In this document: piece after piece, positions 1 through 64,000 of the stretch
Numbering within the stretch: position 1 is the stretch's first letter
Layout: each line of letters opens with the position of its first letter
NCBI RefSeq assembly: GCF_024362485.1
Contig: NZ_CP101456.1
Span: 3,658,001 to 3,722,000, forward strand
Length of the DNA stretch: 64,000 bases
Direction of reading: 5' to 3'
From: Natronobeatus ordinarius
GTDB lineage: Archaea; Halobacteriota; Halobacteria; Halobacteriales; Natrialbaceae
Made by a program: the position numbers and the translations under genes
Notes under the pieces: model-generated
Database searches by the model: none
Told to the model about the DNA's origin: nothing
What the model saw: the letters and a program-made list of their open reading frames with translations, nothing else

Positions 1-692
1 CAGTACCTGGCTCGAAGCCGATCTACGTCTTCGTCGAGGTAGTACGCGAGCGTTCCCGTCAACCCGAGGTCGGCGATTCGTCGGCCCGACGTCTCGACCA
101 GCACCTGCGGACAGTAGCCGGTCGGCATCGTCCGCCCGAGGTTCCGGCTGAACGCCGTGTCCTCGTTCGGGACGTCCGGGAAGCCGCCAACCTCGTCGAA
201 CGCGTCGTGGTGGACGACGCAGTTGAACCCCGGGAGGATCGGGCGCTCGAGTCGCGAAAAGACGTGGTTGATCGCCGCCTCCACGACCTTTGCCCGGCGG
301 GGGCCGGTGATGCGGCAGTACGAGGACGCGGCTGCGAGGCCTTCCGCCTCGAGGAAGCCGACCATCGCGGTGAGGTAGTTCGCCCGCAGCTCCGTGTCGG
401 CGTCGACGAACGCCAGCCACTCGCCGGTGGCGTGAGCGGCCCCGAAGTTCCGGCCCGCGCCGATGCCCGTGCCGCGCTGCTCGAGGAGCGTCGCGTCGTA
501 CTCGCGGGCGATCGCCGGCGTGTCGTCGCTCGAGCCGTCGTCGACGACGAGCACCTCGTAGGCGAGGGCCGTATCGAGGCTCTGAACGCTCGAGAGGGTC
601 CCGCGGAGGTACGCTTCCTCGTCGAACGCCGGGACGATGAAACTCACGTCCGGCTCGCTCGGGTCGGTCGATTGGGCGTCCGCCGGCGTCAT
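1..692 (-). CDS. Family 2 glycosyltransferase, 3' end cut by window edge
   Basis: The minus-strand frame opens with ATG at 692 and stays open to base 1, so the C-terminus is missing. The visible 230 residues show a GT-A fold N-terminus: the FIVPAFDEE strand, the VVDDGSSDDTP nucleotide-binding loop, a GAGRNFG segment and the metal-binding DADTE motif. A later PNEDTAFSR stretch matches the acceptor-side ED motif. Such enzymes move a sugar from a nucleotide donor onto a lipid, glycan or protein acceptor, usually at the inner membrane face. No membrane segment is visible in the part present. The acceptor cannot be inferred. It lies 74 bp downstream of the spermidine-synthase-like gene on the same strand and may be co-transcribed with it. 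Confidence 0.85.
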   Translation of the reverse strand, partial: MTPADAQSTDPSEPDVSFIVPAFDEEAYLRGTLSSVQSLDTALAYEVLVVDDGSSDDTPAIAREYDATLLEQRGTGIGAGRNFGAAHATGEWLAFVDADTELRANYLTAMVGFLEAEGLAAASSYCRITGPRRAKVVEAAINHVFSRLERPILPGFNCVVHHDAFDEVGGFPDVPNEDTAFSRNLGRTMPTGYCPQVLVETSGRRIADLGLTGTLAYYLDEDVDRLRARY

Positions 693-766
693 TTCACTCG
701 CCGGTACGGTCACGCGGTCGGGTAATAGTGCTATCCGTTCTCGTCGGCGCGTTCAGTCGAGGAGTG

Positions 767-2404
767 TTAGCCTGTCACACTGGCGACGGCCCCGGCCCCG
801 GCCCCGGATGTAATCCGTGGCTGTTCGAGCGGATCGCCTGCCTCACTGTCGGTCTCCTCGACGACGTACCGCTGGCCCATCATGGGATCGAGGAGGCTGT
901 CGACGGGGGCCCGGTCGTCCTCGAGGACCGGCGCGTCGCCGGTGTCGACGTCACCGACGTAGTAGTCGACCTCCTCGGTCAGGTCGATGCCGATCTCGCG
1001 CTCGTCGTTTCGGTCGTGGAGTTCCGCCTGGGTGAGTCGGCCGTCGGCCTTGGTCGCGACGAGTTCGACGTTCTGGACGGCGCTCGACTCTGACGTCCGG
1101 AAGGCGTACACCTGTGGGAACGCCTCCTCCATCGTCGCGTACTGCGAGCGGTAGAACTCCGAGGCGGGGCCTTCCGGTGCGGAGACGACGTTCGCCACCA
1201 GGACGCCGTCGTCGCTCAGCCGGCTCTCGGCGAGCGCCATGAACTCGCGGGTCGTCATCTCGAAGGGAACCTTGTCCTGTCGATAGGCGTCGAGGACGAT
1301 CGCGTCGTAGGTCTCGTCGGTCTCGGCGAGGAAGCTCCGGCCGTCGCCGGTGTGGACGGTCAGCCGCTCTGCGTCCTCGTGGTCGAGGTCGAAGTACGTC
1401 TCGGCGGCGGCGGTCACCTCGGGGTCGAGTTCGACGACGTCGACGGTCACGCTCTCGTCGCGCTCGAGGAAGCTCTTCGGGCCGGTGTAGCCGCCCCCGC
1501 CGACGAACAGCACGCGCTCGAGATCGTCCGGGTCGTCGGCGAAGAGGTACGGCAGGTGGAAGTAACGCGTGTACGCGAAGACGTGTCGGTCCGGATTCTC
1601 GAGGTCCATCGCGCTGTGGCGCGCGCCATCCAAGTACATCGTGCGCGTGTCACCGTCGTCGATCACCTCGAGGTGCTGGTACGGCGTCTGGCTCTGGTAG
1701 ACGACGTCGCCTCTGACGTCGACCCCGGCCGCGCCGCTGCCGACGGTCGCGAACAGGACGAGCAGTGCGACGACCACCGAGGCGGCGACGGGCCGGAGCG
1801 TGGGGTCGGGGAGCGTGATGACGAGCGCGGTGGCGATCAGCAGGATGCCGAAAAAGAGACCGATTCCCTCGACGCTCGTCGCGGGGATGAGGACGAACGT
1901 GGTCCCGGCCGTGCCCAGGATAGAGCCCGCCGTGCCGAAGGCGTAGACGTCGCCCGACGCTTCGCCGGTGTCTGCCTTGTGTGAGAGTTCCGCGGCGTAC
2001 GGGCTGATGAAGCCGAGCAGGTACGTCGGGGGGCCGAACAGGAGGACGATCGCCGGCAGGGAGGCGTACCGACTCGGAATCGGAATCGCCGCGGTGTAGA
2101 CGAGGAGGTGTTCGCGCGTGAAGAGCAGAAATGCCAGGTAGACGGCCGTCAGCAGGAGGACCCAGACCAGCCGCTCGTTCGACGCGTGGGTCGCGGCGCG
2201 CTTGCCACCGCGCCAGTAGCCGAGCGCCAGCGCCGCCAGGAAGACGGTAATGACTCCGCCCGTAGTGTAGATGTGGCTGCCGAACTGGGGGACGACGACG
2301 CGAAACGCGAGAATCTGGAGCCCCATACTCGCGACGCCTGAGACGAAGACTGCGAGTTCCGGTTTCGTTAGCCGTCGCAGCGGAAGGCCCCGAACTGCAC
2401 CCAT
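767..2404 (-). CDS. Membrane-anchored spermidine-synthase-like protein
   Basis: The product has 545 residues. The N-terminal ~240 residues carry about seven hydrophobic segments. The C-terminal half is a Rossmann methyltransferase-like fold of the spermidine synthase family, with VLFVGGGGYTG (SAM/dcSAM loop), VELDPEV (acidic strand end), GDGRSFL and DAIVLDAY. Many bacteria and archaea have such membrane fusions with no proven polyamine role, so substrate assignment is open. ATG at 2404 is preferred. An in-frame TTG at 2416 would add four residues. It is divergent from the universal stress protein gene, with a shared AT-rich promoter region between them. Confidence 0.8.
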   Translation of the reverse strand: MGAVRGLPLRRLTKPELAVFVSGVASMGLQILAFRVVVPQFGSHIYTTGGVITVFLAALALGYWRGGKRAATHASNERLVWVLLLTAVYLAFLLFTREHLLVYTAAIPIPSRYASLPAIVLLFGPPTYLLGFISPYAAELSHKADTGEASGDVYAFGTAGSILGTAGTTFVLIPATSVEGIGLFFGILLIATALVITLPDPTLRPVAASVVVALLVLFATVGSGAAGVDVRGDVVYQSQTPYQHLEVIDDGDTRTMYLDGARHSAMDLENPDRHVFAYTRYFHLPYLFADDPDDLERVLFVGGGGYTGPKSFLERDESVTVDVVELDPEVTAAAETYFDLDHEDAERLTVHTGDGRSFLAETDETYDAIVLDAYRQDKVPFEMTTREFMALAESRLSDDGVLVANVVSAPEGPASEFYRSQYATMEEAFPQVYAFRTSESSAVQNVELVATKADGRLTQAELHDRNDEREIGIDLTEEVDYYVGDVDTGDAPVLEDDRAPVDSLLDPMMGQRYVVEETDSEAGDPLEQPRITSGAGAGAVASVTG

Positions 2405-2474
2405 TACAGTACTCAAGCGGTCCCGTCGGTGAGTATGTGTCGTTGTTCCCGCGGCCGTCGCAGTCGTAGTATGA

Positions 2475-2483
2475 TATATAATA
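2475..2483 (+). promoter_or_regulatory. TATA box for the UspA gene
   Basis: The AT-rich stretch tatataata sits about 30 bp before the ATG at 2509. That is the distance expected for an archaeal TATA box serving a leaderless or nearly leaderless transcript. It stands out in otherwise GC-rich DNA. Confidence 0.6.
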
Positions 2484-2508
2484 CCAGGGAGTCAATAGCG
2501 GGACGATC

Positions 2509-2958
2509 ATGTACGATCGAATTCTCGTGCCGACGGACGGGAGCGAACAGGCGATTGCGGCGATCGACGACGGGATCGAACTCGCCCAGCTGACCGGGGC
2601 GACGATTCACGCCCTCTACGTCGTCGAACCGATCCCCCTGGGCCGGTTCCCGGCCGGAATCGAGGCGGCGGGAAGCGATTGGGACGACGTCGTCGACGAA
2701 CAGAAAAGCGAGGGCAAACGGGCCGTCGAGACGATCGCTGAACGCGCCGCCGACGCCGGCGTCGACGTCGTCGAGGCGATCGAACACGGCAAACCCAGCG
2801 TCAAGATCCTCGAGTACGTCGACGATCAGGACGTCGACGCCATCGTGATGGGCACCCACGGGCGAACGGGCGCCGGCCGCCTCATGCTCGGCAGCGTCGC
2901 CGAGAAGGTCGTCAGACAGAGCGAGGTTCCGGTGCTCACTGTCCGGATGACCGACTGA
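2509..2958 (+). CDS. Universal stress protein (UspA family)
   Basis: This is a compact 149-residue single-domain Usp. It starts MYDRILVPTDGSEQA, the first strand with the conserved aspartate. It ends with the nucleotide-binding signature GTHGRTGAGRLMLGS followed by VPVLTVR, fitting the ATP-binding G-2x-G-9x-G(S/T) pattern of the family. Usp proteins are cytoplasmic and accumulate under stress or growth arrest; their molecular action is usually unknown. The gene is monocistronic, with a clear TATA box upstream and a convergent HAD gene 30 bp downstream. Confidence 0.93.
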   Translation: MYDRILVPTDGSEQAIAAIDDGIELAQLTGATIHALYVVEPIPLGRFPAGIEAAGSDWDDVVDEQKSEGKRAVETIAERAADAGVDVVEAIEHGKPSVKILEYVDDQDVDAIVMGTHGRTGAGRLMLGSVAEKVVRQSEVPVLTVRMTD

Positions 2959-2988
2959 TCGATCGTCGGCGGAGACGGCGGAGCCCGA

Positions 2989-3645
2989 TCACTTCTGCGG
3001 CCGACTAACCGGCTCCTCGAGCACAGTCGGGAGTTCACCGATCGACTCGAGTTCCACGTCCGGTTCGGGCCCGGATTCGGCGGCATAGCGCCCCTGTCGG
3101 ACACGAACGGTCCGCATCCCGAGGGTGTTCGGCACGGCGACGTCGATCGTCGGGTGATCGCCCACGTAGGCCGCCTCGTCCGGGTCGACGTCGAGGATCG
3201 CCAGCGTCTCCTCGAACGGGTCAGGTTCGCGTTTCGTAACGCCGCGTTCGGGCGACACCCAGACCGCGTCGAACGCCGACTCGAGCCCGAGTTCGGCCAG
3301 CTTCTCCCGGCCGTTTCTCCCGTCGGTGATCAGCCCGAGTCGCCGTTCGGCCCCGAGCCGCTCGAGGAGTCGGGGGGCGCCGGGATAGGGCTCGAGCGAG
3401 CCAATTCGGTCGTGAAACGCCGCGATCAGGTCGGGAACGTACTCCCTCGAGAGCCCGTGGTGGTCGAGGACGTGGTCGAACGTCCCGCTCCTGATCCCCG
3501 CGTCGTACGCGACCACGAGGTCGTCGACGACGTCGACGCCGGTCTCGGCCTCGAGGTGAGCCGCGGCCGCTCGGAGTCCGGCGTGGGCGTACTGCTCGTA
3601 GGGATAGAGCGTATCGTCGAGGTCGAAACAGATCGCACGGACCAT
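2989..3645 (-). CDS. HAD-superfamily hydrolase (phosphatase-like)
   Basis: The 218-residue protein shows all HAD motifs. DLDDTLYP near residue 8 contains the nucleophile and acid-base aspartates. LITDGRN is motif II. VTKREPDP supplies the motif III lysine. YVGDHPTIDV contains the motif IV acidic residues. The helical insertion between motifs I and II indicates a subclass I cap, as in phosphoglycolate-phosphatase or haloacid-dehalogenase-like enzymes. The substrate cannot be deduced; likely a small phosphorylated metabolite in the cytoplasm. It is convergent with uspA. Confidence 0.85.
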   Translation of the reverse strand: MVRAICFDLDDTLYPYEQYAHAGLRAAAAHLEAETGVDVVDDLVVAYDAGIRSGTFDHVLDHHGLSREYVPDLIAAFHDRIGSLEPYPGAPRLLERLGAERRLGLITDGRNGREKLAELGLESAFDAVWVSPERGVTKREPDPFEETLAILDVDPDEAAYVGDHPTIDVAVPNTLGMRTVRVRQGRYAAESGPEPDVELESIGELPTVLEEPVSRPQK

Positions 3646-3826
3646 CGGCGGTGGCTACGACGCCTCGGCCGAAAGGAACGCGGCGCCTAACCCCTGGCTG
3701 GCCGTCGAACGGGCTCGCTACCCGGCGCCTGCGGTGACGTAACGGCTGCCTACGGGACCCTCACGGCCGGCTCGAGCGCGGTAGGCGGTGGACAGTAATA
3801 GCCCGCCGCGTCGCCTCCTCGAGGAG

Positions 3827-4936
3827 ATGTCAGATTCGACGGCTTCATCGACTGCTGCCGCTTCCGAGGCCGGACCCGACGCCCGGCTCCTGCTGACCGG
3901 CGCCGGCGCTCCCGGTGCCTCCGGCATCCTTCGCAGCCTCGAGCGCTCGAGCCTCGACCTCGAGGTCGTCGGCGTCGACATGGACTCCGACGCTTACGGC
4001 TTCGCCCTCGTCGACGAGTCGTACACGGTTCCCCCCGGCACTGACGATGACTACCTCGAGCGCGTGCGCGAACTGGTCGACCGGGAGGAAATCGACGTCG
4101 TGCTCCCGCTGACGACCGCCGAGCTCGAACCGCTCTCGCGGGCGAAAGCCGACTTCGCCGATCGGGGAGTGACGGTGATGGTCGCCGACCCCGACGCGCT
4201 CGAGACGGCCAACGACAAGGGTCGCCTCTACGCCTTCCTCGCCGAGCGCGGCTTCGACGCGGCACCGGACTTCGAACGAGTGGACACGCGCGAGGCGTTC
4301 GTCGACACCGTTTCCAGCCTCGGCTACCCCGACCGACCGGTCTGTTTCAAACGCCCCGTCGCCAGTGGGATGCGCGGCTTCCGCGTCCTCGACCCGACCG
4401 TCGACCGGGCCGACATCCTGCTCAACGAGAAACCCCACAGCGCCGTGACGACGCTCGAGGACGTCCTCGTCGTCCTCGAGGAGGCCGATCCGTTCCCCGA
4501 ACTCGTCGTCATGGAGTACTTGCCCGGCACCGAGTACAGCGTCGACGTCGTCGCGACCGGCGAGGGAGTCCCCGCCGTCGTCCCCCGCTCGCGGGAGCGC
4601 ACCCGCGCCGGCATCTCCTTTGCAGGAACTGTCGAGCAAAACGACGAGCTGATCGCGGCCGCCCGGGAGATCACGACGGCGCTCGGCCTCGAGCACAACG
4701 CCAACCTCCAGTTTCGCTACGACGCCAACGGCGTCCCGAAACTCATCGAGATCAACCCCCGGGTGTCGGGGACCATCGTCATGTGCACCGGCGCGGGGGC
4801 GAACATGCCTGCGTTCGGCGTGAAACACGCCCTCGGCCACGACCTCGAGTCGCCCGAGGTCGCGTGGGGGACCTCGATGCGCCGGTTCTGGCAGGAGGTG
4901 TTCGAGGGACCTGACGGGGACCGCTTCCGCCTGTAG
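3827..4936 (+). CDS. ATP-grasp domain protein (CarB-like)
   Basis: The 369-residue product begins with a Rossmann-like pre-ATP-grasp domain (LLLTGAGAPGASGILRSL, then VVGVDMDSDAYG). An ATP-grasp fold follows: VCFKRPVASGMRGFRV holds the ATP-contact lysine, VVMEYLPGTEYSVDVV is the hinge strand, and LIEINPRVSGT is the metal-binding loop. This arrangement resembles carbamoyl-phosphate-synthase large-subunit-like ligases in bacterial sugar or cell-surface loci. It probably ligates a carboxylate to an amine or thiol using ATP; the substrate is unknown. ATG at 3827 is preceded directly by gaggag. A GTG at 3788 is an alternative start. Confidence 0.8.
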   Translation: MSDSTASSTAAASEAGPDARLLLTGAGAPGASGILRSLERSSLDLEVVGVDMDSDAYGFALVDESYTVPPGTDDDYLERVRELVDREEIDVVLPLTTAELEPLSRAKADFADRGVTVMVADPDALETANDKGRLYAFLAERGFDAAPDFERVDTREAFVDTVSSLGYPDRPVCFKRPVASGMRGFRVLDPTVDRADILLNEKPHSAVTTLEDVLVVLEEADPFPELVVMEYLPGTEYSVDVVATGEGVPAVVPRSRERTRAGISFAGTVEQNDELIAAAREITTALGLEHNANLQFRYDANGVPKLIEINPRVSGTIVMCTGAGANMPAFGVKHALGHDLESPEVAWGTSMRRFWQEVFEGPDGDRFRL

Positions 4937-4961
4937 CGCCGGTGGTGTGTCCCGAATCGGC

Positions 4962-5729
4962 TCACGCCTCGTCGCATGGCCTGTCTGGCGGCGAGATCGG
5001 GTCGACCTCGCCCCACGAGTGGAAGTCGGCTCGACCGGTCGGCCACTCCGAACGTACCGGGTAGCCGGTGTCCGTAGAGAGGTACTCGACCGTGATGTGG
5101 TGTTCGAAGACGTAGACCGCCTCGCCGCCGATGGTGGTCGTTCCGGCGGCCGCCAGGGTGGCGTACTCGTCGTCGCGTGAGGGGTCGACGGGGACGTACT
5201 GTGCCTCTTCGGGGTCGCGCCGCTCGAGATCACAGTGTCCCATCACGATCGTGTAGAGATCGCCGTCCACGCCGTACATCTCGATCTCCTCGCTCCCGTC
5301 GATGTAGACGTGAAAGTTCTCGCCGTGGACCTTCTGATAGCCCTCCGCCGGCTCCGGCGACAGCAGTGTGAGGTCGGCGACGAACGACGGCTCGGACGCG
5401 ACCACCTCGCCGAAGTACACCTCCTCCGGCAACTCCTCGAGTGCACCCTCGTCGACGCCGGGCGTGAAGTCGTCGCCGAGGTCGCCATCGTCCGGGCTCG
5501 AGTCGGTCGGAGCGCTATCGTCAGCGTCGGCTCCGTTCGGTCGGTCCGATCCATCGCCAGCGCCGTTCCCGGAATCGTCGTCACCCTCGTCGCTACCGGT
5601 ACAGCCCGCCAGGGCTGCGACGCCCGTCGTGGCGAGACCGGTGAGGAGCCGCCGCCTTCCAATCGATCCGGCCCGCGACGCTGGCGACTCACCGTCGCCG
5701 CGACCGCGTCGCCAGGTTCCGAAACTCAT
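4962..5729 (-). CDS. Tat-exported lipoprotein of unknown function
   Basis: The 255-residue protein has a twin-arginine signal (GRRRLLTGLATTGVAALAG) ending in the lipobox LAGC, so it should be exported folded and lipid-anchored at the cysteine. A ~60-residue spacer rich in Asp, Gly and Ser follows, typical of haloarchaeal cell-surface linkers. The remaining ~170 residues form an acidic domain with no motif I recognise; it has HVYIDGSEEIEMYGVDGDLYTIVM-type beta strands and two isolated cysteines. The last codons overlap no neighbour. Function unknown; a surface-exposed beta-rich domain is all that can be said. Confidence 0.75.
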   Translation of the reverse strand: MSFGTWRRGRGDGESPASRAGSIGRRRLLTGLATTGVAALAGCTGSDEGDDDSGNGAGDGSDRPNGADADDSAPTDSSPDDGDLGDDFTPGVDEGALEELPEEVYFGEVVASEPSFVADLTLLSPEPAEGYQKVHGENFHVYIDGSEEIEMYGVDGDLYTIVMGHCDLERRDPEEAQYVPVDPSRDDEYATLAAAGTTTIGGEAVYVFEHHITVEYLSTDTGYPVRSEWPTGRADFHSWGEVDPISPPDRPCDEA

Positions 5730-6034
5730 GCCTGGCGCCCCTTTAACGGGGTGGTCAATCTCCTCGATCGTCCGTCGATCCCCGCTCGGGGACGTCGTCG
5801 GATGCGGCCACTCCGCTCGGCTCGCTTCGGCTCGCTTCGGCTCGCTCCGGTGCGGGCCAGCCGTCGGCGGTCACTCACCTCGAGCGGGTGGTGGCGCTGG
5901 ACGCTGAGCGTCACGTATTCGCGCACTGCAGACATTATTACGGTATGAACTCTCTGCTGACTAGATGATAAAGATATTCTGTACGACAGTACTGTATCGT
6001 CACTGATCAGAGGGCGGCCGCGCCGGGCGAGCCG
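5730..6034. other. Gene-free stretch with a 10-bp triplication
   Basis: No convincing gene lies here. Bases 5819-5850 hold three tandem copies of a ggctcgcttc-type decamer, the last copy with one change. Bases 5930-6000 are AT-rich. An Arg-rich open frame (5726-5935, minus) overlaps the lipoprotein start but has no family signature and a composition unlike haloarchaeal proteins. Confidence 0.5.
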
Positions 6035-7030
6035 TCAGCACCCTCGGGTCGACCGCGTTACGTCGACGACGTCGAGCGCGTCGTCGAGACACAACTGTAA
6101 CTCCTCGTCCCCGCAGGGGATCGTGAGCGCGATGCGCAGCGGATCCTCCTCGAGAATCTCCTCCTCGACGGTCTGTGCACGTCGAAACGTCTCCCACGAC
6201 GCGAACTGGTGTTCGATTCCGTGGTCGTGGTAGAACGCCGCCACGGCCGGGTGGGCGAGGATCGCGATCGTGAGTGGGCCTCGGGCGACCGACTTACACT
6301 GGTGACAGACCTCCGCGACTTCGATCCGGTGCTGGCGATTGCAGCGCGGACAGCCGCCCCGGTCGCCGGGCTCGTGCGTCTCACAGACGTCGATCGATTC
6401 GACGACTTCACTCGAGCAGTCGGGGCAGATTCCGGTGATGAACGACTGGATCCGGTTGAGGTTGAACGCGAGCGTCGCGTGGAACGCGTCCTCCGGCGTT
6501 CGGTCCGACAGCCCCGTCGGCGGAAACGGGAACGTGAACAGGACGCCATCTTCGCCCGTCGAATCCTGCCAGATGCCCGGACACTGGCTACACGACGCGC
6601 TCAGGTGGTGGTCTTCGTAGTCGACCACGACGGGCGCATCGCACCGGGGACAGGTGGCATCGATCTCCGCAGCGTCGATGCGCGGCCGTTCGCGGACCGT
6701 CCCCGCGACGACTGCCCGGGCGATTTCGAAGCCAGCTTCGGTGAGCTCGTAGCCGGTGTCCGTCTGGCGGACGAAGTGATCGGTGAGCTGCTCGAGGTGG
6801 TAGCTGAAGTTCCCGGTGTCGCCGTACCCGACCCGCTCGTACAGCTCCGAGAACGTGACGGCGTTGTCACCGTCGTACAGCTCCGAGAACTTGACCACGT
6901 TGGCCGGATCGTTCGGATCGTACAGCTCCCACAGCGTCTGGACGATCGCAAAGCGCGTCTCATTCGCGAGGATAGCGAACGCGTCGTTCGGCGAGAGGGG
7001 ACTCGACTCGTCGCGATCCCTGTGGTTCAT
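6035..7030 (-). CDS. ArsR-like winged-helix regulator with zinc ribbons
   Basis: The 331-residue protein begins with a winged-helix domain (residues ~12-110). It contains AILANETRFAIVQTL, a long acidic wing and the helix NFSYHLEQLTDHFV, in which a recognition helix precedes LVRQTDTGYELTE-type text. The rest contains two or three zinc-ribbon knuckles: CPRCDAP paired with CSQCPG, CPDCSSE with CETH, and CPRCNRQ with CHQCK. Haloarchaea carry many such ArsR-type regulators with C-terminal ribbon domains. It presumably binds DNA and senses an unknown signal. Start chosen at ATG 7030, since upstream frame codons look non-coding. Confidence 0.8.
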   Translation of the reverse strand: MNHRDRDESSPLSPNDAFAILANETRFAIVQTLWELYDPNDPANVVKFSELYDGDNAVTFSELYERVGYGDTGNFSYHLEQLTDHFVRQTDTGYELTEAGFEIARAVVAGTVRERPRIDAAEIDATCPRCDAPVVVDYEDHHLSASCSQCPGIWQDSTGEDGVLFTFPFPPTGLSDRTPEDAFHATLAFNLNRIQSFITGICPDCSSEVVESIDVCETHEPGDRGGCPRCNRQHRIEVAEVCHQCKSVARGPLTIAILAHPAVAAFYHDHGIEHQFASWETFRRAQTVEEEILEEDPLRIALTIPCGDEELQLCLDDALDVVDVTRSTRGC

Positions 7031-7440
7031 ACTAAAAGATAGTTCCTCTCCACGTGAAAACTTTCTGGACGCAAACCAGATTCGAACCACGGTCGTCCTC
7101 GCTGGCCCCCTCGCGAAGGCTCGAGGCTGGCGGCCGACCTCGCCGGCGAGGAGACGCGATCAAAACCGTCTTCGGCCTCACGGACGTAGCCTCGAGCGGC
7201 CGATGACGAGGCACCCGTTCTGAGCCGGACTCGGCACCCGGCAGTGACGAACCCTATGAGTGCCGAGGCCACCGATCTACAGGCGAGGCAGGCCGCGTCT
7301 CTCTGGGTATGACTCCGAGGCGGTTCTCTCCTCACGCTCGTGTCACCGCCGACCGCTCGGTTCCACCACCGAAGAACGGCCGGCCACCCCCGTCACTGGC
7401 TGGCGTGTCCGTCGGTCGAACGCGTCGGGAGTGACCGGGA
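7031..7440. other. Gene-free stretch
   Basis: This 410-bp gap separates two minus-strand genes. Overlapping short frames are Arg-rich and lack family features. The AT-rich part (7040-7080) next to the regulator start is the probable promoter. Nothing else is visible. Confidence 0.4.
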
Positions 7441-8436
7441 TCAACTCGAGTGAGCGGGGACGCCGAGAAACGCGAACGGCTCGGTTTCGACGAGGTCGTC
7501 GGCGACGTCGCCTGCGAAGACGGTCGCCTGGTGCTCGCCGAGCGACAGCGATCGAACGCCGGCATCGGCGTCGAAGTCGACCCCCTCGAGGTCGAGCCAG
7601 AAGACGTTCGGTGAGAGTGCCGACTCGAAGTAGTAGCGTCGGTCGCGGTGGTCGGCGACCGTGCGCCAGCGCGTCGAGGAGATGTGCGGTTCGTCCGGTG
7701 TGCTGATCCCGTACGGGACGGAGACGTTGCGGATCGCGCCGAAGACGCTTGCCGTTGCGATTCGACGGTCCCGGGTCTGGGGAATCGCATCGACGTAGAA
7801 ACTCGCGCGGGCGAACCGGTCGGCCGGGCGGTTCGTTCCCGGTAACATGACGGTGCCGCCGATCTCCGACCAGTACGCGTCGAGTGCGAGTTGCTGGTCG
7901 AACGGCGGGGAGTTCGTCATCACCTGGTACTCCCGATCGTGATGGATCCGCAACTCGCCGTCGACGTACTCGAGGATGGCGCTGTCACCCGTGGCGTCGG
8001 AGATGGACAGGTGCAAGGTTGCGAGTCGGCCCTCGTCGGGAATTTCGTCGGAGACGACGACGAACGCCTCGTTCCGGTGGCTCTCGACTGCCTCCGCGAC
8101 CGTCGCGAAGTTGTCGAGGACGTACTGCGCCCACAGCGAGATCGCCAGTCCGGGCGTGTCGCCGTCCCACTCGGGATAGTCCGATTCGGTGAGCCACAGG
8201 ACGTTCGCGACCAGCCCCGCTTCGTTCATCCCGTCGGTCGTCGCGATGTCGTACGCGGAGGCGACGACGCTGCCGTACTCGGCGGTCCACTCGAGCGAGG
8301 CCGGGCCGACCTCGCCCGTTCGCTCCATTCCGCGTGGGAACACCCAGAGGTTGGTTCCGATCTCGCCGTGCCAGTCCATCGACCGGCCAGTGAGCACGAG
8401 GTCATCGGGTCCGAGATACACCAGTCGGGTACACAT
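7441..8436 (-). CDS. Linear amide C-N hydrolase (choloylglycine hydrolase/penicillin acylase family)
   Basis: The 331-residue protein starts MCTRLVYLG. Removal of Met would expose the cysteine nucleophile of the Ntn-hydrolase superfamily. Further family positions are GRSMDWHGE (Arg and Asp near the active site), DGMNEAGL, a VMTNSPPFDQQL stretch with the conserved Asn, and the late R-T-V region. There is no signal peptide, so it is probably cytoplasmic, unlike many bile-salt hydrolases. Family members cleave bile salts, penicillin V or N-acyl homoserine lactones. The substrate here is unknown; an N-acyl amide is expected. Confidence 0.85.
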   Translation of the reverse strand: MCTRLVYLGPDDLVLTGRSMDWHGEIGTNLWVFPRGMERTGEVGPASLEWTAEYGSVVASAYDIATTDGMNEAGLVANVLWLTESDYPEWDGDTPGLAISLWAQYVLDNFATVAEAVESHRNEAFVVVSDEIPDEGRLATLHLSISDATGDSAILEYVDGELRIHHDREYQVMTNSPPFDQQLALDAYWSEIGGTVMLPGTNRPADRFARASFYVDAIPQTRDRRIATASVFGAIRNVSVPYGISTPDEPHISSTRWRTVADHRDRRYYFESALSPNVFWLDLEGVDFDADAGVRSLSLGEHQATVFAGDVADDLVETEPFAFLGVPAHSS

Positions 8437-8629
8437 CTACCGTCTCCCTCCCGTCTCTCGGTCGGCGTGCGCCAGGAGTCCGAGCATGAGGCCGTCATAC
8501 CTCGAGTACGGACATAAGCTGTGTCCAGTCTGAACTGATACGTTCCGGCCGGGCGGTGGGTGTGTACCGACGTCGCCTCTTCGCTCCGGAGTCGCCTCTC
8601 CGCTCTGGACGATCCGTGGGGTGGTCGCC

Positions 8630-8637
8630 GGGAGAGT
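8630..8637. repeat. Left target duplication of the outer IS
   Basis: The octamer gggagagt here is repeated exactly at 11470-11477, flanking the 8638-11469 element. It marks the original insertion site of the outer transposon. Confidence 0.85.
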
Positions 8638-8689
8638 GGCTCTGTTGAAATCCTTAGTGAGTTACAGGTTCAGTCAGTAGTTTGAGTAG

Positions 8690-9511
8690 ATGCAGACCCT
8701 CCCAAAGTCTCGGTTGCTCCGATTTGTCGAGGAAGCATTTCAGTTAGCGCAACGTGCCGTAGCTCGATACTCCTCGAAGTTCTCGAAGCAACGGTATACG
8801 CTCCATCAGCACATCGTTCTCCTCTGTCTCAAAGTTCGAAAGGATACGACGTATCGAACACTTCTCGACGAACTCATCGAGATGCCCCGTATCCGGAACG
8901 CAATCAATCTCACTGAACTCCCTGCGCCGTCTACGCTATGCAAAGCGTTCGACAGACTCGATATGGCTGTCTGGCGAGTGCTGCTCAATCTCTCTGTGTC
9001 ACTGCTCCCGACCAACGGCGTTGTGGGGATCGACGCGTCGGGATTCGACCGCAGCCACGCCTCAAAACACTACACGAAACGAGCCAAACTCACGATTCAG
9101 CAACTCAAAGTAACACTGCTCGTCGATTCCAAAGTGAACGCAGTCCTTGATCTACACGTGACGACGACACGAAAACACGATAGTCAGATCGCTCCGTCGT
9201 TGATCAAACGCAACCCCGAGACTATCGACATCCTGCTCGGGGACAAAGGCTACGACGACCAGAAAATCAGACGGCTTGCCCGTCAACACGAGATTCGTCC
9301 ACTAATCAAACATCGTGAGTTCACACCGCTTCACAAGGCATGGAACGCACGCTTAGACGCCGACCTCTATGGCCAACGGAGTCAATCAGAGACAGTCAAT
9401 TCAACGCTCAAGCGGAAGTACGGTGCGTTCGTCCGTTCACGACGCTGGTGGAAGCAGTTCCGTGAACTCGCTCTTGCGTGTATTGTCCACAATCTTGACC
9501 AAGCAATCTAA
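8690..9511 (+). CDS. IS5-family DDE transposase
   Basis: The 273-residue protein has the three catalytic acidic residues: GIDASGFDR (first Asp), ILLGDKGYDDQ (second Asp) and QSETVNSTLKRKYG (Glu with the Y-R-K pattern of IS4/IS5 transposases). The N-terminal ~90 residues form a helical DNA-binding part. The reading frame is intact, with ATG 52 bp inside the left end of the element. It would excise and join the IS ends. The lower GC content compared with the neighbouring chromosomal genes fits a mobile origin. Confidence 0.92.
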   Translation: MQTLPKSRLLRFVEEAFQLAQRAVARYSSKFSKQRYTLHQHIVLLCLKVRKDTTYRTLLDELIEMPRIRNAINLTELPAPSTLCKAFDRLDMAVWRVLLNLSVSLLPTNGVVGIDASGFDRSHASKHYTKRAKLTIQQLKVTLLVDSKVNAVLDLHVTTTRKHDSQIAPSLIKRNPETIDILLGDKGYDDQKIRRLARQHEIRPLIKHREFTPLHKAWNARLDADLYGQRSQSETVNSTLKRKYGAFVRSRRWWKQFRELALACIVHNLDQAI

Positions 9512-9546
9512 CGACCAGTACAGGTGCTAAATTGAGCGAGGTATAG

Positions 9547-9771
9547 TTACAGTCTATCTCCGTAGACTGAATCGAAGCGAGTGTACACCGCCGCAAATGC
9601 GATGAAGACAGCGATCGCTCCGATAGCGACACCAATCCATTCTCCGTATGGCACACCGTATCCTAACAGGACTGTAGCAAGCCGTTCCCCGACAAATGCC
9701 ATCGTCATGATCACGCCTAAGCCGAGGAGAAACTTCACAACGAAATTCCGCTCTATGATGTTCTGTTCCAT
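9547..9771 (-). CDS. Small two-helix membrane protein carried by the IS
   Basis: The product is 74 residues, starting MEQNIIERNFVVKF. Two hydrophobic segments follow (about residues 12-33 and 43-63), separated by a short loop with Tyr-Gly-Val-Pro, and the tail is charged. It lies inside the outer IS, opposite to its transposase, so it is a passenger gene; no family recognised. A TATA-like ttata lies about 26 bp upstream on its strand. The IS66-type element begins only 35 bp upstream of its ATG, so the core promoter survives but anything further upstream was separated. Its hydrophobicity pattern is too regular for chance. Confidence 0.6.
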   Translation of the reverse strand: MEQNIIERNFVVKFLLGLGVIMTMAFVGERLATVLLGYGVPYGEWIGVAIGAIAVFIAFAAVYTRFDSVYGDRL

Positions 9772-9798
9772 ATTAGATATTTCCCATGGAACAGTATA

Positions 9799-9806
9799 AG
9801 TTTTCC
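9799..9806. repeat. Left target duplication of the nested IS66-type element
   Basis: agttttcc here recurs exactly at 11384-11391. Eight bases is the usual duplication length for IS66-family insertions. Confidence 0.85.
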
Positions 9807-11383
9807 GTAGTTGGATAGCGTGATCAGGACTCACCGGTTAGTGATGCCTCTCATCCTAATCTGAGTTCTTGCCCACCGAGGATGGACTGGAGCTGTTCAG
9901 GTGGATCAAGTCCTCGTCGTTTCCACGTGGCTAACATGGTCGTGATCGTCTCGTGAATCTGGACCCCTTCGGCTGAGCGGAGGGTCCGGAACATCTTCCG
10001 CAGCACCACTTGCTCGCGCAGAGCGCGCTCTGCGCGATTATTCGTCGAATCGACGTCTGGCTCTGTCACGAACGTCAGCCAGTGGCCTAACCCGTTCCTG
10101 ATCTTCTCGATCAGTTTCTGAACCTCCTGTGACTCATACTCCTCCCTGATCAGCCCTTCCAAGTGTAACGACGCCTCCGCCCGCATCTGCTCGCGGGCGG
10201 AGGCAGACGGGTCCTCTTCGTCGAACGCCGTTAAGTCATCGTGGAGATCGTGCAACTCCGCAGAAAGCCACTCTGCTTCCTCATACCGCTCAGCAACGTA
10301 CTCTGCCTCCCGTAACAGATGCGCCCAGCATCGCTGGAGTTTCGTGTGGTAGCTCCGGTACGCCGACCAGCCGTCACAGCTGAGCGTCGAGTCCTCGGCG
10401 AATTCCTCGCCGAGGACGTCCTCTAACACCTGGCTTCCACGACTCTCATCAACCCAGAACAGCACCTCTTCGTCAGTAACAAACGTCCACGCCCAGTGTT
10501 GCTCTCCATCAACAGGAAAGCCCGTCTCATCACAATAGACGACGTCACTCTCCCGAACACTGGCTTTGACGTCTTCATACGCGGGTCGCAGCCGGTCTGC
10601 GACCCGCTTGGTCAGGTTGTAGATTGTCCGGTGGGAGATGGGGAGATCGAGCTCCCACTCAAACAACTCTGCCTGCTTTCGGTTTGGAAGTCGCTGATGG
10701 AACCTTCCAAGGGCGGTTTGGGCCATGATATTTGGCCCAAACCGCCCGGTTTCCGGGCAGTCAGGATGTTCAGCAACGACCTCGTTTCCACAGGAACAGT
10801 GGTGTTTGCCGAGTTCGTACTCGGTGACAGTGGTTGGAATGGGGAGTGGTATATCGATAATCGTCCGTGAGACGTAGCTGTCCGGGTTAGAGAGTGTCTG
10901 CTCACAGTCTGGGCAATATCCCCGATCAACTCGAATAGTCTCCTCTGGTTCCGGAGGCGGTCGAGTTGTTCCCTCGTGACCTTCGTCACGTCCTGGAGAG
11001 GAGTCGCTGGCGGCGTCAGCGTCGCCGCCAGCGTCGTCCCCTTGGTCTTCGTTCTCTTCCTCGTCGCTGTCATCGTTGCCAGGTGATCCAGCCGCGCCAC
11101 CCTGCTTACTGGGTGGTGTGTTTGGGTTTTCGTACCACTTGAGGCGTGCTTGCAGATTCTCGATCTGCTGTTGCTGTGCTGTGAGTTGACGACGGAGAAG
11201 ACGGTTCTCGAACTCTTTGACTACGAGCTGCTGGCGGAGATGCGTACTGTCCTCAGCGCGGATCGCGGAATCTGTCGATTCCGGCGATCCGCCAATCCCC
11301 AGCGACACACTTGATTTACCATTGAGAGACCATTCATGAGACTGCTACGAAATCGGTCTGGCAGCAAGTCGCTATCCAACTAC
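9807..11383. mobile_element. IS66-family insertion sequence
   Basis: Perfect 14-bp inverted ends are present, gtagttggatagcg at 9807 and cgctatccaactac ending at 11383, with 8-bp direct repeats agttttcc on both sides. The 1577-bp element contains one gene, an IS66-type transposase. The short accessory genes found in many bacterial IS66 elements are absent. It sits inside the outer IS, so it arrived later. Confidence 0.9.
9851..11308 (-). CDS. IS66-family transposase
   Basis: The 485-residue product starts at GTG 11308. It begins with a coiled-coil (LRRQLTAQQQQIENLQARL) followed by an acidic low-complexity linker (residues ~70-115). A zinc-binding region (GYCPDCEQTL and HHCSCGNE) comes next. 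The DDE catalytic domain has VVYCDETGFPV, LSCDGWSAYRSY and STNNRAERALREQVVLRK. This is the domain order of the IS66 family. The frame is intact, so the element could be active. Confidence 0.93.
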   Translation of the reverse strand: MSLGIGGSPESTDSAIRAEDSTHLRQQLVVKEFENRLLRRQLTAQQQQIENLQARLKWYENPNTPPSKQGGAAGSPGNDDSDEEENEDQGDDAGGDADAASDSSPGRDEGHEGTTRPPPEPEETIRVDRGYCPDCEQTLSNPDSYVSRTIIDIPLPIPTTVTEYELGKHHCSCGNEVVAEHPDCPETGRFGPNIMAQTALGRFHQRLPNRKQAELFEWELDLPISHRTIYNLTKRVADRLRPAYEDVKASVRESDVVYCDETGFPVDGEQHWAWTFVTDEEVLFWVDESRGSQVLEDVLGEEFAEDSTLSCDGWSAYRSYHTKLQRCWAHLLREAEYVAERYEEAEWLSAELHDLHDDLTAFDEEDPSASAREQMRAEASLHLEGLIREEYESQEVQKLIEKIRNGLGHWLTFVTEPDVDSTNNRAERALREQVVLRKMFRTLRSAEGVQIHETITTMLATWKRRGLDPPEQLQSILGGQELRLG

Positions 11384-11391
11384 AGTTTTCC
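11384..11391. repeat. Right target duplication of the nested IS66-type element
   Basis: agttttcc, identical to 9799-9806. Confidence 0.85.
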
Positions 11392-11469
11392 CTCTGTGGT
11401 TAGTACGCATGTGCAGTGTGAGTAGATTCACGTGAATATCTCTCTAAAGAATAGGGTTTCAACAGAGCC

Positions 11470-11477
11470 GGGAGAGT
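11470..11477. repeat. Right target duplication of the outer IS
   Basis: gggagagt, identical to 8630-8637. It lies 30 bp before the start of the permease gene. Confidence 0.85.
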
Positions 11478-11507
11478 GAAATACGTCACTCCTGTACTCT
11501 TCGATAC

Positions 11508-12677
11508 ATGGAACTCGACCGCACGTTCGCCCGGCGCGTTGGCATCGGGCTGGTGGTCCTGGCGCTGTTTCTCCTCGCCGCGTACGTCGCCGTGCGGTTC
11601 ATCGCGGTGCTCGTGTTCGCGGTCTTTCTCTACTACGCTGTCCGTCCCATCTACCGGTTCCTCGAGCGATTCGGACTGCCGCGTCGCGTCAGGGCGATAC
11701 TCGCGCTGGTGCTGTTCGGCGTCCCCTTCGTGGTGTTGCTGGCGTACACGCTCGCGATCGTCGCCCTCGAGACGCAGGCGTTCGTCGAGGCCTACGACGT
11801 CCAGGACCAGGTCATCGAGCAGACGCTCGAGGAGGTCGACGTCACCGGCGTCGATCTCGAGGAACTCCAGCAGGTGGCCACCGGGGCGGCCGCGCAGGCG
11901 TCCCTCGGCGTGGTGCTGGTGAGCCTCGCCGGGGCGGTGGATCTCCTCGGAAGCGCGTTCGTGCAGTTTCTCATCCTCGTCATCCTGACCTACTACATGC
12001 TGATCGACGGGCCGCGATTCGTCTCGTGGCTCCTCGAGACGTTCGACGAGTCGGGCGTGCTGACCGCGTTCGTTCGCGCCACGGATCCGGAGCTGTCGAT
12101 GACGCTGTTCGGGAACATCGTCAACGTGTTCGTCACGGCGATCGTCGGCGTCGCGACGTTCTACACGTACAACCTCTTCGCGCCCGCGGCCGTTCAGGTA
12201 CCGTTTCCGGCCCTGATCGGCGCGCTGGCGGGCATCGGGAGTCTGATCCCGGTCGTCGGCATCAAACTCGTTTACGTGCCGGTCACGGTGGTACTCGCGG
12301 CGAACGCGTGGCTCGCGGGCGACCTGTCGTTGCTCGTTCCCGTCGCGGTGCTGTTCGCCGTCAGCGCCGTCGTCGTCGACTTCATCCCCGACTTTTTCAT
12401 CCGGGCACACATCAGCGGGAAGCAGACTCACACCGGAATGCTGCTGGTCGCGTACATCGTCGGCCCCGTCGTGTTCGGGTTCTACGGGCTCTTTCTCGTC
12501 CCGATCTTGCTCATCCTCGTGATCAACGCCACGTACGTCCTCCTGCCGTACGTGCTGTCGGGCGACCCACCCGACAGCCGCCAGTCGCGATTGCAGGAGT
12601 ACGCTGACGAGCACGAGGCGTCCACGGAGCCGGCGGTGACCGAGCAAGAACCCGTCGTCACGAGAGGCAATTCCTGA
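11508..12677 (+). CDS. AI-2E family transporter (TqsA/PerM-like permease)
   Basis: The 389-residue membrane protein has about eight hydrophobic segments. It has the family layout: three N-terminal helices, a long soluble loop (about residues 95-150, rich in Glu, Asp and Gln), then five helices. LIGALAGIGSLIPVVG carries the conserved glycine/proline turn, and SGKQTHTGMLLVAYIVGP the late helix pair. Family members export autoinducer-2 or, in other lineages, sodium, protons or small solutes; the name should not be taken as proof of quorum signalling here. Its native promoter may have been displaced by the IS ending 38 bp upstream. Confidence 0.85.
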   Translation: MELDRTFARRVGIGLVVLALFLLAAYVAVRFIAVLVFAVFLYYAVRPIYRFLERFGLPRRVRAILALVLFGVPFVVLLAYTLAIVALETQAFVEAYDVQDQVIEQTLEEVDVTGVDLEELQQVATGAAAQASLGVVLVSLAGAVDLLGSAFVQFLILVILTYYMLIDGPRFVSWLLETFDESGVLTAFVRATDPELSMTLFGNIVNVFVTAIVGVATFYTYNLFAPAAVQVPFPALIGALAGIGSLIPVVGIKLVYVPVTVVLAANAWLAGDLSLLVPVAVLFAVSAVVVDFIPDFFIRAHISGKQTHTGMLLVAYIVGPVVFGFYGLFLVPILLILVINATYVLLPYVLSGDPPDSRQSRLQEYADEHEASTEPAVTEQEPVVTRGNS

Positions 12678-12737
12678 CAGTAAAGGTGAACAATACTAAT
12701 GCGGGCACCTGCTGTCCCTTCCTGACGGGACGAGAGA

Positions 12738-13490
12738 ATGAACGAACAGGAAGTTGGGCAGTACTTCGACGCGACGGCCGACGTCTACTCACACGAGCGG
12801 GGCCTCGACGAGATCGAATCCTGGCCGGTCGTCGACGAGTTCATCGACAGGATGAGCACCGAGGGGGACCGGTTGCTGGAGATCGGCTGTGGCGACGGTC
12901 TCCTGCTCGAGTACGCGCTCGAGCACACCGACGTCACGGAGGCACACGGGCTCGACATCTCGCCCGAGATGCTCCCCGACGCGGACGCCGACGTGCGAGC
13001 CCACTACGTAGAGGGGTCGGCGACGGATCTGCCGCTGCCGTTCGAGCCGGAGTCGTTCGACTTCGTCGTGATGAGCGACGTGCTCCACCACCTCGTCGGT
13101 GCAAATCGCGCACAGTCGAAGCTGAAAGCACAGGCTGCGTTGATCGAGGCGTCGACCCTCCTCAAACCGGGTGGATACCTCGTCGTAAAGGACATCTACT
13201 ATCGAAGCCCGATCGGGCCCGACCAACTGACGTCGTACGCGATCTTTTTCGGGCTCAAGTACTTCTCCGGCATCGCGTCGGCGATCGACGAACAGGCCGC
13301 ACCCGGCCTGCTGGTCTCGTTTTACACGGAGGGCGAACTGCTCGAGTTGCTTCGACAGGCTGGAACGACGGTCGTGGGCACGTCGGTCGACGTCAAAACG
13401 CAGCCGTCGATTCCGAGACGTGCGCTCATCGGCGAATCGGCCTGTATTCGACTGTACGCCAGGAAGAAACCGAGAATTAGCGCCAGATAA
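12738..13490 (+). CDS. Class I SAM-dependent methyltransferase
   Basis: The 250-residue protein has the Rossmann motifs LLEIGCGDGLLLEYA (motif I), AHGLDISPEML (motif II acid), EGSATDLPLPFEPESFDFVVMSDVLHHL (motifs III-IV) and LLKPGGYLVVKD (post motif). This pattern is that of UbiE/Methyltransf_11-type small-molecule methylases. A Y-F-D-A-T-A start resembles the family's N-terminal helix. The substrate is not evident. It is in the same direction as the permease 60 bp upstream and could share a transcript, though an AT-rich gap suggests its own promoter. Confidence 0.85.
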   Translation: MNEQEVGQYFDATADVYSHERGLDEIESWPVVDEFIDRMSTEGDRLLEIGCGDGLLLEYALEHTDVTEAHGLDISPEMLPDADADVRAHYVEGSATDLPLPFEPESFDFVVMSDVLHHLVGANRAQSKLKAQAALIEASTLLKPGGYLVVKDIYYRSPIGPDQLTSYAIFFGLKYFSGIASAIDEQAAPGLLVSFYTEGELLELLRQAGTTVVGTSVDVKTQPSIPRRALIGESACIRLYARKKPRISAR

Positions 13491-13540
13491 CACGTGGGTG
13501 ATGGGGGTGGAGTAGTCGGCGAATCGATCTTCACCCGACT

Positions 13541-13624
13541 ACAGCCGAGCGGCCAGCCCCGGGCCCGTCGTTGAGGCTGACCGCTCGGCTGTGACGGTGT
13601 CCCTCGTTTCAACGAGTACTATAG
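13541..13624 (+). repeat. Dispersed intergenic hairpin repeat, copy 1
   Basis: Arms 13541-13558 and 13575-13592 pair over 17 of 18 bases around a 16-base loop. They are followed by the perfect small palindrome ctcgtttcaacgag (13603-13616) and ctatag. The second half matches the inverted copy at 56586-56636 closely. Its place just after a gene's 3' end suggests a terminator or processing signal. Confidence 0.7.
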
Positions 13625-13926
13625 TCGGTCGATACGCCCGCTGATCGGATCGACTCGATTCCGAACCGACCAGGAGCTGTCGTGACCGCGTATCCGGACA
13701 ATACCGTTCGCCGATCACCGTTGGGGTGAGCGTACCGTTCGATCCGCCGTCGACCGTCATCGACGACGGCCACACCGTTGGCCCTGGTTTCTTCTCTCGC
13801 TCGAGTGGCGCCGGGCCGCGATTCGAGCGCGCGGGCGGACGTCCACCGCTGGTAAGTCGGGTCTGGGTGTGCAGGTAACTCGAGTGTAAGGGTGCGCCTC
13901 GTATCGGAGTCGAACGGCGAGAAATA

Positions 13927-13948
13927 ATGGTGGCATAGTTACCACCAT
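13927..13948. promoter_or_regulatory. Palindromic operator candidate at the PfkB promoter
   Basis: atggtgg and ccaccat are perfect inverted 7-mers around an AT-rich 8-base centre (catagtta), ending 21 bp before the kinase ATG at 13970. The centre lies where a TATA box would be for a leaderless transcript, so a repressor here would block initiation. Confidence 0.45.
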
Positions 13949-13969
13949 GCCCGACACACACCGGCACGT

Positions 13970-14914
13970 ATGACCGGCGTTCCGGAAGTGGTGGCGGTCG
14001 GCAGTGCACTCGTAGACGAACAGTACCTGGTCTCGAACCTGCCGAAACCCGACGGTGGCGCGTACGTCAACGACGAGTCGGTCGCGTTCGGCGGCGTCGC
14101 CGCCAACGTCGCGGTGGCGCTCTCCCGTCTGGGCCGGTCGACCGGCGTCGTCGTGCGGCTGGGAAACGACGACAACGCCGATGCGGTCGAGGCGAACCTC
14201 CGTGAGGAGGGCGTGGCGGTCGATCGCGTCACCCGGAGCCAGGACGAACGATCGACGTACTGTAAGGTGTTTCGCGATCCCGACGGGAGACGGATGATCG
14301 TCACCGGTGGCGGGGCAGCGAAGCACCTGACGCTCGAGGCCGACGACGAAGCCTACCTCCGGTCGGCCGACGTCGTCTTCACGAACGGCTTCTGTCCGGA
14401 TCGCGTCACGCGCCAGCTGTGTGAGCTCGCCGCGAGCGGCGACGTTCGACTGGCGTTCGACCTCGCCAGCCCCCTCGACGGGCTGGAAGGGCGGGGGACC
14501 GAGCGGGAGACGGTGGACGAACTGCTGGAACCCCTCTCGCTGTTCGTCGCCAACGAGACGTCGATCGACTCGTATCTGGGGGTCAGGGGGAAAGCGGCGG
14601 TCGAACGACTTCGCGCCCGCGGCGTTCGTCGCGGGGCGCTGACCCGTGGTGAACGTGGGGCGATCCTCTGGACAGACGAGGAGCTCGTCGAGATCCCCGC
14701 GCTCGACGTCGACGTCGTGGATACGACCGGCGCGGGGGACGCCTTCGTGAGTGGACTGATCCACAAGTGGCTCCTCGAGGACGAGTCGATCGACGTCGCT
14801 GGCCGCTTTGCGACCGTCGCAGGCGGCTACAACTGCACCAAAACGAGCGCTCGTGGCGGGATGGTCGACGAGCACCAGCTCGAGGCCGTGCTGAACGAGG
14901 CACCAGTTCGGTAG
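13970..14914 (+). CDS. PfkB-family sugar kinase
   Basis: The 314-residue kinase has the N-terminal glycine pair motif (FGGVAANVAVALSRLG) and the C-terminal anion hole and catalytic base in VVDTTGAGDAFVSGL. Additional family text is ALTRGERGAILW before the ATP site. These enzymes phosphorylate ribose, fructose, KDG, nucleosides or other sugars in the cytoplasm; the substrate is not diagnosable here. The start at ATG 13970 follows a small palindrome that overlaps the predicted TATA position. A pair of 28-bp tandem repeats lies just behind its stop codon. Confidence 0.88.
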   Translation: MTGVPEVVAVGSALVDEQYLVSNLPKPDGGAYVNDESVAFGGVAANVAVALSRLGRSTGVVVRLGNDDNADAVEANLREEGVAVDRVTRSQDERSTYCKVFRDPDGRRMIVTGGGAAKHLTLEADDEAYLRSADVVFTNGFCPDRVTRQLCELAASGDVRLAFDLASPLDGLEGRGTERETVDELLEPLSLFVANETSIDSYLGVRGKAAVERLRARGVRRGALTRGERGAILWTDEELVEIPALDVDVVDTTGAGDAFVSGLIHKWLLEDESIDVAGRFATVAGGYNCTKTSARGGMVDEHQLEAVLNEAPVR

Positions 14915-14932
14915 TCGGCCGGCTCTCCTCAC

Positions 14933-14987
14933 GCCGACGCAGCCACCCAGTCACTGTCAAGCCGACGCAGCCACCCAGTCACTGTCA
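14933..14987. repeat. Two tandem copies of a 28-bp unit
   Basis: The 27-base sequence starting gccgacgcagcc at 14933-14959 is repeated exactly at 14961-14987 with a one-base spacer. It lies between two genes facing each other. Confidence 0.8.
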
Positions 14988-15080
14988 CGCCCCTGCAGCC
15001 GGATGCCTCCCACCACCGTCGGCTGGTGGGTCGATCGCCACAACCGGGGACGGCCATCGGACACCGGACTGGCCAGGCCC

Positions 15081-16040
15081 TCACTCGAACGCTGGTAGCA
15101 CCTCTTCGCCGAACGCCTCGAGGAACGCCTCCTGATTCGTGGTAACGTTGTGGACGAACACCCGATCGACGTCGAGTTCGCGGTCTGCCTCGAGCCACTC
15201 GATGTGCTCCTCGAGGTCGGCGGAGACGCGGACGTTCTCCTCGACGACGCCCTCGTCGAGCTCCGCGGCGAGTTCGCCGAACTCCTCGGGAGTCCGCAGC
15301 TCCTGGGTCACGGCGCCGGGGACGCAGTTCGCCCGCCACTGGTCGTTCGCGCCCTCGAGTGCGGCGTCGTCGTCCTCGGCGTAGGCGTGCTGGGCTTTGA
15401 GGTAGATCGGTTTGTCGGGGGCGTGCTCCCGGAAGGCCTCGACTCGCGCCGCGTCGTCCTCGTGATCTGGCGTGGCGATCGTGATCATGCCGTCGGCCCA
15501 CTCGGCGAGCCACCTGGCGGTCTCCTCGGAAAGTGCTGCGCCGATCAACGGCGGGGCCGTCTCGGGACGCGAGTACAGTTGCGCCTGCTCGACGTCGATG
15601 CGTCCGTGGTGGGTCACCTCCTCGCCGTCCCAGAGTCGCCGCATGATTTCGGCACACTCCTCGAGGCGGGCGTTTCGCTCCTCCTTTACGGGCCAGTCGG
15701 TCCCCGTGATCCCCTCGTTGAGGAGCTGCCCGCTCCCGACGGCGAACCAGAACCGGCCGGGGTACTGCTCGCGGAGCGTCGCCGCCGCCTGGGCGACGAT
15801 GGCGGGGTGGTAGCGGTAGCCGGGCGCGTTCACCGTCCCGAAGCTCATGTCGGTCGCCTCCATCGCCGAGCCGAGCCACGACCAGACGAATCCCGACTCG
15901 CCCTGCGTCTCGCTCCACGGATGGAAGTGATCCGAGGCGAGTGCGTGCTCGAAGCCGACCTCCTCGGCGAGTCTGACGTACTCGAGGAGCGCACTCGGCG
16001 CGAACTGCTCGTGGGAGGCGTGATAGCCGAGGGCGGTCAT
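15081..16040 (-). CDS. F420-dependent LLM-class oxidoreductase
   Basis: The 319-residue luciferase-like TIM barrel has LGYHASHEQFAP at the start, the active-site region LASDHFHPW, FGTVNAPGYRYHPAIVAQAAATL and RFWFAVGSGQLLNE. The last is the segment that binds the cofactor phosphate in the F420-dependent glucose-6-phosphate dehydrogenase relatives. Haloarchaea contain several such enzymes using F420. The physiological substrate is unknown, possibly a sugar phosphate or alcohol. ATG at 16040 is the natural start. A possible small gene ends 7 bp upstream on the same strand. Confidence 0.85.
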   Translation of the reverse strand: MTALGYHASHEQFAPSALLEYVRLAEEVGFEHALASDHFHPWSETQGESGFVWSWLGSAMEATDMSFGTVNAPGYRYHPAIVAQAAATLREQYPGRFWFAVGSGQLLNEGITGTDWPVKEERNARLEECAEIMRRLWDGEEVTHHGRIDVEQAQLYSRPETAPPLIGAALSEETARWLAEWADGMITIATPDHEDDAARVEAFREHAPDKPIYLKAQHAYAEDDDAALEGANDQWRANCVPGAVTQELRTPEEFGELAAELDEGVVEENVRVSADLEEHIEWLEADRELDVDRVFVHNVTTNQEAFLEAFGEEVLPAFE

Positions 16041-16047
16041 CGGCGAC

Positions 16048-16260
16048 TCACCCGCGGGTGCCGACGCGAGGTGGCCGCCGGCCGCACCACTCGGCGATCG
16101 ATCCAGGGCCGGTCGCCTCGAACTCGAGCGTCGAGCATACTCTCGCCCACCACGGATCGATCCTTAGTTCCACGGCGTGGTTGTGCGCGATTTCCTCGAG
16201 CGGCTCGAACAGTTCCGCGTCGGAGACCGCTGTGTTGTGGGTTCGTCTGCACTGTCTCAC
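16048..16260 (-). CDS. Possible small protein of unknown function
   Basis: The frame of 70 codons starts at GTG 16260. Third positions are GC-rich and the peptide reads like a haloarchaeal protein from about residue 13 on (DAELFEPLEEIAHNHAVELR, then a WWAR stretch). No family recognised. It ends 7 bp before the oxidoreductase ATG, compatible with an operon. The start codon falls in the left arm of the long inverted repeat at 16258-16300, which is odd for a real gene. A true start may be further inside. Confidence 0.35.
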   Translation of the reverse strand: MRQCRRTHNTAVSDAELFEPLEEIAHNHAVELRIDPWWARVCSTLEFEATGPGSIAEWCGRRPPRVGTRG

Positions 16261-16300
16261 TTACCCGAACGTAACCATGGTAGTTACGTTCGGGTAAGTG
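16258..16300. repeat. Perfect 18-bp inverted repeat with 7-base loop
   Basis: Arms 16258-16275 and 16283-16300 are perfect complements (cacttacccgaacgtaac on the left) around the loop catggta. It lies between a minus-strand and a plus-strand gene, 36 bp before the ATG at 16337. It could be a dimer-binding operator serving both directions or the scar of a mobile element. Confidence 0.85.
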
Positions 16301-16336
16301 ACTACTTTTGATGATTCGGGAAAATCGTACGAGCAC

Positions 16337-17293
16337 ATGGTACTTCACTTCGGGAAAGCGACGGGCATCTTCGTAAAGACGATGCCTTTCGTGCTGCTTC
16401 GGATGGGGATCGGAATCCTTCTCGGGATCGCTGCGATCCTCTATTTCGGGATCGTCATCGGGTTTGGACTCTGGCTCCTCGACGCCGGAACGATCTCCGG
16501 TGGGATCGGGGCGATCGGCCTGTTACTCGCGATCGTCATCTTCATCGGGGCGTGGCGGCTGATCAGCCGGTACGTCCTGTACCTGGTGAAAGCCGGCCAC
16601 ATCGCCGTCATCGCCCACATCGTCGACACGGGTGAGGTCCCCTCGAACCAGATCGCGTTCGGGAAATCCAAAGTCCGTGAACACTTCAAGGAAGCGAGCG
16701 CGCTGTTCGCCGTCGACCAGCTGGTGAAAGCGATCATCAAGCAGTTCAACAGGCGCGTCGTCTCGTTTTCGAACCTGTTCGCGTTCTCCTCCGGTATCCG
16801 GAACATTATCCGAATCATCGGCCGGGCGATCGCCATCGCCGCCTCCTACATCGACGAGGCGATCATCGCCTACATGTTCACGACCACCGAGGAAAATCCC
16901 TGGCGAGCCGCCAGAGATGGTGTGGTTCTCTACGGGAAAAACTGGAAGCCGGTTCTGGGTTCGACGCTGCTGATCGTCCTCGCGCTGTACGCGGCCACCT
17001 TCGTCATGCTGCTGGCGATGACCCCGATCGCGAGCGTCCTCGGTTCTCTGTCGACGGTGTTCGAGGTCGTCGGCTGGGTCGTCGTCTTCGGCATCGTGCT
17101 CACCATCTACGCCGGCTTCCTCAACCCCTGGGTAAAGACCGTGGTGATCACCACGTTCCTCATCGAAGCCCAGGACGACACGCCCGACAGTGCAACGATG
17201 GAACGGATCGCAGACCGGTCCGATAAGTTCAACGAACTCATGGGGAAAGCCGAAACCGAAGAGAAAGAGCCGGCAACCGCACCGGCACGATAG
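16337..17293 (+). CDS. Multi-pass membrane protein of unknown function
   Basis: The 318-residue protein has about six hydrophobic segments. Two are at residues ~20-45 and ~50-75 and three lie in the C-terminal half, with an amphipathic charged stretch between them (residues ~95-150) and a charged C-terminal tail. Haloarchaeal proteins of this layout are generally unassigned. ATG at 16337 is preferred. A GTG at 16298 would place the start inside the long inverted repeat. It is convergent with the histidine kinase, with only 3 bp between stop codons. Function unknown. Confidence 0.65.
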   Translation: MVLHFGKATGIFVKTMPFVLLRMGIGILLGIAAILYFGIVIGFGLWLLDAGTISGGIGAIGLLLAIVIFIGAWRLISRYVLYLVKAGHIAVIAHIVDTGEVPSNQIAFGKSKVREHFKEASALFAVDQLVKAIIKQFNRRVVSFSNLFAFSSGIRNIIRIIGRAIAIAASYIDEAIIAYMFTTTEENPWRAARDGVVLYGKNWKPVLGSTLLIVLALYAATFVMLLAMTPIASVLGSLSTVFEVVGWVVVFGIVLTIYAGFLNPWVKTVVITTFLIEAQDDTPDSATMERIADRSDKFNELMGKAETEEKEPATAPAR

Positions 17294-17296
17294 CAC

Positions 17297-19525
17297 TCAC
17301 GACCGATCGGCGCTCGAGCGCTCGGTCGCGGTCGGTTCGGGCTCCTGACCGCCGACGTCGATTTCGAATCGCGCACCGCCGTCGGTTCCCTCACAGATCG
17401 TAATATTCCAGCCGTGGGCATCGATCACGTCGCGGACGATCGCGAGGCCGAAGCCGGTTCCGTCATCGCTCGTCGTGTGCCCGCGTTCGAACACCAGCTC
17501 TCGGTACGCTGCTGGAATCCCGACGCCGTCGTCTTCGACGGCGAACCCTCGCACCTCCTCGAGGGGCTCAACTCGAACGGTCACCGGACCGTGTCCGGCG
17601 GCGTCTCCGCGAGCGTTGCGAGCGGAGGCTCGTGGAGCGCCATGCTCCACGGCGTCCTCGCGAGCCTGCGAGTGAGGGCTCGTGGAACCGTGTTCCACGG
17701 CGTCCTCGTGAACGTGTGAACGAGGGCTCGTCGAGCCGTGCTCGACGGCGTCCTCGCGAGTCTGCGAGTGAGGGCTCGTCGAACCGTGTTCGACGGAATT
17801 CCGAAAGAGGTTCTCGAAGACGTGGAGCAACTGCTCGCGGTCGCCGACGACCGTCCAGTCGTCCTCGAGGGCACACTCGAGCGTGGCGGCTCCCGTTCGC
17901 GTCGCCGTCCACGCGTCTTCGACGACCGACCGGAGCGCCACCGGCGACGGCTCCTCGAGCGTCGTCCCGGTTCGGGCCATCGTCAGGAGGTTCGTGATCA
18001 TCCGCTCCATTCGAGCGTGGGCGTCGTGGATCGCCTGGAAGTCGTCCTCAGCTGCGGTTTCCTCGGCGAATCGCGAGTACGTCTGTGCGATACCGAGTGG
18101 TGTTCGCAGGTCGTGACTGATCACACCGGCGAACTCGTCCAGTCGCCGGTTGGTTCGCTCGAGTTCGCGTTCGCGCTCGATTCGGTCGGTGACGTCCCTC
18201 GAGTTGATCACGATCCCGCCGACGATCTCGTTGTCGAACAGGTCGACGGCGACGCCCTCGAGGACGACCCAGGAGCCATCCTGGTGTCTGACCCGGTACT
18301 CAAAGCGCGTCTCCTGGGCAGGGCCGTCACGGAGGACGGTGAAGCCGTCGATCGCGTTGGGACGGTCGTCGTCGTGGACGAACTCGAGCAGCGACCGGCC
18401 GACGACCGCAGCGGGACGGTAGCCGAGGACGGTCCGAACCGAGGGGCTGGCGTAGGTGAAGACTCCCTGCTCGTCGATCACCGTGATCACGTCGGAGACG
18501 TTCTCGATCAGCGCCTGGAACCGCTTTTCCGCCTGGCGCTGATCGGTGACGTCCCTGAGCATCAACACGACGCCTTCGGTTCGCTCGTCTCTGACGGCCG
18601 AGACGGTCGCGTCGACGATCGCGTTATCTCTGGTAATCGTCAGCTCTCGCGTCTCACCCTCAAGCAGTGGCCGACACTCCGGAAGCACGACGTCGATCGA
18701 TTTTCCGACGGCCCGCGGCTCACCGAGAAGCGACCGGGCTGCCGGGTTGAGGTCGACGACCCGTTGCTCGTAGTCGACGACCAGATAGCCGTCACGCATC
18801 CCGTCGACGACGCTGTCGCGAGCGATCGGGACGAGGTCGAGCCACCGGTACCGGTAGAGGGCGAGCGCGATCAACGCGCCAGTCGCGCCGAAGCCCCAGA
18901 CGGAGTAGTTGATCGCCGTCGTCTCGTTGTGGGCGAGCACGTTCGCGACGCCCGGGATCAACGGCGCCAGCAGGACCAGCCGCGCCTGCTTGTGATAGAC
19001 CTCGCTCCCCCGGGCGTCGAGGTACTCGAGGAAGAAGACGTAGATGCCCGCGCCCGAGAGCCCCCAGTTGTAGAGGACGTACACCCAGTAGATCGGGTTC
19101 TGGTACTCCTCGACGGGGAGGAGCACCTCGGTGAACTGCATCGGCTCGTGCATCAACCCGTGGAGGCCGTTCGTCCACGTCAGGACGATCCAGCCGCCAG
19201 TGACGAGGTAGACGACCCCGAGGCGACGGACGCGGAGCCAGTCTTCGCGCCCGGTGTACGCCATGGCGAAGTGAAACAGCCCGGTCGACATGACGACCGC
19301 ACCGGAGTCGATGGTTTTCGCCAGGACGAATCCAACGACCGGATCGGTTTCGACGAGGAGAACACCCTGCGGAATCGTCCACAGGGCGATCCCCGAAAGG
19401 AACGTCACCAGCGGGAGTACGTCCCCTCTCGAGCGCGTCCGGAGGATCAACGCGCCGAGGACGAGATTCAGCAGTCCAATCGCTACGAGCGAGACTGCGT
19501 GAATCGTCGTGAATTCCTGACTCAC
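17297..19525 (-). CDS. 7TM-PAS-PAS sensor histidine kinase
   Basis: Starting at GTG 19525 it has 742 residues. Seven hydrophobic segments fill residues ~1-235 (histidine-kinase 7TM type). A PAS domain follows (DGMRDGYLVVDYEQRVVDLN), then a second PAS (NVSDVITVIDEQGVFTYASP). HisKA comes next with the phospho-accepting His in FAGVISHDLRTPLG. The HATPase domain has an N box (ENLFRNSVEHG), a G1 box (DDGVGIP) and a G2 box (GTGFGLAIV). Between the N and G1 boxes there is a four-fold repeat insertion. A single-domain response regulator gene starts 589 bp upstream on the same strand and may be its partner. The signal is unknown. Confidence 0.9.
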   Translation of the reverse strand: MSQEFTTIHAVSLVAIGLLNLVLGALILRTRSRGDVLPLVTFLSGIALWTIPQGVLLVETDPVVGFVLAKTIDSGAVVMSTGLFHFAMAYTGREDWLRVRRLGVVYLVTGGWIVLTWTNGLHGLMHEPMQFTEVLLPVEEYQNPIYWVYVLYNWGLSGAGIYVFFLEYLDARGSEVYHKQARLVLLAPLIPGVANVLAHNETTAINYSVWGFGATGALIALALYRYRWLDLVPIARDSVVDGMRDGYLVVDYEQRVVDLNPAARSLLGEPRAVGKSIDVVLPECRPLLEGETRELTITRDNAIVDATVSAVRDERTEGVVLMLRDVTDQRQAEKRFQALIENVSDVITVIDEQGVFTYASPSVRTVLGYRPAAVVGRSLLEFVHDDDRPNAIDGFTVLRDGPAQETRFEYRVRHQDGSWVVLEGVAVDLFDNEIVGGIVINSRDVTDRIERERELERTNRRLDEFAGVISHDLRTPLGIAQTYSRFAEETAAEDDFQAIHDAHARMERMITNLLTMARTGTTLEEPSPVALRSVVEDAWTATRTGAATLECALEDDWTVVGDREQLLHVFENLFRNSVEHGSTSPHSQTREDAVEHGSTSPRSHVHEDAVEHGSTSPHSQAREDAVEHGAPRASARNARGDAAGHGPVTVRVEPLEEVRGFAVEDDGVGIPAAYRELVFERGHTTSDDGTGFGLAIVRDVIDAHGWNITICEGTDGGARFEIDVGGQEPEPTATERSSADRS
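17601..17795. repeat. In-frame tandem repeat within the kinase ATP-binding domain
   Basis: Three 48-bp units (17652-17699, 17700-17747, 17748-17795) and one degenerate 51-bp unit (17601-17651) encode tandem copies of a 16-residue VEHGSTSPHSQAREDA-like block. The unit begins with the VEHG of the N box itself, so the box sequence is duplicated several times. Confidence 0.85.
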
Positions 19526-19685
19526 ACGCGCTCGAACGTGAACCGCCGGGAAAAGTATTCTGTCCGACTGGCGGCTGCCGAACCCGGCAGTGCTGGCCAG
19601 CTCCGATCGGGCGACGGCAGCGGGGCGATACTCGCTAACAGCCGCACCGTCCTCTCCGGGGGCGGACGACGGCCGTCGCGACGAC

Positions 19686-20114
19686 TCACCCGAGGGCGCT
19701 CTCGATGCACTCTTCGAGTTCCGACCCCGAGACCGGTTTGGTGAGGTAGCCGTCGACCCCGACCTCGACAGCATCGTCGTCGGGGTCAACCGCCGAAATC
19801 ATGATTCGACGGCAGTTGATCCCTCGCTCCTCGAGCGTCTCGATCACCTCGTCACCGGAGAGGGCGGGCATCCGTCGATCGATGAGCAGCACGTCGACGG
19901 AGTCGTCGATGACGTCGAGGGCAACGCGGCCGTCGTAGGCGGTCAGCACGCGGTAGCGCTCCTCGAGCAGTCTGGCGTGGGCGTCCGCGTACAGCGGCTC
20001 GTCGTCGACGATCAGCACGGTTGTGTCATCCGACGTAGTCAATAGTGAAATCGTAGACGCCAGTTGTAATAACTGTTCCCGCTGGCTGGATGCACACGGT
20101 AACGGGACACTCAC
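19686..20114 (-). CDS. Single-domain response regulator
   Basis: The receiver domain shows the acidic pair in VLIVDDEPLY, the phospho-acceptor Asp in VLLIDRRMPALSGDEV, the switch Ser/Thr in RIMISAVDPDDD and the Lys in GYLTKPVS. No output domain follows, so it acts by protein contact, or by relaying phosphate. The first ~25 residues before the receiver look non-conserved. A TTG at 20042 is an alternative start. It is encoded upstream of the histidine kinase on the same strand with a 160-bp gap, consistent with a two-component pair. Confidence 0.85.
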   Translation of the reverse strand: MSVPLPCASSQREQLLQLASTISLLTTSDDTTVLIVDDEPLYADAHARLLEERYRVLTAYDGRVALDVIDDSVDVLLIDRRMPALSGDEVIETLEERGINCRRIMISAVDPDDDAVEVGVDGYLTKPVSGSELEECIESALG

Positions 20115-20200
20115 GAATCGGTGAGTGAAACGGGTCGACGAAAGTTAAAGCCTGACGTAATACATGCATACCATCATGGGGGTTCCTCGGAAGAGTCGCG

Positions 20201-21073
20201 GTGATGACCTCCCCTTGCGACCGGTCCGATGGCGAGACTGGACTCTCTCGCCGAACGATGTTGCAATCGGTCGGTGCGGTCGGGGGCGTGTGGACGCTCG
20301 GCGGGACCGGAAGCCGATCGTACGTCGATCAGTCGGGCAACGGCATTCCCGACCGGAAAACGCGCTCGAAAGCGGTCCACGGTCGCCTCGAGTCGCTGTT
20401 CGGCGCGGACCAGTTCGAGGGCTTCGACCCCGGGCGACGGGACCTCCTGCTCGACGTTCGCTACGTTCGGGGGACGAGCATCCACCCCACGACGAAACGG
20501 GTGATCGTCGACCAGTTCCGGACCCGTGGCATCTACGCCCAGTGGCTCGAGTACCCCGAGACGTACGACCGGACGTGGATGGAACGTCGGTACGGCTGGA
20601 GCACTCGCAGGCTGCTGTGGGGACGTAACAGTTTCTACCAGACCGAGGTCGAACCCGACCTCAAGAACCTCGCGATCCAGCTGTTCGTTATCCCGGGTCG
20701 ATCGACGCAGCCGTACGACGGGCTGGTCTATAGCCCGACGATGAACGCCCTCGGTGGCGGACGGGACGGGCACGTCTACGGCTTCAGCGTCGGCAACCGG
20801 GCCCTCGTCACCGACCGCGACGACCTCGAGCACGAGCTCCGCCTGGTGCTCCACGAGGTCGCCCACTACGGGCTCTGTCACGACGACGATCCCCGGAACA
20901 CGGGCGTGATGGGGCGCAGCGAGTCAGCGACGCTGATGGACCACGAGTGGGAGCGACTTCGAAACAGCCTCCACAACGTTTACGACACGACGGGATACGA
21001 TATCCTCGCGCGGCCGTGTCTCTGGCAAGAGTGTCTCACGGACGTGTTGGATACCGTTGGCGATACTGGCTGA
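20201..21073 (+). CDS. Tat-exported HExxH putative zinc metalloprotease
   Basis: The 290-residue product has a twin-arginine signal (LSRRTMLQSVGAVGG, residues ~15-30). The mature part contains VLHEVAHYGLCHDDD, an HExxH zinc site followed closely by another His, and later Met-containing turns (NTGVMG and ATLMDHEW). The spacing is HExxHxGxxH, one residue shorter than the metzincin consensus HExxHxxGxxH, so classification is uncertain. The name metalloprotease rests on this motif alone. It is probably an extracellular enzyme. It ends 80 bp before the CRISPR array, with no evident functional link to it. Confidence 0.65.
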   Translation: MMTSPCDRSDGETGLSRRTMLQSVGAVGGVWTLGGTGSRSYVDQSGNGIPDRKTRSKAVHGRLESLFGADQFEGFDPGRRDLLLDVRYVRGTSIHPTTKRVIVDQFRTRGIYAQWLEYPETYDRTWMERRYGWSTRRLLWGRNSFYQTEVEPDLKNLAIQLFVIPGRSTQPYDGLVYSPTMNALGGGRDGHVYGFSVGNRALVTDRDDLEHELRLVLHEVAHYGLCHDDDPRNTGVMGRSESATLMDHEWERLRNSLHNVYDTTGYDILARPCLWQECLTDVLDTVGDTG

Positions 21074-21153
21074 CAACGCCAACGGTGTGTCTGATCTTCG
21101 GGACCTATCTGAAATACTTTCGTGACTATCACCTCTGGCGTCCTGAGTTCGGC

Positions 21154-24100
21154 GCTTCAACCCCACGAGGGTTCGTCTGAAACTAGCGTTCTACAGCGGT
21201 TGCCAACGTGTTTATTACGCTTCAACCCCACGAGGGTTCGTCTGAAACTTTCGAGTACGGCGAGCTGGAGGTCACCTCTGAAGGCTTCAACCCCACGAGG
21301 GTTCGTCTGAAACTCAATGTCTGCACAACCTGATCGAAGTCTGGTGATCGCTTCAACCCCACGAGGGTTCGTCTGAAACCACTGTCCGAAGTGCTCGAAC
21401 CCGTGGGAACAGATTGCTTCAACCCCACGAGGGTTCGTCTGAAACCCGTTTCATCGCTCGAGTCTCCGCTTGTTCGTTCAGCTTCAACCCCACGAGGGTT
21501 CGTCTGAAACCTCGAGGCGTTCACGGCCCTGCGATCGACCGGCGGCGCTTCAACCCCACGAGGGTTCGTCTGAAACTCTGTGATGATGCACTTTCATTCC
21601 CCGGCTCGTTTCGCTTCAACCCCACGAGGGTTCGTCTGAAACTGTCGTCCCGGCCGACGGATCCGAGACGTTCCCGACCGCTTCAACCCCACGAGGGTTC
21701 GTCTGAAACCTGGTCTTTTGGATCGGCGTCGGTAAGGTCCTCGAGCTTCAACCCCACGAGGGTTCGTCTGAAACCACGGGTTCGAGCACTTCGGACAGTG
21801 CCGCGTGACGCTTCAACCCCACGAGGGTTCGTCTGAAACAAGACGAACTTCGCGCTCCTGCTCGCTCAGTTGTGGCTTCAACCCCACGAGGGTTCGTCTG
21901 AAACGCGAGCCGATCGGCGAGGTACTCGACGTCGGCCGGTCGCTTCAACCCCACGAGGGTTCGTCTGAAACACCACGAGGACCTATTCCCGATCCCAACG
22001 GCAAGATCGCTTCAACCCCACGAGGGTTCGTCTGAAACCGGCTCGAGGACGGCGTCAGCGTTTACGCCTGCGAGGCTTCAACCCCACGAGGGTTCGTCTG
22101 AAACTCGGGGTCGCCGTAGACCATTTCCCACGCCGTGCTTCAACCCCACGAGGGTTCGTCTGAAACTGGCGCCGAGCGACTGCCGTCTCGGTCCGTTCGC
22201 CGAGCTTCAACCCCACGAGGGTTCGTCTGAAACCCTCGAGATACTCGTACTTCGTCACGACGTAGTCGCTTCAACCCCACGAGGGTTCGTCTGAAACGCC
22301 CGCGACATGGCCGAGGACATGGTCGAGGACGAGCTTCAACCCCACGAGGGTTCGTCTGAAACCCGTCGATCTCGCTCGATGTCGATCTCCATGAGCTTGC
22401 TTCAACCCCACGAGGGTTCGTCTGAAACCGTCGTCGGCGAGGCGGGCCCCCGCCGGCGTTCCAGAGCTTCAACCCCACGAGGGTTCGTCTGAAACCTCCG
22501 GAGTCATCGTCTCCGCCGGACCGGTCCGGAGCTTCAACCCCACGAGGGTTCGTCTGAAACCGTCGCCGGGGGAGTGCATCGGGTTCTCCCAGCCAAAGCT
22601 TCAACCCCACGAGGGTTCGTCTGAAACGCCTGTTGTCGCGTGATAGACTGGTATTGTAAACTCATCGCTTCAACCCCACGAGGGTTCGTCTGAAACGACG
22701 AAATCAAACAACGGACGGAAGACGGAGAAGGGGCTTCAACCCCACGAGGGTTCGTCTGAAACCGGCGACGAACTGGCCCGGATCGCCGACGTCGGCGCTT
22801 CAACCCCACGAGGGTTCGTCTGAAACTGTGCAAACAATTCGTTCGTCGTCGGTGCCGCGGTTGCTTCAACCCCACGAGGGTTCGTCTGAAACGATGAGCT
22901 GCCAGAGCAGGTCGACCGCCGCCCAGATGCTTCAACCCCACGAGGGTTCGTCTGAAACCTCTGTCGCTGCTGCCGTTCCCGTCGCCGACGTGGGCTTCAA
23001 CCCCACGAGGGTTCGTCTGAAACGAACACGGCGAACCCGTACTCGTCGAAGACGTAGAAGCTTCAACCCCACGAGGGTTCGTCTGAAACCACGCAATCCA
23101 CATCCGTCAGCCTTGGCTGTCGAGAGCTTCAACCCCACGAGGGTTCGTCTGAAACCCGAAGTCCCACGCCTCATCGTCCTCGAGCGTTCGCTTCAACCCC
23201 ACGAGGGTTCGTCTGAAACGACGTCTGGCTGTGCGGGTAGCTATCCCACTCGTCGCTTCAACCCCACGAGGGTTCGTCTGAAACACTCTCGTTGACACAG
23301 TCCAGCGGCTCTTTGAGGAGCTTCAACCCCACGAGGGTTCGTCTGAAACACTGCAGTGACGAGACGACGCACGAACTACCGGCCGCTTCAACCCCACGAG
23401 GGTTCGTCTGAAACAGGTGGTGAGGATCGAAGTGACTCGGTGCGAACCGGTGCTTCAACCCCACGAGGGTTCGTCTGAAACCAGTCGCGTACGACGATGT
23501 TGGCGCTCCGTGGCGGGCTTCAACCCCACGAGGGTTCGTCTGAAACACGGGGCGACGTTCTTCCTTGATCAGGATGAGGTCGCTTCAACCCCACGAGGGT
23601 TCGTCTGAAACCGTGCGTCTTCTTTTTCGCGTGCTGAGGTTTGTGGTCGCTTCAACCCCACGAGGGTTCGTCTGAAACGTCGCCCGTGATGGGATGATTG
23701 AGGAGATTTTCGGGCTTCAACCCCACGAGGGTTCGTCTGAAACCCGTGACGCGCTCGATGCCCGCCATCTGCTCCTCGCTTCAACCCCACGAGGGTTCGT
23801 CTGAAACCGGTGGCGAGTCCGGGCCAAAAGAGGATCGTCGAGCTTCAACCCCACGAGGGTTCGTCTGAAACAACCCGCTCCGCGTGCGCGAACAAACGGG
23901 AATCCGCTTCAACCCCACGAGGGTTCGTCTGAAACGGTAATCCCTCCACCATCTTCCGTCGTATCCGAGTAGCTTCAACCCCACGAGGGTTCGTCTGAAA
24001 CAGTCGCTCGTAGTCGTCGTATCCTCGAACGGCGGTGCTTCAACCCCACGAGGGTTCGTCTGAAACAGTCATGGTAAGGCAATGCTTTAGTAATACAACG

Positions 24101-26582
24101 GCGCTTCAACCCCACGAGGGTTCGTCTGAAACTCCCGGTGGCGTGATCGACGTTTTAGACCTTGGCGGCTTCAACCCCACGAGGGTTCGTCTGAAACCGT
24201 GTCGACGTCGACTATCGCGCGGAAGCTCATGCGAGCTTCAACCCCACGAGGGTTCGTCTGAAACCGTCGTCGACGATGCCGAACGCCGCGATCGCCAAAG
24301 CGCTTCAACCCCACGAGGGTTCGTCTGAAACGTACGTAGGGCCGGATTCTCCCCACGTTCCTTCGTCGCTTCAACCCCACGAGGGTTCGTCTGAAACCGT
24401 TGACGTCGACGGGAAGGTCGTCCACACCCACGGCTTCAACCCCACGAGGGTTCGTCTGAAACCCTCGCTGAAGACCTCGCCGACGTCCGCACCGCTGGCG
24501 CTTCAACCCCACGAGGGTTCGTCTGAAACCTGAGGCAGCCACCAGGGCAGACGGAGGTTACTACGAAGCTTCAACCCCACGAGGGTTCGTCTGAAACCAG
24601 TGTCGCCGACCTGGCGGGTGGTTCGGCGTGAGCTTCAACCCCACGAGGGTTCGTCTGAAACGGCGACCGATCGATTCACCGACGCCGACGGAGGTGTCGC
24701 TTCAACCCCACGAGGGTTCGCCTGAAACTGTCCAGTCGCCGACTGCATGAGGTCGTCGTCGTTGCTTCAACCCCACGAGGGTTCGTCTGAAACTCGAGGA
24801 GATGGACCGACGAGGGACGTTCACCCTTCGCTTCAACCCCACGAGGGTTCGTCTGAAACGTTCTCGAGATCGTCCGCCATGGCCGACGAGACGCGGCTTC
24901 AACCCCACGAGGGTTCGTCTGAAACCACGCTCGCGCTGATCGACCCCGAGTCGATCCGCCAGGCTTCAACCCCACGAGGGTTCGTCTGAAACCTGCCGGA
25001 GACCGACCTCGCCGAGGAGGACGTCGTCCCGCTTCAACCCCACGAGGGTTCGTCTGAAACTCGTCGGCCGTAGGCGGCTTGCTGTCGGTTAATTGAGGCT
25101 TCAACCCCACGAGGGTTCGTCTGAAACGAGTCTTTCGTTGGCGGCCGTTGGGCAGCCACAGACGCTTCAACCCCACGAGGGTTCGTCTGAAACGCGTCCG
25201 ACTGATCTCGAAGGCGGCCTCGCCGAGTTGGCTTCAACCCCACGAGGGTTCGTCTGAAACCGTTCGTGGCGAGGATAAATGCCGGATGCATTTGGGGCTT
25301 CAACCCCACGAGGGTTCGTCTGAAACGGCATTTCGTGTGAAGACAGCACGGGTGGTCAACGATGCTTCAACCCCACGAGGGTTCGTCTGAAACGACGTTC
25401 CAGTATTCGCCTGCCCGTCGCTTCGTCGAGCTTCAACCCCACGAGGGTTCGTCTGAAACGATGGAAGCCCGCGTGGGACGCCTACGACGACGACGAGCTT
25501 CAACCCCACGAGGGTTCGTCTGAAACCCTCAACGGGCCACACACCATCCTCGGATGGGCGGAGGCTTCAACCCCACGAGGGTTCGTCTGAAACCGGTATC
25601 CAGCCGCCACATCGACGTGATGAACGTTAGGCTTCAACCCCACGAGGGTTCGTCTGAAACCACGACTGCCGCGATCGCGGCGGTTGTGGTTGGCGAGCTT
25701 CAACCCCACGAGGGTTCGTCTGAAACAATCAGACCTCCTCGCGGTCACTGCCCGTGTGTAGTGCTTCAACCCCACGAGGGTTCGTCTGAAACCCGAATCC
25801 GCCCGCGAACGCCATGGCAGGAAGCGACAGCTTCAACCCCACGAGGGTTCGTCTGAAACGCGATCGGTGGCGAACACCGGTAGTAAACGCGTATGCTTCA
25901 ACCCCACGAGGGTTCGTCTGAAACGACGTCGAACTCCTCGAGCTCGTCCATGATCTCGAGGCTTCAACCCCACGAGGGTTCGTCTGAAACGCGGAGTCAC
26001 TTCGAGCCGTTCGTGTTCGAGGACAGCTTCAACCCCACGAGGGTTCGTCTGAAACGCGACTCCGGTAAGCCGGAGACGCTGACCTCCTCGACGCTTCAAC
26101 CCCACGAGGGTTCGTCTGAAACAAGCATTACCGAGTATCTCGAGGCACGCAAGCGTGATGCTTCAACCCCACGAGGGTTCGTCTGAAACCCAGACCCGAC
26201 AGAGAGCCTCGAGTGTGACCAGTGCGCTTCAACCCCACGAGGGTTCGTCTGAAACTCGCAGCGAGAGCCGACCCACGCGTGAGTACCGGCTTCAACCCCA
26301 CGAGGGTTCGTCTGAAACCAACTACGCTGCGGGTGGCATCGAGGGCGACGAGTTAGCTTCAACCCCACGAGGGTTCGTCTGAAACCAGCGCAGCGCAGCG
26401 AGCAGCCCGGAACAGAGGCCGCTTCAACCCCACGAGGGTTCGTCTGAAACCTGCACCTCGGCGATGGCCTCGTGGACCTCGTTTTCGCTTCAACCCCACG
26501 AGGGTTCGTCTGAAACCGAGCGGCTCGTGACCGAGCACACCGACTACGCGACGCTTCAACCCCACGAGGGTTCGTCTGAAAC
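21154..26582 (-). CRISPR. Type I-B CRISPR array, 83 repeats and 82 spacers
   Basis: A 30-bp repeat occurs 83 times, counted one by one. On the plus strand it starts gcttcaacccc and ends gtctgaaac. Spacers average about 36 bp. All copies appear identical except the one at 24699-24728, which has C instead of T at position 23 (base 24721). By analogy with known haloarchaeal arrays the transcript reads on the minus strand, starting with GTTTCAG and ending with GTTGAAGC, the latter being the expected 8-base crRNA 5' handle after Cas6 cleavage. The leader end is therefore at 26582, next to cas2, and the oldest spacers are near 21154. The spacers were not matched to targets. Confidence 0.98.
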
Positions 26583-26690
26583 CATGCCCAATTCTCGGGC
26601 TACAGAGTACGTATCGTGATCTCACGACAAAGAACTTCCGTCGACCGTCAATACTCGAGCAACCACCGGGGGTCGACGGACAGCCGGTCG
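26583..26690 (-). promoter_or_regulatory. CRISPR leader
   Basis: These 108 bp lie between the leader-proximal repeat and the cas2 stop codon. They contain no gene. Given the repeat orientation, this must hold the array promoter and the Cas1-Cas2 integration signal, unless the array is read from the cas operon. No strong TATA box is visible; gtattgac on the minus strand is the weak candidate. Confidence 0.65.
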
Positions 26691-26951
26691 TTACAAGAAC
26701 CGTCGATCTTCAGTCGGATCCTCACCGTAGACGGATCTGTTGAGGAGAGAATCTGATGAGAGTTCGTAGATGATCGTCGACTCACCGGGCTCGAGTAGGT
26801 CTTCGATCTCGCCCCGTAGTTTTTGAAGATCGCCTTCCGAAATTTCACCTTCGAGAACGGAGTTCTGGACGTGGGTCAGGTATCGTCGGCCGATCTTCAG
26901 TGCTTTGTGCGTTCGGTCGGCCTGGAGGTCGTAGACCATGATGACGTACAT
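26691..26951 (-). CDS. cas2: CRISPR-associated endoribonuclease-fold protein Cas2
   Basis: The 86-residue protein has the ferredoxin-like Cas2 fold. MYVIMVYDLQ is the first strand with the conserved Asp, and a hydrophobic STIIYELSS strand follows. It forms the dimer core of the Cas1-Cas2 integrase that inserts new spacers next to the leader. It is the last gene of the operon; its ATG follows the cas1 stop after one base and its own stop abuts the leader. Confidence 0.95.
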   Translation of the reverse strand: MYVIMVYDLQADRTHKALKIGRRYLTHVQNSVLEGEISEGDLQKLRGEIEDLLEPGESTIIYELSSDSLLNRSVYGEDPTEDRRFL

Positions 26952-26952
26952 C

Positions 26953-27945
26953 TCACCACCACCGTTTGAACGGCTCGTACGGCTCTCCCGTCAGGAGATG
27001 TTTTTTGAGTTTGTACGCCTCGAGTCGCAGCAAGTACTGGTAGCTGACGTTTCGATTCAGCTGTGGGTGATCGACGGTACGTTCGAGCGTTTCCTCGAAC
27101 GCTTTCGAGTACGTCTGTCGCCCGCGCTCGTTCAGGAGACACGAGCCGAGTTCGGTTTCGAAGTCGTCTCGAGTGAGTTGGCCGCGGTTGACGAGTCGAA
27201 ACAGGACGCGATCAGCGAGCACCGGTTTGAACAGGTCGGCGAGGTCGAGCGACAGCGAGTATCGTCGTTCGCCGGGCTCATGGAGGTAGCTGATCGTCGG
27301 GTCGAGTGCGGTCGCCCGAATCGCGGAGACGCAGTTGGCGTAGACCAGCGAGTTGCCAAACGAGATCAGGCTGTTGATCTCGTTGGGTGGTGGGTTGTAC
27401 TCCCGTCTCGACAGCCGGAACTCGTCGGGGAGAATCTCGTTGAACGTCCGGTAGTAGGCTTTTCGTGCGGTCGCCTCGATCCCCATCAGTTCGTCGACGG
27501 GGAGGTCGTCGGCGACGCGCTCGGTAGCCGCCTCGAGGTCAGTGATTTCCGTCTCGAGATTGCGGCCACGGCCGTCGTAGTAGACGGCGTTCGTTCGCAT
27601 GTTGTGGATGCTTCCGGAGACGATGGCGGCGGCGAGTTGGCGTCTGTGGTCGGTGTCGTCGTAAGCTCGAACCTGTGAGACGACCGTTCGTCCCGAGGTC
27701 TGGCCCCGTTTGGGCATGATCGAACCGGCGTAGTAGTCCTCCCAACCGAAGACGTGCATGGCGACGCCCTGCTTGTTCAGAAACGACACCAGACGCGTAT
27801 TGAAGTCGATCTGGCCGTGGAGGAACAGCGCCTCGGCGTTCTCGATCGGCACGTACTTCTTCTCGCCGTCGTCGGTGACGACCCGAACGGTGTCGTCGGT
27901 GCGTTCGATGCGACCGTCGGAAAACACGTGGTAGTTTCTGTCCAT
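26953..27945 (-). CDS. cas1: CRISPR integrase Cas1
   Basis: The 330-residue product starts at ATG 27945, two bases after the cas4 stop. A TTG five codons further upstream is possible but unlikely. The N-terminal beta domain leads to a helical catalytic domain. The conserved metal ligands are recognisable: Glu in MGIEATARKAYY, His in ISYLHEPGERR and Asp/Glu in SLDLADLFKP. It catalyses spacer integration with Cas2; Cas4 encoded beside it trims prespacers and helps choose PAM-bearing DNA. Confidence 0.96.
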   Translation of the reverse strand: MDRNYHVFSDGRIERTDDTVRVVTDDGEKKYVPIENAEALFLHGQIDFNTRLVSFLNKQGVAMHVFGWEDYYAGSIMPKRGQTSGRTVVSQVRAYDDTDHRRQLAAAIVSGSIHNMRTNAVYYDGRGRNLETEITDLEAATERVADDLPVDELMGIEATARKAYYRTFNEILPDEFRLSRREYNPPPNEINSLISFGNSLVYANCVSAIRATALDPTISYLHEPGERRYSLSLDLADLFKPVLADRVLFRLVNRGQLTRDDFETELGSCLLNERGRQTYSKAFEETLERTVDHPQLNRNVSYQYLLRLEAYKLKKHLLTGEPYEPFKRWW

Positions 27946-27947
27946 GA

Positions 27948-28496
27948 TCAACACCAGCAAAAGTCGTGGTACGCACAGGAGTCACAGAACGGCTTCTCCT
28001 CTGCGGGCGGCGGCGTCTCCCGGGTCACGGTCTCGTGAATCCCCCGAACCGCGGCCTCGACGGTCGCCCTCCGTTCGTCGGTGAGTTCGACTGGTTCTCG
28101 CTTGCGTTCGCGAGGATGGGCGAGCACGCCGTCTTTTTCGATGCCTGCGACGCGCTCGAGATACCAGAGGTAGTACGACAGCTGCATCCGCGCCGGTTCG
28201 GTGAGTCTCGAGGACGGTTTGACCTCGACGACGCGGCCGTCCTCGAGTAGATCGAGCGAGATCATCCCCATGTGAAGGTTGCGCCGCTTTTCGCCGTACG
28301 CGGTGTCGTCGACGCGTGTGCCACGGACGACGGTGGGGTTTTCGCGGTCGATCTCGAGGTTTCGCGACTCGAACCAGAGCTCGCGCTCACAGACGTGGTA
28401 GTACTGCATCATCACGCCAGTGACGCGAAACGGCTCGTCGACCGGGTTTCCGCGGGCGGTCTCGAGAAGGCGGATGACGGGGTCGACGTCGGTCAC
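27948..28496 (-). CDS. cas4: CRISPR-associated exonuclease Cas4
   Basis: The 182-residue RecB-like nuclease has a [4Fe-4S] cluster. One cysteine lies in YYHVCEREL and the other three in the C-terminal CDSCAYHDFCWC. The RecB core shows Asp in LDLLEDGRVVEVKPSS and the QLSYYLWYL motif with the conserved Gln. Cas4 processes prespacers by removing DNA up to the PAM. The gene overlaps cas3 by 4 bp (ATGA), showing translational coupling. Confidence 0.95.
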   Translation of the reverse strand: MTDVDPVIRLLETARGNPVDEPFRVTGVMMQYYHVCERELWFESRNLEIDRENPTVVRGTRVDDTAYGEKRRNLHMGMISLDLLEDGRVVEVKPSSRLTEPARMQLSYYLWYLERVAGIEKDGVLAHPRERKREPVELTDERRATVEAAVRGIHETVTRETPPPAEEKPFCDSCAYHDFCWC

Positions 28497-31114
28497 AGGA
28501 ACCTCCGTTCGACAGTGTTGTCTGGAACGACGAAGCCGGTTGTCGGATCGAAGAAATCCGCAAACTCGGGTCTCGAGGGATCGACGAATCGAACGTCCGC
28601 TTCGGGATGAACTGGTGGGAGGTCACCGAGTTCTCGCGCTTCCTTCGAATCGGCACTGTAGAACGGAACCGACACCTGTCTTGTCCGGAGGTCATCCATT
28701 CGGCGGTTGACCTCGTCGAACTCGTAGCGATCCATTGCCTCCTCGATAGCGTCCACAGCCGCCCGTTCCTCGTCCGTTCGGCAGACGACGACGTCGATGG
28801 CGTTGCGCTGGTCAATCAGCGAGAGGTTCTTGAGCTCGTCGCCTCGTGCTTCGTCGACGTAGCTCGCGTACGTCTCTTTTCCGACGTTTTTCTCCCGGTG
28901 AAGGGCCTCGTAGTATTTTTCGACAGCGTCCTTTGCGACCGCCGTTTCCTCGAGGAACTTCCCGTCGCCACGAACGGACTCGAGGGTCCGCGCAGCGACC
29001 GGCAAGAGAGAGACGCCGCGATTGTACACCGCTTCTGCAGGGGTCTTATCCTGTGCTTCGGGCGTGTCGAGCCACCAGACGGTGACCTCGCCCCGATCCC
29101 GTTCGAACGACCGGTTACACCTCCCGGCGGCCTGGACGATACTGTCGATCGGCGCGAGATCGCGGTAGACGCGGTCGAAACTGATGTCCACGCCGGCTTC
29201 GACGAGCTGGGTCGAGATCGTGAGCAGCGGGTGTCCGCGTCCGGTCAGTTCCTTCGCTGTCTCGATCAGGGTGAGCCGATCGACGGGACGAAGCCGGGTT
29301 GAGAGATGAAGCAGGGACCGATCTCCGGCGGCTTCAGCTCGCTTGGCAACTGCCGTTGGGTCGACAGCCTCCGGATCGCCAACGGCCTCGAGTTCGTCGG
29401 CGTAGACCTCTCCGATGTCTACCAGCCCTGGAGACCGTTGCGCCACGAGTTCGGTCAGCTTTCTCGCGCTGTCGATCGTGTTACAGACCGCGAGTGTGGC
29501 GTCGCCACTGTCAAGCCCCTTGAGCAGTTCCGTGGCCGCGTCGTCGTAGGATTTCGGGCCGTCTTGTTCGTCGATGTATCGTTCCGTCGATGGGTCGAGG
29601 CGGTAGCGGACGCGTTCAGTCGCCTCGAAGTACGCAGTCCGGTCGTCGACGAGTTCGACCGCGTCCTCGAACAGGTGTGGTTGTGTCGCGGTCATCGCGA
29701 TGACCGTTGCCCCGTAGCGTTCCGTTAGCATCGTCACGAGACGGGGAACGAGTTTCCACCAGTCGAGCGGAAGGCTCTGTGGCTCGTCGAGGACGACAAC
29801 GCTGTTTCGGAGCGCGGGAACCTTCATCGATTGCTTGTTCGCCGGACCTGCCAAACTTTCGAACAGCTGGACGAACGTCGTTACAGTCATCCCTGCCCGC
29901 CAGCTCTCGGCGAGCATTCCGGCGACGTCGTCGTTCAAGTCCGCGTCGTCGACGTCACCCTCGTCTACGTCTTGGATCGTCGTCTCCGCGAGATGATGGT
30001 GAGCAGTGAGCAGACGACCCGCAGTATTAGTCTCGTAGATGTCCTGTGCTTCGTCGACCACCTGATCGATGATACTGGTAAACGGGAGCGCGTAGACGAT
30101 CCGTTCCCCACCGATCCGGTCCCGGATCGTGAGTGCCGCCGATAGCCCTGCGAGCGTCTTGCCCATCCCCGTTGGCAACGTGATCGTTGCGACGCCGCCG
30201 CCGTCGTCGGCGAACGACTCCGCGTTCTCGAGGACGATCGACTGTGCCCGCGAACGGTAGTGGTTCAGCCGTTCGCTCCGTGTTCCCTCTGGATCAGCGC
30301 ACGCGTCGGCCTCGAGGTCGCCGATGTACTCGTCCAGTCGCTCGAGGCTCGGTGGCTCGGCGCCATAGGTGTTCTCGGAGAGTTCCGACCCCTTCGAGGC
30401 CGAGGCAGCGCTCGTCTTGTCTGCGAGCACGAGCGAGCCCCAGCACTCAAGGACGAGGGCGTAACACGACTCCGGCAGCGACTCCCGGTCGACGCCAACG
30501 CCGGTGCCAGAGGCTGTAACGGTCGACTCAATCTCGCCGAGCAACCCGCCGAACCCGTCGTGGAATTCGTCCCATGAGCCGTTGCCATCGGTCGCCTTCT
30601 CGAATATTTCCCGTGCGAGTTCGGGGGCGTTTTTATCGACGTCCTGTAGTTGATGACCGATCGCTGCCTGTTGTCGTTCGGCAGCGTTCTGGTTTCCACC
30701 TGAAACCCCGTCACGTCGGTGCGACCGTTCGAAGACGTACTCTGCAACGTCCGGCAGAGTTCCGTGATGTTTCCCGACGGCGACGAAACCCGCGAGGCAG
30801 GTCTCGGTGTGGTACCCCTGCGCGTCCAGTGCATAGTAAGCGGCGAACGCTCCGACCGGGGAGTGGTACCGACGCCGGGTGTCCGACGGTGTTCCCTGCA
30901 GTTCCCCGAGGTATTGCTGGAAGTATGTCGTTGCCTTCCCGAAGTCGTGGACGTACGCGAGCGTCTCGACGACGTCTCTAATGGACTCTCCCGCTGGCGT
31001 CCGGGCGTCCGCCGGCACCACGTATCGGACGCGTTCGGCCACGTCCTCGAGATGGTCACGGAGGAGGACGCCGTCGTGGCCATCCTCGGGTGGATGGGAG
31101 TACCGAATCGTCAT
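28493..31114 (-). CDS. cas3: CRISPR effector nuclease-helicase Cas3
   Basis: The 873-residue protein starts at ATG 31114, one base after the cas5 stop. An N-terminal HD nuclease domain shows TLAYVHDFGKAT and a KHHGTLPD stretch. The superfamily 2 helicase follows: Walker A TLPTGMGKTLAG, the DEAH-type box VVLDEPQSLPLD, AMTATQPH (motif III), STQLVEAGVDISF (motif V) and VQAAGRCNRS (motif VI). It is recruited by Cascade and degrades the displaced target strand. All key motifs are present, so interference should be functional. Confidence 0.96.
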   Translation of the reverse strand: MTIRYSHPPEDGHDGVLLRDHLEDVAERVRYVVPADARTPAGESIRDVVETLAYVHDFGKATTYFQQYLGELQGTPSDTRRRYHSPVGAFAAYYALDAQGYHTETCLAGFVAVGKHHGTLPDVAEYVFERSHRRDGVSGGNQNAAERQQAAIGHQLQDVDKNAPELAREIFEKATDGNGSWDEFHDGFGGLLGEIESTVTASGTGVGVDRESLPESCYALVLECWGSLVLADKTSAASASKGSELSENTYGAEPPSLERLDEYIGDLEADACADPEGTRSERLNHYRSRAQSIVLENAESFADDGGGVATITLPTGMGKTLAGLSAALTIRDRIGGERIVYALPFTSIIDQVVDEAQDIYETNTAGRLLTAHHHLAETTIQDVDEGDVDDADLNDDVAGMLAESWRAGMTVTTFVQLFESLAGPANKQSMKVPALRNSVVVLDEPQSLPLDWWKLVPRLVTMLTERYGATVIAMTATQPHLFEDAVELVDDRTAYFEATERVRYRLDPSTERYIDEQDGPKSYDDAATELLKGLDSGDATLAVCNTIDSARKLTELVAQRSPGLVDIGEVYADELEAVGDPEAVDPTAVAKRAEAAGDRSLLHLSTRLRPVDRLTLIETAKELTGRGHPLLTISTQLVEAGVDISFDRVYRDLAPIDSIVQAAGRCNRSFERDRGEVTVWWLDTPEAQDKTPAEAVYNRGVSLLPVAARTLESVRGDGKFLEETAVAKDAVEKYYEALHREKNVGKETYASYVDEARGDELKNLSLIDQRNAIDVVVCRTDEERAAVDAIEEAMDRYEFDEVNRRMDDLRTRQVSVPFYSADSKEARELGDLPPVHPEADVRFVDPSRPEFADFFDPTTGFVVPDNTVERRFL

Positions 31115-31115
31115 C

Positions 31116-31940
31116 TCAGACGAATACCACGGTTCGACCGTCGACGCGTGACGGCTCGACATCTTTGACCTTGAGACAACCGGCGTCGGGATTATACGTG
31201 TAGGCCGTAAAGCCGGCAGTCGTCCGGCCTCCGGCGTCGGCGGTCATGAACGCGGGCGACTCCTCGACCTGACAGCGCGTTCCGGGCTCCAAGACGATAT
31301 CCTCGACGGCGTCGGGGACCGCTGAATCCACATCCACAGAGTCACCCCTCGGTCCGGGTTCGACATCAAACTCGCCGTGATACTCGATCTCAGCAAGGTG
31401 TTCCGAGAGGCCGAGACTGGGGACGTAGTGGCTCTTTCCGGCCTCGAGCATGTCCCGGAGTTCCCGGTAGCGGTCGTTATCAGCGAGCCAGATATCGATC
31501 CGATAGGCAGGGTCGACGAGAACCTCGTAGTTGTGCTGTTGACGAAGCGTCGTTGGGTCGGGGAGCTTCACACTAAGCTTTCCGCGACCGTTCAGCGACT
31601 GGAGGTTCCCGTCGGCCGTCGAGAGCGTGTTCATCGGCATGTTGATCGTCCGGATCTCGCTGACGGGCTGGATCGCCACCGCGGACTCGCCGGCTGCGAA
31701 TAGGTCGTAGTAGCCATCGCGTTCGATGCCGAGAACGGCTGCGAACAGTCCTGCGACAGTAGTCCGTGGGATGATCCGGTAGGTCTGCTTGACGACGTTC
31801 CCCTCGATCCGCCTGAAGTGACCCCATGGGCCACGAACGGTAACGGAGAGACAGCGTTCGGGTGTCGCAGTGTCACCACTGTCTGTGTCACCCTCGTCGT
31901 TTTCCGCCCACTGCTCGAGCGATTCCTGTCCCATCGTCAC
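31116..31940 (-). CDS. cas5: Cascade subunit Cas5 (Cas5h type)
   Basis: The 274-residue RAMP protein has a ~30-residue acidic extension. The Cas5 start follows (LSVTVRGPWGHFRRIEGN), then IIPRTTVAGLFAAVLGIER, the conserved stretch that caps the crRNA 5' handle. In type I-B complexes Cas5 holds the handle with Cas8b. The gene overlaps cas7 by 4 bp. A second in-frame Met (residue 3) could be the start. Confidence 0.92.
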   Translation of the reverse strand: MTMGQESLEQWAENDEGDTDSGDTATPERCLSVTVRGPWGHFRRIEGNVVKQTYRIIPRTTVAGLFAAVLGIERDGYYDLFAAGESAVAIQPVSEIRTINMPMNTLSTADGNLQSLNGRGKLSVKLPDPTTLRQQHNYEVLVDPAYRIDIWLADNDRYRELRDMLEAGKSHYVPSLGLSEHLAEIEYHGEFDVEPGPRGDSVDVDSAVPDAVEDIVLEPGTRCQVEESPAFMTADAGGRTTAGFTAYTYNPDAGCLKVKDVEPSRVDGRTVVFV

Positions 31941-33013
31941 TCGGCGGCGTCCGGCAGCGTCGTAGTGTGTTCCTCGTAGACGTCGACGACGTCGACGGCC
32001 TCGGAACCGAGTACGTCCTCGAGTGCGTCGTACAACACCTCGGGACCGCCGACCTCGTCGCCGTAGGACACCTCGAGGACATCACTCGCAACCACACGCA
32101 CGTGCTCGATCCGTCCGCTCGCGTTCGCCAGCCGGTCGACGAAGCCGTCGACCTTGAGGGTCAGGTCCCGGACCGTCCGGAGTTCCTCTTCGGGTTCCGA
32201 GCGTTCCTCGTCAAGTTCGAGGTCTCGATCGAGCCCGCCGAGGTGGAAACTCTCCTCTGCGTACTCGACGCGACAGTACAGCCGTGGTTCCTGGCCGACC
32301 TTGCTCCGGGATATCGTCTGGTTCTTGATCGCCCGCCAGCAGAGTGTGTCGAGTCGCTCGACGTCCCCTATGGTGAGTTTCGTATCCTCGGCTCCGTGTT
32401 CGTCCACGAGGCCGTGAAATCGGATGAGGGCGTACTGAATTCGATGGTCATCGAGGTCGAACCCGCCCTGTTCTTTCCCCTCCTGCGTCGCGATAACGCT
32501 CGTTAAGCTGTTGTACTCCTCATTCTCGTTAACGGCGTGGATCGACTTCCCCGGCGAGAACTGAACTGGACCAGTGAAGTGGTCGGGTAGATGTTTCGCG
32601 TACGTTTCCTTCGCATCGACTGCCATCGTGGCGCCGAAGTAGCGAACGTCGACGCTGTTCTCGAGGAACTCCCCGAAGACGGCCTCGCGGAACCGGTCGG
32701 CTTCCTCCTCCTCATCGAGATCGTAGTCGTCCGGTTCGACGGATTTTAGCCGGTTTTCGAGGAGGTCTCCGCGGGTGTACTGTGTTCCCTGTTCGTTGAC
32801 GTTCCGGATGTAGACGCCGTGGCCGTCGTCGTCGAGCTGGTCACGGAGGTACCGTTTCAGGCGGACGTCGGTGACGATTGCCTGCTGGGTCTGGGGGTCG
32901 ATCCGCGGGCGGTTCGCACCGCTAAGGGGGTTGCCGTTCGGGTTCGCGTCGACGGCGTCGTACAGGAAGACGATTTCGGAGCGGTTCTCTACAGTGTCGG
33001 ATGCGTCTGTCAT
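31937..33013 (-). CDS. cas7: Cascade backbone subunit Cas7 (Csh2 type)
   Basis: The 358-residue protein begins with the Csh2 hallmark EIVFLYDAVDANPNGNPL and continues PRIDPQTQQAIVTDVRLKR, the RNA-binding RRM-like core. Further on are YFGATMAVD and the FSPGKSIHAVN segment (thumb region). Multiple copies coat the crRNA and flip out every sixth base. It is tightly packed in the operon with a 4-bp overlap to cas5 and one base to cas8b. Confidence 0.95.
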   Translation of the reverse strand: MTDASDTVENRSEIVFLYDAVDANPNGNPLSGANRPRIDPQTQQAIVTDVRLKRYLRDQLDDDGHGVYIRNVNEQGTQYTRGDLLENRLKSVEPDDYDLDEEEEADRFREAVFGEFLENSVDVRYFGATMAVDAKETYAKHLPDHFTGPVQFSPGKSIHAVNENEEYNSLTSVIATQEGKEQGGFDLDDHRIQYALIRFHGLVDEHGAEDTKLTIGDVERLDTLCWRAIKNQTISRSKVGQEPRLYCRVEYAEESFHLGGLDRDLELDEERSEPEEELRTVRDLTLKVDGFVDRLANASGRIEHVRVVASDVLEVSYGDEVGGPEVLYDALEDVLGSEAVDVVDVYEEHTTTLPDAAE

Positions 33014-33014
33014 C

Positions 33015-35168
33015 TCAGTATTCCTCCTCGAGGTCTGGTTGGTCGTCAGTCTCTACCTTGTCCCAGTCTGGGTGGTCGTTCATACCGTAGGTGATCCCGA
33101 GCGCGTAGTAGAATCGGAGATCGTCGGTGTCGATCTCCCACTCGTCGGGGTCGGGATCGAGGATTGTCTCTCGGAGCCGATCGACGATGTAGTCCGCCTT
33201 GGTGCCAGGATAGGACTTGCCCTCTTTCTTTTCCTGGCGCGTGTAGGTGAGCGTCTTCGCGATCGTCTCCTGGGTCACCTTCTTGATCCGCGAGCGAGTG
33301 ATCGATTTCACGGGATACTGATCGACCAGTGTCGTCGATCGATTCTCGCTGTACTCCTGGTAGCTCCCGATATCGCCGACGAGCGCACCGAGTAAGAACG
33401 CCCCGCGGCGCTCGTCGGTGATCGACGGCCCGTCGGGATCGGGGGCGAGTGCTGGGGTTTCTTCGATGAACGATTCGAGTTTCGCGTCGGCGGGGTGGCC
33501 CCCGTCAGTGGCTAGTATGTCCGGTATTTCCATCGTGTATTCCTCGTAGGTCGGTTCGTGCGTGATCGGTTCCTTTCCTGGGTCGAACGTGGTGAGTAAC
33601 TCGAGGTCGCCATCGGCGAGTGCACACAGCTGGGCGAACTGGCTCGCGACCAGAAACGACGGGAAGCCGTCGTACTCGTCGTCGGTTTCCTCGCTGCTGA
33701 TACGGGAGACGAATTCCTCGAGTAGAACGTCGACGGCGATCGGCTCGCCGCTCAGGACGTTGACCAGAGCCTGAATGCGCGGGTCGTCCGCGTCGGCGTC
33801 GGTATCGTCGCGCTCGGCGAACGTCTGGTAGAAGTACCAGCCCGTCGAGATCGCGCGGAGTCTGTTGTTACCGCTCGCGAGCAGTTCCCACTTCTCGTTC
33901 GTTGGCATCGGTGCCGTCCAGTCGTCTCTCTCCTCGGAGACGAACGCCGAGGTGTTCTTGACTAGGTGATTATGCGCAATTGCGAGCTGTCTGGGATAAT
34001 GAAGTCGGCCGTTCAGCGTCTCACCAAAGACATCGTAGCGGGACATCTGGTGGGGCATCACTGCCGAGACGTAGAATCGGAGAGCCGTTTCGTCGAATCG
34101 GTGTTGCTTGTACTCTTCGTACGCCTTTTCCACTGGCGTCATATCTTCGTCATCGACTGCCGTCCGATAGAGAAGCCCGTACAGTTTACGTGCTTTCTCA
34201 GGAGTTGGCTGTCCGAAGAAGTACGGCAGGTAGTACACCTTTGTACCGAAGGTTCGATACGTACAGGCCTCGACGAACTCCTCGGCGTTCATCACCGTTA
34301 CGGCAGCGTCCTCGGAGATAGGATGGGATCTCCACGCCTCCTCAATGTCCAGTCCTGGGAATTTTTCCCGTTGCTTCCCAAGATAATAATTGATTGGGTC
34401 CTGTGCTGTTCCAACAGTACGTGATCGTTCCCTAGTAACTAGATCGTATGCCTCACCAGAAGAATCACTTGCCTTGTTTTTTGTAACAAGTTTGGAGAGA
34501 CGCTGTGCTCGCATTCCCTCCATGAGGACATCCACATCAGCCGGCCACTGATACCCTTCATTACTTTCTGTCTTCACTTGGACCGTGATTAATGCTGTTT
34601 GATCACCACTAATTTGGCGCTGAACTTCCTCTTTTATTTCCGTGAGTAGTGCCTCGTTGTCGGCTACTTCGGCTAACCGGTCAATTATCCATCCATCAGG
34701 ATGCTCCTTGATGAGGTGTTGTACAGCATCTTCAGATGGCCACCGTGTAAAGCGGTGTTTTGCGTACTCTCCAAGCCTCTCTGGCGATTTATTTTTACCT
34801 GATTTGTGTGTAATGCTGTGGTCTATTCCTGCACCCCTGTTTTGGAAGTAGCAATGACCTACCTTTTCGATGAGACCCTCCGTGTATCTAGTCGACCAGA
34901 CTGCTCCGAGTTGGTCATCGGCGAGCCGTGGCTCCGAACCCGAGACATCGACGCGAACGACGAGCAGGCTGTCGTCGGTGTCGATCAGATCGTCCGCGGC
35001 ATCGGGCGTCAGGTAGGGTGCGTACTCTCCGCCACCGGTGGTCGCAAGCGTGTAGAGCTTCCCGTAGAGGTACTGGATGTCCCGAAGCGAGCCGATTGGG
35101 GAGTCCGGCAACTCCTCGGCTAACTCCTCGTCGTCGTAGGCGTCGCGGAACGCTTTAGGCGAAAGCAT
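33015..35168 (-). CDS. cas8b: Cascade large subunit Cas8b (Csh1 type)
   Basis: The 717-residue protein starts at ATG 35168 (MLSPKAFRDAYDD) inside the last codons of cas6. Position in the operon, size and alternating acidic segments with YYLPYFFGQPTPEKARKLYG fit haloarchaeal Cas8b/Csh1, the PAM-recognising subunit. No enzyme motif is expected. Bases ~34340-34880 (residues ~95-275) are much more AT-rich than the rest: for example 25 of 60 bases are G or C at 34381-34440, against 40 of 60 at 33781-33840. This suggests a mosaic gene. Confidence 0.92.
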   Translation of the reverse strand: MLSPKAFRDAYDDEELAEELPDSPIGSLRDIQYLYGKLYTLATTGGGEYAPYLTPDAADDLIDTDDSLLVVRVDVSGSEPRLADDQLGAVWSTRYTEGLIEKVGHCYFQNRGAGIDHSITHKSGKNKSPERLGEYAKHRFTRWPSEDAVQHLIKEHPDGWIIDRLAEVADNEALLTEIKEEVQRQISGDQTALITVQVKTESNEGYQWPADVDVLMEGMRAQRLSKLVTKNKASDSSGEAYDLVTRERSRTVGTAQDPINYYLGKQREKFPGLDIEEAWRSHPISEDAAVTVMNAEEFVEACTYRTFGTKVYYLPYFFGQPTPEKARKLYGLLYRTAVDDEDMTPVEKAYEEYKQHRFDETALRFYVSAVMPHQMSRYDVFGETLNGRLHYPRQLAIAHNHLVKNTSAFVSEERDDWTAPMPTNEKWELLASGNNRLRAISTGWYFYQTFAERDDTDADADDPRIQALVNVLSGEPIAVDVLLEEFVSRISSEETDDEYDGFPSFLVASQFAQLCALADGDLELLTTFDPGKEPITHEPTYEEYTMEIPDILATDGGHPADAKLESFIEETPALAPDPDGPSITDERRGAFLLGALVGDIGSYQEYSENRSTTLVDQYPVKSITRSRIKKVTQETIAKTLTYTRQEKKEGKSYPGTKADYIVDRLRETILDPDPDEWEIDTDDLRFYYALGITYGMNDHPDWDKVETDDQPDLEEEY

Positions 35169-35961
35169 CCTCCCCCTCGAGTTCGGTCTCACTCGGCCGG
35201 GTTCGATCCGTGACGTTTACGAATCCCAGCCCGAGCGAGTTTCGTTCTCCGAGACCAACGTCCAGCGCGAGGTTGAGATGCCTGCGATGGTGGTCGTTCC
35301 GGACGGTGTATTCGAACCGCCACTTGCTCAACACGTAGGTCATCTCCTGGCCTTCAGTCACCGTCACGGGCACGGCGAACGTCTTGATCAGTTCGTAGCC
35401 GTCGAAGAGGTCGCCGTCGACGTCGCTCGGCCCCGGCAGATACTCGGGTGCGAACAGCCGATGTTTCTTGTCGAGGTTCGCCTCGAGTTGTGCCACCAGT
35501 GGCTCGGTCGTATGTTCAGGCCTCCAGAAGACGGCTGTATCTCCTCCAGGGTGGTCGATTTCGTACTCCTCACATTGCCACGGCGGAATTCGCACCAGTA
35601 GTCCGGTGCCGGTCTCAAGCGTCCCTCGCGTCCCCGGCTCGCCGACGTCAGGTGCGAGTGCGCGGACGTCGTCGACGTGAAACGGCATCTCGCCGACGTT
35701 CAGCTCCCGATCCTCGAGCAAGTCCGCGGCCACGTGCGCGAGGAGTTCCTCGTCGTGGGAGGCGACGAGCAACGTTCGGTCGTCTCCCTCGCGCATGTCC
35801 CCGGGCGGGAACGGGTTCGACATCACGAACCCTGGCGGCTCGCCGGAGTCGTGGAGTTCGTCGTAGTCGGTCCCCCCGAGGGCCCGCCAGAGTCGTCCGC
35901 GTAACTTGTGGTGATACGTGTTGTCGTAGGCGGCGTCCGCTCGAGCGGACAGGTGTGCCAT
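35155..35961 (-). CDS. cas6: crRNA-processing endoribonuclease Cas6
   Basis: The 268-residue product starts at ATG 35961; a GTG at 35970 is possible. A likely catalytic His is His37 in DELHDSGEPPGF, the position of the active-site His in the haloarchaeal enzyme. The C-terminal glycine-rich loop LGERNSLGLGFVNV contacts the repeat RNA. It cuts the array transcript within each repeat, leaving an 8-base 5' handle. It is the first gene of the operon; its 3' end overlaps cas8b by 14 bp. Confidence 0.93.
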   Translation of the reverse strand: MAHLSARADAAYDNTYHHKLRGRLWRALGGTDYDELHDSGEPPGFVMSNPFPPGDMREGDDRTLLVASHDEELLAHVAADLLEDRELNVGEMPFHVDDVRALAPDVGEPGTRGTLETGTGLLVRIPPWQCEEYEIDHPGGDTAVFWRPEHTTEPLVAQLEANLDKKHRLFAPEYLPGPSDVDGDLFDGYELIKTFAVPVTVTEGQEMTYVLSKWRFEYTVRNDHHRRHLNLALDVGLGERNSLGLGFVNVTDRTRPSETELEGEDAFA

Positions 35962-36108
35962 GATCCGCACCGTCAGTGACCCCTCCGGTTATCCCATACC
36001 ATATGGCGGTCCAACGAACAGTCACTACAAAAATGTTATCCAGGGAACGTGAATAGGCTCACCAATCGTCTTTGGAGTGGGCCCACCTGTCCGCCCTCTC
36101 GAGTCCCG
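35962..36108 (-). promoter_or_regulatory. Probable promoter region of the cas operon
   Basis: This gap precedes the first cas gene. On the minus strand an AT-rich stretch around 35993-36006 (ccatatggtatgg) lies about 32-45 bp before the cas6 ATG. No CRISPR repeat is found on this side of the operon. Confidence 0.45.
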
Positions 36109-37239
36109 TCACTCCCAGTGACTTCGGTACTCGAAGTCGGCCGACCGATCGTCGAAGCGCTCGAGCCGAAGTCCCTCGAGCGGGAACGGTGCGTCCTCGC
36201 CGGTGACGAGCGACCGGACCGCCCGGCCGGTGATCGGCGACAGCATGACGCCGCGGCCGTGCAGTCCCGTTACCACGGTGAGGCCGTCGGGGGCCGCCTC
36301 GGGGGCGTCGACGATCGGCAGGCCGTCGGGCGAGGCGGTGTCTGCGGTCGGACAGCAGTCCTCCCGGCGGATGCGGCCGTCCTCGAGCCCTGTGAGCAAC
36401 GGCGCGACCTCCTCGCACACCAGTTCGCGGAACGACTCCTGGACGCCCATCGGCGTTTCCTCGGGTGCCTCGAGCAGGTGTTCGTTCCCGCCGATCAGGA
36501 CGTCGCCGCGGGGGGTCGGCCGCCAGTAGACGCGCATCGTCGGCTCGGAGCCGAGCGGGGCGTCGGCGAGGGAGGCGTCGGGCTCGAGGACGACTGCGTT
36601 CCAGCGCAGCGGGCGCACCGGGAGTTCGACGTACGGCGCGAGCTGTTCGCGGGCGCGCCAGCCAGTCGCGTAGACGACGTGGTCGGCGTCCAGGGGTCCG
36701 TACTCGGTCTCGACGCCGACGACCACGCCGTCCTCGACGCGCAGGCCGGTGACCGCGTGGTCGCGGTAGATGCCGGCGCCCTCGCGCTCGGCGAGCCACT
36801 TCAGCGTCGCGGCGTAGTCGGCGACGTTCAAAAATCCGGTGCCGTCGTAGACGATGCCGCCGGCGTACGCCGAGAGATCGTCGAACGCGTCGTAGCGCTC
36901 GAGCAGTTCGGCCTGCGTGAAGTACGTCCCGCCGTCGGGCGCGCGGTCGGTCCAGCCGTGGCTGTCGGTCCCCGGCACGAGCCGGACGGTCTCCCGTTCG
37001 GTAAACGAGAACGTTCCCTGTCCATCGAGGTCGCGCAGTCGCTCGAGCGCGAACCGGATCCACGCCTCGGGGAACGGCTCGAGGGCGAGCGAGATCATGC
37101 CCGAGGCGCGGGAGGTGGTGTCCGCGGCGACGCCACCCGCCTCGAGGACGATCACCTCGTGGTCGGGGGCGAGTTCGCTGGCGATGGCGAGTCCCGAGAT
37201 TCCCGCGCCGACGACGACGACGCGTTCGCTGGCTGTCAT
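36109..37239 (-). CDS. FAD-dependent amine/amino-acid oxidoreductase (DAO family)
   Basis: The 376-residue protein opens with a dinucleotide-binding Rossmann motif (VVVVGAGISGLAIASELA and the EVIVLEAG strand end). It continues with DTTSRASGMI near the flavin. A C-terminal GLHGRGVMLSPITGRAV returns to the FAD, as in glycine oxidase and D-amino-acid dehydrogenase relatives. Two adjacent Cys (EDCCPTADTASPDGLPIV) precede the DGLP motif. The likely reaction is oxidation of a secondary amine or amino acid, substrate unknown. The gene is separated from the cas promoter by only a short gap and is on the same strand, but read-through into cas is not evident. Confidence 0.85.
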   Translation of the reverse strand: MTASERVVVVGAGISGLAIASELAPDHEVIVLEAGGVAADTTSRASGMISLALEPFPEAWIRFALERLRDLDGQGTFSFTERETVRLVPGTDSHGWTDRAPDGGTYFTQAELLERYDAFDDLSAYAGGIVYDGTGFLNVADYAATLKWLAEREGAGIYRDHAVTGLRVEDGVVVGVETEYGPLDADHVVYATGWRAREQLAPYVELPVRPLRWNAVVLEPDASLADAPLGSEPTMRVYWRPTPRGDVLIGGNEHLLEAPEETPMGVQESFRELVCEEVAPLLTGLEDGRIRREDCCPTADTASPDGLPIVDAPEAAPDGLTVVTGLHGRGVMLSPITGRAVRSLVTGEDAPFPLEGLRLERFDDRSADFEYRSHWE

Positions 37240-37296
37240 AGGCGGGATGAGGCAATCGCTCGAGAAAACGCTGGTGGTCGCGGGAAAATCCCCGAA

Positions 37297-37581
37297 TCAG
37301 TCGATGTGTCCTTCGCGCCGGAGCTGGGCGGCGTCCTGGCCGGTGTAGCGCCACTCGATGTTGGCCTTCTCGTCCTGGAAGTCCCACGGCTCGACGAGCA
37401 CGACGTCGTCCTCGTTGATCCAGGTTCGGTACTTCATTCGGCCGGGGATCCGGCCCATTCGGTTCTTGCCGTCCTCACAGCGCACGCGGACGTGGTTGCC
37501 GCCGTTGTGCTCTGTCACGATGCCAAAGAGTTCGCCGTCCGAGGGCATGCGGAGGTTCCGACGCCCGGATTCTTCACTCAT
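37297..37581 (-). CDS. eif1A: Translation initiation factor aIF1A
   Basis: The 94-residue single OB-fold protein has [19 protein letters not shown] at the start, then [20 protein letters not shown] and [16 protein letters not shown], the classical eIF1A pattern. It binds the A site of the 30S subunit during initiation. Length is normal for archaea. The downstream FAD oxidoreductase is on the same strand 57 bp away. Confidence 0.96.
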
Positions 37582-37839
37582 ACCTGCAGTACGTGGGGTG
37601 GACGGTTAAGTGATTGGAGACGAGTGATAACGTTCGACATACTGCGGTCGGCTCGAGTCGAGTCGCCGATTTCGGGGTTCTGAACGCTCGAGGCGCCTGA
37701 ACTCCTCGTCCGTTCGGCCGGTGGTGGTCGACGATGGTTGTGGCGTGTGCCCGTCGCTCACACTGCCTGTCGATCATGAACATTTATTATGTATTGGGCG
37801 AAAGAGGGGAGTAGCAATGTCGGTCGTACACGTAGTATC

Positions 37840-38082
37840 GTGAGCTCTTCTCCGACGAGTACCGACTCCCGACCGCCGCTGAACACGACCGATATGAGTA
37901 CCCGAAACGTGCCCCTGACGCCCGAACCGACGCTGGAATCGACCACGACCGAACCGACCCCTGCTGGCGACCGCCCGGCGGCCGACTGTGCCCCCGTGAC
38001 GTTCGCCTACCGGAACACGGACCGGCTGCAGAACCTGATCGACGAGTTCAACGCCGCGTTCGTCGACCCTCACCGGGACTGA
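37840..38082 (+). CDS. Possible small protein of unknown function
   Basis: The frame begins at GTG 37840 (80 residues) or ATG 37894 (62 residues). The Thr/Pro-rich front half is low-complexity. The end (VTFAYRNTDRLQNLIDEFNAA) looks like a real amphipathic helix with haloarchaeal codon use. A TATA-like tttattatgta lies at 37783-37793. An eight-codon frame (ATG 37817) ends at TGA 37841-37843, overlapping the GTG, so a short leader peptide is conceivable. No family recognised. Confidence 0.45.
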   Translation: MSSSPTSTDSRPPLNTTDMSTRNVPLTPEPTLESTTTEPTPAGDRPAADCAPVTFAYRNTDRLQNLIDEFNAAFVDPHRD

Positions 38083-38096
38083 GCCGCCCGCTCGAG

Positions 38097-38190
38097 CGCC
38101 GTCACTCCGCGCCTGTCACTCCGCGCCCGTCACTCCGCGCCTGTCCCTCTACGCTCGTCACTCCACGCCGACCACACCCCGCTCGTCACT
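38097..38190. repeat. Imperfect short tandem repeats
   Basis: About six imperfect copies of a cgtcactccgcgcc-like unit follow one another in the gap between the small gene and the lhr stop codon. Units vary from 13 to 20 bp. The tract is probably slippage-derived. Confidence 0.6.
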
Positions 38191-40942
38191 CCTCGCCCGT
38201 GAGTCCCGAGAGCGACGCCTCGCCGATCTCCTCGAGGACGTGTTCGTGGAACGCCTGGAGCGCCGCGGACTCGTCTTCGGCCAGGACGACGTCGCTCGCC
38301 GAGAGCGTCGCCAGGCCGAACGCCCGCGGGGTCGGCGAGTCGAGCAACTGGCGGTCGACCTCGAGTTCGCCCGCCTCGATCGCGTCGACGATGCCTTCGA
38401 TCGCCGCGACCGCGAGCTTGTCCTCGAGGAGCTCCCGGTAGGTCTCTTCTATCACGGCGAACTCCTCGAGTCCCTCGGCGAAACCAAGCAGCATCTCGCT
38501 CGAGACCTGCTGCTCGCTCGCGGATTTCTCGTAGCCCTTGTAGCGTTTGAGGATCATCAGCGAGCGCGTGGCGTTGATCCGGAAGTACCGCTTTACGAGG
38601 TCGGTCCCCGACAGCGCCCGCCGGAGCTCCTCGCGAACGCGGTCGGGCTCGAGGTCCTCGAGGACCCCCACGAGGTCGACCTTCCGATTGAGCGGCATCG
38701 AGAGGGTGAAGCCGTTGTCGGCGACGGCCACCGTCACGTTCGCCGTGGCTTCCTGAGCGCAGCGGTGTGCCAGCAGCCGCGAGAGGCCGTCGTTGACCTC
38801 GCGGCCGTAGACCGAGTGGACGTAGTAGCGGCGAACGTACTCCTCGCGGTCGCGTTCGACCTCGATCGCGAGTCGTCGGTCGGTGCTCACGCTCCCGGGG
38901 CCGGCGTACCTGAGTTGATAGTCGAACAGCCGGGCGATCGCCCGTACGGCGTGGTCGTCGAGGGGAAACGTCCGGAGCCAGGCCCGGACGGCCGGCGGGC
39001 CGTCCTCGTCGTAGCGGGCGAGCAGTTCGCGCTGGAAGGCGAGGATCTCACGGCCGAGGTCGGTCGAGAGCGGCAGGCGTTCGGAGTACCACGACGGCAC
39101 CGTAGGCCGGGCGCTCGTGCGGTCGACGTACACCTTCGAGCCCCGGCGGTAGCGGTACTCGAAGTGCTGGCCTCCGAGGACGAAGACGTCACCTTTCTCG
39201 AGGGTGTCGAGGTAGTCCTCGTCGAGCTGGCCGACCCACTCGTCGCTCGCGCGGGTGTGAACGTCACAGGAGAAGGAGTCCGGGATGGTCCCGACGTTGG
39301 TCAGGTAGATCACCCGCGCCAGCCGACCGCGTTTCCCGATCAGGGACTCGCCGACGGGGAAATCGGGGTAGTGGTAGTCGCCGTCGGGCGGATCGTTCTC
39401 GTCGCGCCAGACTTTCGCGTAGACGTTCCGATCCTCCATCCCGGCGTACTCCGCCGTCAGGTAGCGCAATAGCCCCTCGTACGCCTCGTCGTCGTAGTTC
39501 CGGTACGGATAGGCTCGCCGGAGAATCGCCGTCACCGCCGACTCCGGCCGGACGGCGGCGATCGCCATCCCGTAGACGTGCTGGGCGGCGACGTCGTGGG
39601 CGTTCTCGGGGATCGACACCGAGTCGACGAATCCTTCCTCGGCCCGCTTCAGCATGACCGCACACTCGAGCACCTCGTCTCTGTCGAGGGCGATCACCCG
39701 GCCCGTCACGGTCTGGCCAACGCGGTGGCCCGCCCGTCCGACGCGCTGGAGCAAGGCGGCGACGCTCTTGGGTGAGCCGACCTGCACCACGAGGTCGACG
39801 TGGGGCATGTCGATGCCCAGCTCGAGCGACGTCGAGGAGGTCACCACGTCGAAATCGCCCGCCTTCAGCCCGTCTTCGACCTCCTGGCGGACGCCCTTCG
39901 AGAGGCTCCCGTGGTGACAGGCCGAGTTCTCCTCGTCGTAGGCCGAAAAGCGTTCCCGGAGGGTGTGCAACACGCGTTCGGCCCCCGAGCGCGTGTTCGT
40001 GAACACGATCGTGTTGGTGTGAGCCTGGACGTGCTCGTGGAGTCGCCGGTAGAATCGATCCTGGACGAGCTCCCGTGGCGTGTTGATCAGGTCGTCGGTC
40101 GGACACTCGAGTTTCAGGTCGAACTCGCGGGCGAAGCGGGCGTCGACGATCTCGTACGGGCGAGGAGGACCACCCGGCGCGTCCCGACCGACCAGGAACT
40201 CCGCCACGCGCTCGAGCGGCTCGATCGTCGCCGAACAGCCGATCCGTGTAATCGGCCCGTCGGCCAGCGCCGCGAGTCGCTCGAGGCTCACCGCGAGGTG
40301 CGTGCCCCGCTTTCCCGCCGCCAGCGAGTGGATCTCGTCGACGACGACGTACTCGACGGTGCGAAGCTTCTCCCGAAATTTGGGGGCGTTGAGCAGGATA
40401 GCCAGCGTTTCCGGCGTCGTATTCAGGATGTGGGGAGTTTCCTCGAGCATCCGCTGACGCGCGCTCGAGTCCGTGTCGCCGTGGCGGATCGCGTGGCGGA
40501 TCTCGCCGACGTCCTCGCCGCGAGCCTCGAGGATCGACTCGATGCCGGAGAGGGGCACCTCGAGGTTGCGGTGGATGTCGTTGGCCAGTGACTTCAACGG
40601 GGAGACGTAGAGGCAGTAGACCGAGTTTTCGAGGCCCTCGTCCTGGAGCTGGTCACGCTTGAAGAGTTCGTCGATGATCGCGAGGAAGCTCGAGAGCGTC
40701 TTCCCCGACCCCGTGGGCGCACAGATCAGCGTGTTCGTCCCCGCGTGAATCTTCGGGATGGCCGCCTTCTGCGGCGGGGTGAAAAACCCACCATTTTCGG
40801 GAACGTACGCGCCGAACTCCCGTAGCCACCACTCCCGGACTGCCGGCTCGAGCACCTCGAGGACGTCCCGGTCGTCGATCTCGACGGCGTCGGGGTCGAA
40901 CGGCAGCTCCTCGTCGGGTACCGGCAACTCGCTCCCATCCAT
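38186..40942 (-). CDS. lhr: Lhr-type superfamily 2 helicase (Lhr-core)
   Basis: The product has 918 residues from ATG 40942. Helicase motifs are ICAPTGSGKTLSSFLAI (Walker A), VVDEIHSLAAGKRGTHL (DEIH box), GCSATIEPL (motif III), VFTNTRSGAERVL (motif IV), TSSTSLELGIDMPHVD (motif V) and QRVGRAGHRVGQ (motif VI). The long C-terminal winged-helix and Lhr domains follow. Lhr-core proteins unwind DNA-RNA or branched DNA and are linked to replication-coupled repair. The open frame continues upstream to 41773, but that part is antisense to the MBL gene and is not coding. Confidence 0.93.
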   Translation of the reverse strand: MDGSELPVPDEELPFDPDAVEIDDRDVLEVLEPAVREWWLREFGAYVPENGGFFTPPQKAAIPKIHAGTNTLICAPTGSGKTLSSFLAIIDELFKRDQLQDEGLENSVYCLYVSPLKSLANDIHRNLEVPLSGIESILEARGEDVGEIRHAIRHGDTDSSARQRMLEETPHILNTTPETLAILLNAPKFREKLRTVEYVVVDEIHSLAAGKRGTHLAVSLERLAALADGPITRIGCSATIEPLERVAEFLVGRDAPGGPPRPYEIVDARFAREFDLKLECPTDDLINTPRELVQDRFYRRLHEHVQAHTNTIVFTNTRSGAERVLHTLRERFSAYDEENSACHHGSLSKGVRQEVEDGLKAGDFDVVTSSTSLELGIDMPHVDLVVQVGSPKSVAALLQRVGRAGHRVGQTVTGRVIALDRDEVLECAVMLKRAEEGFVDSVSIPENAHDVAAQHVYGMAIAAVRPESAVTAILRRAYPYRNYDDEAYEGLLRYLTAEYAGMEDRNVYAKVWRDENDPPDGDYHYPDFPVGESLIGKRGRLARVIYLTNVGTIPDSFSCDVHTRASDEWVGQLDEDYLDTLEKGDVFVLGGQHFEYRYRRGSKVYVDRTSARPTVPSWYSERLPLSTDLGREILAFQRELLARYDEDGPPAVRAWLRTFPLDDHAVRAIARLFDYQLRYAGPGSVSTDRRLAIEVERDREEYVRRYYVHSVYGREVNDGLSRLLAHRCAQEATANVTVAVADNGFTLSMPLNRKVDLVGVLEDLEPDRVREELRRALSGTDLVKRYFRINATRSLMILKRYKGYEKSASEQQVSSEMLLGFAEGLEEFAVIEETYRELLEDKLAVAAIEGIVDAIEAGELEVDRQLLDSPTPRAFGLATLSASDVVLAEDESAALQAFHEHVLEEIGEASLSGLTGEE

Positions 40943-41092
40943 CGTCCGAAGGTTGGTCGGCGCGAGTAAGAGGGTTTGGTCACCGCAGTGAAAGTGAATC
41001 GGTCGGCGATGTATCGGTGCACGCTCGCGCTGGCTCAGGCAATCGTTCGGGAAGCCAGCACTCTTAACCGCCTCGCCGTCGCACGATCTCAC

Positions 41093-41827
41093 ATGCGCGT
41101 CACGTTTCTCGGCACGGGTGCGGCGATGCCGACCGGCGAGCGCTTTCAGACCGGGATCCTCGTCCAGGAGGACGGCCGCACACTCCTCGTCGACTGTGGC
41201 TGTGGCGTCCTCCACCGCCTCCAGCAGTCCGGCGTCGGCTACGAGAACGTCTCGAGCGTCCTCCTGACGCACCACCATCTGGACCACGTGGCGGATCTGC
41301 TTCCGTTGATGAAAGCCCGCTGGCTCGCCGGCGAGGAGCACCTCGAGGTCGTCGGCCCCCAGGGGACGAAGGCGCTCGTCGACGGCCTGCTCTCCGTTCA
41401 CGAGTACATGGACGGACGACTCGACCTGCAGGTTCGCGAGGTCGTCCCCGGCGAGTTCTCGGTGGCCGGCTTCGACGTCTCGGCGTACGAGACCCGCCAC
41501 TCGCTGCCGTGTCTCGCTTACCGGTTCGACGACCGCTTTACGTTCAGCGGCGACAGCGAGGCGTTCGCCGGGCTGGCGAACTTCGCGGACGGCTCGGCGA
41601 TCCTCGCTCACGACTGTTCGTTCCCCGACGACGTCGACGTCTCGAACCACCCGACGCCAGCGAAACTGGGCCGGGAACTCGCCGACTGCGAGATCGGCCG
41701 TGTCTACCTCACCCACCTCTATCCGCACACGAACGGCCGACACACGGAGATGCGCGACTCGATCGCCGAGCACTACGACGGCGACGTCCGGTTCGCCGAG
41801 GACCTCCAGACGATCTCGATCGAGTGA
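41093..41827 (+). CDS. MBL-fold metallo-hydrolase (RNase Z-like)
   Basis: The 244-residue protein begins MRVTFLGTGAAMPTGERFQTG. It carries the zinc motif LLTHHHLDHVADL (HxHxDH), with FSGDSEAF and AHDCSF supplying further ligands and THLYPHT near the end. This is the ribonuclease Z/arylsulfatase-like branch of the beta-lactamase fold. The active site is complete but it lacks the tRNA-binding exosite arm of true RNase Z, so the substrate may be a small molecule or RNA. It is divergent from lhr with 150 bp between starts. Confidence 0.85.
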   Translation: MRVTFLGTGAAMPTGERFQTGILVQEDGRTLLVDCGCGVLHRLQQSGVGYENVSSVLLTHHHLDHVADLLPLMKARWLAGEEHLEVVGPQGTKALVDGLLSVHEYMDGRLDLQVREVVPGEFSVAGFDVSAYETRHSLPCLAYRFDDRFTFSGDSEAFAGLANFADGSAILAHDCSFPDDVDVSNHPTPAKLGRELADCEIGRVYLTHLYPHTNGRHTEMRDSIAEHYDGDVRFAEDLQTISIE

Positions 41828-41856
41828 TCAGACGGATCGACGGCGCTCGAGCTTGC

Positions 41857-42882
41857 TCAGCCGAGATCCTGTTCGCGCTCTGACTCCCGCAAAATGAACG
41901 GTCCCATCGCGAGCGTCCGCTTCGCGACGGAGGCGACCCGGAGGATGTAGACGGTGAAGACGACGAAGGGGGCGACGCCGACGACGAAGCCGGCGCTGGT
42001 CACCCAGACGAGGTTGTCGACGCCCAGCGTCGTCCCCGGAAGGGCGGTCGCGTCGACGTACATGACCATCCCACCCATGACCACCAGTGCGGGCACGGAG
42101 ATGTAGAGCAGGGCCCGCGAGAGGTCGATCAGCGCCCACTGGAAGTACAGCGTCTTGAAGTGCTCGCGGGCCGGTCCGAAGAACTTCAGGACCTCGATCA
42201 GGTCGTCGATCGCCTCGCTCGCGTCCGCAGAGAGCGAGTCGGCGTGGTCGTGGCGGAGCTGGCGCGCCTCGTAGATCTTCCGGGAGTAGTTGAAGTCGAG
42301 CGCGTACCAGATTACCTCGAACGTGCCGAACTGGGCGTCTTCGAGCTCGTCCATCACTCGCCGCGCGTTGTCCGTCAGCTCGTCGACGTACTGTTCGATC
42401 GCCTCGCGGAGTTCCTCGTCGCGTTCGTCCTCCATCGTCTCCACGAGTTGCTCGGCTTTCGCCTCGATTCCGTCGAGCAGTTCGTACAGAAAGCCCGACG
42501 GTTCGGGCGGCGACACCCCTTCCTCGAGTTCCGCCTCGACGTCCCGTCTGAAGTCCATCGACGCGGTCATGCGCTCGCGCTGGTCGCCGACCGCGCCGAG
42601 CTCCTGGGAGAGGACGAGCTGGTTGATCGTAACGACGATCGACGTCCCGGTGATGATCGCCCCGATGAACGCCGAGAAGAGGAACTCGAGGCCGTCCTGG
42701 TTCTCGACGATCCGCCGGAGCGGGCTGAGCCCGAGCTGGCTAAGGGCGACGAGCACGACGAACGTCGTCCCGAGGATCGCCGCCGTCAGGAGCCACCGGT
42801 TCACCGCGAGCAGGAACCACAGCCGGATCCTGCTCCCCTCGACTCGTTCGTGCATCGGGTCGTTCGAGTTCGAATCGCCCAT
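41857..42882 (-). CDS. Membrane protein with coiled central domain, unknown function
   Basis: The 341-residue protein has two N-terminal membrane helices (residues ~28-48 and ~68-92). A soluble helical region rich in Glu, Asp and Arg follows (residues ~95-245). Two C-terminal helices lie at ~255-280 and ~290-315, ahead of a charged tail. No catalytic motif is visible. Haloarchaeal genomes have related unassigned membrane proteins of this 2+2 layout. The tail ends near the MBL stop codon in convergent orientation. Function unknown. Confidence 0.7.
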   Translation of the reverse strand: MGDSNSNDPMHERVEGSRIRLWFLLAVNRWLLTAAILGTTFVVLVALSQLGLSPLRRIVENQDGLEFLFSAFIGAIITGTSIVVTINQLVLSQELGAVGDQRERMTASMDFRRDVEAELEEGVSPPEPSGFLYELLDGIEAKAEQLVETMEDERDEELREAIEQYVDELTDNARRVMDELEDAQFGTFEVIWYALDFNYSRKIYEARQLRHDHADSLSADASEAIDDLIEVLKFFGPAREHFKTLYFQWALIDLSRALLYISVPALVVMGGMVMYVDATALPGTTLGVDNLVWVTSAGFVVGVAPFVVFTVYILRVASVAKRTLAMGPFILRESEREQDLG

Positions 42883-43090
42883 CGGCTGGCACGAACGACG
42901 CCGGAAGACAAAAGATCGGTGCCGGCAGCGCGTGATACGGTCTGTTGTGACTCGGTGCCGGTGATCGCTGCCCCGTTCGAGCGATGACCGGTAAAACGGT
43001 ACAACGATCCGTATGAGGTGGGCGGTTACTCGTCTGTGGTCTCGCCTCCGCGAGCAGTCTCGCTCGAGGACCGTCGACCGTGTGCGACGG

Positions 43091-43456
43091 CTACAGCGTC
43101 GACTCGCGGAGTTCGTCGGCGACCTCGTCGAACGGCGGCTCCGTTGCGACGTGGTCGACGACCTCCTCGGGGTCGACGGCCAGTTCGTAGCTCGGTCGCC
43201 CCTTCCCCGTGGGCGACGTCGTCTCGGGCGTGACCTCCTCGACGACGTCGCTCGCCTCGAGCCGGTACAGCGATCGCATCACGTCCGCTTCGGAGACGCT
43301 GCCGACGACCGCCTCGCCGACCGTTCCGTCCCGACAGGTGCTTCGCAGTTCGTGCGTCTGTGCTGGCGTCCGGTCGTGACACTCGAGTTCGACGAGTCCC
43401 AGGAGGACGAGACACTCGGTTCTGGACGTCCCATCGAGGTCGGCGCCATTTGTCAT
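43091..43456 (-). CDS. Winged-helix transcriptional regulator, small
   Basis: The 121-residue protein has a helix-turn-helix core: ECLVLLGLVELE, then the recognition-helix region EADVMRSLYRLEASDVVEEV. An SPTGKGRPSYELAVD wing resembles the Gly-Arg-Pro beta hairpin of PadR-like regulators. Acidic ends are typical for haloarchaea. The ligand and target are unknown; no adjacent gene suggests a partner. ATG at 43456 chosen; an AT-rich gataatttgtgatac stretch just upstream fits a promoter. Confidence 0.65.
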   Translation of the reverse strand: MTNGADLDGTSRTECLVLLGLVELECHDRTPAQTHELRSTCRDGTVGEAVVGSVSEADVMRSLYRLEASDVVEEVTPETTSPTGKGRPSYELAVDPEEVVDHVATEPPFDEVADELRESTL

Positions 43457-43619
43457 ACACGATAATTTGTGATACTGTGCATTAGGTGTTCCTCCGAACG
43501 ATGGGGCGAATCGAGCGGAAAACAAACGCCCCGGACGCCTCAACGGCGTCGGGGGAGAAGTGAGCGCGAGGGCGTCGTCATCGGTCCGCTTTGTGGCGAC
43601 TACCGACGGCCGGCAGGCG

Positions 43620-44426
43620 TTATCGATTCTCCTCTTCCTGGAGCTCTGCGAGCTCGGCTTCGACGTCCTCGTCGACGTCGACGTCCTCGAGATCGACCTC
43701 CTCTTCGACGTCCGCCGCGGGCGCCTCGTCCTCGCCGAGTTCAGCTTTGAGCGTCTCGAGTTCGCCCTCGACGCCGCTGTCGGTCGACAGCTGTTCGAGT
43801 TCGCGGTCGATACTGTCCTTGTCGGAGAGGACGTCCTCGAACGCGCCCGACTCGTGCAGTTCGTCGAGGGCGGCGGCGCGAGCTTCCATGTCCTCGGTCC
43901 GCTCCTCGGCGCGTTCGATGGCGCGACCGACGTCCTCGAACTCCTCGCCCGTGGCGGTCATCGCCTCCGAGACCGTCGTGCTGGCTTCTGCGGCCTCGTA
44001 GCGGGCTTTCATCGTCTCCTTTTTGGTGCGGAACTCCTCGATCCGGCTCTGGAGTTCGTTCTTCTGTTCGATCAGCCGATCTTGTTGGCTCTGCAGGTCC
44101 GAGATCTGGCGCTCGAGTTCCTCGATCTGGTTCATCTTCGTCTTCTTCTTCTCGAGCGCCCGTCGGGCGAGGTCCTCACGACCTTGCTGGACCGCGGTGC
44201 GGGCCTGGCCGTTGTGTTTCTCGACGTTCTCCTCGAGGCGGCGTTTCTGCATCTCGAGGCGCTTTTTCTGCGTCGTCAGGTCGGCGATGCCCCGTTTGAC
44301 CTGCTGGAGCTGATCGCGCATCTGCTCGTAGGAGTAGTCGAGCGTCTGGGTCGGGTCCTCCGCCCGATTGAGCAGCGAGTTGATCTTCGACCGGATAACG
44401 TACGACGTCCGAGAGAGGATGCCCAT
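43620..44426 (-). CDS. PspA/Vipp1-family membrane-stress protein
   Basis: The 268-residue protein starts MGILSRTSYVIRSKINSLLN, the amphipathic membrane-binding helix of the family. The central ~160 residues form one long coiled coil (QMRDQLQQVKRGIADLTTQK onwards). A very acidic tail follows that is absent from bacterial PspA. Such proteins form rings or rods on the membrane and protect or repair it. The upstream frame to 44708 is non-coding; the TATA-like box below supports ATG 44426. Confidence 0.9.
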   Translation of the reverse strand: MGILSRTSYVIRSKINSLLNRAEDPTQTLDYSYEQMRDQLQQVKRGIADLTTQKKRLEMQKRRLEENVEKHNGQARTAVQQGREDLARRALEKKKTKMNQIEELERQISDLQSQQDRLIEQKNELQSRIEEFRTKKETMKARYEAAEASTTVSEAMTATGEEFEDVGRAIERAEERTEDMEARAAALDELHESGAFEDVLSDKDSIDRELEQLSTDSGVEGELETLKAELGEDEAPAADVEEEVDLEDVDVDEDVEAELAELQEEENR

Positions 44427-44810
44427 GTTGTCCCAGTTTCGTTCGTGAGCCTTAAAAACCTCACTTCTGCAACAGGCTCTGGACTCGCGGGAACCGCTTT
44501 CGGTCCGTGTTGCGGGGACCGAAACGCCGGTCGCGACCGAACGCGAGGGTGTCCAGCGCGCGACACCCGCGAAAGAGGACACGTTCTCGAGGTGCTCGAG
44601 AAGTACGACGGATAGAACGAGTGAGTACAGACCAGGTATTGGCACGGTCGTGTCCGTTCGGACGGATGTTCTACTCACGGGTCCGCAGCCAGGTTCCTGT
44701 GAACACAAGCCGGTCGTATCGGTGGCTCTCGGTCACACACTGGACTCCCAGAGTATGGGTTCAAAGAAGATCAGTTCAGTGTTCACTACAACGAAGTAGC
44801 ATCCGTCTTT
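44427..44810. other. Gene-free stretch before the insertion sequence
   Basis: No gene seen. A small hairpin (gggtgtc ... gacaccc) lies at about 44547-44568. A 13-base match to the end of the 45670 MITE lies at 44800-44812, at the very border of the IS. Confidence 0.45.
44451..44457 (-). promoter_or_regulatory. TATA box for the PspA gene
   Basis: The minus-strand sequence tttttaag, 25-32 bp before the ATG at 44426, is an archaeal TATA box at leaderless spacing. Confidence 0.55.
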
Positions 44811-44860
44811 AGAGGGTGTCATAGAATACGTCGCACACGAAAGGGCAGGGTTGAGAAGCC

Positions 44861-46092
44861 GTGTCCAGCAGCACTCAAACCCTGCAAGATGAGCCTTGGA
44901 TAGACGAGTTCTTTAATCTCGTGGCTGTCGAGACACTTCCGCTCTTTGAGTACCTCGACTTTGACTTTCTCAGCGAGTATGACGTGTTCGCCCCCGCTCG
45001 TCGGGGGCGAACACGAGATCATCACCCGCCAGAACTGTTCAAAGGCTTTCTTCACTGCTACTACAAGGGAATCTACGGGCCTCGTCCTGTCACCCGAGAA
45101 CTCCAAAACACGGCCGTCTGGCTCAGCTGTGGGTTCGATCGACTGCCGTCGAGAGACGCGGTCGATCGCTTCCTCACTGACCTCGGACTGGTCGTTGACG
45201 ACGTGTTCAGTTGCCTCGTCGAGCAGGCCGCTACCTGCGGCCTGCTCGACTCTACCTTCCGGATCGATTCAACCGATCTCGAAGCCCTTGCGTGGAACGA
45301 TGACGCGTCGTGGAACTACGATCCAACGGCCGAAGCCTACTACTACGGGTTCGGTCTCACGATTGTTTCGGCAGGGCCAAAGATTCCGATTGCAGCGGAG
45401 TTTACGCAGGCGAAACAGGCCTCGAAGGAGACGGCGATGCGCGTCACACGTGACGCGCTCGCCGTCAAACAGCCGATCTGGATGCTTGGAGACAGTGGCT
45501 ACGACATCCTCGATTGGCACGACTTCCTGCTGGAAGCAGGAGTCGTGCCGATCGCCCCGTACAACCCACGAAACACCAGCGAACCGCTCGATATCGAATA
45601 CCGCGTCGAAAACCGAATCAGCGAATTCACCGAAGATGTGACGCTCAAGCGTTCGATCCTCGCTGAGACCATTCGTCTTTAGCTAAGACTGCTGGTTATA
45701 CTCCGTGGCAGAATTATGCTTAATGGTATTAGTCGAACGAATCTAGCGGCTGAACCGCTGATGCGGCTGAGAGTCAACAGTACAGATAATGCAGAGACTG
45801 CTTTTTCGCCCCGCAGCGGTCGTATACTGACGAAACCCACCTCCAAAACGGTGTTATTCGGTATTACTCTGAGTATTAGCTAAAGACGGATGTCGCTGAG
45901 ACATACAAGCGACGAACGCAAGTTGAGCGAACGTTTGGAGCGTGTTCAGACTGCGGCCTCGGGACGCTGCGCGCCCGAGGCCGCGCCCATGCGCGGGTAG
46001 AAGTGTATCTTGGACTGTGTCTCCGAGTGATCGTTGCCATCACGAACTACGAACAGGGTGAAAATCCGGGTCGAACCAAGCTCGTGGCATGA
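44861..46092 (+). pseudogene. DDE transposase split by a MITE-like insertion
   Basis: The first part (44861-45669) encodes 269 residues with HHPPELFKGFLHCYYKG, RIDSTDLEAL (first Asp) and WMLGDSGYDILDW (second Asp). The frame then runs into the 223-bp insert and stops at 45680. Past the insert the same frame resumes at 45903 with TYKRRTQVERTFGACSDCG, which holds the catalytic Glu, and ends at 46092. Joining the two exactly at the 10-bp duplication restores 999 bases, or 332 residues, without frame error. The gene was therefore intact until the insertion. Not functional as it stands. Confidence 0.88.
45670..45892. mobile_element. MITE-like 223-bp non-autonomous element
   Basis: The ends cattcgtctttagctaa (45670) and ttagctaaagacggatg (ending 45892) are inverted repeats matching at 16 of 17 bases. 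Both flanks show the 10-bp duplication tcgctgagac (45660-45669 and 45893-45902). The interior has no open frame of note. The transposase that moves it is not identified. Confidence 0.88.
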
Positions 46093-46114
46093 GATGAATT
46101 GTATGACACCCTCT

Positions 46115-46252
46115 TGTGATGGCTGTTTTGGCTGATCGCTCGAGCAGTTCGTCGGCGAACGCCGCGAACTGCTCAGGATCGGCATATCTCACGAAATTGA
46201 GCCAGAGGAGCGATTCTAACCCGGATTCTGTCCATCGCACCCACTGATTTTA
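46115..46252 (-). pseudogene. Transposase C-terminal fragment
   Basis: The minus-strand frame reads NQWVRWTESGLESLLW and then a YADPEQF-ADELLERSAKTAIT segment. The latter resembles the C-terminal end of a haloarchaeal transposase (ISH6-like, from memory). It is cut on the right by a stop at ~46252 and on the left by the end of the neighbouring IS. There is no catalytic region, so it is a remnant. Confidence 0.6.
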
Positions 46253-46401
46253 CACCGTTTCGAGATTTCTCCAAGAACCTGGTTCGGACAATTCCGTGAA
46301 CTTGTCATGAAACCGGCGGTCCGCAACATCGAACGCGCCATCGAGGGCTCACCCGTGAAATCACGCGTTCAAACAAGGCCCACCCATTCTATTTGAGATA
46401 T
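46253..46401 (+). pseudogene. Second transposase C-terminal fragment
   Basis: The plus-strand frame reads LHRFEISPRTWFGQFRELV and then MKPAVRNIERAIEG. This is the typical end of an IS5-type DDE transposase, different from both intact ones here. It stops at about 46401 and has no upstream part. It overlaps the end of the truncated toxin frame on the other strand, marking the break point. Confidence 0.55.
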
Positions 46402-46573
46402 CGTACGTCGTACTATCTTTTGTAACTTGGCCACCAACCGGGTACATATCCGTGTTCGTATCTGCTGTAACCTCGCCGGTTGCATGACGCTTGATGATGT
46501 GTTCTTTTTCATACTCTTCCGTTCCTCGCTCAAGCCACATCACGTCACCTGTACTTTCCGCTCTCGCTGCCAC
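46361..46573 (-). pseudogene. Truncated polymorphic-toxin C-terminal module
   Basis: The frame reads STGDVMWLERGTEEYEKEHI, then IKRHATG. This is the same WLExG...HIxxRHxTG signature as the C-terminal domain of the large toxin at 49811-51664. After about 50 residues it continues into antisense transposase debris and stops, so the back half of the domain is lost. No start codon of its own is convincing; GTG 46573 is only the first possible. It is the most degraded and most distal member of the module series. Confidence 0.55.
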
Positions 46574-46614
46574 GGGAATGTGTAGTATATATTCAGCGTT
46601 CTGACCAATGTGTG

Positions 46615-47070
46615 TTAGCCGGGCTGGAAGTCATCCCCGTACCGTTCACGGAGGGACGCGTTCGCCTCTTTGCCAGTTCTGATCTCCGTGACTCGACTGT
46701 CGCTGGAGATGCGGTTCGATCGTTCGATGGCCGTGCCGACTTCACTGGGCGAGATCCGCTCGTCGCCCACCACGCGGAGCCACGACTGGCCGACTTCTTC
46801 GTCGCGTAGCAGGTTCGCAAAGCGGTTCTGTTGGTGTTGTGGCAGCTGGTCGTGTGCTCAGAAGACTCGGGCGACGTTGGCGTCGCTCGCGAGTAGCGCG
46901 CGCGGCTCGCCCGGTCCGAGTTCGTTGACCAGGCGAACGCCGTCGGGGTTCTCGCCGACAAGCTGGAGAATCTGTCGGCTGGCTTACGTTCACCGGATCG
47001 GGATTACCGCGTTCACGTCGTATGGGCTTTTACTCTCCGCATTGGCGGGCAACTGATCGCCGACGCTCAC
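46615..47070 (-). pseudogene. Decayed body fragment of a second toxin-type gene
   Basis: One frame reads almost continuously from GTG 47070, which overlaps the stop of the immunity gene, to TAA 46615-46617. Segments include QILQLVGENPDGVRLVNELG and VGTAIERSNRISSDSRV. It is interrupted by stops at 46990-46992, 46984-46986 and 46858-46860. Codon use is haloarchaeal, so this was a coding region. No clear match to a known domain; size and place suggest the central part of another large toxin or its linker. Confidence 0.45.
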
Positions 47071-47513
47071 GCGGCGTCGAAGTCGACGATGTCCGTCCGA
47101 TACGCATCCACCGTAACGAGTTCCCCTATCGTTGATTCTACTGCACCGACGGTATCCACGAAATCGGCGTCCGGCTCAACGTAGACGGTTCCGATGTCGA
47201 CGTTCACCTCAAGTGCCTGTATCTGTGACGTACCTACTGAGGCTACTCCTACGACTTCTCCTACGTATACACAATCGGTTCCGTTACCAGGGTTGATCGT
47301 TCTGCTCACCTCACTAGAGATCGTGATATCCCGAGCTCTTGCCAGCAGCATTGCGTCGATGCGGTTGCCTCGCATCGCGTCATCGACTATTGGCGGTGTA
47401 GAATCGAAAACGGAAATCTCGGTCCCGTTTTCTACCTGGCAACAGACGGTCTGGGTGTACGTCGTGCCAGAATACTGTGCATCCGGATTCACAGCAACTA
47501 TTTCACAGATCAT
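47067..47513 (-). CDS. Candidate immunity protein for the 47540 toxin module
   Basis: The 148-residue acidic beta-rich protein follows the orphan toxin module by 26 bp. It resembles the protein at 48224-48706 in order of features: an early VxxENGTxxxVFDSTPP, a mid VYVGEVVG strand, IGTVYVEPDADF and an ending VDAYRTDIVDFD, against ITVxAGRTDLVGIEG in the other. Both thus belong to one family placed after the same kind of toxin domain. The family itself is not recognised. It is expected to bind and neutralise the neighbouring toxin in the cytoplasm. Intact frame. Confidence 0.6.
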   Translation of the reverse strand: MICEIVAVNPDAQYSGTTYTQTVCCQVENGTEISVFDSTPPIVDDAMRGNRIDAMLLARARDITISSEVSRTINPGNGTDCVYVGEVVGVASVGTSQIQALEVNVDIGTVYVEPDADFVDTVGAVESTIGELVTVDAYRTDIVDFDAA

Positions 47514-47539
47514 TATAAAGTAACCTCTGTTGAATCGAA

Positions 47540-48223
47540 TTAGGTGTCTATATTCGCTGGCGTGCCAGGATGGGACGTAATGGTATAACCATTGTCGCCA
47601 ACTATGACTGTTACAGCTTGTTCGTTAATCTCGTTGATGTATACAGTCCCTCCTCCCTCACTTTCAGGAATTCGGTGAGCATCACCGTCCTGTATTGTTT
47701 GGTAGATTCTATCCCTGATATCATCCGCGTTGGAGACATCGAGTCGAGAGTTCCCGTAAAAGTCATCAGCATGTCGTTGCAGGACATGTTCAAGCCCGCT
47801 CGACGCGTCACCGCTCTCGAGCCACTGCACGCTCCCGCGATCCTGGAACTCGTCGGAACCTTTCACGATCGCGCGGACCTCGTTCACGTCGCCATTTCGC
47901 GCGACGTGGACTAAATCGTTCGCCTCGAGATCCGGATCGACGTGGCGATGCGCGCCAGGATTCGCGTGCCAGTCCACCAGTCGATTCGTCGTCGCGGCGT
48001 CCTCGTCGAGCAAATAGCGAACGTCGCCCACGTCGTCCAAGTCATCGACGAACGCCCGTGCCGCGCTCGGGTCCGAACTTTTCGAGAGGCGTGCCGCGAG
48101 TGCGGCCTGCTCGCTCGAGGACAGGTCCTCGAGATGACGGAGGTCCTCGAGATGACGGAGGTCCTCGAGGGTATCGAGAGCACGATCCGCGTCGTCTTCG
48201 TCCCCGACACGCCTGTCCGGGCG
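47540..48223 (-). pseudogene. Orphan toxin module with linker, lacking a start codon
   Basis: The frame is open from just after the TAA of the upstream immunity gene (48224-48226) to the stop at 47540. No ATG or GTG lies in a sensible place; a TTG at 48040 would give 166 residues. It encodes the shared linker (SSEQAALAARLSKSSDPSAA and RLVDWHANPGAHRHVDPDLE), then VQWLESGDASSGLEHVLQRH and, near the end, VGDNGYTITSHPG. The last part matches the orphan at 48709, not the large toxin tip. It fits a silent donor cassette that becomes expressed only after recombination into the big gene. Confidence 0.65.
48018..48120. repeat. 103-bp tract nearly identical to 50370-50472
   Basis: 102 of 103 bases are the same as in the large toxin gene. 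The one difference is A at 48077 against G at 50429. Flanking bases diverge at once on both sides. Confidence 0.92.
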
Positions 48224-48706
48224 TTAGTACCGTTGTCGCATTAGTGGTTCCGACAGCGAAGTGATACCCTCGATCCCGACGAGATCGGTTCTGCCAGCAG
48301 TAACCGAGATGCCATCACCAGGTTCGAATTCCGAAACTTCGTCTGGATCCGCCACTACTTTGATCGTCCCCGAATGGATACCTACCTGCATCCTGACCTT
48401 TCCGTCACTGTCTTCCATGGATTGTATGTTACCTTCGTACCGGTGATCGTTCCATTCGGTACAATCTGAATCATTTGGGAAGATTCTCATGCAGGGATCG
48501 GAACATGCGCAGATTTCTCCGAGAATCCACGCACGAACAACGACCGATCGTTCACTACCGACAAGTGAGGGACGGGCGATCAAGTTCGGATCGAAGACAC
48601 CAAATCGGGTGCCGTCTTCAAGACACAGAACCACACGGTGCTCGTAGACCGTCTCCTGATACACCGTAACTGGAATTACCTCGTCGATAGTTGCTTTGAT
48701 GCTCAT
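48224..48706 (-). CDS. Candidate immunity protein for the 48709 toxin module
   Basis: The 160-residue acidic protein has its ATG at 48706, 3 bp after the toxin module stop. Four cysteines occur in the middle (ICACSDPC and SDC). It has a VGIHSGTIKVVADPDEVSEF strand region and the end AGRTDLVGIEG that parallels the 47067 protein. Tight coupling to the toxin module and the shared family support an immunity role. No known family was recognised. The stop codon directly borders the startless module at 47540-48223. Confidence 0.6.
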   Translation of the reverse strand: MSIKATIDEVIPVTVYQETVYEHRVVLCLEDGTRFGVFDPNLIARPSLVGSERSVVVRAWILGEICACSDPCMRIFPNDSDCTEWNDHRYEGNIQSMEDSDGKVRMQVGIHSGTIKVVADPDEVSEFEPGDGISVTAGRTDLVGIEGITSLSEPLMRQRY

Positions 48707-48708
48707 GA

Positions 48709-49035
48709 TTATGTGTCTGGGTGTGCGCTAATGATGTAACCATTGTCACCGGTCGCAACGCGAATCTCCGAACCATCTACAACGTCATAGTACCGAATCC
48801 CACCACCGGGATTTGGTTCTGTGCGATGAGGGTTTTTAGCCGCCTCGTAGATGAGATCGTGAATCGTGAGTTCTCCATCTCTCACACTAGGGAACTCGCT
48901 TCGGAAATCATCTCGGTGACCATCTCTGATATGCACCCAGCCGGAACCGCTATCGCCGTTCTCTAACCAAACCAGATTGCTTTCCGGATCCTTCGTCACA
49001 AGTCGCGTTTCGGCAGGACTGTCATTATTTCCCAT
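48709..49035 (-). CDS. Orphan toxin C-terminal domain
   Basis: The 108-residue protein starts at ATG 49035. After ~20 residues it has LVWLENGDSGSGWVHIRDGH, RDDFRSEFP, then PGGGIRYYDV and TGDNGYIISAHPD at the very end. These positions align with the 47540 module. The pattern of paired His, central GG-x-Y and a C-terminal NGYIxSxHP strand suggests a small nuclease domain; a BECR-type RNase fold is a guess. It lacks a delivery part, so as it stands it would be a cytoplasmic protein kept in check by its neighbour, or an unexpressed donor. Confidence 0.6.
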   Translation of the reverse strand: MGNNDSPAETRLVTKDPESNLVWLENGDSGSGWVHIRDGHRDDFRSEFPSVRDGELTIHDLIYEAAKNPHRTEPNPGGGIRYYDVVDGSEIRVATGDNGYIISAHPDT

Positions 49036-49038
49036 GAA

Positions 49039-49218
49039 TTAGTCGAGAATAATAAGTCCCAAGGCCTCATTTGGCGGATCATAGGTTGAATTGGTCGTAT
49101 AAACAGGAAGGGACAACCTGATACTTTCAACAGTCTGAATGTGGAAGATTATCTCGTCTGTAGAACCGTGATCGGCAAGTGCAGACTCTATGAAGACTTC
49201 TGCACCACCGCCAAGACG
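49039..49218 (-). pseudogene. C-terminal remnant of another immunity-type protein
   Basis: The frame reads LGGGAEVFIESALADHGSTD, then a short linker, then ESIRLSLPVYTTNSTYD and ends LGLIILD with TAA at 49039-49041. It has no start codon and is blocked upstream by a TGA at the junction. The upstream DNA (about 49212-49236) resembles the toxin linker coding for LEASDFVHV, so it was joined to the linker by recombination. Only 23 of 60 bases are G or C at 49081-49140. Confidence 0.5.
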
Positions 49219-49300
49219 TAAACGAAGTCACTGCCTCGAGGTCAGCATACTGTTTCGATGAGGTCTTGGGCAGCGTACCAGTCGACGGTCGGATTCCTCG

Positions 49301-49804
49301 TCAGATTCCTTCTGCGGCTGTTCTAGCGTCGTCGAGATTTGAACGTAGTAGTTGAATATCGGTGTGATCGGTCAAATCGGGGTTGTATTTCATGATTTGA
49401 TCTACCAGTTCTTCGCCAGTTCGGATGCTCTCCTCGATGACTGAACGCGTTTCGACGACGGCACTCTTTGCTTCAGGGAGTCGCTGGTCCGGATCGTCGA
49501 TTCCTTCGTACTGGAGAACGTTCGTTATCCGTGTTTTGGTATTATCCTCCGGTTCTAGGACGAAATACGAAGGTCCATTGTGATTAGTGATCACAGCTTT
49601 CTTGCCATTCACTATTTCCGGAACCGATTCTAGGAGACTATTGACAATATACGTAACCCAATTTTTCGGTACCCGATCGGAGGCCCCGTAGAGATAGCTA
49701 TCATCGACGTGTATTCTGATCCCGGTGTACGGATCTGCAGTTCCATCGGTGACAGCCGTGCAGAACTCGTCACCGTAGTTAATTTCTATCTCGAATTTAG
49801 TCAT
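49301..49804 (-). CDS. Candidate immunity protein of the large toxin
   Basis: The 167-residue acidic protein's ATG (49804) lies 6 bp after the toxin stop, so the two are translated from one message. It starts MTKFEIEINYGDEF and ends with a long helix rich in Glu, Asp and Gln. It is unrelated in sequence to the two other immunity candidates, matching the different toxin tip. No known family recognised. Low GC compared with core genes indicates transfer. Role inferred from position only. Confidence 0.6.
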   Translation of the reverse strand: MTKFEIEINYGDEFCTAVTDGTADPYTGIRIHVDDSYLYGASDRVPKNWVTYIVNSLLESVPEIVNGKKAVITNHNGPSYFVLEPEDNTKTRITNVLQYEGIDDPDQRLPEAKSAVVETRSVIEESIRTGEELVDQIMKYNPDLTDHTDIQLLRSNLDDARTAAEGI

Positions 49805-49810
49805 GTCGTA

Positions 49811-51664
49811 TTATTGGATCCAACCGTGATCAGGATGCCATTTCGTAACAGCAGAGCCTTTTTCAGGGAACGCTGTTTTCACTGCACCATCTTCCTTCAC
49901 GACGACTCTCATTTGACTGATTCCTGACTCAGGGTATCCTTCAGTTGCTGGCTGCAACATGTACTCCCGTCTATTTCCACTACCACCGGAATGTTTTCCA
50001 TATTTGATCGAGTCGTACACAAGGTCTTGTACTTCAGGTGTTGTAAGTGTATCCGGCAACTCACGACCCTGAACTGATTTTCCAGTCGGGAATAATGACG
50101 TTATGTCATCGTCAGAGAGTTGACTTCCAGTGACATGACGATTTGTAATATGTGTCCATCCTTCGTCCAAGGTACCCTCTTCGAGCCATCGAACTTGGTC
50201 TGTGTCCGACCTCTTAACAATCAATTGTGTCTCAGGAATCTCACCATGTCTCGAGACGTGAACGAAGTCACTCGCCTCGAGATCCGGATCGATGTGTCGA
50301 TACGAACCCGGATTCGCATGCCAGTCGACGAGCCGGTTTACTGTCGTCTGGTCCTGATCGAGGAGAACTCGAACGTCGCCCACGTCGTCCAAGTCATCGA
50401 CGAACGCCCGTGCCGCGCTCGGGTCCGAGCTTTTCGAGAGGCGTGCCGCGAGTGCGGCCTGCTCGCTCGAGGTGAGGTCACCGACGTGACGAAGTTCGGT
50501 GATAGTGTCGAGGGCACCGTTGACTCCGCCGGCTGTCTCGAAGCCGTGATCTTCACGGAGGTGTCGAGTCACGGCTGGAGCGTCGATATCCGGGCTCCCG
50601 CCGTCGGCGACGAGTCGGTGGGTCACCTGGCCCGTTTTCGTCCCGTCACTGATTCGTAGCGTCGGCGTCACGTCGTCCAGTCCGTGTCGGGCCGTCTCGA
50701 GTCGGTTCGCGAGGCCAGTCGACTCGGAGACGCCCTTCGTGATCGTCCCACCGTAGGCCATCGACGCCGCGAAGTGGGCGACGTAGCCCTCGTACCAGCC
50801 CTGCGCGTACTCCGCACATCGAGTATCGCCCGCGTCACAGGGCTCGCTCCCGTCGGTGTAGGGATTATCGAGGCGCTGTTGCTCGCGGACGCTCTCGGGC
50901 ATGTTCGCGATCAGCTCCGCGAGGAGCTCGTCGTCGACCTCCTCGAGGAACGCCTCGAACGCCTCGTACGTTTCGACCGGTTCGGTGACGACCAGGTGGA
51001 CGAACTCTGGCAGCTCGGACGCGCCGTGGGTGAATCCGGAGAGCTGGCCGGCATCTTGTGCTGGGAAGCCGTATGCAGTGAGTTCGCCGTAGAACGACGT
51101 CTGGGCGTAGAGGAGTTGCTGCTGTCCGTTTTCGTGGACGTCCTCGACGTAGATGGTCGACTCCGATCCGCGCAGGGCCGTCATCGATCCTTCCCAGAGC
51201 GACTCGTAGGTCGCGGTGTCGAAGTGGTGCGTGTCGTAGGGATGCCCGCTGGCGATCGTCGTCCCCTCGCGTACGACTTCGTACTCGGCGACGCCGGCCT
51301 CGTCCTCGACGACGAACGTGTACTGGAAGTACCACTTTGGGCCGTCGACGTCGGGGAACTCGAGGCCGGGGTCCCAGGTGGCGCTCGGGAGTTCGGACCA
51401 CTGCTGATAGTCGACCAGCCTCGCGTCTGGCGGCGTCGTGGTGAACACCGTCGGATCCTCACTGTCGAGGCTGAGCGCGTCGGCGTCGGCGATGCCATCA
51501 TCGGTCGTATCCGTGGTCCGCGGATCCGTTCCGAGCTCGCGTTCCGCTTCATCCGAGAGGCCGTCACCGCTCGTGTCGGTTACCAGTGGGTTCGCACCGA
51601 CCGTCCGGGTTTCGAATAACTGTGCGGGATCGGCGTCGTCGTCGGGATCGAGAACGGCAGTCAT
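49811..51664 (-). CDS. Large multidomain toxin with C-terminal nuclease-like domain
   Basis: From ATG 51664 it has 617 residues. Residues ~25-70 hold two calcium-loop units like thrombospondin type 3 repeats (DTSGDGLSDEAE and DTTDDGIADADA), common in haloarchaeal surface proteins. A ~330-residue body follows, with a Cys pair (EPCDAGDTRC) and a glycine-rich helix (AASMAYGGTITKG). The conserved linker (~405-488) ends WHANPGSYRHIDPDLEASDF. The tip (489-617) has VRWLEEGTLDEGWTHITNRH and a late MRVVVKEDGAVKTAFPEKG. No signal peptide is present; bases 51665-51800 suggest a lost front part in another frame. Polymorphic toxins act between cells after export; here export is doubtful. Confidence 0.65.
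   Translation of the reverse strand: MTAVLDPDDDADPAQLFETRTVGANPLVTDTSGDGLSDEAERELGTDPRTTDTTDDGIADADALSLDSEDPTVFTTTPPDARLVDYQQWSELPSATWDPGLEFPDVDGPKWYFQYTFVVEDEAGVAEYEVVREGTTIASGHPYDTHHFDTATYESLWEGSMTALRGSESTIYVEDVHENGQQQLLYAQTSFYGELTAYGFPAQDAGQLSGFTHGASELPEFVHLVVTEPVETYEAFEAFLEEVDDELLAELIANMPESVREQQRLDNPYTDGSEPCDAGDTRCAEYAQGWYEGYVAHFAASMAYGGTITKGVSESTGLANRLETARHGLDDVTPTLRISDGTKTGQVTHRLVADGGSPDIDAPAVTRHLREDHGFETAGGVNGALDTITELRHVGDLTSSEQAALAARLSKSSDPSAARAFVDDLDDVGDVRVLLDQDQTTVNRLVDWHANPGSYRHIDPDLEASDFVHVSRHGEIPETQLIVKRSDTDQVRWLEEGTLDEGWTHITNRHVTGSQLSDDDITSLFPTGKSVQGRELPDTLTTPEVQDLVYDSIKYGKHSGGSGNRREYMLQPATEGYPESGISQMRVVVKEDGAVKTAFPEKGSAVTKWHPDHGWIQ
50370..50472. repeat. 103-bp tract nearly identical to 48018-48120
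   Basis: It lies in the linker just before the toxin tip and pairs with the tract in the startless module. See 48018. Confidence 0.92.
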
Positions 51665-51876
51665 CAGTGCCGTCGCGTTGTCGTGATCGTCGACGAGCGG
51701 TTCTCCCAGCCGTTTCGCTCGAGTTCGTCGAGCGCTTCGATCAGTCCCGAACCGGTATTCGTCGCGCCTCCGGCGCTCAACCCCCTGTGTGAGGAGGACA
51801 CCGCGTGGCCTTCTGGAAAAACCAGTTGGTAGCAATTGACACACCGCGGGCGGGAGCTTTTTCTCGTCTCGACGGA
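51665..51876 (-). pseudogene. Possible frameshifted front end of the toxin gene
   Basis: In the second minus frame the DNA reads GGATNTGSGLIEALDELERN, which looks coding. It shifts around 51700-51725 into the toxin frame, which reads GEPLVDDHDNATALMTAVLD. A one-base change would join them. The front part cannot extend past the start of the MutS-like gene (51877), so a normal N-terminus with a signal is missing either way. Confidence 0.35.
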
Positions 51877-53871
51877 ATGCGCCAGTCGATGGACCTCGAG
51901 TCGATTCCGGGCGTCGGCGAGAAGACCGCCCGCGCACTCGCCGACCTCGACGATCCCGAGCGCGCCCTCCGGACGGGGGACGTGGCGACGCTCGCGGAGG
52001 CACCGGGACTCACGCAGGGACGGGCCGCGCGGATCGCGCGCGGGGCGATCCGGCGGGAGCACGACGATCCCGGGGGCTTCCTCGCGACCGACCGCGCGCG
52101 GGAGGTCTACCGCGCGGTCCTCGAGTTGCTCGAGGAGCGGACGGTCACCCGCTACGCCGCCTGCCGACTCGAGACGCTGTACCCGAGTGCTCGCCGGTCG
52201 CGCATCGAGGAGGTACAGGCCTTTGCCCGGGAGGCCCTCGAGCACGATCCGCAGCCGGACGTCCTCGAGGCGCTGTCGGGCGTCGAGCCGCTCGACGACG
52301 CGGGCGACGTGCGCGTCAGGGATCGCTGCCTGGCGACGACGGACGCCGAACGGTACAGCGAGGCGCGAGAGGCGATTCCCGAGCTCTCCGTGGAGGTGGT
52401 CGAAGACGCCCGCGACCTCGCGGAGCTCGCCCGCGGCTACGCGACCGTGATCGCGCTGGACGAGTCGTTCGCCGGCGTCGACGTCGAGGGTGACGTCCAG
52501 GTTCGACCCGATGCCCTCGAGCACCCGGCGGAGATCGTCCCCGAGCGCCCGCTGGCCTTTTTCGCCCGCAATCGGGAGTCGCTTCGCGCGGCCGCCGCGG
52601 TCCACCGTGCGGCGGGGCTCGAGGCCGACTGCGACCTCGAGGCGCTCGAGGCGGGACTCGAACGCCTCGGCCCCGACGGGACGGTCGCGGGCGACGAGGA
52701 GCTCGATCGCCTCACGACGGCGGTCGACGACCTCGACGCGGCCGCGGGGACGGCCGAGCGCGTCGCGAACGACCGGCTGCGGGAGGCGATCCGCGAGCAG
52801 GACGTCACCATCGAGGGCGCGGACCTGCTCTCGCTGGTCGAGCGCGGGGCGGGCGTCGACTCGCTGCTCTCCCGTGAGCTCGCCGACGAGTACGCTGTGG
52901 CGGTCGACGCCGCCCGCGAGCACCTGATCGACGCGCTCGACCTCGATCCCGGGGAAGCGGAACTCGCCCGGCGGGCCTTCCGCGACGAGCCGACGTTCCC
53001 GGTCGAGCGCGACGAGGACGCGATCTCGCGGCTGCGCGAGGAGCTGACGGCGGCGCGAGAACGACGGGCCGCCCGGCTCAAGCGCGAACTGGGGGCCGAC
53101 CTCGCGGCCCAGCGAGAGGGGGCCGAACGGCTCGTCAGGGAGGCCTTAGAGCTCGACGTCGAGTACGCGATCACCCGGTTCGCCCGCGACTTCGGCTGTA
53201 CGATGCCGACAGTCGTCGACGAGGAGGGATTCGGCTTCGAGATTCGTGGCGGGCGGTCACCGCTGCTCGAGGAACCGCTCGAGGAGATCGACCCGGTCGA
53301 CTACGCGGTGTCGGGCGTCGCGTTGCTCTCGGGGGTCAACAGCGGCGGGAAGACCTCGACGCTCGATCTCGTGGCGAGCGTGGTCGTGCTCGCGCACATG
53401 GGGCTGCCCGTCCCGGCCGAGTCGGTCCGGATCGAACGGTTCGACGATCTGCACTACCACGCCAAGAGCCAGGGAACCCTCGACGCCGGGGCGTTCGAGA
53501 CGACCGTCCGGCAGTTCGCCGACCTCGCCGCGGGCGGGGACGGCTCGCTCGTGCTGGTGGACGAACTCGAGAGCATCACCGAACCCGGCGCGTCGGCGAA
53601 GATCATCGCTGGCATCCTCGAGGCGCTCGAGGCGAACGGCGCGACGGCGGTGTTCGTCTCCCACCTGGCGGGCGAGATCCGCGAGATGGCTGGCTTCGAC
53701 GTGACGGTCGACGGCATCGAGGCCGTCGGGCTCGAAAACGGTAAGCTCGTCGTCGAGCGCTCGCCGGTGAAAAATCGCTTAGCGCGCTCGACGCCCGAGC
53801 TCATCGTCGAGAAACTGGCCGACGAACACGGCGACGAATTCTACGACGCTTTACTCGAGAAGTTCGCGTGA
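51877..53871 (+). CDS. MutS-family ATPase with helix-hairpin-helix N-terminus
   Basis: The product has ~664 residues from ATG 51877; ATG 51889 is also possible. It starts with a helix-hairpin-helix DNA-binding motif (LESIPGVGEKTARALADL). A long coiled arm region follows, and the MutS ATPase has SGVNSGGKTSTLDLVA (Walker A), LVLVDELESITEPGASA (Walker B and signature) and ATAVFVSHLAGE. It lacks the mismatch-recognition domain and the Smr nuclease of MutS2. Related haloarchaeal MutS paralogues have poorly defined roles in repair or recombination control. It is divergent from the toxin gene. Confidence 0.88.
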   Translation: MRQSMDLESIPGVGEKTARALADLDDPERALRTGDVATLAEAPGLTQGRAARIARGAIRREHDDPGGFLATDRAREVYRAVLELLEERTVTRYAACRLETLYPSARRSRIEEVQAFAREALEHDPQPDVLEALSGVEPLDDAGDVRVRDRCLATTDAERYSEAREAIPELSVEVVEDARDLAELARGYATVIALDESFAGVDVEGDVQVRPDALEHPAEIVPERPLAFFARNRESLRAAAAVHRAAGLEADCDLEALEAGLERLGPDGTVAGDEELDRLTTAVDDLDAAAGTAERVANDRLREAIREQDVTIEGADLLSLVERGAGVDSLLSRELADEYAVAVDAAREHLIDALDLDPGEAELARRAFRDEPTFPVERDEDAISRLREELTAARERRAARLKRELGADLAAQREGAERLVREALELDVEYAITRFARDFGCTMPTVVDEEGFGFEIRGGRSPLLEEPLEEIDPVDYAVSGVALLSGVNSGGKTSTLDLVASVVVLAHMGLPVPAESVRIERFDDLHYHAKSQGTLDAGAFETTVRQFADLAAGGDGSLVLVDELESITEPGASAKIIAGILEALEANGATAVFVSHLAGEIREMAGFDVTVDGIEAVGLENGKLVVERSPVKNRLARSTPELIVEKLADEHGDEFYDALLEKFA

Positions 53872-53967
53872 CCGTCAGTCCGTCTCTCGTCGGGCCCGTT
53901 GTCGCCACGTGCCACCGATTGTCGACCCCGTCGCGAGCGATCAGCGGCACATCGTCACACCACCCGA

Positions 53968-54285
53968 TCAGAGCCCGTGCCACTCTTTGAGCTTTTTTCG
54001 ACCCCACTCCTCGCTGTCGTCGTCCGACTCCGCCGCTGCGGCGAGTGACTCGAGACCGTGCTGGTCGAGATAGTCGGCCACCGCCTCGAGGTACGCTGCG
54101 AGAGACTCGAGCGTCTCCTCGTCTTGCATTGCGAACGCCTCGAGCGTGCCATCGGGCGCGGTTCTGGGTCTGTGATGTGTCTCGCCTCGCGCGTACCGTG
54201 CCGTGCTACGGAGCGTTTCGGATGAACTGTCCTCGAATCGGTCGACGAGAAAGTCGGGCACGTCGGCTGCGGGCTCCGGAGGCAT
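53968..54285 (-). CDS. Small conserved-looking acidic protein, unknown function
   Basis: The 105-residue protein is largely helical and strongly acidic. It has PDFLVDRFEDSSSETLRSTA at the front, a leucine-rich ESLAAYLEAVADYLDQHG helix and a basic end (WGRKKLKEWHGL). Codon use is haloarchaeal. A gttaatacc TATA-like box lies about 30 bp upstream on the minus strand. No family recognised; it may be an adaptor or regulator. Divergent from the Orc gene. Confidence 0.65.
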   Translation of the reverse strand: MPPEPAADVPDFLVDRFEDSSSETLRSTARYARGETHHRPRTAPDGTLEAFAMQDEETLESLAAYLEAVADYLDQHGLESLAAAAESDDDSEEWGRKKLKEWHGL

Positions 54286-54431
54286 CTATTACTCTATGAG
54301 CTGGCTGCTTGGTATTAACACGTATGGTTGTGACACAATTGGCCGCCGGGAGCGTGGCGCCACCGAGGCTCCGTACGCGCGTGGTAGCACTTACCGAACG
54401 CTTAAGACGTTGCGTGAGCGTGGTGAAAGTG

Positions 54432-55562
54432 ATGGTCGACGACCCCGAGGAGGGGATGTTGTCGTGGGACGAATCCGTGTTCCGGAACGAACACGTCTTC
54501 GAGATCGATTTCGTCCCCGAGACGTTCAAACATCGCGAGACGCAGGTGGAGAGTCTCACCTACGCGCTCCGGCCGGCGGTTCGCGGATCGCGGCCGCTCA
54601 ACGTGTTGATTCGGGGGCCGCCCGGGACTGGCAAGACGACCTCCATCCAGAAACTGTTCGACGAAATCGGTGCGCAGACGAGCGACGTTCGCACGATCCG
54701 CGTCAACTGCCAGGTCAACGCGACGCGCTACTCGGTGTTCTCGCGGCTGTTCGAGGGGACGTTCGACTACGAACCACCCTCCTCTGGCATCTCCTTTAAG
54801 AAGCTGTTCGGCCAGATCGCCGAGAAACTCGTCGACGAGGATCGGGTGCTCGTCGTCGCCCTCGACGACGTCAACTACCTCTTCTACGAGAACGAGGCTT
54901 CCGACACGCTCTACTCGCTGTTGCGAGCTCACGAGGAGTATCCCGGTGCGAAGATCGGCGTCATCGTCGTCTCCTCCGATCCGACCCTCGAGGTCATCGA
55001 CGAACTCGACACGCGCGTCCAGAGCGTCTTCAGACCCGAGGACGTCTACTTCCCGGTGTACGACAGCCCGGAGGTCGTCGACATACTCGCCGAGCGGGTC
55101 GAGCGCGGCTTCCACGACGGCGTCATCTCGCGGTCGACCCTCGAGTACGTCGCCGACCTGACGGCCGAGAGCGGCGACCTCCGGGTTGGGATCGACCTGC
55201 TGCGCCGGGCGGGGCTGAACGCCGAGATGCGCGCGAGCCGCGTCGTCGAACGCAAAGACGTCGAGAAAGCCTACGAGACCTCGAAGTACGTCAACCTCTC
55301 GCGGAGTCTCTCCGCGCTGAGCGAGAACGAACGAACCCTCCTCCGGGTCGTCGCCGAACACGATGGCGAGCAAGCCGGCGACATCTACGAGGTGTTCGCC
55401 GAGGAGACCGACCTCGGCTACACCCGGTACTCCGAACTCGTCAACAAGCTCGACCAGCTCGGCCTCATCGAGGCCGAGTACGCCGAGATCGACGGGCGTG
55501 GCCGGTCGCGATCGCTCTCGCTCACCTACGAGCGAGACGCCGTCCTCGATCGACTCGAGTGA
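54432..55562 (+). CDS. Orc1/Cdc6-family replication initiator paralogue
   Basis: The 376-residue AAA+ protein has PLNVLIRGPPGTGKTTSIQK (Walker A), VLVVALDDVNYLF (Walker B with DD), VVSSDPTLEV (sensor 1) and GDLRVGIDLLRRAG (sensor 2). A C-terminal winged helix follows (GYTRYSELVNKLDQLGLIEA). It starts MVDDPEEGMLSWDES; the upstream in-frame region to 54309 looks non-coding. Haloarchaea carry many Orc paralogues; only some mark active origins. No origin-recognition-box repeats were seen nearby, so this may be a plasmid-derived or non-origin copy. Confidence 0.9.
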   Translation: MVDDPEEGMLSWDESVFRNEHVFEIDFVPETFKHRETQVESLTYALRPAVRGSRPLNVLIRGPPGTGKTTSIQKLFDEIGAQTSDVRTIRVNCQVNATRYSVFSRLFEGTFDYEPPSSGISFKKLFGQIAEKLVDEDRVLVVALDDVNYLFYENEASDTLYSLLRAHEEYPGAKIGVIVVSSDPTLEVIDELDTRVQSVFRPEDVYFPVYDSPEVVDILAERVERGFHDGVISRSTLEYVADLTAESGDLRVGIDLLRRAGLNAEMRASRVVERKDVEKAYETSKYVNLSRSLSALSENERTLLRVVAEHDGEQAGDIYEVFAEETDLGYTRYSELVNKLDQLGLIEAEYAEIDGRGRSRSLSLTYERDAVLDRLE

Positions 55563-55787
55563 CCTCGTCAGGTCGCGTTCGGCTGCCCCTACGAGATCGT
55601 ACGCTGCCGATATCGGCTTCGTCGCCGGCGTTTCGAGTTTTGATCACGCGCCGAGACGGTCGTGGCTAGCAACGCGTTTCTCACCGCATGCCGTCCATAC
55701 GGAGCGGACGCTCGAAGAAATGAATCGACAACCAGCCGAACTGACTGACCGGTTTTTCAGTCCGGGGCTCGCTGATGCAGGCGTATC

Positions 55788-56564
55788 ATGCCCCCATCAC
55801 GGCGATCGACGCTCAAGGCGCTGGGTGCAGCCGGCGGGTTGGCTGCGATGAGTAGCACCGTACTGGCGACCGGTGAGTACGAAGACGACGAACGGGAGCC
55901 GAAAGACGTTCCCGACGAACGCGACGAGTACGAGGACGCACTCGACCGGATTCCGGAGTCGGCCGTCAGAGTCGCGCACTTCTCGCCCGACGCGCCCGAC
56001 GTGGACGTCTACCTCGACGGCGAGCTCGTCCTCTCGGAGTTCGCCTACGAGGAGGTCTCGCCCTATCTCGAGATCGAACCGGGAACGTACACGGTGACGA
56101 TCACGGCCGCTGGCGACCCCGACACGGTCGCCTTCGAGGGCGACGTCTGGTTCGGCCGGGCGTTTTACACCGTCGCGGCGATCGGCGAACTCGGCGCGGA
56201 GACGTTCCGGCCGCTCGTGCTCGTCGACGCGAGCGCGGTACTCGTCCGACTCGTCCACGCCTCGCCCGATGCTCCGGCGGTCGACATCTACGTCAACGAC
56301 GGCGAGACGCCGATCATCGAGAACGTCTCCTTCGGTCAGGCGACCGACTACGTATCGCTCCCGGCCGGCACGTACACGGTCGACGTGCGTCCCGCAGGCG
56401 ATCCGGAGACGACCGTCTTCTCCTTCGAGGCCACCCTCGAGCGCGGAACGGTCGCGACGGCGTACGCGGTCGGCTACCTCGAGCCACCCGAGGGTCTCGA
56501 AGACCGGGCGTTCGACGTCCAGGTCGTCCCCGACGGACCGCTGGCCCTGCTAGACGCAGTCTGA
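55788..56564 (+). CDS. Tat-exported protein with two DUF4397 repeats
   Basis: The 258-residue product has a twin-arginine signal at the very start (SRRSTLKALGAAGGLAAM). An acidic linker follows, then two similar ~95-residue units beginning VRVAHFSPDAPDVDVYLDGE and VRLVHASPDAPAVDIYVNDG. Each ends with a GTYTVxVxxAGDPxT turn. This is the DUF4397 domain, a beta-sandwich found in bacterial and archaeal secreted proteins, without enzyme motifs. No lipobox Cys, so it is released or held by other means. It probably has a structural or binding role at the cell surface. Confidence 0.88.
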   Translation: MPPSRRSTLKALGAAGGLAAMSSTVLATGEYEDDEREPKDVPDERDEYEDALDRIPESAVRVAHFSPDAPDVDVYLDGELVLSEFAYEEVSPYLEIEPGTYTVTITAAGDPDTVAFEGDVWFGRAFYTVAAIGELGAETFRPLVLVDASAVLVRLVHASPDAPAVDIYVNDGETPIIENVSFGQATDYVSLPAGTYTVDVRPAGDPETTVFSFEATLERGTVATAYAVGYLEPPEGLEDRAFDVQVVPDGPLALLDAV

Positions 56565-56585
56565 TCGGCACTCCGACCTCCACAG

Positions 56586-56640
56586 CTATAGTGCTCGTTG
56601 AAACGAGTTACACCGGTCACAGCCGAGCAGCCAGCCTCGG
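56586..56640 (-). repeat. Dispersed intergenic repeat, copy 2 (half)
   Basis: On the reverse strand 56636-56586 matches 13575-13624 at all but about five bases and one gap, including the palindrome ctcgttgaaacgag (56594-56607) and ctatag. The opposite hairpin arm is missing here. Confidence 0.7.
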
Positions 56641-57389
56641 CCTCGACGAACGGCGGTGTGTCCACTGAACTCGATGTCCTCGACCGTCGGCGGAGCCTTC
56701 CAGGCGGCGCTGGCCGATCACCTCCCGATTCGTGAGCGACCGCTCGTCGCTGTCCGAGCTCGAGCAACTACTATTTAGAATATTTACTATTTGCTAGTCT
56801 GGTACTACTGCAGGAGTTCACACTCACTACCTGCTCCGACTGCGAGATCATCCGGGTAGCCGGTCACGCTCGAAGATTCCAGCAGAGGTGGCTGTTCGAC
56901 GCAGTTCTCGACTCGATTCCAGCCCTGACCGGCCGAATAGCTGGGTCGAATTGCCGATCTGTCGACTCCACAGCTGCCGTTCGCTCACCCATCGCCGACT
57001 CTCTCGAGCAGGGAGCGTCTCCTTCCGTCGTGGGACTCTCGTCGGCCTCGATCCGGGTCGCCAGCCGTGCCATCGCGTCGGACCCGCTCGAGTGCGTCTC
57101 GAGTTCGGAGCCAGGTCCTTCGAATGGACTACCTAATCACCATAAAAGAGACACTAACGTGGAAGTGATATTTGTATTATAGTCTTAAGTCGGTGGGTAC
57201 AACCACGCTGCTGGAACGAGTTTCGTCGGAACGCATCTCGATCGTTCGAGTGATCCGATCGGTGCGTTCACTCTTCGAACGTCCCGCGTATACGCATCTA
57301 AATTACAACCGTATGGCTGTAATTCTAGCGTCGCTGTTGATTCGATTGGGCGCGTTCGTCGACCGAGTGGCGCGAATATGGCCGCATCC

Positions 57390-57406
57390 GTCCCACATCG
57401 TGGGAC
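57390..57406. promoter_or_regulatory. Perfect form of the candidate IclR operator
   Basis: gtcccac atc gtgggac is a perfect 7-3-7 palindrome directly behind the iclR stop codon. Its right half and centre equal those of the two sites upstream of iclR. Confidence 0.5.
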
Positions 57407-57408
57407 GT

Positions 57409-58173
57409 TCAGGAGTGTTGGAGGTTCAGTTCGATCACGTTAGCCACGCCGAGTGCGAGTTCCGGGAACTCGGTGCGGAAGCGCTCACCTCGCATCCGGT
57501 GGGTCGGGCCGGCGACGCTGATGGCGCCGATTACGGAGCCCGAACCGTCGAGGATCGGTGCGGCGACGCTTCGCAGCCCGTTCAGACGCTCCTCGTCGTC
57601 GAAGGCGATTTTGTTCGCTCTGACGTCCTCGAGTTCGTCGTGGAGCGTCGTCGGGTCCGTGATCGTACTGGGAGTGAACGTCTCCAGATCGCCGTCGTCG
57701 ACGATCGACGAACACTGCGATTCGGGCAGGAACGCCAGGATGGCCTTCCCCAGGGCCGTGCAGTGGAGCGGAATCCGGTCGCCGATGTGGGTGTCGATGA
57801 GCGCCGCCTCCGACCCTCGACTACGGTAGATGACGACGCCCGTCCCGTGTTCTTCGGTCATGAGCCCGGAGATCTCGCCGGTTTTTTCGGCGAGCTTGTC
57901 GACCTCGGAGCGGCCGATCGTGTACAGCTTGTGTTGATCGCGGGCGAGCTCGCCGGCCTCGAGGAACTTCAACCCGGTTCGGTACTCGCCGTCACGACGA
58001 ACCACGTACCCCGTCCGCTCGAGCGTGGCGAGGTGATTGTACACTGTGCTCTTCGGTAACTCGACGTACCTCGCCAGTTCCGAGACGCCTGCACCCTCGA
58101 GTTCGTTCAGGGCTTCGACGATCTCGAACGTTCGGTCGATCGCCTGGATTCCGCCCGACTGTGGCTTCGTCAT
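57409..58173 (-). CDS. IclR-family transcriptional regulator
   Basis: The 254-residue protein has an N-terminal winged helix (AIDRTFEIVEALNELEGAGV, then SELARYVELPKSTVYNHLATL). The IclR effector domain follows, with GVVIYRSRG, PLHCTALGKAILAFLP, LNGLRSVAAPILDGSGSVIG and ISVAGPTHRM. The His-Cys-Thr-Ala-Leu-Gly loop is the effector pocket. It probably controls the neighbouring catabolic genes in response to a pathway metabolite. ATG 58173 fits the alignment. A candidate operator overlaps its promoter, suggesting autoregulation. Confidence 0.92.
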   Translation of the reverse strand: MTKPQSGGIQAIDRTFEIVEALNELEGAGVSELARYVELPKSTVYNHLATLERTGYVVRRDGEYRTGLKFLEAGELARDQHKLYTIGRSEVDKLAEKTGEISGLMTEEHGTGVVIYRSRGSEAALIDTHIGDRIPLHCTALGKAILAFLPESQCSSIVDDGDLETFTPSTITDPTTLHDELEDVRANKIAFDDEERLNGLRSVAAPILDGSGSVIGAISVAGPTHRMRGERFRTEFPELALGVANVIELNLQHS

Positions 58174-58205
58174 TGAGTCTCGGTATACCCCGAAGCAGTA
58201 TAAGT

Positions 58206-58222
58206 GTTCAGTATCGTGGGAC
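58206..58222. promoter_or_regulatory. Candidate IclR operator at the iclR promoter
   Basis: gttcagtatcgtgggac, 33-49 bp before the iclR ATG, overlapping the expected TATA/BRE zone. It matches the site at 58377 at 16 of 17 bases. Confidence 0.5.
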
Positions 58223-58376
58223 GACGTTCGGACTGGAGAGCGTCGTCGAGAAACGTATTTTGGGCGCGAAAGTGCCCGAATGGGCATAATACTGCCTCCA
58301 CGGTGCGGTTGGCCGTTGTCGATCCTCGTCTGTAGGTTGAAGTAACTGATTCCAAAATTTCTAGTCGGTGTCTGAC

Positions 58377-58393
58377 GTTCAGCATCGTGGGAC
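58377..58393. promoter_or_regulatory. Second candidate IclR operator
   Basis: gttcagcatcgtgggac lies 171 bp from the first site, in the same orientation. Confidence 0.5.
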
Positions 58394-58585
58394 ACTATGT
58401 GGTGGTTGATAACTAGTGTCTCGATTGGCTCGTGGCACTCTGCTCGCTCGAGTCGGACGGCTCGAGTCGGCGACGCCGTTCGGGTGACAGCCGCTGGGAA
58501 AAACACCGCGCTGTTCGGTTCGGAATGCGACGGACGGCCGTAACGGGATGGGTCGACCGCTATCGACGGGCGAGTGCGGTCGTCG

Positions 58586-60016
58586 TTACTCGAGGTCGAC
58601 GCCTTCCGGGCCGCGTCCCAGGTAGTTCCGGTCGCCGGGCTCGACGAGGAGTTCGCCGTCCTCGACGACGACCTCGCCGCCGACGATGGTGTGCGTCGGC
58701 AGTCCCGTCAGCTCCTGGCCGTGGAACGTCGAGTACCGCGGCTCCATCGTGTGGTAGAAGTCGTCGTCGACGACGGCGCTCTTCTCGAGGTCGACGATGA
58801 CCATGTCGGCGTCCGACCCCTCGGCGATGACGCCCTTGCGGGGATAGAGGCCGAAGCGTTTCGCGTTGTTGGTCGAACAGACCTCGACGACGCGCTCCAT
58901 ACTCAGGCGATTCTTGTTCACGCCTTCGCTCATCATCACGGGCAGGAAGTACTCGATGCCGTTGCTGTCGCCCGGAATCGCCTCCCAGATGTCGCCGTGT
59001 TTGCCCTCGCCTTTCTCCTTGAACTCGATCTTGTGCGGACAGTGGTCGGTGCCGACGGTGTCGACGACGCCCGTTCGAAGCCCCTCCCAGAGCCGTTTTT
59101 TGCTCGCCTCGCCGCGGAGCGGCGGCGAGATCTTCCCCCAGACGCCAAGGTCGTCCCGCTCGTAGGTATGGCTGAGGAACGCGGGCAGCGTCTCCGCGTG
59201 CAGGTTGACACCTTTCTTCTGGAAGCGTTCACAGATGTCGACGCCCTCGCCCGTGCTCATGTGGACGATGTACGCCCGCGAGTCGGTGTACTCGGTGAGC
59301 CGGCCGATCTGCTCGATCTGCATGGCCTCACAGATGTTCGGCGCCGACTCCGACCACGCCTGCAGGTCGTTTCGGCCCTCGGCCTGGAGCTCCTTGCGGC
59401 GCTCGATCGCAAGGTCCTCGTTCTCGGCGTGGAACATCACGACGCCGCCAGGGATGTCGGCGACGCGATTGAGCACCTTGTACGTCCGGCCGGCGTCGGA
59501 GTGATCGATGCCGAGTTCCGGGGAGGCGTGCTTGTACCAGTTGAAGAAGACCTTGTACGAGCGGATCCCCTCCTCGGCAAGCCCCTCGATCTCCTCGATG
59601 TGGTGGTCCTGGTGGACGATCGCGTGATACGCGAAGTCGATGTAGGAGTTTTCCTCGCCCGCGCGTTTGAAGAAGTCCATGTCCGGCAGGTACCGCTCTT
59701 TCTGCAGGAGGAAGTTCACGACGGAGGTTACGCCGCCGTGGACCGCTCCGCGCGTCTCGGTCTCGAAGTCGTGCTCGAGTCCTTCGTGGTACTCGAACTC
59801 GTATCGCGAGAGCCCCCAGTGGACGTGGGGGTCGATGAAGCCGGGAATCAGGTAGTTCCCCTCGGCGTCGATCTCCTCTGCGGCCTCGGGAAGGTTCGAT
59901 TCGTCGCCGACGGCGACGATGACGCCGTCTCTCGCTGCGACGCCGCCGCTGATCGTTCCGTGCTGGGTAATGACTCGCGCATTGACCACTCGAAGGTCTG
60001 CAGTCTCTTCGACCAT
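58586..60016 (-). CDS. Dihydropyrimidinase/hydantoinase/allantoinase-type amidohydrolase
   Basis: The 476-residue cyclic amidase starts at ATG 60016. IPGFIDPHVHWGL holds the HxH metal pair, RSYKVFFNWYK the carbamylated Lys, MFHAENEDL and YIVHMSTGEG the later His ligands, and VGTDHCPHK the metal-binding Asp. The end, EGSDADMVIVDLEK, is the usual beta-sandwich return. Enzymes of this group open five- or six-membered cyclic amides such as hydantoin, dihydrouracil or allantoin. The divergent xanthine-dehydrogenase-type genes argue for purine or related ring breakdown; the exact substrate cannot be read. Confidence 0.88.
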   Translation of the reverse strand: MVEETADLRVVNARVITQHGTISGGVAARDGVIVAVGDESNLPEAAEEIDAEGNYLIPGFIDPHVHWGLSRYEFEYHEGLEHDFETETRGAVHGGVTSVVNFLLQKERYLPDMDFFKRAGEENSYIDFAYHAIVHQDHHIEEIEGLAEEGIRSYKVFFNWYKHASPELGIDHSDAGRTYKVLNRVADIPGGVVMFHAENEDLAIERRKELQAEGRNDLQAWSESAPNICEAMQIEQIGRLTEYTDSRAYIVHMSTGEGVDICERFQKKGVNLHAETLPAFLSHTYERDDLGVWGKISPPLRGEASKKRLWEGLRTGVVDTVGTDHCPHKIEFKEKGEGKHGDIWEAIPGDSNGIEYFLPVMMSEGVNKNRLSMERVVEVCSTNNAKRFGLYPRKGVIAEGSDADMVIVDLEKSAVVDDDFYHTMEPRYSTFHGQELTGLPTHTIVGGEVVVEDGELLVEPGDRNYLGRGPEGVDLE

Positions 60017-60020
60017 ACGC

Positions 60021-60050
60021 TTACACTCACCCCGGGGTACTTGAGTGTAA
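60021..60050. promoter_or_regulatory. Inverted repeat in the divergent promoter region
   Basis: ttacactca (60021-60029) and tgagtgtaa (60042-60050) are perfect inverted 9-mers with a 12-base spacer, starting 5 bp before the hydantoinase ATG. It is unlike the IclR motif, so another regulator may act here. Confidence 0.5.
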
Positions 60051-60085
60051 CTCGAAGCGGCCGGCCGATCGGTCACCTAACACAA

Positions 60086-60093
60086 TATTTATA
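60086..60093 (+). promoter_or_regulatory. TATA box for the dehydrogenase genes
   Basis: tatttata, 31-38 bp before the ATG at 60124, is a strong archaeal TATA box serving the two-gene plus-strand unit. Confidence 0.65.
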
Positions 60094-60123
60094 CGCTCCT
60101 CCAGCCATGTTCTACGCATCCTC

Positions 60124-60633
60124 ATGAGTACAGATAGCACAGGGAGCGACGACGGACCCGTGACCGAGGAGATCACGATCACCGTCAACGGCACCGACGT
60201 GACTGCGGCGGTCGAACCTCGACTGAAGCTCTCGGACTTTCTCCGCTATGAGTGTGATCAACACGGCGTTCGCGTCGGCTGCGAACACGGCGTCTGTGGC
60301 GCCTGCACCGTCCAGCAGGACGGCCGAACGGTGAAGAGCTGTCTCTCCTACGCGGTGCAGGCCGACGGCGCAGAGATCGAAACTGTCGAGGGGCTCGCAG
60401 CCGAGGACGGCTCGCTCCATCCGATCCAGGAGGCGTTCCACGAGACGCACGCGCTCCAGTGTGGATTCTGCACGAGCGGCTTCGTCATGGCGGCGAAGGA
60501 ACTCCTCGAGGAGAACCCCGATCCCAGCCGCGAGGAGATCGAGACCGGACTCGCCGACAACATCTGTCGCTGCACCGGCTATCAGAACATCTACGAGGCG
60601 GTCGAACGCGCCGCAGAGCGGATGGAGGAGTGA
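60124..60633 (+). CDS. [2Fe-2S] subunit of a xanthine/CO-dehydrogenase-family enzyme
   Basis: The 169-residue protein has a plant-type ferredoxin domain with CEHGVCGACTVQQDG and a following SCLSYAV for the first cluster. The helical domain carries LQCGFCTSGFVMAAKELL and NICRCTGYQNIYEAV for the second cluster. It passes electrons from the molybdenum site to the FAD subunit. Normal length. The stop is followed 2 bp later by the large subunit gene, a clear operon. The likely FAD subunit is encoded on the opposite strand at the window end. Confidence 0.94.
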   Translation: MSTDSTGSDDGPVTEEITITVNGTDVTAAVEPRLKLSDFLRYECDQHGVRVGCEHGVCGACTVQQDGRTVKSCLSYAVQADGAEIETVEGLAAEDGSLHPIQEAFHETHALQCGFCTSGFVMAAKELLEENPDPSREEIETGLADNICRCTGYQNIYEAVERAAERMEE

Positions 60634-60635
60634 CC

Positions 60636-63125
60636 ATGTCACGATCACAGCCGACCGAGACCGACGCCGACGTCACCGCCGAGACCGAGCGCGAGTCGTT
60701 CACCGGCCAGGGGCTCCCTCGCGTCGAGGACCACCGGATCCTGACCGGGCGAGCCGAGTACATCCACGACATCACGCCGGAGAACTGCCTGCACATGGCG
60801 CTCGTGCGGAGCATGCACGCCCACGCCGACGTCGTCGAGATCGACACGAGCGAGGCCGAAGCCCACCCAGAGTGTGAGCTCGTGCTCACCGGCGAGGACC
60901 TCCGGGCGGAGTACAACCCGATGCCGACCGGCATCGAGACGGTCACCACCGACGACGGCACGGAGGGGACGATCGAGGAGTGGTCGCTGGCCGCCGACAC
61001 CGTGCGGTTCGTCGGCGAACCGGTCGCCGCCGTCATCGCGACGAACCGGTACGTCGCCGAGGACATCGCCGACCTGGTCGACGTCACCTACGACCCGAAA
61101 GACGCCGTCGCCGACGGGCTAGCGGCCCGGGAAGACGAGGTCGTCGTCCACGAGTCGGTCGGGACGAACGTCGTCGACCACGAGCGCCTCGAGTTCGGTG
61201 ACCCCGAGGCCGCCTTCGAGGAGGCCGACCACGTCGTCGAAGGCGAGTTCTCCTGGGGGCGCATCTCGGGGGTGCCCCTCGAGACCGCAGGGGTCGTCGC
61301 ACAGTACGACGACGACACCGACTCCTTCGACATCGACTGCAACATCCAGCTGCACACGCTCGTCGACGACACGATCTACGAGACGCTCGGCTACGACGCC
61401 GACGACGTGCGGGTGAACGTTCCGGCGGACGTCGGCGGCAGCTACGGGACGAAGATCGCGATCCACCGCTACTGCTGTCTGGCCGCGATGGCGAGCAAGG
61501 CACTCGACCGGCCCGTGAAGTTCGAAGAAGACCGGATCGAGAACCTCCAGGGCGGGGACATGCACTGCTCCGATCGTGAGTACCGGATGCGCCTGGCCGT
61601 CGACGACGACGGAACGATGTGCGGGCTCGACGTCTGGTTCGTCGACGACTTCGGCGCGTTCCCGCGATACCCGATCAACCAGGTGCTCAAACCCCTGTCG
61701 GTGCTGACGAACTCCTACGTGATCGAGGACGCCGTCTACGAGTACGACCTCGTGCTGACGAACAAGACCTCCCAGACCGCCTACCGCGGCTTCGGCGTCG
61801 ACCCCCACATCTACGCCCTCGAGATGATCGTCGACCAGGCGGCCCGCGAACTCGGGATGGATCCCACCGAGTTCCGTCGGCAAAACCTGATCGAGCCCGA
61901 CCAGCAGCCCTACACCCTGCCGTCGAAGAACCTCTACGACTCGGGTGACTACCCGGCGACGCTCGATCGCATCGAGGAGATCATCGAGGACGAACGCGAC
62001 GGCGGCCTCCTCGACCCCGAGGTCGTCGCGGCGAAGCGCGAGGAAGGGAAGTACCGCGGCGTCCAGCCCAGCGTCATCATCGAACCCGGCGTCAGCGGTT
62101 CGGACTGGACCGACCGACAGCGATCCGACCGCGAGGCGCTCGCGGACCGTCCCCGCGACGACGTCGACGAGTTACCCGAGCACCTGCGCGCACAGCTCCG
62201 GGAAGACGGCACCGTTCGCGCCTACCTGGCGACGGATTCCTCCGGGCAGGGCCACCAGACGCTCGTCTCACAGCTGCTCGCGGACGAACTCGAGCTCCTC
62301 CCGAGCGACATCGAGGTCGACTACCTCGACAGCGTCGACGCGCCGACCGAGTACGGCAGTGCGGCCTCGCGGATGGCCGTCATGCTCTCGGGAGCGACCG
62401 TCGGCGTCGCCGAGGCGCTGATCGAGGCCCTCGAGGCGGTCGCGGCCGACCACTGGGAGGTCTCGACCGACGAGGTCGCCTACCGCGACGGCCAGGTCGA
62501 GCGAGCAGACGGGAGCGACACGCTCTCTCTCACCGAGCTGGCTGCGATCGACGCTGAGGGCGAGAAACGACGGACCCACGTGAGCTACAACTACGACCAC
62601 CCCGCGACCGACTTCGAAGAGTTCGACGACGCCTTTTCCCAGAAGCTGCCGGTCTACCCGACCGCCGCCTTCGGCGCGAACGCGCCGATCGTCGAGGTCG
62701 ACGTCAACACCGGCGAGGTCGACATTCTCAAGTTCTACACCGTCCGCGACTGCGGCACGATGCTCAACCCGATGATCGTCGAAGGGCAAGCCCACGGCGG
62801 GATCGCCCAGGGCGTCGGCGCGGCCTTACTCGAGGAGTTCGGCTACGAGGAGAACGGCCAGCCCCAGGCGATCACGCTGTTCGACTACCTGCTCCCCTCG
62901 ATCGAGAACGTGCCGGAGATCGAGATGGAACACACCGTGACGCCGTCGCCGTTCACCGTCACCGGGGCGAAAGGCGTCGGTGAAGGGGGGATGATCGACG
63001 CGCCCGCGAGCATCGCCACCTCGATCAACGCCGCGCTGGAACCGCTCGAGGTCGACGCGCCCGCAGACCAGATTCCGGTCTCGCCGGCCCACCTCCGGTC
63101 GAAGCTTCGCGAGGAACGCCAGTAG
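60636..63125 (+). CDS. Molybdopterin-binding large subunit, xanthine dehydrogenase family
   Basis: The 829-residue protein has GQGLPRVEDHRILTGRAEYI (family start), FVGEPVAAVIA, GRISGVPLETAGVVA, ADVGGSYGTKIAIHRYC (substrate funnel), the QTAYRGFGV loop near Mo, and AKGVGEGGMIDAPASIATSI with the catalytic Glu. True CO dehydrogenase has a VAYRCSFR-type loop, absent here, so the substrate is more likely a purine, aldehyde or N-heterocycle. Residues ~480-530 contain a spacer rich in Asp, Arg and Glu, a salt-adapted insertion. It catalyses hydroxylation with water. Confidence 0.92.
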   Translation: MSRSQPTETDADVTAETERESFTGQGLPRVEDHRILTGRAEYIHDITPENCLHMALVRSMHAHADVVEIDTSEAEAHPECELVLTGEDLRAEYNPMPTGIETVTTDDGTEGTIEEWSLAADTVRFVGEPVAAVIATNRYVAEDIADLVDVTYDPKDAVADGLAAREDEVVVHESVGTNVVDHERLEFGDPEAAFEEADHVVEGEFSWGRISGVPLETAGVVAQYDDDTDSFDIDCNIQLHTLVDDTIYETLGYDADDVRVNVPADVGGSYGTKIAIHRYCCLAAMASKALDRPVKFEEDRIENLQGGDMHCSDREYRMRLAVDDDGTMCGLDVWFVDDFGAFPRYPINQVLKPLSVLTNSYVIEDAVYEYDLVLTNKTSQTAYRGFGVDPHIYALEMIVDQAARELGMDPTEFRRQNLIEPDQQPYTLPSKNLYDSGDYPATLDRIEEIIEDERDGGLLDPEVVAAKREEGKYRGVQPSVIIEPGVSGSDWTDRQRSDREALADRPRDDVDELPEHLRAQLREDGTVRAYLATDSSGQGHQTLVSQLLADELELLPSDIEVDYLDSVDAPTEYGSAASRMAVMLSGATVGVAEALIEALEAVAADHWEVSTDEVAYRDGQVERADGSDTLSLTELAAIDAEGEKRRTHVSYNYDHPATDFEEFDDAFSQKLPVYPTAAFGANAPIVEVDVNTGEVDILKFYTVRDCGTMLNPMIVEGQAHGGIAQGVGAALLEEFGYEENGQPQAITLFDYLLPSIENVPEIEMEHTVTPSPFTVTGAKGVGEGGMIDAPASIATSINAALEPLEVDAPADQIPVSPAHLRSKLREERQ

Positions 63126-63295
63126 CGTCGCTTCAGTAGCGCTCTATCGGCACAGCCGTACACACTTTCTCGGCGTTTCACTCGACTGTATTCGTTGCCG
63201 GGAGGCCGTTCGGCTCGAGCGTGCCGACGTCGCGTCTCAGGAGCCGCTCGCTCGTGTTACAGCGGTGCCCGCTTCCGGGCGAAAAGGTGGTTAAT

Positions 63296-63823
63296 TCAGT
63301 CGTCCGACTCTGACGCGGCGCTCTCGTCCTCGACGGCGGGTTCGTCGTCGGGGGCGGCCTCGAGTTCGGAGACGGCCTCGACGCCCTCGTCTGCTTTCGC
63401 CTGCATGTCGGCGAAGAATTTTCCGACGAGGCGGTTGGTGACGCTCTTGAGTGCGCGGCCGCCGAAGCTGGCGATCGTCCCGGAGACGTCGGCGGTCGCC
63501 GACCAGACGACCGTCGTGCCGTCGCCGTTGTCCTCGAGGACCATCTCGGCCGTGGTCTCGAACTCGTTTCGCGGCGCGTGGCCGACGGCCGTCATCTCGA
63601 GCCGTTCGGGGTGCTCCGCGGCGGTGACGACGACGTCGACGTCGAACTCGGGTTTGACGCTGCCGACGCCGACGGCCATCACGGCCTCGATCTCGTGGGG
63701 TGATTGCAGCGTCATCTCCTTACACCCCGGGGCGCACGACGCCAGCACGTCGGTGTCCGTGAAGTACGCCCACAGCTCTTCTTTCGACTGCTCCATCTCG
63801 TTTTCGCCGGTAAATTCTAACAT
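63296..63823 (-). CDS. CoxG-like SRPBCC protein
   Basis: The 175-residue helix-grip protein starts MLEFTGENEMEQSKEELWAY and continues ASCAPGCKEMTLQSPHEIEA. The CAPG turn is typical of carbon monoxide dehydrogenase subunit G. ALKSVTNRLVGKFFADMQAK forms the C-terminal helix. An acidic tail follows the domain. CoxG proteins anchor or assist maturation of molybdenum hydroxylases. It overlaps the upstream gene by 7 bp and converges on the large subunit gene. Confidence 0.88.
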   Translation of the reverse strand: MLEFTGENEMEQSKEELWAYFTDTDVLASCAPGCKEMTLQSPHEIEAVMAVGVGSVKPEFDVDVVVTAAEHPERLEMTAVGHAPRNEFETTAEMVLEDNGDGTTVVWSATADVSGTIASFGGRALKSVTNRLVGKFFADMQAKADEGVEAVSELEAAPDDEPAVEDESAASESDD

Positions 63824-64000
63824 TGGTCGGTAGTTGCGCGTTCGTAGGACGTTTCGAGCGAGCGCTTGGCGTACTCGCCGGCCACTTCCTCTTTGTACTC
63901 GCGGTCTGCGTGCATCTCCCCTTCGGGATCGACTGCGTCCGTGACGGTCGCCGCGACCTCGGTAAGCAGTTCGCTCGAGAGCGGTTCGCCCTCGACGGTC
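63817..64000 (-). CDS. Probable FAD subunit of the molybdenum hydroxylase, C-terminal end
   Basis: The minus-strand frame enters the window open at 64000 and ends with TAG at 63817-63819. The 60 residues include SSELLTEVAATVTDAVDPEG and HADREYKEEVAGEYAKRSLE, matching the C-terminal helical domain of CoxM/xanthine dehydrogenase FAD subunits, where a Y-[KR]-x(5)-[RK] helix is typical. Its overlap with coxG supports this. The FAD-binding part lies outside the window. Confidence 0.75.
   Translation of the reverse strand, partial: TVEGEPLSSELLTEVAATVTDAVDPEGEMHADREYKEEVAGEYAKRSLETSYERATTDQC

What the first reader, a model, noticed from the sequence alone, without database searches (positions are those of the whole stretch)
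16258..16300. 43-bp perfect inverted repeat in a divergent gene gap
18 perfect base pairs with a 7-base loop are far beyond chance. Both the possible minus gene start (16260) and the alternative plus start (16298) fall in its arms. It may be a strong operator, an RNA hairpin in both messages, or the trace of an excised element.
Basis: seen in the sequence. Interest (0 to 1): 0.5.

Follow-up and report, generated by a model that had tools for sequence, protein, structure and literature searches.

The report
Twin regulator sites switching surface proteins
The striking inverted repeat in this salt-loving archaeon is most likely a pair of docking sites for a gene regulator that controls a set of cell-surface and exported proteins, and comparison with relatives points to which regulator it is.

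Summary
The repeat is real and slightly longer than reported: 16257-16301, two perfect 19-bp arms, 7-nt loop. It is not a lone hairpin. It is two copies of a 14-bp palindromic box, TTAC-N6-GTAA, 23 bp apart, ending 39 bp before the conserved ATG (16337) of a membrane protein. The same genome has 15 such doublets (up to 3 mismatches) against 0 for the reversed control; 13 of 15 adjoin genes for exported or membrane proteins (judged by eye), 8 of them 36-49 bp before the start codon. Three other genera keep doublets before the same gene, with different N6 letters. Doublets cluster beside genes for an HxlR-REC-HalX response regulator (25 of 56 loci; at most 2 for six scrambled motifs), and in a 101-genome sample are enriched only where a close relative of it exists. 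The window gene is tail-to-tail with a 7TM histidine kinase; in a relative the same pair lies directly beside the regulator gene. Best reading: a tandem upstream activating site of a two-component system for a surface-protein regulon. Binding, phosphorylation and activation are inferred. The perfect mirror symmetry looks specific to this copy.

The parts
16257..16301 (.). perfect inverted repeat, 19-bp arms, 7-nt loop (the finding)
16261..16274 (.). box 1, TTACCCGAACGTAA (TTAC-N6-GTAA)
   Evidence: genome and relative searches
16284..16297 (.). box 2, TTACGTTCGGGTAA, start-to-start 23 bp from box 1
16304..16311 (+). weak TATA-like stretch directly downstream of box 2; by eye, inferred core promoter
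   Evidence: sequence, compared by eye with the other doublet promoters
16337..17293 (+). uncharacterised membrane protein, 318 aa (membrane nature judged by eye); regulated gene
   Evidence: matches in 59 of 101 family genomes, the own one included; ATG kept in 62 of 65 loci; no Pfam, NCBIfam or PDB sequence match
17297..19525 (-). 7TM-PAS-HisKA-HATPase histidine kinase; start about 19525 inferred from homologs (the ORF as listed runs to 19789)
   Evidence: Pfam HisKA_7TM, PAS, HisKA, HATPase_c; 70% identical to the kinase next to the regulator gene in G001 and 60% to one beside a doublet in G081
19686..20114 (-). stand-alone receiver domain protein next to the kinase
   Evidence: Pfam Response_reg 2.3e-19

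Best explanation
The inverted repeat is a tandem regulatory site: two 14-bp palindromic boxes TTAC-N6-GTAA, each fit for a dimer, two helical turns apart, placed just upstream of the core promoter of the membrane-protein gene at 16337. Shown by sequence: the box, its preferred 22-23 bp doublet spacing, its recurrence before genes of exported and membrane proteins, its retention in three other genera, and its association with genes for an HxlR-REC-HalX response regulator (in this genome at G000:C1:949342-950148). Inferred: two dimers of that regulator bind side by side on one face of the DNA; the position directly upstream of BRE/TATA and the weak TATA make activation likelier than repression; a 7TM histidine kinase such as the one at 17297-19525, and/or the REC-HATPase protein encoded next to the regulator, sets its phosphorylation state. 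The perfect mirror symmetry of this copy is extra: because each box is itself a palindrome the doublet is a quasi-palindrome, and a template-switch event may have copied one arm onto the other.
For: Own genome: single box at 17 places against 5 for the reversed control; doublets with up to 3 mismatches 12 at spacing 23 and 3 at spacing 22, controls 0 and 0. Thirteen of these 15 adjoin a gene whose product has an export signal, lipobox or membrane segments (by eye); 8 of 13 end 36-49 bp before the ATG, the others 82, 115, 119, 229 and 421. Same-gene retention: doublets before the window gene and five relatives, 6 of 65 homolog loci, four genera counting the window's own; by eye also before similar beta-helix, PQQ, DUF4870-like and coiled-coil surface genes in other genera. 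Spacing in loci fetched by gene: 18 of 35 unique box pairs at 22-23 bp, no other spacing above 4 (33 bp); five scrambled motifs gave 0-3 pairs each. Regulator: doublets within 3.5 kb of an HxlR-REC gene in 25 of 56 loci, six scrambled motifs 0-2 loci; 11 of the 33 loci chosen by gene alone, 7 of the 20 from other families; within 400 bp after the stop codon 10 of 23 loci, two controls none; 0 doublets in 149 kb of 56 membrane-protein loci. Profile: 20 genomes with a close regulator 98 doublets against 31 control; the other 81, 138 against 158; Mann-Whitney 7e-7, and 1.2e-4 without the five discovery genomes; other score cut-offs gave similar values. Synteny: G001 carries regulator, 7TM kinase and membrane-protein gene with boxes in one cluster, the kinase 70% identical to the window's.
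Against: No binding or expression data. In this genome the regulator gene lies 2.7 Mb away along the contig, so the link rests on relatives. 31 of 56 regulator loci show no doublet within 3.5 kb, the own genome's among them (nearest doublet about 4 kb off). 59 of 65 homolog loci of the membrane protein have none, including three (L012, L013, L016) about as similar as some that do. Some genomes with a close regulator show no excess of doublets, for example G012 and G024, 3 against 4 each. Genomes in the profile test share ancestry, so its p-value overstates independence. Five of 13 doublets lie 82-421 bp from the assigned start. A DUF7344 helix-turn-helix gene lies near four-box arrays in two genomes and is a competing regulator. 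The REC and HalX parts of the own-genome regulator score below Pfam cut-offs, and the structure model is weak (mean pLDDT 61.5, pTM 0.43).
Confidence: 0.82

Rival explanations
1. The doublet is an operator for a repressor: regulator dimers at the BRE edge block TFB/TBP until a signal releases them.
For: Boxes abut the core promoter, where archaeal repressors can also sit; PMC6085418 (passages seen) cites a negative semi-palindromic element immediately upstream of a BRE.
Against: Eight doublets end 36-49 bp before the start codon, upstream of rather than over the presumed BRE/TATA, and the core promoter at 16304-16311 looks weak by eye. PMC13286277 (passages seen) infers positive regulation from the same kind of position for another haloarchaeal regulator.
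Confidence: 0.3
2. The boxes belong to another regulator, for example a DUF7344 helix-turn-helix protein, and the HxlR-REC gene is only a frequent neighbour or a target.
For: Four-box arrays lie upstream of a DUF7344 gene in G032 and G005, about 410-460 bp before its start; one G081 doublet is close to another DUF7344 gene.
Against: HxlR-REC loci carry doublets across several families and the genome-wide profile follows HxlR-REC. The DUF7344 link was seen in three genomes and not tested on the rest.
Confidence: 0.12
3. The repeat acts as a hairpin, in RNA as attenuator or terminator or in DNA as a cruciform.
For: Very stable fold; listed among two terminator-like matches.
Against: The mirror pairing is not general: core pairs 0-5 of 6 in the nine other own-genome doublets examined. 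The expected plus transcript starts downstream of it. Spacing prefers 22-23 bp, as for side-by-side proteins.
Confidence: 0.04
4. It is the scar or end of a mobile element.
For: Long perfect inverted repeats are typical element ends.
Against: No exact copy of the core outside the repeat; orthologous promoters in other genera carry the boxes.
Confidence: 0.01

Closest known systems
HxlR-REC-HalX response regulators of haloarchaea (architecture listed in PMC5847659)
   Same: The candidate regulator has an HxlR winged helix at full score and weaker REC and HalX matches in that order.
   Different: PMC5847659 (abstract and passages seen) lists the architecture, says DNA binding by HalX has not been documented and that archaeal response regulators with DNA-binding domains are few; the passages shown give no binding site or targets.
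HxlR-family operators of bacteria (YodB, HypR type)
   Same: Winged-helix dimers on short palindromes (recalled, from no call).
   Different: Here tandem boxes with a preferred two-turn spacing, a fused receiver, and a core-promoter position typical of activators.
Haloarchaeal sites next to BRE/TATA, for example CsmR TATCA-N4-TGATA (PMC13286277)
   Same: Semi-palindromic site next to the TATA box, many targets (passages seen).
   Different: Different sequence; a single site rather than a doublet in the passages seen; different regulator and regulon.
Semi-palindromic elements of the sptA promoter in Natrinema sp. J7-2 (PMC6085418)
   Same: A regulated exported protein in a Natrialbaceae member, palindromes upstream of TATA (passages seen).
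   Different: Sequences GAAAT-N7-ATTTC, TTCTT-N10-AAGAA and GAA-N4-TTC, not TTAC-N6-GTAA.

Membership tests
Palindromic transcription-factor operator (regulon site) | recurs in the genome above a matched control | tested here: met
   15 doublets against 0; single box 17 against 5
Palindromic transcription-factor operator (regulon site) | promoter-proximal position before coherent genes | tested here: met
   8 of 13 at 36-49 bp before the ATG; 13 of 15 next to exported or membrane proteins, by eye
Palindromic transcription-factor operator (regulon site) | retained in orthologous promoters | tested here: met
   6 of 65 homolog loci, the own one included, in four genera; absent from the other 59
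Palindromic transcription-factor operator (regulon site) | bound by a protein | not testable with these tools
   needs EMSA, footprinting or ChIP
HxlR-REC-HalX response regulator (candidate binder) | HxlR winged-helix domain | tested here: met
   PF01638 81.8 bits, cut-off 20.8, own-genome protein
HxlR-REC-HalX response regulator (candidate binder) | receiver domain with acidic residue, phospho-acceptor Asp and Lys | tested here: inconclusive
   PF00072 21.4 bits, below its cut-off 30.2; D119, D161 and K205-P206 invariant in 9 sequences, their roles assigned by recall
[quoted passage not shown]
   PF08663 17.0 bits, cut-off 23.2
HxlR-REC-HalX response regulator (candidate binder) | site co-occurs with the regulator gene | tested here: met
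   25 of 56 loci, scrambled motifs at most 2; profile p 7e-7
Intrinsic terminator or attenuator hairpin | hairpin inside a transcript, conserved as a hairpin | tested here: not met
   mirror pairing of cores is not kept in the other doublets examined; position relative to the transcript is inferred only
Mobile-element end or scar | other genomic copies, or absence from orthologous sites | tested here: not met
   no exact copy of the core outside the repeat; boxes present in relatives

The most novel reading that the evidence does not exclude
A two-component system spread over several haloarchaeal families (7TM sensor kinase and/or REC-HATPase partner, HxlR-REC-HalX response regulator) directly switches a coat of exported proteins (giant beta-helix and PKD/PQQ proteins, lipoproteins, membrane proteins) through tandem TTAC-N6-GTAA activating sites, giving this class of archaeal response regulator a DNA target and a regulon, with four-box arrays as stronger forms.
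Probability: 0.5. Interest if true: 0.75.

Novelty: new variant of a known kind. Interest (0 to 1): 0.6.

Why it matters
The 2018 census of archaeal two-component systems (PMC5847659, abstract and passages seen) concludes that archaeal signalling appears to run mainly through protein contacts rather than direct transcriptional control, and lists HxlR-REC-HalX without targets in the passages shown. A predicted site, spacing rule and regulon make that directly testable: one mutant, one ChIP experiment, one reporter series. It also offers a handle on how halophilic archaea change their exposed surface.

Tried and rejected
Rejected: RNA hairpin, cruciform, mobile-element scar (see rivals). The sigma-70 promoter scan is not suited to archaea. 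Doublets without mismatch occur in 1 of 101 family genomes only, the window's own (3 sites), so a strict pattern would have missed the conservation; with 3 mismatches many genomes show no excess over control. G059, 8 against 1 with no regulator hit, is unexplained. At spacing 22 the counts against control were G005 9/3, G032 9/3, G077 8/1, G004 5/3 and G081 2/2, so the excess is not uniform.

Membrane-protein identity: a likeness to choline-transporter-like proteins came from recall and gained no support; I leave it unnamed. The structure model of the regulator was too weak to use, so no fold search was run. Literature searches: the letters TTACNNNNNNGTAA, 0 papers; TTACCTCGAGGTAA, 15 papers, none with a title about archaea and none opened; HxlR with haloarchaea, 4; HxlR with response regulator, 1; HalX, 4; Natrialbaceae with regulon, 0. 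I opened four papers by passage search only; none of the passages shown has this site.

Selection caveats: 3 of the 56 regulator loci (L183, L197, L199) were found through their boxes, and for several of L240-L247 I knew that a box lay near; the 33 loci L288-L320 were chosen by gene alone. I fetched 56 regulator loci, not every place listed. The control left out L009-L017, six of which are the doublet-bearing loci. One search used all 101 genomes and the spacing-23 pattern only. Export signals and similarity of surface genes between genomes were judged by eye; no signal-peptide program or alignment was run for them. The output was cut; the two non-surface sites were looked at again.

Full report
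What is there. The window comes from a 4.2-Mb haloarchaeal genome. The repeat is 16257-16301, 19-bp perfect arms and a 7-nt loop, far beyond chance. Its start codons are not the likely ones: ATG 16337 is kept in 62 of 65 homolog loci, and the minus gene, an LLM-class oxidoreductase, starts at ATG 16040.

From hairpin to doublet. Upstream regions of several close homologs share not the arms but a pattern: TTAC-N6-GTAA or a near match twice, starts 22-23 bp apart. In the window the two boxes are 16261-16274 and 16284-16297. In the whole genome the single box occurs at 17 places against 5 for the reversed control. The doublet with up to 3 mismatches occurs 12 times at spacing 23 and 3 times at spacing 22, with no control match. 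In the window it is the only match at spacing 23; 2 of 100 shuffles had one.

What the doublets precede. Of the 15, 13 adjoin genes for exported or membrane proteins by eye: a 1408-aa PQQ/PKD protein, beta-helix proteins, a PQQ-repeat Tat protein, lipoproteins, Tat proteins, a GLUG-motif protein, a PKD protein, a DUF4870-like membrane protein (Pfam score below cut-off) and the window gene. Eight end 36, 36, 37, 37, 39, 40, 45 and 49 bp before the ATG; five lie 82, 115, 119, 229 and 421 bp away, with less certain assignment. The remaining two are probably chance: 323417 lies between two ordinary divergent genes, ending 9 bp before an ATG, and 2086346 lies inside an ORF. In haloarchaea, leaderless transcripts put BRE/TATA about 25-38 bp before the ATG (recalled), so the second box abuts the core promoter, a usual place for an archaeal activator.

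Conservation. Doublets lie before window-gene relatives in G001, G074, G005, G032 and G077, but not in 59 of the 65 homolog loci examined. Similar targets by eye: beta-helix and PQQ genes in G032, a DUF4870-like gene and a giant surface gene in G004, a coiled-coil surface gene in G081 and G032. Box pairs in loci fetched by gene fall at 22-23 bp in 18 of 35 cases; the next commonest spacing is 33 bp with 4, in line with helical phasing; five scrambled motifs gave 0, 2, 3, 0 and 1 pairs.

The regulator. Beside doublets in G004, G032 and G005 lies a gene for a 273-285 aa protein with an HxlR domain, divergent from a REC-HATPase gene. A profile of the three finds it in 40 of 101 family genomes at E up to 1e-40, once in the window's genome at 949342-950148; that copy also matches REC and HalX weakly. 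In an order-level sample 46 of 392 genomes have it at E up to 1e-60. Doublets scoring 13 or more of 16 lie within 3.5 kb of it in 25 of 56 loci fetched, against 0-2 loci for six scrambled motifs; among the 33 loci chosen by gene alone the number is 11, and among the 20 from other families 7. Within 400 bp after its stop codon it is 10 of 23 loci, two controls none. Fifty-six membrane-protein loci, 149 kb, hold none (L009-L017, six of them with doublets, were left out of that control). In the 20 genomes with a close regulator (340 bits or more) the spacing-23 pattern counts 98 against 31 control; in the other 81, 138 against 158. Individual genomes vary: G012 and G024 have the regulator and no excess.

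The kinase link. The window gene is tail-to-tail with a 7TM-PAS histidine kinase (17297 to about 19525). In G001 a kinase 70% identical lies directly after the regulator gene and tail-to-tail with the membrane-protein gene and its boxes. In G081 a 60% identical kinase lies beside a doublet. This suggests, without proof, that the kinase feeds the regulator.

Why this copy is a perfect mirror. Two perfect palindromic boxes force 8 of 14 mirror pairs. The window copy has all 14, and the symmetry extends to 19 bp. The nine other own-genome doublets examined have 6-12 of 14. Quasipalindrome template switching is a described cause of arm homogenisation (abstract starts seen for PMC7202029, PMC3820800 and PMC8604942). 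I take it as the likeliest cause here, untested.

Limits. All links are comparative. The sign of regulation, the signal, the role of phosphorylation and the function of the membrane protein are open. 31 of 56 regulator loci show no doublet near them.

Noticed in passing
window 21222-21836: ORF translations show a CRISPR-like repeat array (recurring repeats in both strands' translations; label by eye).
   Followed up: no
window 9851-11308 (-): IS66-like transposase ORF (label from recall; sequence).
   Followed up: no
L180 4377-4457; L181 4394-4475: Arrays of four TTAC-N6-GTAA-like boxes at 22-23 bp period, upstream of a DUF7344 helix-turn-helix gene in two genomes.
   Followed up: partly
L181 159-3964; L192 1648-4016: Genes that look like TasA/DUF1102-type exported proteins, in L181 with a signal peptidase, lie near box sites (labels from recall).
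   Followed up: no
L300, L302, L304-L307: In other haloarchaeal families the doublets sit about 610-740 bp upstream of the HxlR-REC start in six loci.
   Followed up: no
L239 5956-9539 (-): The surface-protein gene next to the regulator in the window's genome looks split by a frame change.
   Followed up: no
L033, L034, L036, L042, L044 (upstream of the membrane-protein gene): By eye, the end of a gene like the doublet-bearing lipoprotein of L103 precedes the membrane-protein homolog in these loci, so two regulon members are neighbours elsewhere.
   Followed up: partly
L076 about 14-140: A longer imperfect inverted element resembling a MITE; similar-looking stretches in L015 and L183 (by eye).
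   Followed up: no
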